51,863 bases of DNA from the NCBI GenBank assembly GCA_003554845.1, contig PWHK01000012.1, positions 1 through 51,863 of the forward strand, given 5' to 3'. Made by a program: the position numbers and the translations under genes. The notes beneath the pieces are model-generated. The model was not told where the DNA came from. It did not search any database and was given only the letters and a program-made list of their open reading frames with translations. The stretch comes from Candidatus Aenigmatarchaeota archaeon (GTDB taxonomy: Archaea; Aenigmatarchaeota; Aenigmatarchaeia; PWEA01). The first letter of the stretch is position 1, and each line of letters opens with the position of its first letter. Below, piece by piece: positions 1-51,863 of this stretch.

Positions 1-1171
1 AACCATCATAGAGCCAGTCCATGTTGCAGTATTCCTGTGGCTGGTAACAGTATCTGAAATCATCCTGTTGTTCATATACACTTTTTCTGTACCAGGTTTT
101 ATCAACACCTATATTGCAACCTTCTCCGGTTGGATCCGGATCATTTGCGTTGAGATAGATCTCAGTTACACCATTTATCCACTTTACGCCGTCTTCCTCC
201 TTCTGAGGTCCCACGAAGTACTTCTCGGTCTCAGGTGGTGTGTTGTCTACCCTGTAGTTCTGGATGTCCGTCATAACGTTTCCGGCCACGTCCCTACAGG
301 TAATGTTGAGCTCGTGTCTGGAGTCCTGCTCGAAGCCGAACTCGTAGTTCCAGACTTCTGCACCCTTTAGATCTATATACACCTCCTCTTGGACAGGTCC
401 ATCGTCCACTCTGTAAGTTATCTCACAGAAATCAAGACCACTTACTGCACATTCAACTATGCCCTTTTCTTCTACATGTACGCTTATGTTTGAGTTTGGA
501 TACTGTCTTATCCAACACTCTTCTTCGTCGCCGGGTGGACAGTCTCCATGATAATCTCCTAATATAGTCTTCTCAACTTCAGGTGGAGTGTCGTCGACGC
601 TTGTATATACAAAGTGTTGTTTCCACTGATCGACTGTGTCTCTTGTTTCAAAGCGCCATTCGAGATCACATAATCCAGGAGTTAACTCCGGTGTGGTTGC
701 CGAGAACTCGAAAATCTCACATTCGCCAGCTTCTATATAATAGCTTGAATTCTGTGCTATATACAAGCAACTTTCTTTTGGATCACCAAGAGAAGTTATA
801 CTCCAGCCTGTTTTCTCTTCACATACGAAGTCCGTGTAGGTACTCTTATCATTCATATGTCTGTATAACCTTACTTCATCAACCGGGTCAGAACCTCCAT
901 CAACACAAAACTCTGCTGTATAGTCTACATTGGTATCTGCCGGTGACCACTGTGGTTCGAAGTCCACACTGGCTTCATGGACCATTATACCTATATCAGA
1001 CTGCAGCTCTGTTTCTGATCCTCCAACTAGTCCAGCCGATGCTGCATAGCCAAGGCTAAATGCACCAAACAGGAAAGCAATTAATATAAGAGAAACTCCT
1101 CTGAATAGGTTCGAGCTACCTATTTCTGAACTATTTTTTGAAATACCCAACAATCTTGAAATTCTGTTCAT
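1..1171 (-). CDS. Large secreted/membrane-anchored surface protein with repeated Ig-like modules, partial (C-terminus off the left edge)
   Basis: Open frame on the minus strand from ATG at 1171 to the window edge: MNRISRLLGISKNSSEIGSSNLFRGVSLILIAFLFGAFSLGYAASAG... Hydrophobic N-terminal segment; repeated 'V(D)D/NTPPE(V/T)EK' linkers; Cys-rich. Not in the ORF track because it is partial. Confidence 0.8.
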   Translation of the reverse strand, partial: MNRISRLLGISKNSSEIGSSNLFRGVSLILIAFLFGAFSLGYAASAGLVGGSETELQSDIGIMVHEASVDFEPQWSPADTNVDYTAEFCVDGGSDPVDEVRLYRHMNDKSTYTDFVCEEKTGWSITSLGDPKESCLYIAQNSSYYIEAGECEIFEFSATTPELTPGLCDLEWRFETRDTVDQWKQHFVYTSVDDTPPEVEKTILGDYHGDCPPGDEEECWIRQYPNSNISVHVEEKGIVECAVSGLDFCEITYRVDDGPVQEEVYIDLKGAEVWNYEFGFEQDSRHELNITCRDVAGNVMTDIQNYRVDNTPPETEKYFVGPQKEEDGVKWINGVTEIYLNANDPDPTGEGCNIGVDKTWYRKSVYEQQDDFRYCYQPQEYCNMDWLYDG

Positions 1172-1404
1172 GTTTTTTACCCCCACGTAAGATGCCGAAA
1201 CCTCGGCTATTTAATCGAAGACAAAGAAAACTGCAGAACTACCCTATTCTTCGGATTTACCATATTAGTCGAAATTATATTTATACCGGTGTCCTTTTTT
1301 TGTGTACCTTTTTATGCCCTTCATGTATCCCTGAAGTGGATAAAATGCGTCCACACGGCTTCACGGGGTAAATGTTATATCCAAGAAAAACTATAGTAGT
1401 AGTT

Positions 1405-1551
1405 ATGAAATCTGTTCACATCAGACTCCCGGAAAAACTGCTGAAAGAGATGGATCGAATAATCAACCAGGGACTTTATTCCGACAGGTCTGAGTTTATT
1501 AGGGGTTGCATAAGGGCGCACGTGGAGATGGAGCTTTGGAAAGAAGACTAG
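1405..1551 (+). CDS. Ribbon-helix-helix (CopG-like) small DNA-binding protein
   Basis: 48 aa MKSVHIRLPEKLLKEMDRIINQGLYSDRSEFIRGCIRAHVEMELWKED; typical RHH pattern (beta strand VHIRLPEKLL, then SDRSEFIRGCIR). Confidence 0.8.
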   Translation: MKSVHIRLPEKLLKEMDRIINQGLYSDRSEFIRGCIRAHVEMELWKED

Positions 1552-1699
1552 TAATTATTTTATTGTTAGTTGTAGACTTTGTTTTAAGTAAAGCATGTAG
1601 TAAATACAGGAGTTAACCACAGGTTTTTACCTAGAGTTGTCTTTACATCGGGAACGGGACTGAATGGTTTTTTTATATTTACTCCTATTAGTATGGGGT

Positions 1700-2218
1700 A
1701 TGATCACAGTTCTAAGACTTGAACACAGAGTTGGCAGGGACAAACGTATGACCACGCACTGCGCTTTAGCAGCCCGTGCTCTCGGAGCCGATCGTATGGT
1801 ATACACAGGTGACCACGATAGCAAAATGGAAGAAAATATTGAAAGTGTAGTCGAGAGGTGGGGCGGTTGCTTCAAAGTAGAACACAGAAAAAACTGGGAG
1901 AGCTTCTTAAAGAACTTCGAGGGCAAGCGGATATACCTATCGATGTATGGTTTACCAGTTGAGAGCTGTATTGACGACGTCAAAGACTACGATAGGAACC
2001 TATGTGTGGTGGTTGGAGGAGAAAAGGTTCCAGGGGACATATACAACTACATAGATACACAGATTGCTGTAACAAATCAGCCACACTCGGAGGTCGCAGC
2101 TCTGGCAGTTTTCCTTGATAGACTCCACGAGGACAAGGAAGTGAAGTTGAGTTTCGATGACGGTAGTATAGAGGTGGTTCCTAAAAAGACTGGTAAAGAT
2201 GTAAAGGAAGATAAGTGA
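1700..2218 (+). CDS. trm56: tRNA (cytidine(56)-2'-O)-methyltransferase Trm56
   Basis: MITVLRLEHRVGRDKRMTTHCALAARALGAD..., VVVGGEKVPGDIYNYIDTQIAVTNQPHSEVAALAVFLDRL; archaeal aTrm56 SPOUT signature. The track start at 1664 is probably too early. Confidence 0.93.
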   Translation: MITVLRLEHRVGRDKRMTTHCALAARALGADRMVYTGDHDSKMEENIESVVERWGGCFKVEHRKNWESFLKNFEGKRIYLSMYGLPVESCIDDVKDYDRNLCVVVGGEKVPGDIYNYIDTQIAVTNQPHSEVAALAVFLDRLHEDKEVKLSFDDGSIEVVPKKTGKDVKEDK

Positions 2219-2239
2219 GCTCTACGACCAAACCCCTTC

Positions 2240-2827
2240 TCATAGGTCGGATGAAAAGTTATCGTGGAAATTTTCTTCGTAGAATTCCTCCAGGTTGCTC
2301 ATAACGTATGAGATATATTCGGGATCCCTATCGCCAAGAAGAGCCCTACCCTTCTTTCTGACTTCGCTGTCCATTGTACCTCCTATTTTTTCAGAGACTC
2401 TCTTTAGATAGGATCTTATACCGTCTACTTCCATTCTAACTGTTTCATCGAATAGATAGCCCAGGCCTTTCTTTCTGAAGTTTTCACCTACACCCTTTGA
2501 AATGACCATGAGATTTAACTCGTCTACATCATTTCTTTCAGATAACTCATCTTTATTTGAGTTCTGATCAAAGGCCGCGTATCCTATCTGCTCACACACG
2601 TCGAGTATTAGATCCTTCTCAGGCCAGTCGAAATCATCTCTTACTTCTATAATTCCATTACGATATCCCATTGATACCCATGGCTTTACATACCCTTCCT
2701 TAGTTGATGAAAAGTTTGGTTTTTCGATAGAAATGTTATACTCTTTTTCAAAACGTGGAATTAGTTTTTCACAGATTTTTTCTGCTCTCAATGGAGCAAC
2801 ATTGCCTCTTATTTTTTGATTGAACAT
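2240..2827 (-). CDS. Hypothetical protein
   Basis: 195 aa ORF, genome-typical acidic composition, no family recognised. Confidence 0.7.
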   Translation of the reverse strand: MFNQKIRGNVAPLRAEKICEKLIPRFEKEYNISIEKPNFSSTKEGYVKPWVSMGYRNGIIEVRDDFDWPEKDLILDVCEQIGYAAFDQNSNKDELSERNDVDELNLMVISKGVGENFRKKGLGYLFDETVRMEVDGIRSYLKRVSEKIGGTMDSEVRKKGRALLGDRDPEYISYVMSNLEEFYEENFHDNFSSDL

Positions 2828-2884
2828 ACTGAAAAGTTTGTAACAAAAGCTTTTATATCTTAAGACAATCTGCCAAATAACCAG

Positions 2885-4234
2885 TTAAAATATACTCAAA
2901 ACGTATCCTATAAAGTTCAGACCTGTGTATTCTGCTATATAGGAGTTGAAGTTGATTACAAGGACCATTCCTATTATTATCAATATTGGTATTCTTACAT
3001 GCCAGAGCCATATCTTTACAATCCTACTGTTCTTCATCCCTTTCGATAACTCTTCCGTGGCTTCCTTATAGAACCAACCAACGAACAGAACAAGAAAGAA
3101 CATACCGAGCGGTAGAAGTATCAGTGCTGCGAAGTCGTCGAATATAGTCAGCCAGTTCATATCAAGTGCCACGGGAATTCCCGCTAGGAATATAAGGGAC
3201 GATATACCGACTGAAGCTATCCTTCTATCTATGTTGAAGTTGTCTATAAGCCAAGAGACTATGGTTTCAAGTATGCTTATGGAGCTTGATACAGCGGCAA
3301 TGAAAACGGCTAAGAAAAACAATAGTCCAAATGCATTTGCACCGAAGGGAAGCTCGGCTATAGCCCCACCAAGTCCGACGAAAAGCTCTCCAGGTCCTCC
3401 TTGGCCCGGAACTGCTCCCATTGTAAATATTATAGGAAAGACAACAAACCCGACCAAAACAGCTATAAATGTATCTGCTCCGACTATCGATGCTCCATCC
3501 ACGGTAAGATTATCGTTCTTGTTCATATAGGAAGAATATGTTATCAGGGCTCCCATTCCAAGGGAAAGTGTGAAAAAGGCCTGTCCGGCCGCTGCTGGAA
3601 GTATAGAGGTCCAGTTTTGAGCCAACACGGAGAAATCAGGCGATAGATACCAAGCATAACCTTCAAAAGCTCCGGGTAGTGTCGATGCATATATTCCTAA
3701 AAGTGCAAGTAAGGCTACTATCGATGGTACCATGAACTTAACTGCGAGTTCTATCCCTCTTCTAATTCCAAAATAAACGATTCCACCTACGAAAAACATG
3801 AAAACAGCATGGAATAACAGAGCTCCGTAACCCATTGATATCGAACTGAAGTATGCAGCAGGTTCGGCAAAGTACGCCCCCGTTATACTTGCGCCAGCGT
3901 ATCTAAAGACCCATCCTCCTACGACGCTGTAGAAGGCCATAATTACAAATCCTGCAAAAACGCCTATTGCACCAGCAAACTTCCATTTTTCGTATCCTAT
4001 CTCCTTAAAGGCTCCTATAGGATTTCTCTTTGAACCTCTACCGATGACAAACTCAACGAGCATTGCTGGGAAACCTATCAGAAAAACAAAGAAGAGGTAT
4101 ATAAGTAGAAATGCAGCTCCTCCTTCTTGGCCCACCTGAAATGGGAACCGCCATACGTTTCCAAGTCCCACCGCACTTCCAACGGCAGCGAGAATAAATC
4201 CAAGGCGTGTGGCCCAGCTCTCCCTTTTAACCAT
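2885..4234 (-). CDS. Sodium-dependent transporter, SNF/NSS family
   Basis: 449 aa: RESWATRLGFILAAVGSAVGLGNVWRFPFQVGQEGGAAFLLIYL..., multiple TM segments; classic NSS signature. Confidence 0.95.
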   Translation of the reverse strand: MVKRESWATRLGFILAAVGSAVGLGNVWRFPFQVGQEGGAAFLLIYLFFVFLIGFPAMLVEFVIGRGSKRNPIGAFKEIGYEKWKFAGAIGVFAGFVIMAFYSVVGGWVFRYAGASITGAYFAEPAAYFSSISMGYGALLFHAVFMFFVGGIVYFGIRRGIELAVKFMVPSIVALLALLGIYASTLPGAFEGYAWYLSPDFSVLAQNWTSILPAAAGQAFFTLSLGMGALITYSSYMNKNDNLTVDGASIVGADTFIAVLVGFVVFPIIFTMGAVPGQGGPGELFVGLGGAIAELPFGANAFGLLFFLAVFIAAVSSSISILETIVSWLIDNFNIDRRIASVGISSLIFLAGIPVALDMNWLTIFDDFAALILLPLGMFFLVLFVGWFYKEATEELSKGMKNSRIVKIWLWHVRIPILIIIGMVLVINFNSYIAEYTGLNFIGYVLSIF

Positions 4235-4276
4235 AGACTACTTCGTTTTGGTCGGGTTAATATACTTTACGGTAGA

Positions 4277-4855
4277 CTATCTGAAGAAGCTGTCGTAATC
4301 GTACCTCTCATTGATAGTGTTCATCATTTCACTTAAATATTCATCGAGTCTATGCATATCTTCACCATCTGCATCCCCATCCCTATCCTCTTTGATCAGC
4401 TTGTAGATCGCCCACATTTTTGGAAGCTTTCTCTTGTATTTTTTCATTTCTTCACCCACAGCAAGCTCCCTATTTTTTTTGTCTTCGATCAGTTCATATA
4501 TCTTTTCTTTTTCATTCTGTATGTATTCCTCACTTTTAACACATTCTATCCAATCTTCCATTACATCTACATAACGGTCTCCTACCTTCTCTATGGTTTC
4601 CAAAAGCTCGTCTAAATATCTATCTATCTTCTCATTTGCCTTGGAACCTTTCGATACATTTACCTCCACATCATCAATGTTATAATGATCTTCAAGTGTA
4701 TCCTCTTTGTTCACCGATCCGTGGAACATTCCAAGACCTTGTTCAATCTCTATGATTCTCTTTAAATTACAATAAATCTCCATGGGATTGCTTTCTTCGT
4801 CTATTACTTCCCTGATTTTTTCGGCAGCTTCCATTTTTTCATCCCAGTTTGCCAT
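4277..4855 (-). CDS. Hypothetical charged, helical protein
   Basis: 192 aa, E/K/D rich; no family recognised. Confidence 0.7.
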   Translation of the reverse strand: MANWDEKMEAAEKIREVIDEESNPMEIYCNLKRIIEIEQGLGMFHGSVNKEDTLEDHYNIDDVEVNVSKGSKANEKIDRYLDELLETIEKVGDRYVDVMEDWIECVKSEEYIQNEKEKIYELIEDKKNRELAVGEEMKKYKRKLPKMWAIYKLIKEDRDGDADGEDMHRLDEYLSEMMNTINERYDYDSFFR

Positions 4856-4919
4856 TCTAACACCATTTCACTATTTTATAGTAACAAATATAAGTCTTTT
4901 GGTGGAATATCCGAGAATT

Positions 4920-5831
4920 CTACCTTTTTCGTTCCAGAAGAACCACACGCGATCTTTCCTGTTCATCCGAGACTCCGTAATTCGAGTTCTCTTCAATCCT
5001 CTCTGCGAATCTTTTGACTGATCTGTGGCTGGGCATTGCACTTCTATCCATCCTTTCCTGTGAATAGCCAACATGCATGTAGGCCTTTGCCTCGATATAG
5101 TCAAATCCTGCTTCCTGTGCTAGTTCGGCGAACTCCTCTGTAAGGTGCATGTTCGTTCCTTCTATGCAGGTTATTCTGAGAACCGTGGTTGTATTAAGCT
5201 GGTCGATTAGACCCAACGTTTCCTGTAGTTTATCCCAGTTGTCCTCTTCAACAGGACCACAGTGTTTTCTGTATAGCTCTTCATTTGGTGCTTCAACGGA
5301 TATATATAGATTCGTAGGAAGCTCCTTTAGTTCTTTTATCCTTTCTGGGAAAGTACCGTTGGTGACCAGGAAGGTCGTGAAGTCTCGCCTGTGTAACTCT
5401 TCTATAAGTTCCGATATCCTGGGGTAGAACATGGGTTCGCCTGTCAGCGATATCGCGGCCTGATTTGGTTTTTTTGCCTCCTCCAGTTTCTGTTCGGGAA
5501 CATATTCGTTGCCTCCGAAGCCAGAGATAAGCTCCCTTTGTGCCTCTATACATCCATCTATGATATCCACCGGATCGTCCACCGAACCTTCCCATTCCGT
5601 GGAAAAGAAGGACGTGTCTCGCCAGCAGTGTCTGCACCTCTGGTTGCATAGCAGTGCGGGAGTCATCTGCAGACAGCGGTGACTTTCGATGCTGTAGAAC
5701 TTCTGCTTGTAGCAAACATCATCGCAGCGAAGCGATTCTTTAAGCCAGTTGCAGGTTCGGACTGCAGAATGGTTACCGACAAAACGGTACTGTCTTTCTT
5801 CTAGTTCCTTAATTTTGTCCTCTGTGAGCAT
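4920..5831 (-). CDS. taw1: S-adenosyl-L-methionine-dependent tRNA 4-demethylwyosine synthase (TYW1)
   Basis: MTPALLCNQRCRHCWRD (radical SAM CxxxCxxC), AISLTGEPMFYPRISELIEELHRR, EAKAYMHVGYSQERMDRSAMPSHRSVKRFAERI; archaeal TYW1 pattern. Likely start ATG at 5831. Confidence 0.93.
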   Translation of the reverse strand: MLTEDKIKELEERQYRFVGNHSAVRTCNWLKESLRCDDVCYKQKFYSIESHRCLQMTPALLCNQRCRHCWRDTSFFSTEWEGSVDDPVDIIDGCIEAQRELISGFGGNEYVPEQKLEEAKKPNQAAISLTGEPMFYPRISELIEELHRRDFTTFLVTNGTFPERIKELKELPTNLYISVEAPNEELYRKHCGPVEEDNWDKLQETLGLIDQLNTTTVLRITCIEGTNMHLTEEFAELAQEAGFDYIEAKAYMHVGYSQERMDRSAMPSHRSVKRFAERIEENSNYGVSDEQERSRVVLLERKR

Positions 5832-5937
5832 AGAATATGGTTTCAAAACAAAGATTAAAAGCTTTCGATCCTGCGTGCGTTGTATATCAAATGTCGAATG
5901 CAATGTTTATAAATTGGCGTACCCATGTGTTTCTCAC

Positions 5938-6564
5938 ATGTATTCGGACACCCCCACAGGAGAACTGATCGTGAAGTTCGACGTAGATGGAGTAATTACC
6001 AAGATAGAAAAAATCTTTATGAACTGTATAGACGGAGACATGGAAAAGTATACTGACAAAGAAGGGCAGGATCTTGCAGAGGAAGTATGTGAAGTCACAA
6101 ACCTCGCATACAAGAACAGAAGGGATCTACTTGTTCCCAGAGAGGACAATATCTCCCAAAAGATGGAGGATATAAGAAATTTTCTGGAAGAAAGGGAAGG
6201 TAAGGAAGTTAAGATAATAATATCTACTTCAAGGAAGGGCATAGATCAGAATGAACTAGAGAAGTCCCTTGAATCTATGGGAATAGACAACTACGACGAG
6301 GTCAGAATTGAATACGACAAGTGGAAAGACTGTGATATACTGATAGAAGACAACCCGCACCAGATAAAGACCTTTCTTGACGAAGGTCTTGATAAAAAAG
6401 CCTATCATGTAAGAAACAAATGCAGTAAAATGGTCTACGGTGATAGAAGTGATATCTATGAGACAGGAAGATGTAAGAAGGTAGGTGGTTTTGTAGATAT
6501 AGTCAAAGGTCTGAAGGACATGGAATTTGAAAAATATTCTAGGGAATTGCCTTTGAAGGCCTAG
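5938..6564 (+). CDS. HAD-like / 5'-nucleotidase-like hydrolase
   Basis: 208 aa from ATG 5938: VKFDVDGVITKIEK (HAD motif I), IIISTSRKGIDQNEL, DCDILIEDNPHQI (motif IV-like). Confidence 0.65.
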   Translation: MYSDTPTGELIVKFDVDGVITKIEKIFMNCIDGDMEKYTDKEGQDLAEEVCEVTNLAYKNRRDLLVPREDNISQKMEDIRNFLEEREGKEVKIIISTSRKGIDQNELEKSLESMGIDNYDEVRIEYDKWKDCDILIEDNPHQIKTFLDEGLDKKAYHVRNKCSKMVYGDRSDIYETGRCKKVGGFVDIVKGLKDMEFEKYSRELPLKA

Positions 6565-6565
6565 G

Positions 6566-8299
6566 TTATGGTTTGTTCAACGACGACTGCATCTCCCATA
6601 GTTTACTGTAAAGACCTTCTTCTTCTATAAGTTCTTCGTGGGTCCCTTTCTGTACAATTCTTCCGTTCTCCAGGCAGAGTATCTTGTCTGCCAATCTTGC
6701 TGTACTAAGATCGTGGGCAATCATTATCGTTGTTCTGTCTTTTATAAGATCTTTTATTGCTTTCTGAATCTTGACTTCTGTTATAGTGTCTACGTCGCTT
6801 GTTGCTTCGTCGAGTATGAGTATTTCTGGATCGTTTAGTATAGTCCTTGCTATCGATATCCTCTGTTTCTGTCCACCACTTAGTTTTACTCCGTCCTCGC
6901 CTACCTGTGTTCTATAGCCATCATCAAAACTTTCTATGAACCCATGGGCAGCTGCATTTTCGGCAGCTTTCTTTATTTCTTCTCCGGAGGCCTCTGGATT
7001 ACCATACGATATATTTGTCATTATATCTTCATCAAAAAGAAATGCGTCCTGGGAAACTATTCCTATTTTATTCCGTAGACTCTTCACATCAAAATCTCTT
7101 ATGTCTCTTCCATCTATCTTAACCGATCCGTCGTCGGGGTCGTAGAACCTAAGGATAAGGTTCACAAGCGTGGTTTTACCGGATCCACTTGGTCCCACCA
7201 GTGCTATAGTTTCACCTGCCTTGACATGGAACGAAACATCGTGTAAAGCCCTCTCCTCTTCTTTGTCTGGGTCCCCGTAGTGGAATGTAACGTTTTCAAA
7301 CTCGAGGTCCCCTTCTATTGAATCGATATTTTCTGCTCCTTGCCTGTTGGTTATTCCTACAGGTTCTTCCAGTATACCAAAAACCCTGGAGGCGGATGCA
7401 GCGGCTCTCTGGTGTGAGTTTGTGACCCACCCCAACATACGCATTGGTTGATAGAACTGCCAAATATATCCATTGAAGGCTATAAGGGTACCTATTGTGA
7501 TAACTTCCTCCATGGCAAGATAGCCACCGTACCCTATAACTATAACGGCACCGACTGAAACGGCGAAACCAACTGCCGGAAAGAACTTTGACCAAAGTTT
7601 TATAGACTCGACGTTTGTTTCTCTGTATTCGTTGCTCACGCTTTCTATTCTTCCAAGTTCATAGTCCTCTCTCACAAAACTCTTTATGGTTTCTATACCT
7701 GCTATGTTGTTGTGGAGCCTGCTGTTAACATTTCCAACGGCCTTTCTGACTGCGTCCCATTTGGGTCTTATCTTCCCGACAAAATGATATGTCATGAAAC
7801 CTATGATAGGTATGGGAACAAGTGTGAAGAAGGCAAGTTTCCAGTTCATCCAAAAGAGAATTATACCTATGAGAAGTCCTATTGTAATATTCCTTATGAT
7901 CTCACGTATGGTCGATGAAAGAAATCTCTGAAGTCTGTTTATGTCGTTTGATAGCTTGGACATCATCTTTCCAGTGGGTTGGTTGCTGTGAAAGGACAGT
8001 GAGAGCTCCTGTAGATGTTTGTATGTATCCATGCGGAGATGGTATATGGCCTCCTGGGCAAAGGTAAACAGAAAGAAGTTCTGGGAATATTCAAAAACAG
8101 CCTTTCCAAGATAGGCACCTGCTGTTGCACCGACAACCATCATCAATAATTCTATGTTTCCCGGGACTATTGCTTCATCTATGGCTATTCTTATAAGATA
8201 GGGTGGCATAAGTCCAAAAACGGATGCAACAACCACCGAGAGAGAACCAAAGACAAGCCTTTTCTTATGTGGCTTGCAGTAGTTCATGAGCTTTGTCAT
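6566..8299 (-). CDS. ABC exporter, fused permease and ATPase (MsbA/MDR-like)
   Basis: 577 aa with TM domain and Walker A GPSGSGKTT, signature LSGGQKQRISIARTIL, Walker B EILILDEATSDVD. Confidence 0.97.
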   Translation of the reverse strand: MTKLMNYCKPHKKRLVFGSLSVVVASVFGLMPPYLIRIAIDEAIVPGNIELLMMVVGATAGAYLGKAVFEYSQNFFLFTFAQEAIYHLRMDTYKHLQELSLSFHSNQPTGKMMSKLSNDINRLQRFLSSTIREIIRNITIGLLIGIILFWMNWKLAFFTLVPIPIIGFMTYHFVGKIRPKWDAVRKAVGNVNSRLHNNIAGIETIKSFVREDYELGRIESVSNEYRETNVESIKLWSKFFPAVGFAVSVGAVIVIGYGGYLAMEEVITIGTLIAFNGYIWQFYQPMRMLGWVTNSHQRAAASASRVFGILEEPVGITNRQGAENIDSIEGDLEFENVTFHYGDPDKEEERALHDVSFHVKAGETIALVGPSGSGKTTLVNLILRFYDPDDGSVKIDGRDIRDFDVKSLRNKIGIVSQDAFLFDEDIMTNISYGNPEASGEEIKKAAENAAAHGFIESFDDGYRTQVGEDGVKLSGGQKQRISIARTILNDPEILILDEATSDVDTITEVKIQKAIKDLIKDRTTIMIAHDLSTARLADKILCLENGRIVQKGTHEELIEEEGLYSKLWEMQSSLNKP

Positions 8300-8441
8300 A
8301 GGTTTGTCTACCCTATTGCTCTGTTCTTTTAACGTATCGTCGTCTACCAGTTCCTGTGGAATCCTATCACCTATCGTACGTGGTTGTTTTTAAGAGATGG
8401 ATATTTAAATCTTGGTAGCAGAACGATCTTTGAGATCCTAT

Positions 8442-9338
8442 CTACAGTTCTATCTTCATAAGATCCTTGGAGATCTCTACGTCTTTATGATACTCTTCAG
8501 CAGCTTTTTTGAGTGGATCTAGATCCTTGTACCTTCTGGAATAATGTGTAAGAAGAAGTTTCTTAACATTTGCTTCTTTAGCGACCCTTCCTGCATCTCT
8601 TGCGGATGAATGTTTATGGCTTGTTTCCTCTGCAAAGGTTGCATCGTGAATAAGAAGATCTGCGTTTTCCGAAAGCTTTTTTACTGTATCTACAGGAAGC
8701 GTATCGCCTGAGTATACAATTTTCCTTCCCTCGGTGACATCGGAAACATCTTCAAGTTTTATTTTTTGGCCTCTGTGCTCTATGCTGCCATTTCTTTTTA
8801 GTTCCCCCATCTTTGGACCAGGATAGAGATCGTATTCAGCAGCCTTCTCCTCATTTATATTGAGGCTATCCTTTTCTTCAAGACAGTATGCAACGGCAGG
8901 AACCGAATGATCGACAGGAACAGACCTTATTGTGTATTCATCTTCCTCGACAAGGATACTTTCTTCTTTTCCTTCAAAATCAACATCCACAGCCTTGACC
9001 TGAAAACCAAAGTCATACCACGACATATCCGAAAGCAAGGAAACGAAACGTGATGCCTCCGGGCCATATATATTTAGTTCTTCCTTTCTTCCTTCGAGAT
9101 TGAACGTCTCTATAAGACCAAGAAGTCCTGCAAAGTGATCGGCATGCCAGTGTGTTATGAATATCTTATCCACCTTCATAAAGGAAAGCCCTGCCTTCTG
9201 TATCTGTCCCTGTGTTCCTTCACCACAGTCCCAGAGAAATACATCACCTTCTCTTCTGACCCATATGGAAGCGTGGTGTCTGTTCTTTGTGGGGATTATA
9301 CTTCCAGATCCCAGGACAACGACTTCGAGTGGCTTCAT
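8442..9338 (-). CDS. rnz: Ribonuclease Z
   Basis: MKPLEVVVLGSGSIIPTKNRHHASIWVRREGDVFLWDCGEGTQGQIQKAG..., ITHWHADHFAGLLGL, YSGDTLPVD, HDATFAEE; canonical RNase Z/ELAC. Confidence 0.96.
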   Translation of the reverse strand: MKPLEVVVLGSGSIIPTKNRHHASIWVRREGDVFLWDCGEGTQGQIQKAGLSFMKVDKIFITHWHADHFAGLLGLIETFNLEGRKEELNIYGPEASRFVSLLSDMSWYDFGFQVKAVDVDFEGKEESILVEEDEYTIRSVPVDHSVPAVAYCLEEKDSLNINEEKAAEYDLYPGPKMGELKRNGSIEHRGQKIKLEDVSDVTEGRKIVYSGDTLPVDTVKKLSENADLLIHDATFAEETSHKHSSARDAGRVAKEANVKKLLLTHYSRRYKDLDPLKKAAEEYHKDVEISKDLMKIEL

Positions 9339-9631
9339 AACATTGAGATTAAGTCAAGGAGGTTTTTATACTTTACAAAAAACTGTTCTGTTCTTTGAAT
9401 CACCACCTACCTATTAACTTTCCTTCCTCGGTATGCCAATAACTTCCTAAAAATGTCTCAGTCTACTTCGTCTTCTTTGATTATCTTTCTATATTCTCCT
9501 TGGAATGAATGAAGGTTCAAACGGACCCTTGGTGTTGTATAAAGTTCAGAGAGGTTTTTAGAAATTCTATTATGTTTTATATAGCCTTGTTTTATTCTAA
9601 AAACTTTTAAGTCAACGTGAACAATTTATAC

Positions 9632-9813
9632 ATGGTGAGAACATCCCCAAAGTATCTGATAAAGACAGTACCAAGGAGTACGAGAACTCCATCGAGAACT
9701 GGCCAGACTACTACAACGAAGACCCAGGAAGATCCCCTGTATATGTAGAGACAGGGAACAACATAGGTCTCAAGAAAATATATGGTCGCTTTAGAAAGAT
9801 TTTTGAAAGTTAG
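9632..9813 (+). pseudogene. Small ORF apparently broken by a 1-nt frameshift at a C run
   Basis: ATG at 9632 (MVRTSP...) leads to 38 aa in frame, but the other frame reads ...KVSDKDSTKEYENSIENWPDYYNEDPGRSPVYVETGNNIGLKKIYGRFRKIFES*. One extra C at CCCC (9645-9648) joins them. Confidence 0.45.
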
Positions 9814-9943
9814 ATGGTTCTGTCTGAGTATAATCACAGATCTTTCTTAGTTGTGGGTGTTTAATCCAACCGGGTCATTCTGACTGACTTTTGTACATAA
9901 AAATAAAGATGAAAGAAGGGGGGTTGTGGAACCTATGGTTTAA

Positions 9944-10210
9944 CTACTTCTGTGCATACTCAAGGGCGTAGAAACATGGTTCATCGTTGATACATTCTTC
10001 GTCTCTGTAGTTGGAACACGGACCCACAGCAATCGGATCGTTTTTGAATGTATCGGTGTAGTCGTGGTTTGCACAGTACTCTTGTAACTTCTCCCCGTCT
10101 ATGTCGTCTTGGTTTTCCTTGCAAAGTTTTCCCGAAGAACTATTTTCTTCAAACTTCTTTTTTGTTCCTACCTTCCGGCTCAACGTTTCAATCTCGAATT
10201 TTCCTTCCAT
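9944..10210 (-). CDS. Small Cys-containing hypothetical protein
   Basis: 88 aa preceded by a near-perfect SD (AAGGAGGTGATTCC-ATG on the minus strand). Confidence 0.8.
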   Translation of the reverse strand: MEGKFEIETLSRKVGTKKKFEENSSSGKLCKENQDDIDGEKLQEYCANHDYTDTFKNDPIAVGPCSNYRDEECINDEPCFYALEYAQK

Positions 10211-10341
10211 GGAATCACCTCCTTAACCTACTAGGTAAAATGTACATTAGACAATTTTTAAATATTACGTTCGACATCTGTTTTAATATGTCCGTGGGTT
10301 TTAAGTTTATTCCACGATAAATTCAAGAAAGAGGGTTTGGT

Positions 10342-11580
10342 ATGGCTTTGAACAAAAAAGGAAAGATAATCAAGGATCCTGTACACGGCTTTATGGATCT
10401 CAACAGGATGCAGGTTGAACTTCTCTCACAGCCTGAAGTACAGAGAATGACATGGATCAAACAACTGGGACTTGGTCTTCTTGTATATCCAGGTGGCCAC
10501 CACACAAGATTGGAACACTGTATAGGAACATCATATCTTTGCAGTAGAATAGCCAAGAACCTTGAAATCGATGTTCAGGAGAAAAAGCTACTGGAAGCAG
10601 CAGGAATGCTCCACGACATAGGGCATCCACCCTTTAGCCACACTATAGAAGAGATAATGGAAAAAAACCACGTAGAAGCAACAAAAAACCTCATACTTGG
10701 TAAGGAAAACATCGGTGATCCAAACTCGGGTAATATACCAGAAGTTCTTAGAAGCTATGATCTGGATCCCCGTGATGTAGCCGATCTTGTAACAGGAAGC
10801 TTCCGAGGTAACAAGTATCTCGGTGATATTATCGATTCACAGATGGATGCCGATCAGCTGGACTATCTGGCCAGGGATGCACACCATACAGGAGTTTCGT
10901 ACGGATCGATAGAAACCGACTGGATAATAAACGTAATGGGAATAGACGGCGGAAGGCTTACCTATAGAGAAAAGGGAATCGATGCCCTCGAAGACTGTAT
11001 AATTGCAAGGGACCATATGTACTCCAGCGTCTACTCCCATAAGACATCATCAATAGCCGAAAAGATGCTTCTGAGAGCAGTAGAAAGATATCTGGAAACT
11101 CAGGATAATATGGATAAAAATATATTCTGGATGACAGATGGCGAACTTATGAATACACTTTCCGGATCCAATGCCTTTTCAAAATCCATGGTAGAAAGAA
11201 TCAAGATGAGAAATCTATACAAACAGGTGTACAACATAAATAACACCAATGAAGAGGAGTTAAAAAGATATAGATGTATCTCAGAAAAAGACGAGAAGGA
11301 TATAGAAAGGGAAATCACAGAGCTCTGTGATCTGAATCCCGATACTGTAATTGTCAATAAACGGAAAGATCTTATCTCTGAATTCGAGCCAAGACTACGA
11401 AAGTTTGATATAAGAATATCGTTTCCGGATGGTAGAATTTCCCCCCTAGAAGAGATTTCAACAACGGTGAAATCTTTGAAGAAAAAGGATCCCGTGGGAA
11501 GTCTTTTATCTATCTACGCTGCCCCGGAAAAAAGAGATGAAGTAGGAGAAGTAGCCGAAGAATATATCAAATCTAGTTGA
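10342..11580 (+). CDS. HD-domain phosphohydrolase (SAMHD1/dNTPase-like, COG1078 type)
   Basis: KGKIIKDPVHGFMDLN, HHTRLEHCIGTSYLCSRIA, GMLHDIGHPPFSHTIE, DSQMDADQLDYLARDAHHTGVSYG. Confidence 0.93.
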   Translation: MALNKKGKIIKDPVHGFMDLNRMQVELLSQPEVQRMTWIKQLGLGLLVYPGGHHTRLEHCIGTSYLCSRIAKNLEIDVQEKKLLEAAGMLHDIGHPPFSHTIEEIMEKNHVEATKNLILGKENIGDPNSGNIPEVLRSYDLDPRDVADLVTGSFRGNKYLGDIIDSQMDADQLDYLARDAHHTGVSYGSIETDWIINVMGIDGGRLTYREKGIDALEDCIIARDHMYSSVYSHKTSSIAEKMLLRAVERYLETQDNMDKNIFWMTDGELMNTLSGSNAFSKSMVERIKMRNLYKQVYNINNTNEEELKRYRCISEKDEKDIEREITELCDLNPDTVIVNKRKDLISEFEPRLRKFDIRISFPDGRISPLEEISTTVKSLKKKDPVGSLLSIYAAPEKRDEVGEVAEEYIKSS

Positions 11581-12037
11581 AAAGCTTGCTTCTTAGCTGG
11601 TTTACCTTTTTCTCTGTAAGTTCGTCCTTTGTCTTTTTCATCTTAAGTATAAAATTTCTGAGATCCTGAATATCTATATCGACAGGCATGTTCTTGAGAT
11701 TGTACTGGTTCTCTATTCTCAACTCCTTACTTCTTCTTAATCTACCTGCAACGTCCTCTTGAAACAGTCCCTCGTTCTGGAGGAATTCGACAGCCTCTAT
11801 TGCGCAGTCATGTATCTTTGATCTTATCCCTATCCTATAGAGAACTGCAGAAATGCAGAAATACTCTATATAGTACTTCATTGTTGCAATCCATATTCTT
11901 GAACCGTTGTCAACTATCTTTTGAAGTACTCTCAGACTTTCTTCTGCGTTTTTGAGATAGTCTTCGGCTATATTTTCGCTTGCTTCTGCCATCTCAAGAC
12001 CGTCTTTCTGTCTTTTACACCATTCCAAATTCGCCAT
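11573..12037 (-). CDS. HEPN-domain protein (putative HepT-like toxin)
   Basis: Helical HEPN architecture; YFCISAVLYRIGIRSKIHDCAIEAVEFL contains the R-x3-H type motif (RSKIH). Gene overlaps the MNT gene. Confidence 0.75.
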   Translation of the reverse strand: MANLEWCKRQKDGLEMAEASENIAEDYLKNAEESLRVLQKIVDNGSRIWIATMKYYIEYFCISAVLYRIGIRSKIHDCAIEAVEFLQNEGLFQEDVAGRLRRSKELRIENQYNLKNMPVDIDIQDLRNFILKMKKTKDELTEKKVNQLRSKLFN

Positions 12038-12605
12038 ACATATCACCAAAAATTCTCACAAAGTAGTCAGTTCCACTGAAGATAATATGTTTCTTGTGTA
12101 TCTCCTTGATAAATCTTCTGTCGAGATTATTTTTATCTGACACGCAGACGGTATGAACATGCTTATAGGTCTCACCGAATTTCCTCAGGGTTTTGTCCAT
12201 ATCATCGTCTTTGTCACCTACAACTAGCAAATCTATATCCTCTCCTTCTCTGTTGTTTGCATAAGATCCAAATACAAGAACCCTGACGTCGGACATAAAG
12301 GGAGTCAACATCTCATAGAGTCTTTTGAGAAGCGTTTCCCTTTCGAGAAATCTATCGGTCATTAGTTTTTCGGATATAGAAAGATAATGGAAAGCAAGAT
12401 AACATTCCTCGTTGAGTCTGTATTTTTTGTGCTTACCCCTACCCTCCACCTTTAGAATGTTTTCATCGACAAGCCTATCCACGTATTTTTTGAGAGTCTG
12501 ATGTGGTTTTTCCATCTCCCTTTCAAAATCGGCAAGTATAAGACTTCTCCTGTAGTCGGAGAGGTATGGAAATAAAAGTTCCCACTTAGTAATATTTCTT
12601 ACCAT
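12015..12605 (-). CDS. wHTH-fused minimal nucleotidyltransferase (MNT antitoxin-like)
   Basis: N-terminal winged helix (YVDRLVDENILKVEGRGKHKKYRLNE), then MNT signature RVLVFGSYANNREGEDIDLLVVG. Start ATG at 12605. Confidence 0.8.
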   Translation of the reverse strand: MVRNITKWELLFPYLSDYRRSLILADFEREMEKPHQTLKKYVDRLVDENILKVEGRGKHKKYRLNEECYLAFHYLSISEKLMTDRFLERETLLKRLYEMLTPFMSDVRVLVFGSYANNREGEDIDLLVVGDKDDDMDKTLRKFGETYKHVHTVCVSDKNNLDRRFIKEIHKKHIIFSGTDYFVRIFGDMYGEFGMV

Positions 12606-12627
12606 ATAATATACTTTATTACTGTAT

Positions 12628-13617
12628 CTATTTAAATTTTTTGTTTGTCTTGCCCAGAACAAATATCTCCCTGATGAGATCGCCATGTATCTTTTCTGTA
12701 AATTTGTTCAAAACTTCGAACACACTACCGGTTTCATTCAGTATTTTCTCAAAACCCATGTTACTGGGACAACCTATGACGCATCTCCCGTTGTTTTTCA
12801 ATATACTTTCTATTTCTTTCAATGAAGATCTGTATAGATTTTTTATCCCAACGCTACATACCTTTGCAGATCTACCGTATGGGGGATCGGTTACAACAAC
12901 ATCAAAGGTCCTGTTCCATATTTTACTCAAGTTTTGAACTCTGGACTTTCTAACCTCGCCTTCAACTCCATAGTGCTTCATATTCGTAATGCTTCCCGAA
13001 ACCATATCGTCCTCTGAATCAGATCCGTAGACGTTGTATCCAGCAAGACCCGCCTCCACTAGTATAGTTCCCGTTCCACAAAACGGATCTAAGAGGTCCC
13101 CTCTGGCACCTGAAAGATTTATCCAGCATCTTGCCTCTCTTGGCTTAAGTGAAACCGGTCTCGAGTATGGCTTCATGCCTGACTTCCTCTCCGTGAACTC
13201 GGTCGGATCAAACCTGTGTATTAGTTTACCTACATATATTTTTTCCCCTTTCATCAAAAAATAGAACGTAGTATCGGGGTTATCCAGATCTACGGATTCT
13301 ATATTTGGGTTTAACTCCTCTAGGATTTCTTCCTTCTTTTCTTCTCTGCTACCTGAAAAACCAAGATTTTTAAAACGCGCGGCAAACTTTCCTTCTATGT
13401 ATTTTTCAGGATCAAACGGCAGTTTTTCATCGACACCGAAGCTTCCAAGGCACTTGAGAACCAAATGTGAAAAACCAAGTCTCTCTAACTTTTCGACATC
13501 TTCAACTTCACCAACCACAACCCTTCCATCCCTTTCTTCTATATCAACACCTAAAGCCTTAATCTCTTCGTAGGGCATCTCCGGATGGAACCCACCAACA
13601 AGAATCAAAACCATCAT
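12628..13617 (-). CDS. trmG10: tRNA (guanine(10)-N2)-methyltransferase TrmG10/Trm11 family
   Basis: THUMP-like N-terminus; PYSRPVSLKPREARCWINLSGA, LLDPFCGTGTILVEAGLAG, VVVTDPPYGRSAKV (NPPY-like motif). Confidence 0.9.
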   Translation of the reverse strand: MMVLILVGGFHPEMPYEEIKALGVDIEERDGRVVVGEVEDVEKLERLGFSHLVLKCLGSFGVDEKLPFDPEKYIEGKFAARFKNLGFSGSREEKKEEILEELNPNIESVDLDNPDTTFYFLMKGEKIYVGKLIHRFDPTEFTERKSGMKPYSRPVSLKPREARCWINLSGARGDLLDPFCGTGTILVEAGLAGYNVYGSDSEDDMVSGSITNMKHYGVEGEVRKSRVQNLSKIWNRTFDVVVTDPPYGRSAKVCSVGIKNLYRSSLKEIESILKNNGRCVIGCPSNMGFEKILNETGSVFEVLNKFTEKIHGDLIREIFVLGKTNKKFK

Positions 13618-13626
13618 GAATATCCT

Positions 13627-15306
13627 CTACATCTCTTCTAGCTCGGGAATATTGAGAAGTGAAAGACCATTTGAAAGAACCTGGAGAAATGCATGTACAA
13701 TATTAGCCCGTCTTGTCTCATACTCTGAACCCTCTACTCTGCATTTATGGTAGAACTCGTTGAAAATTTCACACAGTTCGTTTAGATATGTAGCTATCCT
13801 ATGTGGCTCGTATTTTTCAGCAGCCTGCAGAACAGAACTGTGGAATCTCCCCATCTTTCTGGCAAGTCTGAACTCAACTTCTTCCAGGTCATCGTAGTCA
13901 GCAGTATCTGACCTATCAATCTTATCAAGTATCCCACATGCCCTGCTGTAGGAGTACTGTAGGTAAGGACCGGATGAACCCTCGAAGTTCAGTGCTTCGT
14001 CCCATGAAAACTTTATGTTTGTTGTTCTCTTCTTTGAAAGATCGAAGTATTTCAGAGCTCCTGTACCTATCTTCTCTCCAACATCCTCTTTGTTTTCAAG
14101 GTCAGGATTTTTCTCCCTGATTGCTTCGATGGCCTTGTCCCGTGCCCTATCGAGGGCATCCTTAAGCAATATTATATTTCCGCTACGTGTAGAAAGACTA
14201 CCTTCAGGTACAGACATCATTCCAAACTTTATATGAACAAGTTCTTCTATGTCTGCATATCCAAGTTTATCCGCAGCCTTGAAAAGACTTTTGAAATGTC
14301 TTTCTTGGGGATTTCCTACCACATAGAGAGCCCTGTGAAAGCTGTACTCCTGCTTGCGATGTTTTATTGCAGCTAGATCCCTTGTACTGTAGAGAGTACC
14401 CCCATCGCTTCTCTGTATAAGATATGGAGTTTCGTCTCCGTCAAACTCAATTATAATTGATCCATCGACGTCTTCCTTTGCTACTCCCATGTCAACTGCT
14501 TCGTGTATAACTTCGTCTGTCATATCCCCGTAGAACCTTTCGCCTCTCCACGAATCAAAATCTATGTTGAGTCTCGAGTATGTATCCATGAGTCCTTTTT
14601 TTGTATAGTCGGTAAACTTCTTCCAAAGTTCCTCGGCCTCGTCGTCACCATCCTCCAACCTTTTACTCCACATCCTTGCCATATCCTCGATCTCAGTATT
14701 TTTCTCTGCCTCGTCGTGGAACCTCACGTAAAGATCAAGGAGGTAACCAACAGGATCCTCCTTCAGCTTAGATTCTTCTCCCCAGTTTTTGTAGGCGTAG
14801 ATAAGCTTTCCGAACTGTGTACCCATATCGCCCAGGTGGTTTATTCCTATACATCTATACCCAACAAACTCAAGTATCCTTTTAATCGAATCTCCTATTA
14901 TAGTAGATCGCAGATGGCCTATATGCATTGGTTTTCCGACGTTAGGAGAAGAGTAGTCAAGTACTACGGTTTTTTCCCTACCAAAGTCGTAGCTACCGTA
15001 TTTCTCCCCGTCTTCCATTATTCTCTCAACAATCATTTCTGTATAGAGACTTCTGTCCAAAAAGAAGTTTATGAACCCATGGCCTGCTGCCTCTATTTCC
15101 TCGATCACTTCTAGACTTTCTTTGTTTATTTTACCAACTGTTTCCTCTGCAAGTCTATATGGCTCTACATCACGCTGGCTTGCCTCTCTGAGACATGCAT
15201 TAGTTGAATAGTCTCCATGATCAAGTGATTCGGGGACCTCTACCCTGACAACGCCGTCGAGAACAGACTCCAGTTGCTTCTGTATTTTTTCCTCTATTTC
15301 CCTCAT
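13627..15306 (-). CDS. argS: Arginyl-tRNA synthetase
   Basis: 559 aa: SSPNVGKPMHIGHLRSTIIGDSIKRI (HIGH), GMMSVPEGSLSTRSGNIILLKD, C-terminal DALR domain. Confidence 0.97.
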   Translation of the reverse strand: MREIEEKIQKQLESVLDGVVRVEVPESLDHGDYSTNACLREASQRDVEPYRLAEETVGKINKESLEVIEEIEAAGHGFINFFLDRSLYTEMIVERIMEDGEKYGSYDFGREKTVVLDYSSPNVGKPMHIGHLRSTIIGDSIKRILEFVGYRCIGINHLGDMGTQFGKLIYAYKNWGEESKLKEDPVGYLLDLYVRFHDEAEKNTEIEDMARMWSKRLEDGDDEAEELWKKFTDYTKKGLMDTYSRLNIDFDSWRGERFYGDMTDEVIHEAVDMGVAKEDVDGSIIIEFDGDETPYLIQRSDGGTLYSTRDLAAIKHRKQEYSFHRALYVVGNPQERHFKSLFKAADKLGYADIEELVHIKFGMMSVPEGSLSTRSGNIILLKDALDRARDKAIEAIREKNPDLENKEDVGEKIGTGALKYFDLSKKRTTNIKFSWDEALNFEGSSGPYLQYSYSRACGILDKIDRSDTADYDDLEEVEFRLARKMGRFHSSVLQAAEKYEPHRIATYLNELCEIFNEFYHKCRVEGSEYETRRANIVHAFLQVLSNGLSLLNIPELEEM

Positions 15307-15311
15307 TTTAT

Positions 15312-16736
15312 CTATACCAGATCCTTTTCAAAGTACTCTGCCATCTTCTTTCTAAGTCCCTCTTCTTGATCGAATATATGTATCGAATGGTCTGAGGTAG
15401 ATATCGTAAGCCCTTCGCTGATCTTATCTGCAAGGTGTCCTGGTATACCTTCCTTTTTGAGTGCATCTGCGCTATCATCCAGGATGTTTCTCACGAAGTC
15501 AAGGGCATTTGTCCACTCCCTAAAATACTCTGCATACCACTTTCCGTCCTCCACAAGAAGGTTATGTTCACCGCTATATCTCTCTATGAACTTCTTTGAG
15601 TTTCTTCTATCAAATATAGAGGGTCCTTCTCTTTTGTCTACCCTTGCAAGCTCGTCCACCTCAAGCTCAAGTATAATCACACATATATCTCCATTGCTCC
15701 ACACATCCTTTCTGAGAACAACAAAACCCTCCTTATCAAGTATTTTTTCTATTCTCCTACCCATCTTCCACATCTGAGGATAAAGAACATCGTCATGGAC
15801 ATCAGGAGCTCCAAACCTCACAAGCATAAAGTCCGTCCCTCTTCTATCTATCTTTGACTGTAGCTCCTGGAGGGAAAGAGGATGTATATCTTCTCTGAAG
15901 AAGTTCTTCTTTCCTGGATTTTCAACAAACCTCTTTGATATTTTTTTAAACAAAAAGAAGTTCTCATTTGATAGGACCGAGGCCACGTTCCTGTCTTTGT
16001 CCACAGGATCAACAACTATAAGGCCGTCGTCCTTGAACTTCTTCCTTTTCAGATAGTCCTCTGATTTGAAATGTCCCTCGGGATCAACTACTTCACCCGG
16101 ATGCCATTCCGAGGCCTTTTTAACTACTTCTTCGAAGCTGCCGTAGTTTCCTATAAGTACTTCACAGAGATACCCGGAAAATCCCTTTGTTTTAAGATCG
16201 CTTCCATAGAGATCATGCTCCTTTGTAAACTTTTTCAGAAGCCTTACCTCATCCCTCTGGTCTTCATCTAGCTTCTTTTCAACCCACTGGACATGCCATG
16301 GCGTCCTGTCGACGCTGCTCTTTATATTTTTTGGATCCGTGTCATAGGCCGGTACAATATCAACCTTGTATCCGTTTAAAACCCCTTGAATATACGGATG
16401 CTCTGCATATGCCACATCCCACTCACCACCCATGGACTCAACTATCTTTTTTCCAGCTTCCATGCCCCTGCTCTTGAGCTCCTCCATATCCAGTTCCTTA
16501 TCGAACATAAGAAAAAGATCTATATCCTTCTTGCTCTTAAGCCACGTATCCTTTGCAATAGATCCACAGAAAAGAGGCTTATAGTCGTACTCTTCCCTGT
16601 ACCTTTCTCCTGCATCATGAAGTTCTTCACAAGTCTTTTTGAGATCCTTTACCTCACCGAGTTCTGGTTTTATTTCATCGAGAATACTGTTAAGAACTTT
16701 TTTCATAGTATCATGGTTTATTTCTAGTTTTATCAA
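15312..16736 (-). CDS. cca: CCA-adding tRNA nucleotidyltransferase (archaeal class I)
   Basis: LFCGSIAKDTWLKSKKDIDLFLMFDKELD; VDIVPAYDTDPKNIKSSVDRTPWHVQWVEKKL; GFSGYLCEVLIGNYGSFEEVVKKASEW. Confidence 0.96.
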   Translation of the reverse strand: MIKLEINHDTMKKVLNSILDEIKPELGEVKDLKKTCEELHDAGERYREEYDYKPLFCGSIAKDTWLKSKKDIDLFLMFDKELDMEELKSRGMEAGKKIVESMGGEWDVAYAEHPYIQGVLNGYKVDIVPAYDTDPKNIKSSVDRTPWHVQWVEKKLDEDQRDEVRLLKKFTKEHDLYGSDLKTKGFSGYLCEVLIGNYGSFEEVVKKASEWHPGEVVDPEGHFKSEDYLKRKKFKDDGLIVVDPVDKDRNVASVLSNENFFLFKKISKRFVENPGKKNFFREDIHPLSLQELQSKIDRRGTDFMLVRFGAPDVHDDVLYPQMWKMGRRIEKILDKEGFVVLRKDVWSNGDICVIILELEVDELARVDKREGPSIFDRRNSKKFIERYSGEHNLLVEDGKWYAEYFREWTNALDFVRNILDDSADALKKEGIPGHLADKISEGLTISTSDHSIHIFDQEEGLRKKMAEYFEKDLV

Positions 16737-16970
16737 TAAAAAACTAACTTTTTTCTATAAACGACAATCAACGAAAAAAACAAAGCTTTAAATACCACCA
16801 AAAGAACATATTTATAATCAGATATGTTCGAGTATACAAATTTTTTTATATAACCTACGAATTACTCCTTGAAAGTAAATACATCAACCCAAACTTTTAA
16901 ATAGTAGAAAAACGAAGTTATTGTTGATTACTACCAAACAGTAAAAAAATGTAAAGAAAATTTTGATATT

Positions 16971-17924
16971 ATGTCAGGACGTGAAAAAACCGCAAAGACA
17001 CAGAAGATCTGTCCAGAATGTGGTTCAACAAGTTTTGGAGAGAATGAATCAAGAGGTGAACTTGTCTGTTCCGAGTGCGGAGAGGTTATAGAAGAGTCCA
17101 TGATCGACATGACACAGGAATGGCGCGCATTCGACCAGGAACAGAGATCGAACAGGGCCAGGACAGGTGCTCCTCTAACACCAACAAAACACGATAAAGG
17201 CGTAACAACCAAGATAGGTAAGGGTCCAGGAGAACTTTTCAAAGTAAACCCAAGTAAAAGGGCCCAGTATTCAAGACTTAAGAAATGGCAATCGAGAATA
17301 GTAGAATCCAAGAACAGGAACCTTTCATTTGCGCTTTCGGAGCTCAAAAGACTGGTTTCATATCTCGGACTTCCTAACTCGGTACACACGGAGGTAGCAA
17401 TACTATACGAAAAGGCCGTAGACAAGGGCCTTGTGAGGGGACGTTCGATGGAGGCCGTGGTTGCTGCACTGATATATGCAGTAGCAAGACAACACAAGAC
17501 GCCAAGAACTTTGGACGAGATAACAGAGGCATCGGGTGTCGATAGGAGGGAGATAGGAAGGACATACAGGTATGTCTGCAGAGAACTTGGAATAAGAATC
17601 CTTCCGTCGCAGCCAGAGGACTACATACCAAGGTTTTCGACAATGCTTGGTCTTTCGGACAAGGCACAGGCCAGAGCTCTCGATATACTGGAAAAGGCAA
17701 AGAGCCATGAGATAACATCGGGTAAGGGACCCGTTGGGGTGGCTGCAGCAGCACTTTACATAGCTGCAGTTCTTACAGGTCAGAAAAAGACACAGAGAGA
17801 AGTGGCAGATGTAGTAGATGCAACAGAAGTAACCATCAGAAACAGGTACAAGGAGATAGTAGAAACACTAGGTATTGAGGACGAAGTAGAGAAAAAGGTC
17901 AAGGAAGACGACAACAAGAACTAG
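16971..17924 (+). CDS. tfb: Transcription initiation factor IIB (TFB)
   Basis: Zn ribbon CPECGSTSFGENESRGELVCSECGEVI, B-finger DMTQEWRAFDQEQRSNRARTGAP, two cyclin repeats. Confidence 0.98.
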   Translation: MSGREKTAKTQKICPECGSTSFGENESRGELVCSECGEVIEESMIDMTQEWRAFDQEQRSNRARTGAPLTPTKHDKGVTTKIGKGPGELFKVNPSKRAQYSRLKKWQSRIVESKNRNLSFALSELKRLVSYLGLPNSVHTEVAILYEKAVDKGLVRGRSMEAVVAALIYAVARQHKTPRTLDEITEASGVDRREIGRTYRYVCRELGIRILPSQPEDYIPRFSTMLGLSDKAQARALDILEKAKSHEITSGKGPVGVAAAALYIAAVLTGQKKTQREVADVVDATEVTIRNRYKEIVETLGIEDEVEKKVKEDDNKN

Positions 17925-17963
17925 GTCCTTAAAAAAATCAATTAAAACGTGGGGGTGTCCAAT

Positions 17964-18164
17964 ATGAAAAATCTAAAGGAAGCCGTTAAAGTCAAGAAGC
18001 CAACTGTTGTTAGAGAAGGGGACACTGTGGAAGAGTGTTTCATGTACGAGGGCATGAAGGAGTGTTTCGACAACAGATGTTTCTGGAAGAGAAGGGGAGA
18101 ATGTCCTATAGCAAAGGCCCTAAACGATGAGCCGAATGAAGAAACTGCAGTTGAAGCATGGTAG
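17964..18164 (+). CDS. Small four-cysteine protein downstream of tfb
   Basis: MKNLKEAVKVKKPTVVREGDTVEECFMYEGMKECFDNRCFWKRRGECPIAKAL...; SD-like GGGGGTG upstream. Confidence 0.75.
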   Translation: MKNLKEAVKVKKPTVVREGDTVEECFMYEGMKECFDNRCFWKRRGECPIAKALNDEPNEETAVEAW

Positions 18165-19238
18165 CTATTTTATCATTTCAACTACTTTATCGAAGGGGGC
18201 CTCTGTCTTAACTGCAGTGGGTGAGTAAACTGATTTTTTTGTTTTGTATCCACACTCACAAAGCCTCTCTATTATACTTTCAGTTTTCTTCACAGGAATA
18301 GTATGCTTTTTTGCTATGTAGTGGATATCGTGGTGGTAAGGAACTTCCATATCTTCGGTTAAATTGTTCACCATCTCGGACTCTTCGTCAAATCCTCTCT
18401 TTCCACATTCTTCGGCCACGGCCCTACAAAAGTTCTGATTGTTGAGTTTTCCCATGTAAACATTGACAACCTCTGTCTGATTTCCACAATACTTGCAGTT
18501 TTTGTAGAAACCACTGTCTCTCCAACCACAGCTAAAGCAGTGGGATATATATCCAAAGTTTCTGAAGTTTTCCTGTACTTCTTTTCCACCCTTTGCAACC
18601 TTACCAAAAATACGCGCATAGTGTTCTCTGAAGTAGCATATCTTCGGGTAGAATGTCTTCTTGTAGCGACCCAGACTTTCTATCACAGCCGAGACCAAAA
18701 TACGGAGACCAAGTTCCTTGTTGTAACCTGTTTTCATACTTTTTCTACCGTATCTCCGTCTGGAAACACGGGGGTATGTACCGAAAAAGGAGGATGTATC
18801 GGTGGCAGTTACTCCGATGAGACCCCCGCTCCTGATTGAACCTGCAGCTGAATCCAAGAACTCGGCAGGTGATCCAAAGGGATCCAGATCTATAAAGTCA
18901 AAGTCCTCTTCACGCAGAAGAACTGCTGCATCTTTGTTTCTTATCTCTCCACAGAGGCTGTTTTTTCTCATATTGTCATGTATAAGTCTACTTGCCTTCA
19001 AGTTTGCATCGTTCAACCAGACCTCCGAAGCATCGGCCTCCTTTTTGTATCTTATACCCCTAATACCCGAGGCAGAAAGAGCATCACATACTTTCCGAGG
19101 ACCAAAAACAGAAACAACGACCACGGATAAATTCCTATCAAACTCCATCTTTGGATTGTAGAAGACCTCCTTATCATAGGATCTTCCTTCGTGGACTTCT
19201 ATCTCAACGTCTCCTTCCTTGATATTTTCCATACCCAT
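18165..19238 (-). CDS. trm1: tRNA (guanine(26)-N2)-dimethyltransferase Trm1
   Basis: FYNPKMEFDRNLSVVVVS, LSASGIRGIRYKKEAD, FDFIDLDPFGSPAEFLDSA, GGLIGVTATDTSSFFGTYPRVSRRRYG. Confidence 0.95.
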   Translation of the reverse strand: MGMENIKEGDVEIEVHEGRSYDKEVFYNPKMEFDRNLSVVVVSVFGPRKVCDALSASGIRGIRYKKEADASEVWLNDANLKASRLIHDNMRKNSLCGEIRNKDAAVLLREEDFDFIDLDPFGSPAEFLDSAAGSIRSGGLIGVTATDTSSFFGTYPRVSRRRYGRKSMKTGYNKELGLRILVSAVIESLGRYKKTFYPKICYFREHYARIFGKVAKGGKEVQENFRNFGYISHCFSCGWRDSGFYKNCKYCGNQTEVVNVYMGKLNNQNFCRAVAEECGKRGFDEESEMVNNLTEDMEVPYHHDIHYIAKKHTIPVKKTESIIERLCECGYKTKKSVYSPTAVKTEAPFDKVVEMIK

Positions 19239-19286
19239 AGATTCGAACCTGGAGTTTAAAGAAGTTTACCGGATAAAGAACATGGT

Positions 19287-19715
19287 TTAAAACTCGGGAT
19301 ATTCTGTTGGCGAGAAACCTGATCTGTACTCCTCCTCTATATCACTGTAGTTGTCTATTACCCCTTTCATCTTCTTTTCTATGCTTTCCCTGTCGACAGA
19401 TTCAACATATATTTCTTCTATATCATAGTCCTTGAATGAATCTTTCTCAATGAAAAGTCCGAGATGATAGGATTCTCCATCTTCAAGTTCCTTGTCTTCA
19501 TCACGTATCTCAAGCGAACAGTCGGAAAGATAGTGGTTACCCAACCTCTCGTATCTCACCTTGAGACCCGGAAGATCCAGTTTTGTTCTACTTGAATTCA
19601 TGACAAGGCTTTCGACTGCATTGAAGAACTCCTTATATAGTGGGTCATTCATCTTAAACCCAAACTTCGGACAGTTACACCCATCAACATCGTCGGTTGT
19701 TTCCTTTCCTTTCAT
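19287..19715 (-). CDS. Hypothetical protein
   Basis: 142 aa acidic ORF; no family recognised. Confidence 0.65.
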   Translation of the reverse strand: MKGKETTDDVDGCNCPKFGFKMNDPLYKEFFNAVESLVMNSSRTKLDLPGLKVRYERLGNHYLSDCSLEIRDEDKELEDGESYHLGLFIEKDSFKDYDIEEIYVESVDRESIEKKMKGVIDNYSDIEEEYRSGFSPTEYPEF

Positions 19716-19829
19716 ACATCGATATTACCAGTTAAATTTTATATATCTTGAAAAACCCCGGAACTAACCAGAATTATCCATTTAGTTGACATAGGTAATT
19801 CTTTTCCATAATTAATTAGGATCGGTCTA

Positions 19830-21104
19830 CTATCCTATGTACTTCTTTCCGTTCATGTATGGTCTTAGGACCTTCGGTACTTTGATGCTTCCATCCTCTC
19901 TTTGATTCTGCTCTATTATTGCTATCATTGTTCTGCTGGTTGCCAGAGCCGTGTTGTTCAGTGTATGAACATATCCCTCGGGTGGCTTGCCTTCACCTTC
20001 CCTGTACTTTATCCCAAGGTTCCTGGCCTGATAGTCCAAACAGTTTGAGTTCGAACCTGTCTCGTGGAAGTTCCCATCGGCCATCCAGCATTCCACATCG
20101 TAAAGCTTGCTAGCCTTGTTGCTTATATCGCCTGTGCAGGCATTTACCACCCTGTAGTACAGTCCCAGCTTCCTGTACAGTTCCTCTGCATTTTCCTGCA
20201 ACTCTTCAAAGTAGTCCCATGAATCACCAGGCTTTCAGAAAACAAACTGCTCGACCTTGTTGAACTGGTGCATACGATACAAACCGCGGGAATACTTTCC
20301 ATGGCCACCACCTTCCCTTCTGAAGCATGGGGAAACAGCACATATTTTAACAGGAAGCTCTTCCTCGAGAAAGGTCTCGTCCTTGAACATTCCTCCGATA
20401 GGATATTCGGATGTAGGTATGAGCCACAGGTCCTTGTCCTTGATCCTGTAGGACTCTTCTCCACTTTTATCAGTGGATCCAAGTATGCCCTCGTATACGT
20501 CCGTTTTCACCATATAAGGTGGTTCAACTATCATATAGCCCTTCTTCTTCAGAAAGTCTAGGGCAAACCGCTGTATTGCCAGATCAAGCTCGACAAGTTC
20601 TCCTTTTAGAAAGTAGAAGTCGGATCCGGCTACCTTGGAGCCTCTTTCCACGTCCAGAAGGTCTTTCTCCTCCAGTATTTCCGTGTGAACTCTGGGTTCA
20701 AAGCCGAACTCCGGTTCCTTGCCCCATTTTCTTATCTCGACGTTGTCCTCTTCATCCTCGCCCTCCGGAACCTCTTCGTCGAGTATATTCGGTATCTTTC
20801 TGAGAAGGACGTCTCTTTCCTCCTTCAGTTCCTCTACACTTTCTTCCAGTTCCTCAAGCTCCTTCTTGACCTCCTGCATCTCGCTTATCTCTTCCTCGGC
20901 GTCCTTTCCCTCCTGTTTCAGTTCGGAAATCTTCTCTGTCTTCTTATTTCTCTTATGCCGTAGATCCTCCATCCTCTGGAGCTTTTCTCTCCATTTTTTG
21001 TCTTTTTCAAGAACTCTATCGACGATGTCCTCGGATCTCCCTCTTCTTCTCTGCGACTCCTTGACCTTCTCAGGATTTTCCCGCAGAAGCTCTACATCTA
21101 ACAT
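19830..21104 (-). CDS. serS: Seryl-tRNA synthetase with an in-frame TGA at 20235-20237
   Basis: N-part MLDVELLRENPEKVKESQRRR...SPCFRREGGGHGKYSRGLYRMHQFNKVEQFVF, then TGA, then same-frame KPGDSWDYFEELQENAEELYRKLGL...NNTALATSRTMIAIIEQNQREDGSIKVPKVLRPYMNGKKYIG. Motifs 2 and 3 intact across the stop. Confidence 0.93.
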
Positions 21105-21145
21105 AGTTAAAGATTGGTGGTTGTAATTTTTAAAGGTCAAGACGT

Positions 21146-21859
21146 TTATAGGTAGAGCTCCCATCTTTCTGGGACATCTATTTTACCGACAGGAACAAAC
21201 TTATCGATGTTGCTTACCGCATATTTTTTGTGGAAGTAGAAGGATGAAAAACTTGGGTAGTACTCTATAATATGGTTTCTGTCCTTGCACATCTTTTCCA
21301 GGGCATCGATCTCAATCTTACCACCTAGAAAATCTTCTCTTCCAACATCCTTTATGAGCTGAGGACTGAAGTAGTCTGGAACCTTCTCCCATGGAAAAAG
21401 AAGGTATCCCTCGCTTTTATCTCCTCCTCTTCCGGTTCCGTTGTTTATGCTTTCGATCCTCTTCTTTCTGGATGTTCCAGATCCGCCATGGATATCCCAG
21501 TGCTCGTTCATATATTTTTCAAGTTCTTCGTCTATGTAGTCGTAGAAACCACCCGATCCGTCTCTTAGTAGTTTACCGAGCCTTTTTGGAAAGTATGGCA
21601 GTGTCTTCGACGCAAACACTGCTGTATTCGGATCACATCTCCATTTGTTCTTTTTATTGGACTTGACACCTAGTTTTTTTCTTTCTCTTCTCATTTCATC
21701 GGATCCTATTACACTGTGATAACTTCTCTTGAGCTTATCCTCCAGATCTTCGAGGAACCCGATGGAACTGTCGGTCAGATCTCTGAATGAGGCATCGTAT
21801 CCATACTTCTCGTAGAAATACGGCGTTTCCTTGAAAACGTCGAGGCTCATGTTATCCAT
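21146..21859 (-). CDS. Hypothetical protein
   Basis: 237 aa ORF upstream of serS on the same strand; no family recognised. Confidence 0.7.
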   Translation of the reverse strand: MDNMSLDVFKETPYFYEKYGYDASFRDLTDSSIGFLEDLEDKLKRSYHSVIGSDEMRRERKKLGVKSNKKNKWRCDPNTAVFASKTLPYFPKRLGKLLRDGSGGFYDYIDEELEKYMNEHWDIHGGSGTSRKKRIESINNGTGRGGDKSEGYLLFPWEKVPDYFSPQLIKDVGREDFLGGKIEIDALEKMCKDRNHIIEYYPSFSSFYFHKKYAVSNIDKFVPVGKIDVPERWELYL

Positions 21860-21953
21860 TAATTATAATGTAGACAAAGAAATATGTATTTTTCCCTGTA
21901 TACAAGATACTTAAGTTTCACAGTTCAGTTTTGACTGTGGTAAAGGAGCGGAT

Positions 21954-22367
21954 GTGAATCTGATGTACTCTGGACTGAATAAAATAAGGGAACCCATGGA
22001 GAAGATCTTGGACGAACTTCAGGACGATGAATTTGTCTCAGAGATAGGTTTAAAGCCTGCTGGACTGCAGGATGAAGTTAGAATAACGGTTGAAAATCTT
22101 GAGGTCTGGGCCGGGGATCATCTCTTTGACGACAGGCCGGAATACTTTGGCATCGAGGAAAGGGATGGTCTTTTTATCAGGGCATATTTTCAGGAGGGCT
22201 TGATAAATGAGGACTACAGCTTTGTTCCTGAACTATACGATGAGTTTCCTGAAAAGTTTGAAGGGGAAAGAGAGGAGTATCTAGAACGGGTTAATCAATA
22301 CAGAGAAAAAAGGAATCTTACTCCTTTTTCGATGGACAGTTCTGGAAAAGTGTTACATAAGGAATGA
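21954..22367 (+). CDS. Hypothetical protein
   Basis: 137 aa acidic ORF. Confidence 0.65.
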   Translation: MNLMYSGLNKIREPMEKILDELQDDEFVSEIGLKPAGLQDEVRITVENLEVWAGDHLFDDRPEYFGIEERDGLFIRAYFQEGLINEDYSFVPELYDEFPEKFEGEREEYLERVNQYREKRNLTPFSMDSSGKVLHKE

Positions 22368-22426
22368 TATTACTTTTTTGTAAAAAGTTATTTAAATAGA
22401 AAGGATAAACACCTAAAGGTGAGAAG

Positions 22427-23383
22427 ATGGTTACGCTTGATGATATTCACAAGTTTTCTGTGGAGGAAGGTATAAAGGAGGATCCCAGAGACGAAGAAAA
22501 GATAAAGGAAAACCTCGAGAAGAGAAAGGAGAACTACGAAGAGATGGAAGGAAAGGAAAAGGAACATTACGATAAGGACCGCCTGGAAAACCCCTTCGAC
22601 GATTCCAAAGTAATATATGGAGGAGACAAAGAGGTAGAAAAACTGGCCGTGGGTATAGATATCGAGACACAGGATCTTATACTTATAGATAGGCTCAATG
22701 AAAAGGGTGAGGAAATAGATTCTGCCTTCGGGCACCACCCGGAAGGTAGGGCCCTGGCAAATCTACATAGGGTCATGGGACTGCAGATTGATACACTTGA
22801 ACAGGCTGGAATACCTGTTTCCCAGGCCGAAGGAATTGTTAGGCCCAGGGCAGATGAAGTAAAGAAGGGAGTACATGCCTCCAACCACCCACGAGCTCCA
22901 AGAACAGCAGAGGTTCTGGACATTCCCTTCATGACCCTGCACACAGTATGTGACAACCACGCGTACCAGTTCATGAAAAAATATCTTGAAGAAGAAAACC
23001 CTGAGACACTTGGAGACGTCGTCGACTCCATACTGGAGATACCGGAATACGAATGGTCACTCGACTATGATATAGGACCTGAGATATTTACAGGAAGTAA
23101 GGAAAACAGGACCGGAAATATAGAGGTACTGGGCTTTACAGGAGGCACATCCCTAAAGGATGATCTTATAGACAAGATGGTCGAGTCGGGTATAGACACA
23201 CTGGTCGTTATGCATGCACCAAAAAAACAGATAGAAAAGGCAAAGGAAAAAAACATAAACATAATTTCAGCAGGGCATATGCCATCTGACTCACTCGGTA
23301 TAAATCTCCTGTTGGATAAAATACAGGATAAGTTCGACTTAGAGATATTTGAGCTTTCGGGATTCAGGAGAATAGAAAGGTAG
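22427..23383 (+). CDS. NIF3/DUF34-like family protein
   Basis: GHHPEGRALANLHRVMGLQIDTLEQAGIP; GPEIFTGSKENRTGNIEVLGFTGGTSLKDDLIDKM; NIISAGHMPSDSLGINLLLDK resembles archaeal NGG1p-interacting-factor-3-like proteins. Confidence 0.7.
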   Translation: MVTLDDIHKFSVEEGIKEDPRDEEKIKENLEKRKENYEEMEGKEKEHYDKDRLENPFDDSKVIYGGDKEVEKLAVGIDIETQDLILIDRLNEKGEEIDSAFGHHPEGRALANLHRVMGLQIDTLEQAGIPVSQAEGIVRPRADEVKKGVHASNHPRAPRTAEVLDIPFMTLHTVCDNHAYQFMKKYLEEENPETLGDVVDSILEIPEYEWSLDYDIGPEIFTGSKENRTGNIEVLGFTGGTSLKDDLIDKMVESGIDTLVVMHAPKKQIEKAKEKNINIISAGHMPSDSLGINLLLDKIQDKFDLEIFELSGFRRIER

Positions 23384-23401
23384 AATAACATAGGAGCTAT
23401 T

Positions 23402-24673
23402 ATGTCATCTTTAAAATTTTTAGGCGGCTGCAGAGAGGTGGGTAGATCTGCTGTTCTACTGGACACTGGTTCAGAAAAAATACTAATGGACTATGGTATA
23501 AAACTCAGTGATTCCGAAAGCGAAGATGGTATAGGCCGACCGGAAAAGGTAAATCTAAATATAGACGGCGTGCTTCTTACACACTGCCATCTGGACCACT
23601 CGGGCTTCATACCAAATCTGTATAACAGAGGATACAAGGGAAGTGTATACGCAACTGCTACAACCTTTGATCTTGCAAAAACACTCTGGGAGGATTCCAT
23701 AAAGATAGCAAGCATGGAGGGAAGGCAACAAGATTTTGTAGAATCCGATATCAAAAAAATCCAGAGAAATCAAAGGAGAGTTACAGTAGGCCAGACGTTC
23801 CCGATTGTAAACTCCGATGTTTCTATATACGGAGCAGGACATGTTCCAGGAAGCTCTTCCTTTATAGTAGACACCGGCGAGAAGACAGTCATGTACACCG
23901 GAGATATAAACACAAACGACACAAGACTTATGAATGGAGCCGATCCCAACTACCCCGATATAGATGTACTTGTGATGGAAACTACCTACTCTGACATAGA
24001 TCACAGCCCGAGAAAGAAACTCGAGGAAAAATTTGTTAAGAAAATCAAAGAAAGACTTGCAAAGGATGGAGTTGTAATTATACCATCGTTTGCCATAGGC
24101 AGAAGCCAGGAAATATTACTTATACTGAGAAAACATGGAATAAAGGCTCCAGTATATCTGGACGGCATGTCTGTTGAAGCGACAAAGAAAATTCTCAGAT
24201 ATCCTGAATTCTTGAGGTATCCTGATGAACTGAAGAAGGCCTACCATAATGCCAAGACTCCATACAACGACAACGAGAGAAAGAAGGCTCTCGAAGGACC
24301 AAGTGTTATAGTCACAACGGCTGGAATGCTCGGAGGCGGTCCCTTTGCATACTACATAAAAGAAATATACGACGAGGAAAACTGCTCTATACTTATGACG
24401 GGTTACCAGGTCGAAGGAACCGCAGGTAGAAAGCTTCTGGACACAGGAATATACGAACCAGAAAAACAGGGTCTGGATGTAAAATGTTATTACGAAATAT
24501 TTGACTTTTCAGCACATTGTGGAAGAAAGGAACTATTTGACTACGTTGAAAAAATAGATCCAGAAATGGTTATTGCGATGCATGGTGAAAAAGCAGAAGA
24601 GTTTATCGAGGACCTTGAAAAAAGAGGGCAGAAGGCGATAGCTCCTGAAAAGGGAGACACAGTAAGTTTCTGA
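23402..24673 (+). CDS. Metallo-beta-lactamase/beta-CASP ribonuclease (CPSF-like)
   Basis: LGGCREVGRSAVLLDTGSEKILMDYGIKL, LTHCHLDHSGFIPNL, MYTGDIN, IPSFAIGRSQEILLIL, TTAGMLGGGP, FSAHCGRKEL. Confidence 0.95.
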   Translation: MSSLKFLGGCREVGRSAVLLDTGSEKILMDYGIKLSDSESEDGIGRPEKVNLNIDGVLLTHCHLDHSGFIPNLYNRGYKGSVYATATTFDLAKTLWEDSIKIASMEGRQQDFVESDIKKIQRNQRRVTVGQTFPIVNSDVSIYGAGHVPGSSSFIVDTGEKTVMYTGDINTNDTRLMNGADPNYPDIDVLVMETTYSDIDHSPRKKLEEKFVKKIKERLAKDGVVIIPSFAIGRSQEILLILRKHGIKAPVYLDGMSVEATKKILRYPEFLRYPDELKKAYHNAKTPYNDNERKKALEGPSVIVTTAGMLGGGPFAYYIKEIYDEENCSILMTGYQVEGTAGRKLLDTGIYEPEKQGLDVKCYYEIFDFSAHCGRKELFDYVEKIDPEMVIAMHGEKAEEFIEDLEKRGQKAIAPEKGDTVSF

Positions 24674-24867
24674 CTGTGGCAAAATATTAATAACTTTTGG
24701 GTCAATAGTATACTTTAGTAGTTGTGGAGTGTGGTTAGATTAAGACCGAAGTGAACTATGCGATCAACAGAACGATATTTTCTACTATAGCCTTTGTCTT
24801 CGGATTTCTTTCAACAGGGAGGATGATTTAAATCAGAAATAGACTTCACCATGAAATACTTTACGAC

Positions 24868-25599
24868 ATGAAGGAAAGTTTCGTTGAAGAAGGATATAGC
24901 ACTGAAAATTTTTCTGGTGACATCCACGACTTTGTGATGGAACAGCCATATTACTTTCCGAACGGCACAATGCGTGGTGAAATTGATTTCATGGGCTTCG
25001 ACGAAGAAAGGGATAGAGCCATAGCAGTTGAAGTCAAACCACACGACAAACCCGGTCACATAAAACAAGCCTACTACCAACTATGGAAAGACGAGGTTTA
25101 TTTTTCAAATGTATATCCCGACAAAGAAATCATAACCTGCATGAAACTAGGCGATAAACCACTCAAGGAGGTCGTTGCAATGAACGAAGCGGACCTCAGG
25201 AAAGAAATGGTCAGGTACTTCGAAAACAATGGAAGCTTCAACACAATAACTGAAAACAAAAGGTTTTACAGAGAAGACGGTAGTCAGAGGGGTGTAGTTT
25301 CTGTGTTTGCAGAGGATATAGACAACGAAAAGATTGCACTTTGTAACGTTGCAGTCTACGCTAAAGAAAGCCTATGTCAATCTGCAATAGAAAGAGCCAA
25401 AAACGAAGTAGAAAATCTTACTCACAACAATAGATACAGTGGATGGGAAATAAACCCCTACGTCTATGTTAATGGCATTGGAAAAAAGGAAATAGAGATT
25501 GTGGATGAAGACTACGAAGAACCTGAAGTAAACTACAAAGTTATTGAAGATATAATGAACGAAGCTCCGAGATGGGCAATATGGGCCCCCAATATATAG
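24868..25599 (+). CDS. Putative PD-(D/E)XK-like nuclease domain protein
   Basis: MRGEIDFMGFDEERDRAIAVEVKPHDKPGHIKQAYYQLWKDEVYF fits the D...ExK core plus a downstream Q/Y helix. The coding-like frame continues upstream of the ATG. Confidence 0.6.
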   Translation: MKESFVEEGYSTENFSGDIHDFVMEQPYYFPNGTMRGEIDFMGFDEERDRAIAVEVKPHDKPGHIKQAYYQLWKDEVYFSNVYPDKEIITCMKLGDKPLKEVVAMNEADLRKEMVRYFENNGSFNTITENKRFYREDGSQRGVVSVFAEDIDNEKIALCNVAVYAKESLCQSAIERAKNEVENLTHNNRYSGWEINPYVYVNGIGKKEIEIVDEDYEEPEVNYKVIEDIMNEAPRWAIWAPNI

Positions 25600-25621
25600 A
25601 CCCGTTGGTAGAAGGGAGGAG

Positions 25622-26215
25622 GTGATGCATATCGAGGATATCGATGTCTTAAGGTCCAGATACAGCGGAATTGAAATTAGAAATCCACATAATCTAATAG
25701 AAAAGCATCCACACGACGAACTGGTATACAGAGATCTCCTTGACTATACCGACAGTATATATACATTCATAGGTGCCAAGATTCCTTGTTACGGTAAAAC
25801 AAGAAAAGAACAGATAACAGACATAGACCTTATAGGCATAGACGAAGAGACCAACAGAATCGATGTTTACGAGTACAAGTGTATGTTCAGGGACGACCTA
25901 CTGGTAAATGCCTTGGAAGGTGTCAATAAACTGAGAAAATATCTCACACAGGAAAACGGAAATAATGCCCATATACCTGACATTGAAGACAGACTTTCGT
26001 CTTTGAATGCGAAAAACTCGGAAATAACCTACTCGGTGAAGTTTGGTGACTTTGAGATAGGAGAGAACATAGAAAATATAGAAATTGTATCTGAAATCCA
26101 CGTCGATGACGATTTCTTTGAAGATGTTTTCCGTAAACTCAGAGATAGGGACGAGGAAAAACTTGTGAACTACTTGAGAAGTAAAGATATATTCATCGAC
26201 CACACCCAGAACTGA
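25622..26215 (+). CDS. Putative PD-(D/E)XK-like protein, divergent relative of the preceding gene
   Basis: ITDIDLIGIDEETNRIDVYEYKCMFRDDLLVNALEGVNKLRKYL; core aligns with the upstream gene. Strong SD GGGAGGAGGTGATG; ATG at 25625 also possible. Confidence 0.6.
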   Translation: MMHIEDIDVLRSRYSGIEIRNPHNLIEKHPHDELVYRDLLDYTDSIYTFIGAKIPCYGKTRKEQITDIDLIGIDEETNRIDVYEYKCMFRDDLLVNALEGVNKLRKYLTQENGNNAHIPDIEDRLSSLNAKNSEITYSVKFGDFEIGENIENIEIVSEIHVDDDFFEDVFRKLRDRDEEKLVNYLRSKDIFIDHTQN

Positions 26216-26253
26216 TTCAAGTTATTTATATTTTATTTATTTAATCTTAGAAC

Positions 26254-27216
26254 ATGGAAACATCCGAAGCAATGCTCTACGATTCCTATTTTATGGAGCT
26301 CCCCCAAGGCAAGGAAGAAGAGATAAGAAAGGAACTGGAAAAACGCGGTTACAATGAAGATACATGGAGTAAGGTAAAGGAATTTTACCATATGAATATA
26401 CTACCCAGTGGAGATCCCGAAGAAAAGGCCAGAAAAATAGAATCCCGTCTTTACAAAATCTACCCTGAAAAATATTTCGAAGAAAAATTCGAAAACGAAG
26501 AAATAAACAACATCTACTCTGTAAGTCTTCGGAAAAAAAACGACGGAAGACATCTTGTTCTACCTTTTTCATACCAGGACGAACTTGAACTCAGCGAATT
26601 CGACGGAGTAGATGGAGTAGTACTGGACCACAGTGTAGTATATAGTATCATGGAAAGATCCAGTACCATAAAGCTGGATAACATGTTGGACAAAAAGGTC
26701 GAGCCTCTTAAGAGAGTTTTGGATGAAATTGAAGAAAGGGGAGAAAGCCTGAGATCTGTTGACCCATATGGTTTGGCAGAAGATGTTAAGGAATCAATTA
26801 GCAAAACAACAAGTGTTCAATGGTACAAACCTCTTGAATTAATGGACAACATACTTACATGGAGAAAAAGGGGGGATGTCTACATAGACCTTTGCTACCC
26901 AGATGACCTCAAAGAAAAGGCAACGCTGCATGCTTCTAGAACAGGTGGAAATGGTATCTACAGGCAAATAGAGACAATCAACCTCCTTGAAGACATAGGA
27001 GAGCCTCTTGATATACCAAAATCACTCAAAAAAAGCTTTGAAAAAGATTTCAAAACCATGGCAGAAGATAAAACCATAATAGAGGTTGCAAAAGAAAAAT
27101 ATGAAAAACCTATGATAGTTACATACGATTCCGACTTCAAAGAACTCGTCGATGGTGAAGTATTTTCCATGCTCCCGGACTGTGCTAATTTTGTTCTTCG
27201 ATGTACCATAGAATAA
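26254..27216 (+). CDS. Putative PIN-like domain protein
   Basis: VDGVVLDHSVVYSIMERS ... AEDKTIIEVAKEKYEKPMIVTYDSDFKELVDG resembles the PIN acidic motifs (first D; D..I...A...; T.D.DF). Confidence 0.5.
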   Translation: METSEAMLYDSYFMELPQGKEEEIRKELEKRGYNEDTWSKVKEFYHMNILPSGDPEEKARKIESRLYKIYPEKYFEEKFENEEINNIYSVSLRKKNDGRHLVLPFSYQDELELSEFDGVDGVVLDHSVVYSIMERSSTIKLDNMLDKKVEPLKRVLDEIEERGESLRSVDPYGLAEDVKESISKTTSVQWYKPLELMDNILTWRKRGDVYIDLCYPDDLKEKATLHASRTGGNGIYRQIETINLLEDIGEPLDIPKSLKKSFEKDFKTMAEDKTIIEVAKEKYEKPMIVTYDSDFKELVDGEVFSMLPDCANFVLRCTIE

Positions 27217-27225
27217 AGAAGATAA

Positions 27226-28182
27226 CTATTCCAGATAGATCTGACCAAACCTGTTTTTACCCGTCCATTTATGGAAATCTTCGGTTTTAGCATTTTCCTT
27301 GAGATCTATAATTTGAACAGCCTGTGAGTCCAACTGATCAAGATAGTGGACCACGAGTGCTTCAGGAAACATGGGTTCTTTGACTGCGCCGTACTCAGCC
27401 TTTCCGTGGTGTGAAACTATTATGTGCAAAAGCTTGTTTTTGAGATTATCCGGGAACTTTTCAATGTCCCTCAGTTTTTCAAGTAGTATTTCCTGGCCAA
27501 GTGTTATATGCCCGGTAAGAAGTCCCGACCTGGACTGCTTTATATTGGTCGTGACCTCGAACTCTTTCATCTTACCTATATCATGTAGAAAGCAACCCAC
27601 CTTCAGAAGATCTAAATCAAGACTTCCGTGCTGATCCGATATCTTTTCAGCCAGTTCTATCATATGAAGAACATGTTCCATGAGGCCTCCTATGTAGTTA
27701 TGGTGGTAGAACATTGCTGCAGGGGACTTTTTGAACTCTTCTACAAAACTATCGTCCTCGAAAAAGGAATCCATAAGACGACTGATATCAGGATCCTCGA
27801 TGCTACCTAATTTCGTCTGGAGACTTGAAAACATTTCTTCGATATCCCTATCCGTCTTCTCTATAAAGTCCTCTATATTGTAGTCCTCCACCTTTCTAAG
27901 ACCACTTCCTTCAACATTCAGCTGCATATTTCCTTTGAACTCGGAGGCGCTTCCCTTCACTTCGAGGACGTCACCTGGCTTTATCTTTTCCTGGACTTTT
28001 TTGACCTTTTTCTCGTCTCTTCCGCCCCAGTACTTGGCCTCAACCTCACCGGTCGCATCTGCTAGTCCAAGTGTAAACATAAATCCATTTCTATAGGAAC
28101 GGACAGGTTTTTTGTATTTAACAGAGTAGGTACTTCTAACATCATCGCCTTCTTCCAGGTCTTCAACATTCTTTCTTTTCAT
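27226..28182 (-). CDS. OB-fold/HD-domain 3'-5' exonuclease (YhaM-like)
   Basis: N-terminal OB-like VEAKYWGGRDEKKVKKVQEKIKPGDVLEVKGSASEFKGNMQLNV, then HHNYIGGLMEHVLHMIELAEKI, GCFLHDIGKMKEF, IIVSHHGKAEYGAVKEPMFPEALVVHYLDQLDSQ. Confidence 0.9.
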   Translation of the reverse strand: MKRKNVEDLEEGDDVRSTYSVKYKKPVRSYRNGFMFTLGLADATGEVEAKYWGGRDEKKVKKVQEKIKPGDVLEVKGSASEFKGNMQLNVEGSGLRKVEDYNIEDFIEKTDRDIEEMFSSLQTKLGSIEDPDISRLMDSFFEDDSFVEEFKKSPAAMFYHHNYIGGLMEHVLHMIELAEKISDQHGSLDLDLLKVGCFLHDIGKMKEFEVTTNIKQSRSGLLTGHITLGQEILLEKLRDIEKFPDNLKNKLLHIIVSHHGKAEYGAVKEPMFPEALVVHYLDQLDSQAVQIIDLKENAKTEDFHKWTGKNRFGQIYLE

Positions 28183-28248
28183 ATGTACCCAAAGAACATT
28201 GTCTCTGAACAATAAAAAGTTTTATTCTATTTCCACCACAGTTAATTC

Positions 28249-29256
28249 ATGATAGAAATAGACGGCAGCTACGGTGAAGGAGGCGGACAGATAGTCAGGA
28301 CAGCTACGTCTCTTTCTGCCTATACCGGAAAACCTGTTCGGATTAGAAATATACGCGCCAACCGCTCCAAACCAGGATTAAGGCCACAGCATGTAAAAGG
28401 TGTCGAGGCACTGGCCGATCTATGTGATGCAGAATCAAGCGGAGTCGAAGTAGGTAAAAGCAGTTTAGTCTTTCGTCCCGGTAAAATAAAACACAGGGAC
28501 ATGGAGATCGATATAGGTACCGCGGGTTCTGTAACTCTTCTTCTTCAGTCGCTCATGCCACCACTGGTAAGATGCATTAAGGAACTGGATATAACGGTAA
28601 AGGGAGGGACGGATGTAAAGTGGAGTCCACCTGCAGACTATCTGAAATACGTTCTGTTACCTATACTGCGAGACCATGGCTTTGTTGCCTACCTGGATGT
28701 AGAAAAGCGTGGGTTCTATCCAAAAGGCGGAGGGAAGGTTGTACTTCACCTAAAGGAGATGGATTTAAAGGAGTTCGATCTGGTTGGAAGAGGTGATACG
28801 GAGAAAGTATGTGGCATATCCTACGCATCCAACCATCTTCAAGGTGCGAGGGTTGCCCACAGACAGGCCAAAGCTGCAAGAAAGGTTCTTCGAGAAAAGT
28901 TGGGGTTGGAATCTGATATAAAGACAGAGTACTGCGAATCCATGTCCCCTGGTTCAGGCATCCAGCTCTGGCTTAAAACCACAAACTCTGTGATAGGAGG
29001 GAATGCTCTGGGTGAAAGAGGAACTCCCTCTGAGAAAGTTGGAAGAAAAGCTGCAGAGGATCTTATAAATGATCCAAAGGGAGCAGTCGATAAATATGCA
29101 GGCGACCAGTTGATACCCTTCCTTGGTCTTGTAGGCGGAAAAATAGAGATTTCGAAAAGAACAGAACATTCGAAAACAAATCAAGCCATCGTAGAGAAGT
29201 TTCTGGATGTTTCCTTTGAAACAGATGGCTACACTATAAAGTCTCACAAGGAATAA
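28249..29256 (+). CDS. rtcA: RNA 3'-terminal phosphate cyclase
   Basis: MIEIDGSYGEGGGQIVRTATSLSAYTGKPVRIRNIRANRSKPGLRPQHVKG..., RGFYPKGGGKV, HLQGARVAHRQAKAA. Confidence 0.97.
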   Translation: MIEIDGSYGEGGGQIVRTATSLSAYTGKPVRIRNIRANRSKPGLRPQHVKGVEALADLCDAESSGVEVGKSSLVFRPGKIKHRDMEIDIGTAGSVTLLLQSLMPPLVRCIKELDITVKGGTDVKWSPPADYLKYVLLPILRDHGFVAYLDVEKRGFYPKGGGKVVLHLKEMDLKEFDLVGRGDTEKVCGISYASNHLQGARVAHRQAKAARKVLREKLGLESDIKTEYCESMSPGSGIQLWLKTTNSVIGGNALGERGTPSEKVGRKAAEDLINDPKGAVDKYAGDQLIPFLGLVGGKIEISKRTEHSKTNQAIVEKFLDVSFETDGYTIKSHKE

Positions 29257-29639
29257 ACGTCTCTTTGGAAGATATCTGGTGTCGTATTAAACACCACGTT
29301 ACTCTCCTTCAACATCTCTCTGATATAGTTGTCGTACTCTGATACTACTGCATATCCACCTGTATACCTTTCAAAGTCCTCATTTACCTTATTCTTCGGA
29401 TCGACTATAGTCCTTTGAACAGTCTTATCAAAGGAAGGCTTCGGTTTTCCATTTCTTGGTATATAAACTGCATGAACAGGAGGATCCAGATCGAACTTTT
29501 TTAGTCTTTCTTCGTTTATTGCTATCTCATTCCAGTTGAGGTTCTTGCTTATGTTACATATTCCGGTTTCGTAGATATTTTCAGATATTTTCTGGAGCCT
29601 ACCGCTACAGAAGGGTAGTTTTCTTTTCCAGGAATACAT
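29244..29639 (-). CDS. Hypothetical protein
   Basis: 131 aa ORF, overlaps the rtcA 3' end by 13 nt (convergent). Confidence 0.65.
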   Translation of the reverse strand: MYSWKRKLPFCSGRLQKISENIYETGICNISKNLNWNEIAINEERLKKFDLDPPVHAVYIPRNGKPKPSFDKTVQRTIVDPKNKVNEDFERYTGGYAVVSEYDNYIREMLKESNVVFNTTPDIFQRDVYSL

Positions 29640-29684
29640 TTTATCTCTAATAAATAGGTAAAGAATAAATAAAAAGTTGGGTGG

Positions 29685-30116
29685 TCATTTGACCTCTATG
29701 TCTCTTTCCTTCTTCTTTTTTCCTGCCTTCTTTGGTATAATGACCTTCAAAACACCCTCCTCCATCTTTGCACTGGCATCGTCTGACTTAACTTTTTCAG
29801 GAAGTGTAATCTTTCTCTTCATCCCTGTTTTGCTTCTTTCCTGTCTGTAGTAGTTTTCACCGGATTCTTCTTTTTTATCTTCTTCCTGACAGGAAATCAT
29901 AATCTGATTATCCCTGACCTTGACAACGACATTGTCCTTGTCTACTCCTGGCAAATCAGCTTCGACGATCAAGTTGCCGTTGTCCTCTCTTATATCCACC
30001 GGAAAGCCTCTGAGTGCACCAGCGGCCCTTGGTCCTCTCTGCCAGAAGTTTTTCATCAGTTTGTTCATTCTTTCTTGCATGTCCTCAAGTTCATCAAATG
30101 GATCTTTCATGGGCAT
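29685..30116 (-). CDS. hsp20: Hsp20/alpha-crystallin small heat shock protein
   Basis: VDIREDNGNLIVEADLPGVDKDNVVVKVRDNQIMISCQEE...YRQERSKTGMKRKITLPEKVKSDDASAKMEEGVLKVIIPKK; SD GAGAGGTGAT upstream. Confidence 0.96.
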   Translation of the reverse strand: MPMKDPFDELEDMQERMNKLMKNFWQRGPRAAGALRGFPVDIREDNGNLIVEADLPGVDKDNVVVKVRDNQIMISCQEEDKKEESGENYYRQERSKTGMKRKITLPEKVKSDDASAKMEEGVLKVIIPKKAGKKKKERDIEVK

Positions 30117-30193
30117 AATATCACCTCTCAAAAATATTTTGGTTTTGTGTGTATATACATTAAACTGAAAGAATTTAAACTTTATCCAACACC

Positions 30194-30688
30194 CTACCTG
30201 ACCCTGATCCAGTAGTAGACAAAAGCTACTATTGCTAGGATAAAAAAGACGGACGCAGCAATTAAATGTATTCCGCCCCCAGAAGACTCCACCACAACCT
30301 CTGTGGCTTCTGCACCCATGATTTGATCTTCCTGTGGAATCTCCGGTGTTCTGAGATATTCCAAGAGCTGGTGAATACCAAGAACTCCGGTAATACCTGA
30401 AGTAGCAAAGAGAAGTATCTTTTGAACCCTGTTCCCAACAAGGTTCTTACCCTTCTTTGTTAGTTCATAGTACACCCATTTTCTACCTTCCCTATCAAGC
30501 TTATTGATAAATCCAGCATTCTTGAGCTTCTTGAGGTGTTCATGAACGGTGGATTTAGAAAGATCAAGCTCTCTGGAGAGCTCTGTAACTGTCATGTTTC
30601 TTCTATTCAGATACTTTAATATTTCCTTCCTTGTTTCAGATGATACAACCTCTATTGTATTACCGTCCATCTCAAGTTTATTTGGCAT
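30194..30688 (-). CDS. Winged-helix (ArsR-like) transcriptional regulator with C-terminal TM segments
   Basis: SSETRKEILKYLNRRNMTVTELSRELDLSKSTVHEHLKKLKNAGFINKLDREGRKWVYYELTKKGKNL..., then two hydrophobic stretches. Confidence 0.85.
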   Translation of the reverse strand: MPNKLEMDGNTIEVVSSETRKEILKYLNRRNMTVTELSRELDLSKSTVHEHLKKLKNAGFINKLDREGRKWVYYELTKKGKNLVGNRVQKILLFATSGITGVLGIHQLLEYLRTPEIPQEDQIMGAEATEVVVESSGGGIHLIAASVFFILAIVAFVYYWIRVR

Positions 30689-30796
30689 AAAAACAAGAGA
30701 TATTTCTATTCTTATAAATATTTTCAGAACGTTCGGTCATCGGCGAACAAAATCACAACTGTTATAAAACAGATAAAACAAAAATGAATTGATACA

Positions 30797-31273
30797 ATGG
30801 AATTACAAAAAACAGCAGGATTACTTGCATTTTTACTGGTTTCAGCAGTCCTTTTGAGTTTTGTAAATGCAGAGACACCCCAAACAACAGAAGGTATCCC
30901 GATGGAAATAGACACACTAAGCAGTGACTGCATGTCAACAAGAGAAGAAGGAGTTCAAAGGACGGAAAAGATCGAAAACGGTACAAGAATTGAAGGCGTA
31001 TTCCAGACGCCGAACCCATGTCATACAATCAACGTCTCAACAGTTCAACAAAACGAAGATACCTATACCATAGACCTTGTAGCAGAGCCCCAGGAAGGAA
31101 TATGTGTCCAGTGTGTGGGATCAATAACCTACGAAATCATTCTGGAAGACGATGAACCAGACAAGGTAATAATCCTACATGACGGAGAAAAGGTCGACGT
31201 AGTTGAATTCAATCCAGGAGAAAGTAGAAGTATAATTGGTATGTTGATAGACTGGCTAGGATTCCTCTTTTAG
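30797..31273 (+). CDS. Secreted protein with signal peptide
   Basis: MELQKTAGLLAFLLVSAVLLSFVNAETPQT... N-terminal hydrophobic signal; CVQC motif. Confidence 0.7.
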   Translation: MELQKTAGLLAFLLVSAVLLSFVNAETPQTTEGIPMEIDTLSSDCMSTREEGVQRTEKIENGTRIEGVFQTPNPCHTINVSTVQQNEDTYTIDLVAEPQEGICVQCVGSITYEIILEDDEPDKVIILHDGEKVDVVEFNPGESRSIIGMLIDWLGFLF

Positions 31274-31288
31274 GCTAAAGAGAGGAAT
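31260..31288. terminator. Inverted repeat spanning the stop codon, followed by a T-rich tract
   Basis: GATTCCTCTTT-taggct-AAAGAGAGGAATC then ATCCTTCTTTTTT; the TAG stop of the 30797 gene lies at the loop. Confidence 0.55.
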
Positions 31289-31303
31289 CATCCTTCTTTT
31301 TTA

Positions 31304-31567
31304 TCATTCTTCTGTTGCATAGACCAGAAACTTTCCCTCTGGAGGCTTCTTTATTTCAAGCTTCAAGTCTTTGATAAGCCTATAGTACCTTCTTCTCCCG
31401 CTTCTGTAACTGTCAACCAAGCCATCGCCTTCAAGCCTATCGAGATGATGCTTCACTCTCTTGCCATCCATCTTTGTCAGGTCCATGATCTGAGAGACGT
31501 ACTTATCACCACTGGTAAGATGTTTCAGAATCTCCAGTCTCTTTCTCGAACCGATGAGTTCCAACAT
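31304..31567 (-). CDS. ArsR-like winged-helix regulator
   Basis: MLELIGSRKRLEILKHLTSGDKYVSQIMDLTKMDGKRVKHHLDRLEGDGLVDSYRSGRRRYYRLI. Confidence 0.85.
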   Translation of the reverse strand: MLELIGSRKRLEILKHLTSGDKYVSQIMDLTKMDGKRVKHHLDRLEGDGLVDSYRSGRRRYYRLIKDLKLEIKKPPEGKFLVYATEE

Positions 31568-31630
31568 ATATGTATATAATTACTAAAAATATTTATATAT
31601 CTTTTTTATGAACAGATGAACGGTGATAAG

Positions 31631-31909
31631 ATGGAAATTACAACAGACAGACCAGAAGGAAGAAAGACTGTAGAAGGCAACTTCAGCAAAGAATTCCACA
31701 TGAACAAAAAGGAACTAAGTGAGTTCCTGAGAAAACTGGCAGACGAAATAGAGAAGGGAAATGAACTGGAGATAAAGAGTGACGACTGGGTACTGCCATT
31801 CAAGTTCAGAGACAACATAGAAGTAGAGATAGAAAAGGACAAAAACGAACTTGAGATAGAAATGGAGTTTGAAAAAATGGAGGATGAGGGTAAGCTTTCC
31901 ATAGGCTAA
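31631..31909 (+). CDS. amphi-Trp domain protein
   Basis: FSKEFHMNKKELSEFLRKLADEIEKGNELEIKSDDWVLPFKFRDNIEVEIEKDKNELEIEMEF; SD GGTGAT before ATG 31631. Confidence 0.75.
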   Translation: MEITTDRPEGRKTVEGNFSKEFHMNKKELSEFLRKLADEIEKGNELEIKSDDWVLPFKFRDNIEVEIEKDKNELEIEMEFEKMEDEGKLSIG

Positions 31910-31965
31910 CCCTCCTTCCCCTTCTTTTCTTTAAGATTAAATAAATCCAGATACAAATAGTATAT

Positions 31966-32832
31966 ATGAAACGTCTTTTTGTGCTGTTCACTGTGGTATA
32001 TCTTATAACACTACCTGGAGTTCTGGCTGTAGAGAGCCATGAGGTAGAGTATTCCGTGGAAAATGGAAACGTATTGGTAAGGGAAAGTATTGTATCCAAG
32101 GGGGGAGAAGCTTCCTTTTTCGTACCCGATGATTCATATGATATCAGAACATGGTCCGATGGTACGTCTACTTCCTTTACAATCGATAGGCAGAACAACC
32201 GGAGAGTTATTACAGTAGACACGGACAACACAACGGACATAGAACTGGAATACAAAACATCTGAACTTGTTGACCAAGGCAGAACATCCTACTTTGTCCA
32301 TGGATTCAGGGTCAAAGAACCAACTGAAAAAGTAACTATAAGACTTATACTTCCTGAAAAGGCTGTTCTACCACGTCCACTGGACTCTCTGACACCGCCT
32401 GTAAACCCATATCCAGATGAGGTCACCACAACAGGAAGAAGAATGGTCTTTGGATGGGAAGAGGAAGATATGCAACCAGATGACGTTTTTTCTATCTTTG
32501 TTTCATACCAGGAAGATAGTTTCAACTGGATCTATCTCCTACCTTTGATTGGTTTAGTTGCATTGACAGGATTTTTCTTATACAGCAGAAAGAAAAAAAT
32601 AGAAGCAGTTAAGAAACGTTTTCCACATCTCCTGGAAAAGGAAAAGGTGGTCGTGGAAGAACTGGCGAAGGCGGATGAGAATACATTATGGCAGAACCAG
32701 CTACAACATAGGACCGGTTTCACCAAGTCCAAGCTAAGCCGCACACTCCGTAAAATGGAGGAGAGAAATATTATTGAAAAGATACCTCATGGGACATCAA
32801 ATAAGGTAAGGCTCGTCGTTGAAGAAGATTAA
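31966..32832 (+). CDS. Membrane-anchored winged-helix regulator with extracytoplasmic sensor domain
   Basis: Signal peptide, beta-rich ectodomain, TM IYLLPLIGLVALTGFFLYS, cytoplasmic wHTH VVVEELAKADENTLWQNQLQHRTGFTKSKLSRTLRKMEERNIIEKIPHGTSNKVRLV. Confidence 0.85.
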   Translation: MKRLFVLFTVVYLITLPGVLAVESHEVEYSVENGNVLVRESIVSKGGEASFFVPDDSYDIRTWSDGTSTSFTIDRQNNRRVITVDTDNTTDIELEYKTSELVDQGRTSYFVHGFRVKEPTEKVTIRLILPEKAVLPRPLDSLTPPVNPYPDEVTTTGRRMVFGWEEEDMQPDDVFSIFVSYQEDSFNWIYLLPLIGLVALTGFFLYSRKKKIEAVKKRFPHLLEKEKVVVEELAKADENTLWQNQLQHRTGFTKSKLSRTLRKMEERNIIEKIPHGTSNKVRLVVEED

Positions 32833-32920
32833 ATTCTGTTTGTTGCATCTTGTTGCAATCTGTTTCGGGTAAGCTTCAAGGGGTAACAGAACTATTATTA
32901 GGAAAAAGGAGGTGTTAAAT

Positions 32921-33673
32921 ATGAAAAAACTGATCCAAATTTTTGCCTTCGTAGTAGCATCGCTTGTCCTATTCACTCCGCTAGCATCGGCACAGCGACC
33001 TCTACCCAATCCAGGAATAACACCAGACAGTCCCTTCTACTTTGTAGAAACATTCATGGACAGGTTCAGACAACCTGAAAGGGTAGCCGATAGAAAAGCT
33101 GCAGAGATGATAGCCATGGCAGAGAAAAACAACGTCGAAGCCCTCCAAAGGGCCGAAGAACATTACAACAGAGCCATGGAAAGAGCTGAACAGAGAGCAG
33201 GTGACGATGCCAACATGAACGAAGAAAGAGCAAGGCAGACCAGTAACCACATGGTTCATCTTTTAAACGCCAGTGAAAGAGTTCCTGAGCAGGCAAGAGA
33301 AGGAATACAGAGGGCTATGGAGAACAGTGCTCATGCAAGAGAAAGAGCCATCGAAGGAATCAACAGAACCGACCCAGAAAGAGCAAGAGGTGTGGCTGAA
33401 AGCACATTAGAAGAGGTCATTGAAAACACGTCTGAACAGGCAAGAGAAGGTCTTGAGAGAGCACTGGAAAACGTAAGGAAGGAAAGAGGTCCTGATCACA
33501 TCAATCCACCAGTGAACATAACGGAAAGAGGTCCCGATGGAGAAATTCCAGGTGGCCCCGAAGACAGAAACGGAAGAGAAGGACAGGAAAACGTGACAGA
33601 AGAAGTAAACAACGGTCAGAACGATGAAACAGAGAACAGAGAAGAAAACACTGGAGAAGTTCCGCCTGTTTAA
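32921..33673 (+). CDS. Secreted DUF5667-like helical protein
   Basis: Signal peptide; PNPGITPDSPFYFVETFMDRFR...ADRKAAEMIAMAEKNNVEALQRAEEHYNRAMERAEQRA; SD AGGAGGTG upstream of ATG 32921. Confidence 0.8.
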   Translation: MKKLIQIFAFVVASLVLFTPLASAQRPLPNPGITPDSPFYFVETFMDRFRQPERVADRKAAEMIAMAEKNNVEALQRAEEHYNRAMERAEQRAGDDANMNEERARQTSNHMVHLLNASERVPEQAREGIQRAMENSAHARERAIEGINRTDPERARGVAESTLEEVIENTSEQAREGLERALENVRKERGPDHINPPVNITERGPDGEIPGGPEDRNGREGQENVTEEVNNGQNDETENREENTGEVPPV

Positions 33674-33681
33674 GGGCGGAA
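33660..33681 (+). terminator. Terminator-like hairpin with the stop codon in the loop
   Basis: TTCCGCC-tgtttaag-GGCGGAA followed by AACTCCCCTTTTATTTTC at the end of the DUF5667-like gene. Confidence 0.6.
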
Positions 33682-33735
33682 AACTCCCCTTTTATTTTCT
33701 ATAGATTTTTAAGCAACAGGAACATACATTTCCCA

Positions 33736-34620
33736 ATGAGAATAGGCTATCCATGTATAAATCTTTCCCTCGACTGCAGAGCAAGCCGTACATTCAGGCT
33801 TGATTCTTACTCAGAGAAAAGGATGAAAAGAACTATTGAAGGTAACCTCGACTGTCTTGAAAAGATAATAGACTACAATATAGAAAACGATATGCTTTTC
33901 CTGAGGATAACTTCGGATCTTATACCATTTGCCTCCCATGAAATATGTGATTTCAACTGGAGGGACCATTTCTCATCCAGATTCAAGGAGATAGGAAAAA
34001 GGCTAAGGGAAAATAGATTCAGGGTAACCATGCATCCCGGACAGTACACAGTTCTAAACTCTGAAAAAGAAGATGTTTATAGAAGATCGTTAAAAGATCT
34101 GGAATACCACACAGATGTCCTGGATCTTATGAACCTTGACAGAACTGCCAAGGTAAACATACATGTGGGAGGAGTATACGGAAACAAGGAAAAAAGTAAG
34201 GAAAGATTCATAGAGAGATACAGGAATCTTCCTGGAAAAATAAAGAAAAGGCTTGTCGTTGAAAACGACGAAAAATCATACAACATCAAGGACTGTTTGG
34301 ATATATCAAAAACGACAGGTATACCTGTAACCTTCGATAATCTGCACCATAAAATAAACGGATCAGGAGACACCATCGAAGAGGCAATAGAAAAAATATC
34401 CAGGACTTGGAACAAGGAGGATGGACCACCTGTGATCCACTACAGTTCACAGCTCCAGGATAAAAGGCCCGGTAGGCATGCAGATACTATAGATATGGAT
34501 GGCTTCGGATTGTTCTTCGAGAAAATAAAAAACTACGACTTCGATCTCATCCTCGAGATAAAGGACAAAGAAAAAAGTGTAAAGAAGGTAATCAATAGTT
34601 TTCTCACACAACAGAAATAA
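33736..34620 (+). CDS. uvsE: UV damage endonuclease UvsE/UVDE
   Basis: MRIGYPCINLSLDCRASRTFRL, NMLFLRITSDLIPFASHE-like region, RVTMHPGQYTVLNS, NIHVGGVYGNKE, VVENDEKSYNIKDCLDISKTTGIPVTFDNLHHKIN. Confidence 0.95.
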   Translation: MRIGYPCINLSLDCRASRTFRLDSYSEKRMKRTIEGNLDCLEKIIDYNIENDMLFLRITSDLIPFASHEICDFNWRDHFSSRFKEIGKRLRENRFRVTMHPGQYTVLNSEKEDVYRRSLKDLEYHTDVLDLMNLDRTAKVNIHVGGVYGNKEKSKERFIERYRNLPGKIKKRLVVENDEKSYNIKDCLDISKTTGIPVTFDNLHHKINGSGDTIEEAIEKISRTWNKEDGPPVIHYSSQLQDKRPGRHADTIDMDGFGLFFEKIKNYDFDLILEIKDKEKSVKKVINSFLTQQK

Positions 34621-34635
34621 ACAAAAGGTCCTCCT

Positions 34636-35163
34636 TCACATCCTATAGATAGATAAATCCAGCCAAAACTCGTCCCAGTTTTCGTCGTACGCCTTCTGTC
34701 TTTTCAGGTCTTCCTTATAGAAACCGTTTGCAAACTCATATATGTCTGACTTCTCATCAGAATCCAAGACACGTAACCTATCCAGTTCACCATCGACCTC
34801 ATCGACAACCACTTCCTTCCCATCGAAGGTTATATGCTTTGCACTTTTAAGCAGTTTTACAAAGCTCTTTGGCTGACCTTTCTCTATTTTACTACTCATC
34901 ACACCGTCCCTAAATGAGTCCATGTCCCTGTAAATCCCTATTTTTAAACCGTCCTCAATGTAAACCGAATCTTTCTGTGACCTCCCAATAAAATGCAGAG
35001 AACTGGAAAATGACTGTTCTGATCTGTAGTTTATCATCAGGTCTCCGTCTACGTACTTTGATTCCAAAAAGCCACTGTTTTTCTTCCACTCTTCTATATC
35101 ATCAGAGGACGTTGGCTTAAGACCCTGTGTCTTACTGATTCTATCCAGTAAAATGCCTTTCAT
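34636..35163 (-). CDS. Hypothetical protein, paralog of the adjacent gene
   Basis: C-terminus FYKEDLKRQKAYDENWDEFWLDLSIYRM resembles IYRGLRKEGAYDQKWNEFSLEYPI in the 35210-35641 gene. Confidence 0.7.
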   Translation of the reverse strand: MKGILLDRISKTQGLKPTSSDDIEEWKKNSGFLESKYVDGDLMINYRSEQSFSSSLHFIGRSQKDSVYIEDGLKIGIYRDMDSFRDGVMSSKIEKGQPKSFVKLLKSAKHITFDGKEVVVDEVDGELDRLRVLDSDEKSDIYEFANGFYKEDLKRQKAYDENWDEFWLDLSIYRM

Positions 35164-35209
35164 AATATATCAGACACAGCGCAACTATTTAAACAGGTGT
35201 TTAATCCAT

Positions 35210-35641
35210 TCAGATAGGGTATTCAAGGGAAAACTCGTTCCACTTTTGATCATATGCCCCCTCCTTTCTCAGCCCACGATAGATTTTTCTTGCTAAACTA
35301 TCCAGATCAATATCCACAACAGAACCATCTACCTCCACTCTGTAACCATCATCTACCGCTTCTTTAAGCCCAAGGCTTCTTCCGTGTAGGTTCACTGCTT
35401 CTGCATATTTTATAAGGTCCACCAGTCTACTTGGATCACCTTTACGTATTGGAGATCCTTCATCTGGAACGATTGACGTATTCATCTCGGTGTATGAAAC
35501 CCCATGGCTGTCTTCATTAAACCTCAAAACCAGTCTTCCTCCAGTGTAACCACCACCCAAAAAACTATCTATACAGTCCTTCCAGTCCTGTATCTTTTCA
35601 TCTAAATCTTCTTCGTAGCCGGGAACAAAGGACTCGGACAT
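35210..35641 (-). CDS. Hypothetical protein, paralog of the 34636-35163 gene
   Basis: Shared 'IxKGxPxxxVxLxKxAxxxxxxG' and terminal 'AYDxxWxEFxL' blocks. Confidence 0.7.
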   Translation of the reverse strand: MSESFVPGYEEDLDEKIQDWKDCIDSFLGGGYTGGRLVLRFNEDSHGVSYTEMNTSIVPDEGSPIRKGDPSRLVDLIKYAEAVNLHGRSLGLKEAVDDGYRVEVDGSVVDIDLDSLARKIYRGLRKEGAYDQKWNEFSLEYPI

Positions 35642-35724
35642 ATTTACACCATATATCCAAAGCATTTAAATCTCAAGAGAAAACAACCGGAAAGATTTTT
35701 AACAGGACAAACAAAGAATATTCT

Positions 35725-35922
35725 ATGAAAAACAAAATCGGTGAAATTGCTGGAAAAGTTTATAGGTTTCTCAGAGAAAACGGCGAGTCCAGCCTCAGTG
35801 AAATTACAAAAAACGTCGAAGGAAGCAGATCAAAGGTAAATATGGCAATAGGATGGCTTGCAAGAGAAGACAATCTGAGTTTTGTAGACAAAGGAAACGG
35901 CAAAGGTATAGACCTTAAGTAG
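35725..35922 (+). CDS. Small winged-helix protein (DUF2582-like)
   Basis: 65 aa: IGEIAGKVYRFLRENGESSLSEITKNVEGSRSKVNMAIGWLAREDNLSFVDKG. Confidence 0.75.
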   Translation: MKNKIGEIAGKVYRFLRENGESSLSEITKNVEGSRSKVNMAIGWLAREDNLSFVDKGNGKGIDLK

Positions 35923-35942
35923 AAAAAGTTATTATATCAAGA

Positions 35943-36350
35943 TCATATCCTTCTCAAAAACTTGCCACCGGAAACCAACAGAAACAGGGCTGATAAAAGT
36001 GGGATGATTGTTATCGTTCTAACCAGAGTACCGTGCTGTGTCATAGAAAAGAAACCAGGTCTTCCAAATATACATAGAGATACAAAAATGCCCGCAGAAC
36101 AAAATATAAGAGCCTTCCCTTTGAAATCTCTTTCTCTTATGTAGTCTGATGCTACAAAAAGTGCAAGAAATGAAAACACAAGGCCCATACCCCCCGAAAG
36201 GCTCCATATGGACACATCACGGTATACGATACCAAACCCGAAGTCTATAAACGAAGAAAGAACTCCGAAAAGCGTACCAAGCACTGCATAACCAAACTCC
36301 CTTGATACCACTATAGAACATGGATCGCTTATTCTCTGAAAATGGCCCAT
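35943..36350 (-). CDS. Multi-pass membrane protein
   Basis: Several hydrophobic segments; DUF998-like appearance, not certain. Confidence 0.6.
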   Translation of the reverse strand: MGHFQRISDPCSIVVSREFGYAVLGTLFGVLSSFIDFGFGIVYRDVSIWSLSGGMGLVFSFLALFVASDYIRERDFKGKALIFCSAGIFVSLCIFGRPGFFSMTQHGTLVRTITIIPLLSALFLLVSGGKFLRRI

Positions 36351-36414
36351 AACACAAACCTCTTTAACAATAGTTAGAGGCAAAAATTTATAAGACTACG
36401 CCGAAACACGACTA

Positions 36415-36840
36415 CTAAACTTCTTCCATATAGGCATTGAAGATACCTTCATCAAGATCTTCGTATATGCTTTCTTCTTCTTTTTCCTTCTCGGAATCTA
36501 TTTTATCAAGCACACCGTATATACTATCTCTGTTGATTTCCCAGTAGCTTATCCTCCACGTTTTACCATCATATAGCTTGACCTCCTCGGAATCCGTTCT
36601 AAGTAGATCTACGTCTTCGAGCATGTAAAATATACTTCTCTCCTTTCGCTCCAGAATGTTGTCGATTATACGGTCATTTATGCCAAAAAATCCAAGAACT
36701 GTGTCTGCGGTTTTCTTGAAATCCACAGAATCATCGACCTTGTAACCCTTTTCAGAATTCTTAATCTTGTATTCCATGGCCTTGGCTAGTTCCTCCGACC
36801 TGAGTGTTCTGTTCTGATTATTGCTGTATTTCTTTTTCAT
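36415..36840 (-). CDS. Hypothetical protein
   Basis: 141 aa charged ORF. Confidence 0.65.
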   Translation of the reverse strand: MKKKYSNNQNRTLRSEELAKAMEYKIKNSEKGYKVDDSVDFKKTADTVLGFFGINDRIIDNILERKERSIFYMLEDVDLLRTDSEEVKLYDGKTWRISYWEINRDSIYGVLDKIDSEKEKEEESIYEDLDEGIFNAYMEEV

Positions 36841-36906
36841 GAAGCATTCTAAATTATTTCCAAGATTTAAAAACCTATTGCAAGAAGTTCGGTATAATCT
36901 ACGGAA

Positions 36907-36920
36907 AACCTACCTAGGTT
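36907..36920. promoter_or_regulatory. Perfect dyad upstream of the tspO-like gene
   Basis: AACCTA-CC-TAGGTT immediately upstream of the AT-rich box GATATTTTAAGTA. Confidence 0.4.
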
Positions 36921-36954
36921 AGATATTTTAAGTATCTGTGTTAAATTTAATCAG

Positions 36955-37431
36955 ATGGAATACATAAACCAGATAAAATTTGTACTTTCAATACTTGTTA
37001 GTCTCAGTGCCGGATTTATAGGATCCGTATTTACCTCACAGACGGTAGATACATGGTATACGGGACTTCAACTTCCGTGGTTTGCACCACCTGGCTACGT
37101 TATAAGTGTTATATGGACCGTGCTATACATCCTGATAGGCATATCCCTTTACTCCATAATAACAAAGGATCTTTCGGAAAGAAAGGTGCAGGTGGCCCTG
37201 GTTATATTCGGTATCCAACTTTTCCTCAATGCTATATGGTCCTATCTTTTCTTTGGGCTCATGTCGCCACTATACGGTCTCATGGGAATAGTGGCCCTAT
37301 GGATAGCTATAGCCGCTACAATATACAAGTTCCACAGTATTTCCAGGAGGGCATCTTACCTACTGTACCCGTATATAGTATGGGTAACCATAGCAATGGT
37401 ACTCAACTACTCTATATATATCATGAACTGA
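36955..37431 (+). CDS. tspO: TspO/MBR family protein
   Basis: GFIGSVFTSQTVDTWYTGLQLPWFAPPGYVISVIWTVLYILIGISLY..., LNAIWSYLFFGLMSPLYGLMGI; TspO signature. Confidence 0.95.
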   Translation: MEYINQIKFVLSILVSLSAGFIGSVFTSQTVDTWYTGLQLPWFAPPGYVISVIWTVLYILIGISLYSIITKDLSERKVQVALVIFGIQLFLNAIWSYLFFGLMSPLYGLMGIVALWIAIAATIYKFHSISRRASYLLYPYIVWVTIAMVLNYSIYIMN

Positions 37432-37463
37432 AAGTTATTGAAAAGAGTTTTTTGGGTGGGGGG

Positions 37464-37640
37464 ATGAAAACACCATTTGTATTCGCACTTGTTGCCCTGT
37501 TTAGCTGGTTTTCTAGGCCTTCTTTGCCAAACTGGCTACGAGATTCATACGCCCCGAGTTTGCAATGATCATATCCTACTTCCCAGGTGCGTCTATAGTT
37601 CTGGTCTGGGTTCTGCTCAGAAAAACGGAGATAACACTTC
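37464..37640 (+). pseudogene. Degraded EamA/DMT transporter N-terminal remnant
   Basis: MKTPFVFALVALFSW, then a frame change and TAG, then AFFAKLATRFIRPEFAMIISYFPGASIVLVWVLLRKTEITL in the next frame; running into poly-A with no continuation. Confidence 0.6.
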
Positions 37641-37689
37641 GGATCACAAAAAAGAAGTGTCTTTTAAAAAAAAGAAGAAAATTGGCCTT

Positions 37690-37827
37690 TTACAGCCTCT
37701 CTGAGATGTCTTTGCATCTTCTGTAAGATTCTTTGAGCTCTTTTTCTATTCTGTCACCAAGATGCTTGGTTTCATCCTGGTATTCTTCAAAATCTTCAGC
37801 GTCACTACCTAACATCTCTGTATCCAT
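37690..37827 (-). CDS. Small hypothetical protein
   Basis: 45 aa MDTEMLGSDAEDFEEYQDETKHLGDRIEKELKESYRRCKDISERL; below the ORF-track size cutoff. Confidence 0.6.
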   Translation of the reverse strand: MDTEMLGSDAEDFEEYQDETKHLGDRIEKELKESYRRCKDISERL

Positions 37828-37939
37828 GTAGCCTCCTATACACATAGTATCACAGTTCGTAGTTCAACATCAAAATATTTAAGTCTCGACTCTTTCACCA
37901 GCATAAATAATTATAAACAGAGAAACCAAGTGTTAGGCA

Positions 37940-38143
37940 ATGGCCCACAATAAAAAACTATACAGAACGGAGAAAAACAAGGTACTCGGTGGTGTATGTG
38001 GAGGTCTGGCCGAATACTTTGATGTAGATCCTACACTTGTACGGCTTCTATGGGTCGCCTTTACGCTGGCATTCGGCGGGGGTCTTCTTGCATACATTAT
38101 ATTCTGGATAGTTGTTCCAAAGAAGTCGGATCTCGAGAAGTAG
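37940..38143 (+). CDS. PspC domain protein
   Basis: [56 protein letters not shown]. Confidence 0.96.
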
Positions 38144-38254
38144 GCTTTCTGTAGCCTATATCTTTCTATACAGCTGGTTTACCATCGACAAAGCATCATC
38201 ATAGACGTAGAAACACGGAAATATATTCCCAAACAAACGGAAGCCTAAATAAGT

Positions 38255-40930
38255 TTAGTTTCTGGTTCCATATTTCCCAACCAAAAGACTGCTGTAGAAC
38301 ATCTCAATCACCACAAAAAAGGCCAGAGAAAGCCCTATTATTCCCCAGTGCTTAAGAGACAAAGGCACCACACCAAATACCTCCCCAACAGATGTATAGA
38401 TGATCACAAGATGCGAAAATACAGCAAAGAGTATTGCAGCTATCAAATATCCATTGTCAAAGATACCGAGTCCGTAGTCCTTTCTTATTATAGGGAACAT
38501 GAATATTTCAAAAAAGGCAAGGGACATGAAAAGCATGGTTTGGGCAAGTACAAAGTTTTCTATAAAAATGAAAAATATAGGGAGCATTGTAAGTGCAGCC
38601 AGGGGTCCTGTAACCGCAACCATGGCCAAAATTCTTCTGTCTATTATGGGTTCATCGATATCCCTTGCATCCCTCTTCATTATTCCTTTCACCTTCGGGT
38701 CCTCGGACAATGCTATGGCAGGTGGTCCATCGCTTGCAAAATTGACCCAGAGAATCATTGAAGCTGTCAAAACAACTGCATTTGTTCCTGTAAAATGATC
38801 AGCAAAAAACAATCCTCCTATCAATGTACCAAGAAATACAAACATGACCTCTGCCGAATTTGTAGAAAGCAGTTGGTTCGTCACCTTTCTTATATTATCA
38901 AATATAGCCCTTCCTTCGGCTACGGCATCTCTTATGGTTACAAAGTTGTCGTCCAGAAGAACCATATCACTGCTGTTCTTTGCAACATCAGTACCTCTCT
39001 GTCCCATTGATATACCGACATCAGAATCCTTTAGTGCCGGTGCATCGTTAACACCGTCGCCTGTCATAGCCACACTGTAACCCTTGTTCTGAAGAGCCTC
39101 TAGTATTCTTACCTTGTGTTCAGGTGAAACCCTTGCAAATATCTCTACATCCTCGACCTTCTTTTCCAGATCTATCTGATCCATGTTTTCGAGTTCCCTG
39201 CCTTCAACAACTTCTTCTGAGGCAAATCCGAGCTCCTGGCCTATGGCCCTGGCAGTTTCCATGTTATCACCTGTTGCCATAACCACACCTATACCTGCAG
39301 TTCTACAGTCCTTTATGGCACCATTGACCTCGGTTCGGGGTGGATCCATCATACCTTGCAATCCCAGAAAAACCATTCCATTTTCAATATCATCATCTTC
39401 CGCGTCCGGATCGGAAACGTCTTTACGGGCAAAGGCCAGAACCCTGAAGGCACTCCTGGCAAGTCTATGGGTCTCTTCTATTATCTCTTCTCTTCGCTGT
39501 TCCGTTAACTCCTTTACCTCTCCGTTGAGAAGAACACGGTCACACCGGGGAACCACTATCTCAGGGGCTCCTTTCATATAGGCCTTCGAATCGGACATCA
39601 CCGTGGTCATTCTCTTTCTAGTCGATGTGAAGGGAATTGTTTTAATGCGCTCCTTATCCTGTTCTATGTCTGCCTTCATACCGGATACGAGAAGAGCAAT
39701 CTCCGTCGGTTGCCCTCTGAAATCTCCATCAGAACTATCTTCTATTGGCTCGGAGTTGTTACAGTACACACCACACTCGAGAAGAGGCTCGAGGTATTTT
39801 TTATCTGTCATGTGACCGTCTTTCAGAAACTTACCCACTGTGTCTGTTCCTTTACCTGTGACCTCGAACTCCTCACCCTGAAAATACAGCCTTTCAACGG
39901 TCATCGTACCCTCTGTAAGGGTACCCGTCTTGTCTGTAACTATATAGTTGACCGATCCAAGTGTCTCAACAACAGGGAGACGACGAACCAGGGCATTCTT
40001 TTTGAGAAGCTTTCTTGAACCAAGTGCCAGTGTAAAGGTTACAATCGCAGGCAGAGATTCGGGTATAGCAGCCACAAAGAGACCAGTAGCCAACAACAGT
40101 ACTGATAGCCACCCTGCTCCTGTCAAACTGAACTGTACAATACTTACAAAAACAACTATACCTACAACAAGATAACCTATCTTCTTTCCCATCTCATCTA
40201 CTTCCCTTTGGAATGGAGTTTCATCCTCTTCGATTCCCTGAAGTTCTTCTGCTATACTTCCAACCTCTGTGTTCATTCCTGTATCCGTGGCAACAGCAAC
40301 ACCTCTACCCTTTACAATATGTGTATTCATGAAAACCATGTTCTTTTTGTCGGCAACTGTTACATCTTCTTCCACAGGTTCTGTACTCTTTGATATATTG
40401 TTGCTTTCTCCCGTAAGCATTGACTCATCTGTATCGAGGGAGTCTGATTCTATGAGACGGGCATCTGCAGGGACAATATCACCCTGTTCAAGGTAGATAA
40501 TATCACCTGGAACAATACCCCTTCTATCAATTTCCTTTTTAACTCCGTCTCTCTTTACGGTTGCCTCTGGCGTAGACATTTTCTTGAGAGATGCGATCGA
40601 CTTTTCTGCACGGTAGTCCTGAACAAAGCCAAAAAGACCATTTGCAACAAGTATAAGCAGTATAAGACCTGATTCCATGTATTCTGGTTGATGACCAGGG
40701 AGAATACCCACGGCCAGAGAAAGTATAAGAGCAAACATCAAAAGAAATATCAGGTTGTCGTTGAACTGACTAATCAGTATATGGAAAGAAGATACAGAAT
40801 CCTCCTCCTGTATTACATTCCTACCGTATTTTTCCTGTCTTCTTGTAGCCTCATCGCTACTGAGACCGTTTCTGTTTGCTTCTAGCTTTGTCAGAACATC
40901 TACCTCTGACTCGCTATGCCAGGACATCAA
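38255..40930 (-). CDS. P-type cation (Ca2+-type) ATPase
   Basis: DKTGTLTEG phosphorylation motif, TGES, MTGDGVNDAPALKDSDVGISMG, PESLPAIVT. Confidence 0.97.
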   Translation of the reverse strand: MMSWHSESEVDVLTKLEANRNGLSSDEATRRQEKYGRNVIQEEDSVSSFHILISQFNDNLIFLLMFALILSLAVGILPGHQPEYMESGLILLILVANGLFGFVQDYRAEKSIASLKKMSTPEATVKRDGVKKEIDRRGIVPGDIIYLEQGDIVPADARLIESDSLDTDESMLTGESNNISKSTEPVEEDVTVADKKNMVFMNTHIVKGRGVAVATDTGMNTEVGSIAEELQGIEEDETPFQREVDEMGKKIGYLVVGIVVFVSIVQFSLTGAGWLSVLLLATGLFVAAIPESLPAIVTFTLALGSRKLLKKNALVRRLPVVETLGSVNYIVTDKTGTLTEGTMTVERLYFQGEEFEVTGKGTDTVGKFLKDGHMTDKKYLEPLLECGVYCNNSEPIEDSSDGDFRGQPTEIALLVSGMKADIEQDKERIKTIPFTSTRKRMTTVMSDSKAYMKGAPEIVVPRCDRVLLNGEVKELTEQRREEIIEETHRLARSAFRVLAFARKDVSDPDAEDDDIENGMVFLGLQGMMDPPRTEVNGAIKDCRTAGIGVVMATGDNMETARAIGQELGFASEEVVEGRELENMDQIDLEKKVEDVEIFARVSPEHKVRILEALQNKGYSVAMTGDGVNDAPALKDSDVGISMGQRGTDVAKNSSDMVLLDDNFVTIRDAVAEGRAIFDNIRKVTNQLLSTNSAEVMFVFLGTLIGGLFFADHFTGTNAVVLTASMILWVNFASDGPPAIALSEDPKVKGIMKRDARDIDEPIIDRRILAMVAVTGPLAALTMLPIFFIFIENFVLAQTMLFMSLAFFEIFMFPIIRKDYGLGIFDNGYLIAAILFAVFSHLVIIYTSVGEVFGVVPLSLKHWGIIGLSLAFFVVIEMFYSSLLVGKYGTRN

Positions 40931-41037
40931 AATTAGTTTATCTTTCTTTGTTTAAAATAATCCCACCGAACTTCCAAAACCAGTGATAATCTTCTTTCCG
41001 TTAAAGTTTTGAGGATAGAAAAGAAAAGTATTGTACC

Positions 41038-41181
41038 ATGTCAAAAAGATTTTTTGAATGTGAAGTCTGTGGAGACGTACACTACGGAGAGATGGGTCCT
41101 GGGATATGTCCTACATGTGGTTCCGAGGAAGCATATGAAGAGATCGAAGAAATAGAAGCCAGAGAGGCGATGGGCCTTTGA
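41038..41181 (+). CDS. Rubredoxin-like / zinc-ribbon small protein
   Basis: 47 aa MSKRFFECEVCGDVHYGEMGPGICPTCGSEEAYEEIEEIEAREAMGL; two CxxC knuckles. Confidence 0.85.
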   Translation: MSKRFFECEVCGDVHYGEMGPGICPTCGSEEAYEEIEEIEAREAMGL

Positions 41182-41894
41182 AGATAGAGGCAGAAATACA
41201 GTCAACACGGAAAGAAACACATGATGTAAAGACTCTTGAACTTGTACCAGAAAGAAAAATAGACTTTGTGCCGGGACAGTACTGTCTTGTATCCATGGAT
41301 GTAGACGATGGATCGAAAGGGAGAAAACCATTTACCTTTGCCAGCCCACCTACGAGAGACCACGTCGAACTTACAATAAAAAGAATGGGTGATTTTACAG
41401 AGGCTCTACATAATCTCAAAAAAGGCGACAGGCTAATTCTGGATGGGCCAAGGGGAAATTCACTCAACTTCGATGAAAGCGTCGATAAGGATGTCGTTTT
41501 TCTTGCAGGAGGTTCTGGCATAACACCCTTTATTTCTGCAATAAGGTACGCCATAGACAAAGACCTTTCGAATACAATGACGTTGATTTTCAGTAACAGG
41601 ACTAAAAAAGATATAATATACAGGGAAGAACTGAAGGGGATAGACAGAAAAGAAAACATGGATGTAATCAACACACTTACCGATTCCTGGCCCGAAGACT
41701 GGGATGAAGAAACAGGTCTTATAGACGGAGATATGTTAAAAAAGTATGTAGAACATCTCGGAAAAAAACTGTGGTATATATGTGGTCCTCCGCCTATGAT
41801 AGATTCATTGGAGAAGATACTAATGGAGGAAAAAATCCCAGAGGAAAACATAAGGTATGAAAAATGGATGATTCCTGGCAAGGGAACTGAATAG
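41178..41894 (+). CDS. FAD/NAD(P)-binding ferredoxin-reductase-like oxidoreductase
   Basis: LVPERKIDFVPGQYCLVSMDVDD, KPFTFASPPTR, LILDGPRGN, VFLAGGSGITPFISAIRY, LWYICGPPPMIDSLEKIL; TTG start overlaps the previous stop (TTGA). Confidence 0.92.
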   Translation: MKIEAEIQSTRKETHDVKTLELVPERKIDFVPGQYCLVSMDVDDGSKGRKPFTFASPPTRDHVELTIKRMGDFTEALHNLKKGDRLILDGPRGNSLNFDESVDKDVVFLAGGSGITPFISAIRYAIDKDLSNTMTLIFSNRTKKDIIYREELKGIDRKENMDVINTLTDSWPEDWDEETGLIDGDMLKKYVEHLGKKLWYICGPPPMIDSLEKILMEEKIPEENIRYEKWMIPGKGTE

Positions 41895-41943
41895 TATCAA
41901 ATATAAAAAATTTACGCACAAATACAATACAGTGCTTTGAAGT

Positions 41944-42222
41944 GTGGTTACAATGGATATAGAAAGTTGCATAGAAGAGGAGAAAATAGGTAAAAATCTC
42001 AAGGATAAACTCAACGAAGAGGGCTTTGTTCCTCTTTTACCTATGGAAAGAAAGGGTCTGAAAGACCTCAAAGAAGAAATACCTGAAGGCTATAGAGTAG
42101 TTGACTGGGATGTCGAAGAAAATCCTGTATGCTCACAAGCAATGTACAAGGAAGAAGGCAGTAGTATATACTTTTTAGACAGATCCGGAAGTTATATCGG
42201 TAAAGCAGAAAACAACCAATGA
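41944..42222 (+). CDS. Hypothetical protein
   Basis: 92 aa ORF; ATG at 41953 also possible. Confidence 0.6.
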   Translation: MVTMDIESCIEEEKIGKNLKDKLNEEGFVPLLPMERKGLKDLKEEIPEGYRVVDWDVEENPVCSQAMYKEEGSSIYFLDRSGSYIGKAENNQ

Positions 42223-42345
42223 TTACTCTTCTTTATGTCTGTCCTCATATTCCGCAAAGATATCCCCATAGAAGTCGAGGGTCGACTGTAAGGTTCCGTT
42301 GGAATACAGTTTTCCTCTATAGGAATCGCTCTTTCCATCAGACAT
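42223..42345 (-). CDS. Small hypothetical protein
   Basis: 40 aa MSDGKSDSYRGKLYSNGTLQSTLDFYGDIFAEYEDRHKEE; abuts the convergent stop at 42222. Confidence 0.5.
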   Translation of the reverse strand: MSDGKSDSYRGKLYSNGTLQSTLDFYGDIFAEYEDRHKEE

Positions 42346-42353
42346 TTTTCCAC

Positions 42354-42998
42354 TTACTGTATCTGTGAAATTATATTTTCTATAGCTCCATCATCGTAGA
42401 TGTTTTCCTTGGAAGCAGGTGTCCCGTGTCCTGGAAGCAGTACCGAAATATCACCAAACTCCTTTATTCTTCTGAGAGACTCTTTTATCTTCTTTTCATC
42501 TCCACCTGGTATATCGGTTCTTCCAAAACCATCTGTAAATATAAGATCACCCGACAGAAGTACACCCTTTTCACTATCCCAGAGAACTATGGAACCGGGT
42601 GAATGACCTGGTGTATGCAAAACCTCAAATGTGTAGTTGGATGTTTTTATCTTATCATTTTCTTCGAGTCTTTCGTCGATATCAGGACTCACAAAGTCGC
42701 CCTCAAAGGCCTCGGAGATGCTTGTCTTTTCTGTTATCTCAGCCTCGCTGTGTGCAAGCACCTCGGCACCGAGCTTCTTTTTGAACTCGTTTGTGGCACC
42801 TGTATGGTCAAAGTGCTCATGGGTAAGAACTATCTTTTCTATACCTTTTTTGTCGACGTCAAATCTTTCCATCTGTTCAAGTGTTTGCTCAACAAAGGAA
42901 CCTGTACCTGTATCGACGAGAACCTCGTTGTCAACGCAATAGACGTTTGAGTCCATTCCGGCTCCGTTGAGCAGTAGTATATTTTCTGCTATTTTCAT
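42354..42998 (-). CDS. MBL-fold metallohydrolase (glyoxalase II-like)
   Basis: VLTHEHFDHTGATNEF, HTPGHSPGSIVLWDSEKGVLLSGDLIF, LLPGHGTPA. Confidence 0.95.
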   Translation of the reverse strand: MKIAENILLLNGAGMDSNVYCVDNEVLVDTGTGSFVEQTLEQMERFDVDKKGIEKIVLTHEHFDHTGATNEFKKKLGAEVLAHSEAEITEKTSISEAFEGDFVSPDIDERLEENDKIKTSNYTFEVLHTPGHSPGSIVLWDSEKGVLLSGDLIFTDGFGRTDIPGGDEKKIKESLRRIKEFGDISVLLPGHGTPASKENIYDDGAIENIISQIQ

Positions 42999-43100
42999 AA
43001 ATTACTATTCTTTGATAAAGATTTAAATAGGTTGAATATGTTTCATCGGGCTGGAATATCTAAAAAATTTAAACCATGGCATCTAACTATACACAGTCAT

Positions 43101-43610
43101 ATGGATTTAGAAAAACTGGATGAAGAAGTACTCATGAATATGAAGCCCGCCAGAAGGCGATTTACGAAACAGTATGTTGCTGCCTTTATTTGGGTTTTAG
43201 TGAGTGTCTTTGTTCTATACAGCGGTTGGGCAATACCACTACAGGGACAGCTGCCGCGCCCCGATCTACTTGTATCTGCCTTTTTCTTCTCTGCATCTTT
43301 CATATTTTTCATCTACGCAGAAGCAAGAAGAGCTGTAGAGCACTATATAATAACCGACAATGCAGTCTACGAGGACATAGGAATTTTCACCGACCGGCAT
43401 ACAAATCTCCCCTTCATGAAGCTACAAAGATGTGGGATTCACAGACCCTTTATGGAAAAGATCATGGGAATAGGCGATGTCAGAGTCGATGCAGGCAGAG
43501 ACTTCTTTATAATAAAAGGTGTTGCAAACGCCGATGAAGTAGAGAGACTCATAGAAAAGAGGATGAGGGAAGTAATGAGCGGTGGCAACGTGGGTGCTCT
43601 GCACCAATGA
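43101..43610 (+). CDS. bPH2/YdbS-like PH-domain membrane protein
   Basis: Two TM segments, then YIITDNAVYEDIGIFTDRHTNLPFMKLQRCGIHRPFMEKIMGIGDVRVDAG. Confidence 0.85.
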   Translation: MDLEKLDEEVLMNMKPARRRFTKQYVAAFIWVLVSVFVLYSGWAIPLQGQLPRPDLLVSAFFFSASFIFFIYAEARRAVEHYIITDNAVYEDIGIFTDRHTNLPFMKLQRCGIHRPFMEKIMGIGDVRVDAGRDFFIIKGVANADEVERLIEKRMREVMSGGNVGALHQ

Positions 43611-43611
43611 T

Positions 43612-43908
43612 CTATTCTTCCATATTCATATGATCGGAAACCAACTTCTCCTCTTCGTTTTCACTTAACCGTAGAAGTACCAAGGCAGAAACTATACAAA
43701 AAACCGCTGTTAGTGAGGCTGATATCCATATCGAAACTAATTGGAAGTCAGGTACAAATATATTCAACAGCAGCGAATAAACTGAAAGTGTCAGTGGTAT
43801 CGCAAGTGCGAAGAAACCCTTGGGTCCAATCATACAGAAGACTTTACCACGAGCAAATAAAAATCTATTCCTTGGGATACCCTCCCTTGAGTCTACCATA
43901 GACAGCAT
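43612..43908 (-). CDS. Small two-TM membrane protein
   Basis: 98 aa; overlaps the upstream gene by 44 nt on the same strand. Confidence 0.6.
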   Translation of the reverse strand: MLSMVDSREGIPRNRFLFARGKVFCMIGPKGFFALAIPLTLSVYSLLLNIFVPDFQLVSIWISASLTAVFCIVSALVLLRLSENEEEKLVSDHMNMEE

Positions 43909-44983
43909 CTTTCACGTACTCCAGAAACTCCTGTATAGGCTCCCTGTAGTTTAATCTTGAGGTCTTTGTATCTTTGGAGAACTCTCTTTTTGTTTTAGAT
44001 ACACTGCTTCCTGTCTCGAGACCTCCCTTCATCTGATCCACGTAGGAATCAAGTTCTTTCAACCAGGGATCTGTAGTTATAGGTTCCTTTTTGCTGTTCT
44101 TTTTCTTTCCGAACTCAAAGTCTGGAACTTCATCGAGATTGAAATAACTGGTATAAACTTCAAAGTGATCCTTCCATATAGACTCGTCGTATTCTACATC
44201 ATCATTACGTATAAGATCAGCGGCATACTCCGCTAGCTCCTCGCCCTTCCTGGCCCTATCAAAGAGAACCCTTCTCCTGGGGTCGTCCTCAGATCCAAGA
44301 ACTGCCTTCATGTATTTATCGGCTTCAAATGGATCGACCGACCATACACAGTTGTTTCTCTTTTTCAGAACAAGCTCCGTTTCCAGTCCTATCTCTCCAT
44401 TTTTTCTGTATATTCTATAGAGTATGTCCCTTTCATCTCTTTTTGATTCAGGATCAACTCCCTTTAACGACCAGAAAAAAACACCCTTCTCCTCTTTTCT
44501 TATCCTATCTTCGTTCCATTCCTCCAGGTCTTCGTCGTGTCTATCCGCATGCTTCATAAGTAACCCAGGAAGACCAGAGAAAACATCATAGTCGTATTTG
44601 GTATCCGGGGCAGTTATCCTTTCCTTTGATCTAAATCTGTAAAGTCTGTCCCAATCATCTCCGTAGTATTTCTCTCCCATATTTTCTATGGCATGTTTGA
44701 TTTTTTCATTCGGCTCTTTTGTTGTTACAGCGGCCTCGAGACCTCTTTCGGTTTCAACCCTTGTTCTGTAAAGTTTCTTTTTTCCCTTGCCTTCCAGATT
44801 GTGGACTATAGCCTGTCTTAGCATCCTCGAGCTTATCTTGTTGAAGCTACCGCGGAGCATTCTGAGCGGCATACCTTCAAATCCATCGTTCTCTGTAATC
44901 TCTACAACCGGTATTATATGTTCTGCAAGATTTTTGACGCTCTCCTCTTTGATAGCAGATCCATCTCTCTTCAAACAAAACAC
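43865..44983 (-). CDS. Large uncharacterised protein in a nuclease operon
   Basis: 372 aa; starts inside the 3' end of the 44971-45777 nuclease-like gene. Confidence 0.75.
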   Translation of the reverse strand: MFCLKRDGSAIKEESVKNLAEHIIPVVEITENDGFEGMPLRMLRGSFNKISSRMLRQAIVHNLEGKGKKKLYRTRVETERGLEAAVTTKEPNEKIKHAIENMGEKYYGDDWDRLYRFRSKERITAPDTKYDYDVFSGLPGLLMKHADRHDEDLEEWNEDRIRKEEKGVFFWSLKGVDPESKRDERDILYRIYRKNGEIGLETELVLKKRNNCVWSVDPFEADKYMKAVLGSEDDPRRRVLFDRARKGEELAEYAADLIRNDDVEYDESIWKDHFEVYTSYFNLDEVPDFEFGKKKNSKKEPITTDPWLKELDSYVDQMKGGLETGSSVSKTKREFSKDTKTSRLNYREPIQEFLEYVKDAVYGRLKGGYPKE

Positions 44984-45777
44984 CCCACATCCCTGAAAAG
45001 CCTTCGGCCGTAGTCAAAAAGCTCTTCGAGATATAACCTGTCATCTTCTGTAAGATCTACCTCAATCTCCTGATCTCTTTTCAAACCGAAGTTGATTATT
45101 TTACATTCGACATCCTTTTCAGGATAAAATCTATCGACAAGATAGGCATTTCCCATGGTCTGTAGAACATGGTCTCTCCTAAGTTCATCGACTACCTTTA
45201 TCTCTCTGAGAACTGTATTCGCACCCTCTAGAAAAACATCGGACTTGCCCACAAGGTTTCCATCGGAAAGTCTCTTTTCGGTTTCAATCCCTGGCACCTC
45301 AACGGAAAAATCCTCGGCAGCATCAGGGCCTTCCACTTCAAGAAGAGATTTCACATAATTCTCTTCAAGAATCTTCCCGGAGGCCCTTCTACCATGTTCT
45401 TCTAGGTAGAATCCTATCATATGTCCCCGAATATTTTTCCTATCACCAAGAATACTCCCGTGTCTGCTGGAACTATAAGAAAGTATATCTTCGGCTAAAC
45501 TGCAGCATTCATTGGTAAACTCCTCTTCGTTGGAGCTCACAAGAGCCACATAAGGAGATACCTCGTAGAGATACTTTATGAATTCATGTGCAGCACACTT
45601 CTCATACTTATTGGGAACCAGTTTATCGGCATCTGGAATCCAGTCCTCATCCTCCCTTTCCTCGTTTTTTCTTCTGGAAGCACTTCCATTTAAAACATAA
45701 AGTATATCTTCCTCGGGATACCTGCCTTCCTTGATATCTTCCAGATAACCTAGTTGGGAAGCGTAAAAAAATGACAT
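44971..45777 (-). CDS. RecB/Cas4-like PD-(D/E)XK nuclease
   Basis: LVGKSDVFLEGANTVLREIKVVDELRRDHVLQTMGNAYLVDRFYP fits GxxD...ExK...Q..Y. Confidence 0.65.
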   Translation of the reverse strand: MSFFYASQLGYLEDIKEGRYPEEDILYVLNGSASRRKNEEREDEDWIPDADKLVPNKYEKCAAHEFIKYLYEVSPYVALVSSNEEEFTNECCSLAEDILSYSSSRHGSILGDRKNIRGHMIGFYLEEHGRRASGKILEENYVKSLLEVEGPDAAEDFSVEVPGIETEKRLSDGNLVGKSDVFLEGANTVLREIKVVDELRRDHVLQTMGNAYLVDRFYPEKDVECKIINFGLKRDQEIEVDLTEDDRLYLEELFDYGRRLFRDVGCFV

Positions 45778-45789
45778 ATACCAACGCCT

Positions 45790-46083
45790 CTACTCAAGAG
45801 AGTAAATATCCCCTATATTTTTGAAAAAGAACCTTCTTGTATCGTTGTCCTTGTACTGCGATAGTTCACCATCGATCAGTACATCGACACCTTCTCTTAT
45901 ATCCTTTTCAAACAAACTGTTTAGATCTTCTACCTCAAACTCATTGAGATCTGGCAACTCAGCCGAGGTCATTTCGTCGCTGTTAAGATAGAACTTTTCC
46001 TCTTGGTCGTCGTACCTGAGTATACCTCTAAAACATCCTTCCTTTCCTAAATAGTCTGATGATATCGTCTTATATTCAACCAT
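45790..46083 (-). CDS. Small OB-fold-like protein
   Basis: 97 aa; CFRGILRYDDQEEKFYLN ... VDVLIDGELSQYKDNDTRRFFFKNIGDIYSLE, OB-like strand pattern. Confidence 0.55.
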   Translation of the reverse strand: MVEYKTISSDYLGKEGCFRGILRYDDQEEKFYLNSDEMTSAELPDLNEFEVEDLNSLFEKDIREGVDVLIDGELSQYKDNDTRRFFFKNIGDIYSLE

Positions 46084-46170
46084 AAGGTTACTTGGAATTA
46101 AAAATTTAAATATTATGAAAATACGGACCCTGAATTAACATTATAAAGGATCCATGTCGTTTAACTTAAT

Positions 46171-46608
46171 ATGGATAAAAGTATCTCCAAAAGGATGATA
46201 GATGACATGGAGGCCTTCTTCGGTATCATGGAGCAGGAAGGATTCGATTGTTGCGAGGTTCCTATAGTAGACTACTACAGAATTGGTAAGATTCTACAGG
46301 AAAAAACAGATGGTCAGATATTCGAATACATGGAAGATGTAGACATCGAAGAAATACAAAGAGTTGAAGAAAGTACATACACACTGAACGATGAATTCGA
46401 TGAGTTCTACGGCAACAAGAATCTACAGAAACCGCTCAAATATATACTGGAACACAGTAAAGGACCCCATATAACGGATGGAGGCAATCCGGAGGATGGG
46501 AACAGGAGACTGTGTATATACAAACCGAAGTCTAGGATACCAGAAGAACACAGAGAATACGCAGAGGACATAAAGAAAGCCATAGAAGAAGAGCTGTCTC
46601 TTGTATAA
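46171..46608 (+). CDS. Hypothetical protein
   Basis: 145 aa acidic ORF. Confidence 0.7.
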   Translation: MDKSISKRMIDDMEAFFGIMEQEGFDCCEVPIVDYYRIGKILQEKTDGQIFEYMEDVDIEEIQRVEESTYTLNDEFDEFYGNKNLQKPLKYILEHSKGPHITDGGNPEDGNRRLCIYKPKSRIPEEHREYAEDIKKAIEEELSLV

Positions 46609-46629
46609 ACAAGAAAACATGTGTACATG

Positions 46630-46797
46630 TCAGAGACTTCTGTATCCTATATCTGCCTCTCTGACAGAAATCTTTCTTTTTGATGTGTAAGAAGGAATAG
46701 TACTGTGGTCTCCGTTTTCTGAAACTTCCATTTCTGGTCGGTTCAATGAAACTATCTTTATTTCGTTTTCGTAATCTTCGCATGTGTTTTCATACAT
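46630..46797 (-). CDS. Small hypothetical protein
   Basis: 55 aa MYENTCEDYENEIKIVSLNRPEMEVSENGDHSTIPSYTSKRKISVREADIGYRSL. Confidence 0.5.
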   Translation of the reverse strand: MYENTCEDYENEIKIVSLNRPEMEVSENGDHSTIPSYTSKRKISVREADIGYRSL

Positions 46798-46881
46798 TTT
46801 ATCACCAAGTAGTAATTACCATTCCTACTATTTAAAGGTTTAGTTTATTTATTACTGTTGAGTAGTATATACCCAGTAGAA

Positions 46882-47892
46882 CTAAACCGCCCTTGCAAGA
46901 TACAAGTTGTGTTTGCTCTTAAGTATTTCTACAGTAACCTTCTCTCCAACAGGTATATCCTTTCCATTTAAAATAGTTATGGTTCTGTGGTTTGCAACTC
47001 CAAGCTTCTGTCCAGGATTCCAGCCAGGGGCCATTACCTTGACTCCTGTCTTCTCCCTTCTTCTGAATACCCTCGGAAGTGAAAACCCCACCTTATATAT
47101 ACCAAAATCCTCCGGACCCAGTTTCAGATTTATGTTGTACTTTTCTTCGATATCCTCCAGTTTAGAGTAAAATCTTCTCCAGGGTATCTCTCCATAATCA
47201 TCGACCTTCCTTCCGTTTTTATGCTCTCTGTATTTCTGTATACCAAGGGCCGGCCATTTTTCACCGACGCCTATATCAATCACGTACTCTACAATATCTT
47301 CTATCCCTTTGTCGTTAAATCCATCGATCCAAACAGGCGCAATCAGAAGATCTATCTTACTATCTGCTATCCTTTTTGCATTTTCCAGAACCCTACTGAG
47401 ATCGTACATATCGGTACCGGCCATAAACTTCGCCTTATCACTGTCCATTGTGTTTATAGTGAGGTTTATTCTACTCAGTCCTGCTTCTTCTAGGTCCCCT
47501 ATCATATCCCTGTCCAGAAGCAGTCCGTTGGTCTGCATGGAAACTGTTTCTACTCCTTCCATAGACGAAAGTCTTTCCACAAGTTCAACCATCCTTGGAT
47601 AGAGCAATGGTTCTCCACAGCCGTCTATGTGCATCTCTATATCGTCGCAGTTTTTTCTCGCCACCATTGCTCCTGCATACTCTACCAAATAGTCAAGGGA
47701 AACCTCGTACCTTGCTTGTTTATTTCCAACAGGACCTTCGTCCACAGAACAGAAAGGACAGGACAGATTGCAACCGGAAACAGGTCTTATCTGCAGGAGA
47801 TTTGTACCTCTATCAACTATACCAAAGGTCAGCGCACCGGTCAAGGGAAGATCTACATCTTCTCCTACTCTAACTATTTCTCCACTTTCCAT
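46882..47892 (-). CDS. Radical SAM enzyme with C-terminal TRAM-like domain (COG2100 type)
   Basis: GCNLSCPFCSVDEG (CxxxCxxC), HIDGCGEPLLYPRMVELVERL, C-terminal GQKLGVANHRTITILNGKDIPVGEKVTVEILKSKHNLYLARAV. Confidence 0.9.
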   Translation of the reverse strand: MESGEIVRVGEDVDLPLTGALTFGIVDRGTNLLQIRPVSGCNLSCPFCSVDEGPVGNKQARYEVSLDYLVEYAGAMVARKNCDDIEMHIDGCGEPLLYPRMVELVERLSSMEGVETVSMQTNGLLLDRDMIGDLEEAGLSRINLTINTMDSDKAKFMAGTDMYDLSRVLENAKRIADSKIDLLIAPVWIDGFNDKGIEDIVEYVIDIGVGEKWPALGIQKYREHKNGRKVDDYGEIPWRRFYSKLEDIEEKYNINLKLGPEDFGIYKVGFSLPRVFRRREKTGVKVMAPGWNPGQKLGVANHRTITILNGKDIPVGEKVTVEILKSKHNLYLARAV

Positions 47893-48030
47893 AGAACTAA
47901 CTGTCAGACCAAATGATTTAAAGAAGTGGGTTCTGTAAAATATATCAACAGACGGTTTCTATTAAACCTTCTCCGTAAGAATCTATTTCATCCGACTCAA
48001 GAAACCTGTATATCTCATCCCTCACATGCC

Positions 48031-48561
48031 TCATATCTCCATGGAAGCATCAACAACCTTAAGATCTGCATCTTCTATATCAGGAAGTATATCCTGGTAT
48101 GATTCATAAAGCATATGGAGAAAGTCTCCGTTCATAACTCTTCCACCGTCACAATATTCCCTTTTCATTGATGTTTGAGGTTCTACCATAAAGGCAACTA
48201 CATTATCCTCCAGATTAGTAAACTGCTTCACATATTCTTTGTGTATATCTCTCTTTTCCTTGGATATCTTACCCTTTCTGTAGAGAACATCGTCGAATGC
48301 TATACGATCGTATATACCTCTATCAACAAAGAGATAGTCGAGATCGTCCCTTAGATGCTGTTCCATAATCTTATTGGCTGTTTCGTGGAAGCACCATGCA
48401 TTATATTTGAAATGATCGTCCTTATCAAGAGGTGACTTCATTGCACTTTCTGCGACGGAACCCACCTTATATCCATTGTTGTCTTCAAGAATATCTTCTA
48501 CGAGACTGATCTGCGTTGTCTTACCTGTTTTCGGCATCCCCATAAACTCTACTGTGATCAT
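48031..48561 (-). CDS. P-loop nucleoside/nucleotide kinase-like protein
   Basis: ITVEFMGMPKTGKTTQISLVEDIL (Walker A), YLFVDRGIYDRIAFDDVLY, VVAFMVEPQTSMKRE. Confidence 0.8.
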   Translation of the reverse strand: MITVEFMGMPKTGKTTQISLVEDILEDNNGYKVGSVAESAMKSPLDKDDHFKYNAWCFHETANKIMEQHLRDDLDYLFVDRGIYDRIAFDDVLYRKGKISKEKRDIHKEYVKQFTNLEDNVVAFMVEPQTSMKREYCDGGRVMNGDFLHMLYESYQDILPDIEDADLKVVDASMEI

Positions 48562-48622
48562 AAAACAAAGTTGTACAAAAAAACTTATATATCTTCAGCG
48601 ACTCTACCAGGTGATCTAAATC

Positions 48623-49261
48623 TCATAAGAAACAGTGTTTGATATATTCTATGCGCCACTGGCAGTTCCACCCTACAAGTTCGCAGTAGTCATCGCCCTT
48701 TGAGAGTTCATGTATAAAGATATCTTTCTGTGGTTCAACAAAAACAACACCCTTGTCGCTTGTATTGAAGGCAACAAGCGAGTGGCCCTTCACCTCACCG
48801 GGCACGGGATCTCCCTGGCCATCTTCCTGTACCCAAAGACCAACCTCACAGGCAAAAATACCTTCGTTGTAGGCGCTATTTATCATATCATCAGAGAAGT
48901 CCTTGCATATATAGTCAAATTCACTCTCTGTACCTTGGCTTGTGTTGTCTTCTTCAATGAACTGTTGAACTTCTTCATAGGTTACATGCGTTGCAATATT
49001 TCGCTCCAAAAGACTGCTGTATCTACTCTCAAGATAACTGTAGTTACTCTCCAGATCCTCCATGTCGTCCTGAATATCATCGTACTCGTCTTCTATTCTT
49101 TGTAGATACCTGGAAAGATCACTAATCTCATCTTCAAACTCAGCCAGTTCCTCTTCACACAAAGAAAGGGAATCCGTAGTTCTATGGTACCTACTTGAAA
49201 GAACAAAAAGAACAATAACCAGAGCTACTAAAATAATCCTAAAACTATGTCCTCTTTCCAT
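48623..49261 (-). CDS. Membrane-anchored coiled-coil protein
   Basis: N-terminal TM (FRIILVALVIVLFVLSSRY), then a long coiled coil and a C-terminal domain. Confidence 0.75.
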   Translation of the reverse strand: MERGHSFRIILVALVIVLFVLSSRYHRTTDSLSLCEEELAEFEDEISDLSRYLQRIEDEYDDIQDDMEDLESNYSYLESRYSSLLERNIATHVTYEEVQQFIEEDNTSQGTESEFDYICKDFSDDMINSAYNEGIFACEVGLWVQEDGQGDPVPGEVKGHSLVAFNTSDKGVVFVEPQKDIFIHELSKGDDYCELVGWNCQWRIEYIKHCFL

Positions 49262-49348
49262 GGTATCTAAATAACATCTTCAGTTTAAACCTTTATCCCA
49301 AAAGAACAAGGCTTAAATCCCAACAGATCTCTTATTCTAAAAACATTA

Positions 49349-49469
49349 TGGAGCCGCCGGTGGGATTTGAACCCACGGCCTGCTGATTTCTATGCCTTTC
49401 ATCCGCGAAGAACGCGTCAATAAATCAGCGTACAAGTCAGCCGCTCCGGCCGAACTGAGCTACGGCGGC
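49349..49469 (-). tRNA. trnT: tRNA-Thr (anticodon TGT) with a 43-nt intron at 37/38; CCA encoded
   Basis: Acceptor GCCGCCG/CGGCGGC, D-arm GCTCAGTTCGGCCGGAGC, anticodon loop CTTGTA^A, T-arm GTGGGTTCAAATCCCAC, 3' TCCA. Intron about 49388-49430. Confidence 0.93.
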
Positions 49470-49562
49470 ATGCACAACATTACGTGCACGATCATTTTTA
49501 TACTTTTACTTATTTCAAAAACTAGACAGTTGATTTATAATCATTGAAAAGAATTAACAGGT

Positions 49563-50015
49563 ATGTTCAATGTTGTATTTTTCTCCATAGAAATAATAGC
49601 AAGCTTGGTGGGAGGTCTTCTGGCAGGACTTATATCACTTACTTTACTCAAAAAATACGAACAGGCCAAGGAAACCGTAGGAAATTTACCAGGGAAAACA
49701 GGGATAAATGAAAAAGTAGCTTTCCTTTTGTTTGTTGTTCTAGTTGGATTAATACACGGTCTCATTATAAGCTTAATCAGAATCTCAGGCCTCGTAGAAG
49801 AAATTTCCCTACTTGACTCCGCAATCTTTCTACTTCCCTTTACAATACTCTACTCTGTTGGAATATTCCTGGGTATTTGGAGATATTTCAGCGACAAAAG
49901 AAAGAAGGAAGAAAGAAACCAGTGGATTAAGATCGCTGTTCTCTATAGCTTTGTTCTAAACATAGTGTCCGGATTTCTGACATTCTTGATCGCAATGGCA
50001 ATATTCTTTGTTTGA
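49563..50015 (+). CDS. Multi-pass membrane protein
   Basis: 150 aa, several hydrophobic segments. Confidence 0.7.
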   Translation: MFNVVFFSIEIIASLVGGLLAGLISLTLLKKYEQAKETVGNLPGKTGINEKVAFLLFVVLVGLIHGLIISLIRISGLVEEISLLDSAIFLLPFTILYSVGIFLGIWRYFSDKRKKEERNQWIKIAVLYSFVLNIVSGFLTFLIAMAIFFV

Positions 50016-50016
50016 A

Positions 50017-51273
50017 CTATTGATCATCTAGAATCTCTTCGGCTCTGTCCTGTGAGACTTCTCCTTCCTCAGTCATCCTTTCTGCAACTATATCAACCTC
50101 TTCGTCTTTTGCTCCGGCCTGTTTGGCTATGTTCTTTGCATGGAGCTTCATGTGACCCTTCTGTATTCCTTCTGTTACAAGGGCACGGAGTGCTGCAAAG
50201 TTCTGCAGAAGACCTACCGAAGCCATAACCTCCGATAATTCCTGTGCCGAATCAACATCCAGGATCTTGAGTGAAATCTCGACGAGGGGGTGAACCGAAG
50301 TTATACCCCCTACGGTTCCTACGGCAACAGGCACCTCTATACTTCCCTTTAGTTTTCCTTCATCTATCCACCACGTCGTAACCGGGTTGTAGCCGTCTTT
50401 GGCTGCATATGAATGTACACCTGCCTCCAGAGCACGGAAGTCGTTACCCGTGGCTATACACACAGCATCCATCCCGTTCATCACTCCTTTGTTGTGGGTT
50501 GCGGTCCTATATGGATCTGCCTCTGCAAATTCGTATGCATCCACGATACCATCTGCAACTTCTTTTCCTGTTATCTTCTCTTTTTTCAAAGTTTCAAAGG
50601 CAAACTCCACTTCGGCCCTTACAAGACGTCTATCTGAAAGGTTGGAAACTATTCTCAGGTTGGTCTCGGTATCCGTAAGTTTTTCTATTATCGGAGCTAC
50701 GGTCTCACACATCGTATTTACAGTATTAGCTCCCATGGCATCCCTGACGTCTACAACAAGATGAACTACAGCCGTGTTTTCTTTGTCTATGTCTCTCACC
50801 TGGATTTCTCTAGCCCCGCCACCAAATTTAACCAATGTTTCGTCAGCAGAGTTTGCCTCTTCTATAAGACGCCCCTCTTTTTTCTTTATAGTTTTCTGAA
50901 ACTCTTCTAAGTTCTCGACGCCGTTGACCTGGATCTGGCCTATCATCTCAGGTTCCGTTGCTTTGGCCTCGACACCGCCGTTCCTCCGGGCAAGTTTTGC
51001 CGCGTAAGAACAAGCCGCTACGACAGAGGTCTCTTCTACGGCCATAGGCACAAGATAGTCTTCACCGTTTACCTTCAAGTTGGTTGCAATTCCAAGGGGA
51101 AGCTGGTAGTTAGAGACAACGTTCTCTACCATATCATCTGCGCTCTCTTTGTCCAAGGCCCCGAACTGTTTTAGCTTATCTATATCTCCATCATCGAGAC
51201 CTGTTCTCCTCGCCAGAATTTGCATCCTCTTCTCGGGTTCCAACTTATAGAAACCTGATATCTCACTATCCAT
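50017..51273 (-). CDS. hmgA: Hydroxymethylglutaryl-CoA reductase, class II type
   Basis: ENVVSNYQLPLGIATNLKVNGEDYLVPMAVEETSVVAA, DAMGANTVNTMCETVAPII, ATHNKGVMNGMDAV, GHMKLHAKNIAKQAGA. Confidence 0.96.
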   Translation of the reverse strand: MDSEISGFYKLEPEKRMQILARRTGLDDGDIDKLKQFGALDKESADDMVENVVSNYQLPLGIATNLKVNGEDYLVPMAVEETSVVAACSYAAKLARRNGGVEAKATEPEMIGQIQVNGVENLEEFQKTIKKKEGRLIEEANSADETLVKFGGGAREIQVRDIDKENTAVVHLVVDVRDAMGANTVNTMCETVAPIIEKLTDTETNLRIVSNLSDRRLVRAEVEFAFETLKKEKITGKEVADGIVDAYEFAEADPYRTATHNKGVMNGMDAVCIATGNDFRALEAGVHSYAAKDGYNPVTTWWIDEGKLKGSIEVPVAVGTVGGITSVHPLVEISLKILDVDSAQELSEVMASVGLLQNFAALRALVTEGIQKGHMKLHAKNIAKQAGAKDEEVDIVAERMTEEGEVSQDRAEEILDDQ

Positions 51274-51427
51274 AGTTATCTTATCTATACCTCAGGTTTA
51301 ATAGATTAATCCAATAAACATATACTCCAAACCAGAGAAAACCTTTTAAGTGGTCGATTGTATTGTGCGCAAGTAGTAGGCGTATAATCCGTTTCCAATA
51401 CAGAAATGGAGGATTGAAACGCAAACT

Positions 51428-51863
51428 ATGAAAACACGACAGTTAAGCAACACGAACTCGGGTGTAAAGGCCGAAGGCACCTGGAATGAGATATGTAATT
51501 TCTTAAAGGATTTCGAATCAACTGCAGAAAAACATATAGATAAAGAAAAATCTGTTGAGGATCTAAACAGATGGAGGCCAAGAGAGGACGAAGAGGACAT
51601 TGAAGTAACAAGAAAAACAGCAGAAGAAGCATCCATGAAAAAGAGGGGGGTGGAGAAAAAATGCGAAGGTTGTTCTAAGGAACTCCATAAAGCATCGAAA
51701 AAAATAAACAGATCTGTAGAAGAAGTAAGAAGAGGTGAAAATCCCAGTAAAGAACTGAAGTCCGCCTCAAAGAATATCTGTAGAGCAATGGGTATAAAAT
51801 CAATAGAATCTCTAAGAAAGGCCGAAAAGTTTATCTATGAAAAATTTATGATCAAGTTCAACT
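51428..51863 (+). CDS. DUF5828-like protein, partial (runs off the right edge)
   Basis: MKTRQLSNTNSGVKAEGTWNEICNFLKDF...NRWRPREDEEDIEVTRKTAEEAS...SLRKAEKFIYEKFMIKFN; resembles haloarchaeal DUF5828 proteins. Confidence 0.65.
   Translation, partial: MKTRQLSNTNSGVKAEGTWNEICNFLKDFESTAEKHIDKEKSVEDLNRWRPREDEEDIEVTRKTAEEASMKKRGVEKKCEGCSKELHKASKKINRSVEEVRRGENPSKELKSASKNICRAMGIKSIESLRKAEKFIYEKFMIKFN

Follow-up and report, generated by a model that had tools for sequence, protein, structure and literature searches.

A candidate two-component nuclease module with diverged types at a fixed locus, and probable AUC start codons, in a genus of Candidatus Aenigmatarchaeota

A fixed slot between two conserved genes of RNA metabolism in one genus of Candidatus Aenigmatarchaeota holds nuclease-like genes which we tentatively read, with a probability of about 0.4, as a genus-specific two-component module acting against foreign nucleic acids. 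The window, i.e., the whole 51,863-nucleotide stretch of DNA analysed, is contig C12 of a 633-kb genome that is 95% complete (G000), and the locus was compared in this genome and five others of the same genus (G001–G005), six species in all. Three open reading frames lie on the + strand at 24868–25599 (gene 1), 25622–26215 (gene 2) and 26254–27216 (gene 3), separated by exactly 22 and 38 nt. A sequence-only reading had described these genes, gaps and motifs, all of which are present as it gave them, and had let the cassette span 24720–27216; the genes do lie there, but 24720–24831 is a promoter-proximal leader and not coding. The sister genomes hold homologues with the frame intact, and between G000 and G002, the closest pair, gene 1 has a pN/pS of 0.28 and gene 3 one of 0.21, which indicates purifying selection; the reading frames are therefore real genes.

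The slot is bordered by a gene for a beta-CASP RNase and a convergent gene for an OB-HD protein. The first (23402–24673, + strand; Pfam Beta-Casp, 7e-18) codes for an aCPSF1-like protein devoid of the N-terminal region, matching positions 177–628 of the TIGR03675 model with 315 bits, below the cut-off; its second-best match, also below the cut-off, is Cas14 of type VII CRISPR. The second (27226–28212, − strand; Pfam HD, 4.7e-15) resembles the 3'-5' exoribonuclease YhaM (NF010007, 1.6e-49, below its cut-off), and RtcA is encoded one gene beyond it. The full flank-to-flank order is visible in G000, G002 and G005, and the remaining genomes agree with it as far as their contigs extend. The contents of the slot vary: gene 1 and gene 3 in three of the six genomes (G001, G002, G003), genes 1, 2 and 3 in G000 only, genes 2 and 3 in G004, whose contig terminates inside gene 3, and gene 1 alone, without gene 3, in G005. 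The recurrent unit is one PD-(D/E)XK gene together with gene 3, and the proposal of a three-gene cassette does not hold, as gene 2 is found in two genomes of six and in one of them stands in for gene 1; what is conserved in the relatives is the slot (six of six), the trio occurring together only in G000. About 14–15 nt separate gene 3 from the end of its partner in G001, G003 and G004, so the two look like operon partners; a TATA-like element precedes gene 3 in G000 and G002. Profile searches of 156 genomes found no such module outside the genus, viral contigs searched with genes 1, 2 and 3 yielded no relatives, and a PDB sequence search gave no match. In G001, G003 and G005 only, the stretch from the beta-CASP gene to gene 1 holds an acidic ORF of ca. 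72–76 aa on the opposite strand (L003:2455-2685, L004:1001-1219, L005:1851-2075).

Gene 1 (24832–25599, + strand, counted from the start codon proposed below; 255 aa) has homologues in five of the six members of the genus, which share H-x-E in helix 1, G-E-x-D, E-V-K and A-Y-x-Q-L. In the N-terminal domain these motifs comprise H6/E8, D52, E67-x-K69 and Q83, of which D52, E67 and K69 are invariant in all five. The AlphaFold model built from the five homologues (pLDDT 86.6, pTM 0.76) contains the alpha-beta-beta-beta-alpha-beta order twice in tandem, the first unit, with pLDDT of about 90, being composed of helix 6–20, strands 33–41, 47–57 and 62–69, helix 74–94 and strand 99–106. Foldseek aligned ca. 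100 columns of this unit with PD-(D/E)XK nucleases, the top match being the small subunit of R.BspD6I (2p14; probability 1.00, E 3.8e-3, TM 0.28 by query and 0.37 by target), followed by the R2 endonuclease, Cas4/ACE1, Can2, AddAB, RecE and MGME1. The gene 1 profile has four matches outside the genus, each weak by itself (E-values are per genome, with 156 genomes searched): one PDDEXK_1/Cas4-like protein, two Endonuc_Holl proteins and an uncharacterised protein with the same motif. Independent annotations assign the PD-(D/E)XK fold to three of these four. A PD-(D/E)XK nuclease fold is, as a prediction, well supported for gene 1. The C-terminal domain is a degenerate copy, apparently a dead PD-(D/E)XK unit, in which the catalytic residues are replaced (D by S, E by N, K by V): GEPDIFAMDFDEDLYVLCEVKTY in the first unit is matched by GIVSVFAESKEEKEIAICNTVMP in the second (sequence of G003), the D, E and K being gone, and hhalign scored one half against the other at 27.6, with a maximum of 23.2 in 200 column shuffles. 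This copy lay beyond the reach of the sequence-only reading.

For genes 2 and 3 the assignment is probable and rests on sequence motifs and weak profile matches. Gene 2 (25622–26215, + strand; ca. 195 aa), found in G000 and G004, carries the motif TDIDLIGID...YEYK, at which it aligns weakly with the core of gene 1; its G004 homologue has QYK in place of EYK, which changes ExK to QxK. Its profile matches, at the DIDLI...K motif, a restriction enzyme of the RE_BsaWI type (PF18643) adjoining a DNA methylase (L024), a borderline match with E 0.005 per genome among 156 genomes searched. Of the two PD-(D/E)XK-like proteins proposed earlier, gene 1 was thus borne out by structure prediction and gene 2 is a probable member. 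Gene 3 (26254–27216, + strand; 320 aa) codes for a helical N-terminal domain of ca. 110 aa with the motif A.KIE.RLY.IYPE, followed by a probably PIN-like domain with LDHS...IIEVA...TYDSDF. It matches DUF5615 with E 0.003 and 17.8 bits, below the Pfam cut-off of 23.8, and no other PIN model in Pfam matches it; in two members of the family IIEVA...IVTYDSDF matches DUF5615, again below the cut-off. Against DUF5615 and VapC sets, hhalign gave 23.2 and 23.0, above all 60 shuffles, over just 21–27 residues, and other weak DUF5615 matches in the phylum, read by eye, are mostly PIN-protein-like. The gene 3 structure model had a pLDDT of 41 and, given this low confidence, was left out of the fold search. 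Homologues of gene 3 occur in five of the six genomes, always adjoining gene 1 or gene 2. A genome-collection search with it gave matches only in three members of the genus; the relatives bearing it there are Candidatus Aenigmatarchaeota MAGs, isolates T1Sed10 and B1Sed10, which we take to be samples of hypersaline soda-lake sediment. Matches to gene 3 in G056, G096 and G111 were taken as chance, the genes there being unrelated.

The promoter region and a leader of ca. 110 nt (24670–24827, + strand), delimited by alignment, are common to all six members of the genus, even G004 with gene 2 in place of gene 1. The conserved promoter region contains AAAATATTAATAACTTT, within about 24680–24697, promoter and leader together show the blocks GGTTRGATY......GAAG and TAGCCTATGCTGTC, and the 3' end of the leader bears the Shine-Dalgarno-like GGAGGATGAT (24818–24827). 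A known or strongly structured RNA was considered for the leader and rejected, since it has no match in Rfam and its folding is no better than that of shuffles (z-scores from 0.2 to 2.0, no stable structure). Gene 1 can be read without a stop from 24832 onwards, and the invariant H-x-E of helix 1 lies in the 12 residues preceding ATG 24868, so that a start at that ATG would remove it; the true start is therefore most likely ATC 24832. A pseudogene, to which the TAA at 24829–24831 might point, was rejected, as this triplet falls within the 4-nt spacer between the Shine-Dalgarno sequence and the proposed ATC, no later stop follows and pN/pS is 0.28. In gene 2 the Shine-Dalgarno sequence GAGGTGAT (25619–25626, + strand) lies 4 nt before ATC 25631, most likely its true start. 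Every homologue has a GAGGTGAT-type sequence, exactly 4 nt and then ATC, ATT or, in gene 2 of G004, CTG. The natural start of aEF1A of Pyrococcus abyssi, GGAGGUGAUUUAAAUG, has the same architecture but with AUG (PMC6237735). The gene for ribosomal protein S6e, compared at L041/L054 (G000 C8:47970) and L055–L059, provides an independent test: in four genomes from a different family within the order it begins with ATG-TTC-AAG, whereas in all six members of the genus the corresponding codons are ATT-TT(C/T)-AA(G/A), which follow GAGGTGAT after 3 or 4 nt. The spacer is one nucleotide shorter in G002, where no in-frame ATG, GTG or TTG lies between the upstream stop and ATT. The S6e comparison and the start architecture of the genes therefore make the predicted use of AUU and AUC as start codons in the genus well supported. 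If so, standard gene callers would mis-start or shorten the proteins of this genus, and the ATG call would drop a conserved residue of the catalytic helix from gene 1. A thermosome-like gene (L042, ATT) and an ORF of 130 aa (L052, ATC) in G000 show the same start layout.

Genes 1 and 3 have diverged into types, while the identity of the flanks is 75–86% for beta-CASP (all pairs) and 77–78% for OB-HD. Gene 1 is 38–40% identical between {G000, G002} and {G001, G003, G005} and 65–78% within these types; for gene 3 the values are 34–42% and 56–72%, respectively, and G004 carries, beside gene 2, a third and most divergent type of gene 3 (31–40%). The types of the two genes co-vary across genomes. 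Since the flanking genes give a nearly star-like picture, the pattern suggests that diverged types have replaced one another or that genes 1 and 3 have diversified jointly in episodes; alternatively, with six genomes compared, acceleration along just one branch, the one shared by G000 and G002, could account for it.

No family in Pfam, PADLOC, PHROGs or NCBIfam fits genes 1, 2 or 3, and PADLOC protein families gave no match up to E 1, in accordance with the earlier statement that no known restriction, CRISPR or toxin–antitoxin (TA) system has this layout. The N-terminal domain of gene 1 shares with the PD-(D/E)XK superfamily (2p14, Cas4/ACE1, the R2 endonuclease, RecE, MGME1) the core, D...ExK, the acid of helix 1 and the following Q, but it has no family-level sequence match and is followed by the apparently dead copy. 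Its nuclease core also matches the CRISPR ancillary nucleases Can2/Card1 (8bao, 8q3z), which are likewise two-domain proteins with a nuclease domain; however, TM over the whole chain is 0.31, no CARF family was detected and the second domain of gene 1 looks like a dead PD-(D/E)XK fold. Gene 2, unlike type II enzymes, lacks an adjacent methyltransferase, none being found among the neighbours scanned (RNase, OB-HD, RtcA, HSP20, HTH, unknown), and no viral or mobile gene was seen adjoining the module. Gene 3 probably shares IIE.A......VTYDSDF and an acidic residue at the first strand with DUF5615 and VapC-type PIN proteins but differs from them in its extra N-terminal domain and in having no VapB-like partner.

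In the preferred reading, one component would be a PD-(D/E)XK nuclease, either gene 1 or the very different gene 2, and the other gene 3, a putative RNase that is PIN-like and has a helical domain of its own. In gene 1 the N-terminal domain is predicted to be active, and the dead copy probably serves recognition or dimerisation. The PD-(D/E)XK subunit would cut or sense incoming DNA, the PIN protein would contribute an RNase effector arm, and shifting targets would lead diverged types to swap at the same slot. A conflict module is suggested by the predicted active nuclease core, the fast-diverging operon partner, the alternative nucleases in the slot and the conserved flanks. The sequence-only reading had offered defence or RNA decay as a function; type turnover at a fixed locus fits the former, a role that we infer, and it is the neighbouring genes that suggest the latter. 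Against defence stand the missing matches to defence families in PADLOC, PHROGs, NCBIfam and Pfam and the lack of adjoining viral, mobile or methyltransferase genes; moreover, the slot is fixed and vertical-looking and not a defence island, genes of RNA metabolism adjoin it, and G005 holds gene 1 without gene 3, which also speaks against a two-component module. Restriction-modification and CRISPR are reported to be under-represented in DPANN archaea, which have compact systems instead (PMC12988326). A more specific form of the preferred reading, rather unlikely as a whole, is a so far undescribed archaeal module of immunity or conflict, in which a live and dead PD-(D/E)XK tandem and a PIN-type RNase form a unit, with types swapped at a fixed slot and translation from AUC or AUU, which may hold nuclease levels low. 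If it were true, an unrecognised nuclease module with type turnover would help to explain how the reduced genomes of DPANN archaea handle foreign DNA.

The main rival, because of the neighbouring genes, is RNA processing: both nucleases would be lineage-specific factors of RNA processing or decay that work with the beta-CASP RNase and the YhaM-like exonuclease, and their accessory status would account for the fast divergence. PIN-like proteins are usually RNases, and the fixed position between the genes for the beta-CASP RNase and the OB-HD exonuclease, with RtcA one gene farther, the presence of the module in some form in all six genomes and purifying selection agree with such a role. We nevertheless consider it doubtful, as the rate of evolution is ordinary in the flanks but not in genes 1 and 3, PD-(D/E)XK proteins act mostly on DNA, replacement by gene 2 would be unusual for a housekeeping factor, and in G010, the sole outgroup with an orthologous OB-HD gene, this gene adjoins neither a beta-CASP gene nor the module. 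Flank identities of 75–86%, set against 34–42% between the types of genes 1 and 3, thus fit housekeeping RNA decay less well than a conflict module that diversifies or is swapped.

A TA-like pair, in which gene 3 would be a PIN RNase toxin restrained by the nuclease-fold product of gene 1 or gene 2, would explain the closely spaced two-gene operon of G001, G003 and G004, and the co-variation of types; PIN proteins are, besides, common TA toxins. It is improbable, since gene 1 retains D...ExK and occurs alone in G005, gene 3 has an additional domain, and no small DNA-binding antitoxin of the VapB type lies beside gene 3, whose partners are larger than VapB antitoxins and match no antitoxin family. 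A nuclease of DNA repair or recombination (RecB/Cas4/Hjc-like) with an unrelated neighbour, to which the Endonuc_Holl and Cas4/RecB-type matches of gene 1 and the Q conserved after its ExK motif would correspond, is likewise improbable, as no helicase or other repair partner is adjacent, gene 1 is not conserved outside the genus and its types co-vary with those of gene 3.

Two observations concern other parts of the window. The seryl-tRNA synthetase gene is split by an in-frame TGA at 20235–20237 (− strand), where two sister genomes have TGC (Cys); it may be a sequencing error, a real mutation or recoding. A tRNA match at 49352–49469 (− strand) is 118 nt long against a 71-position model, which suggests that this tRNA contains an intron.
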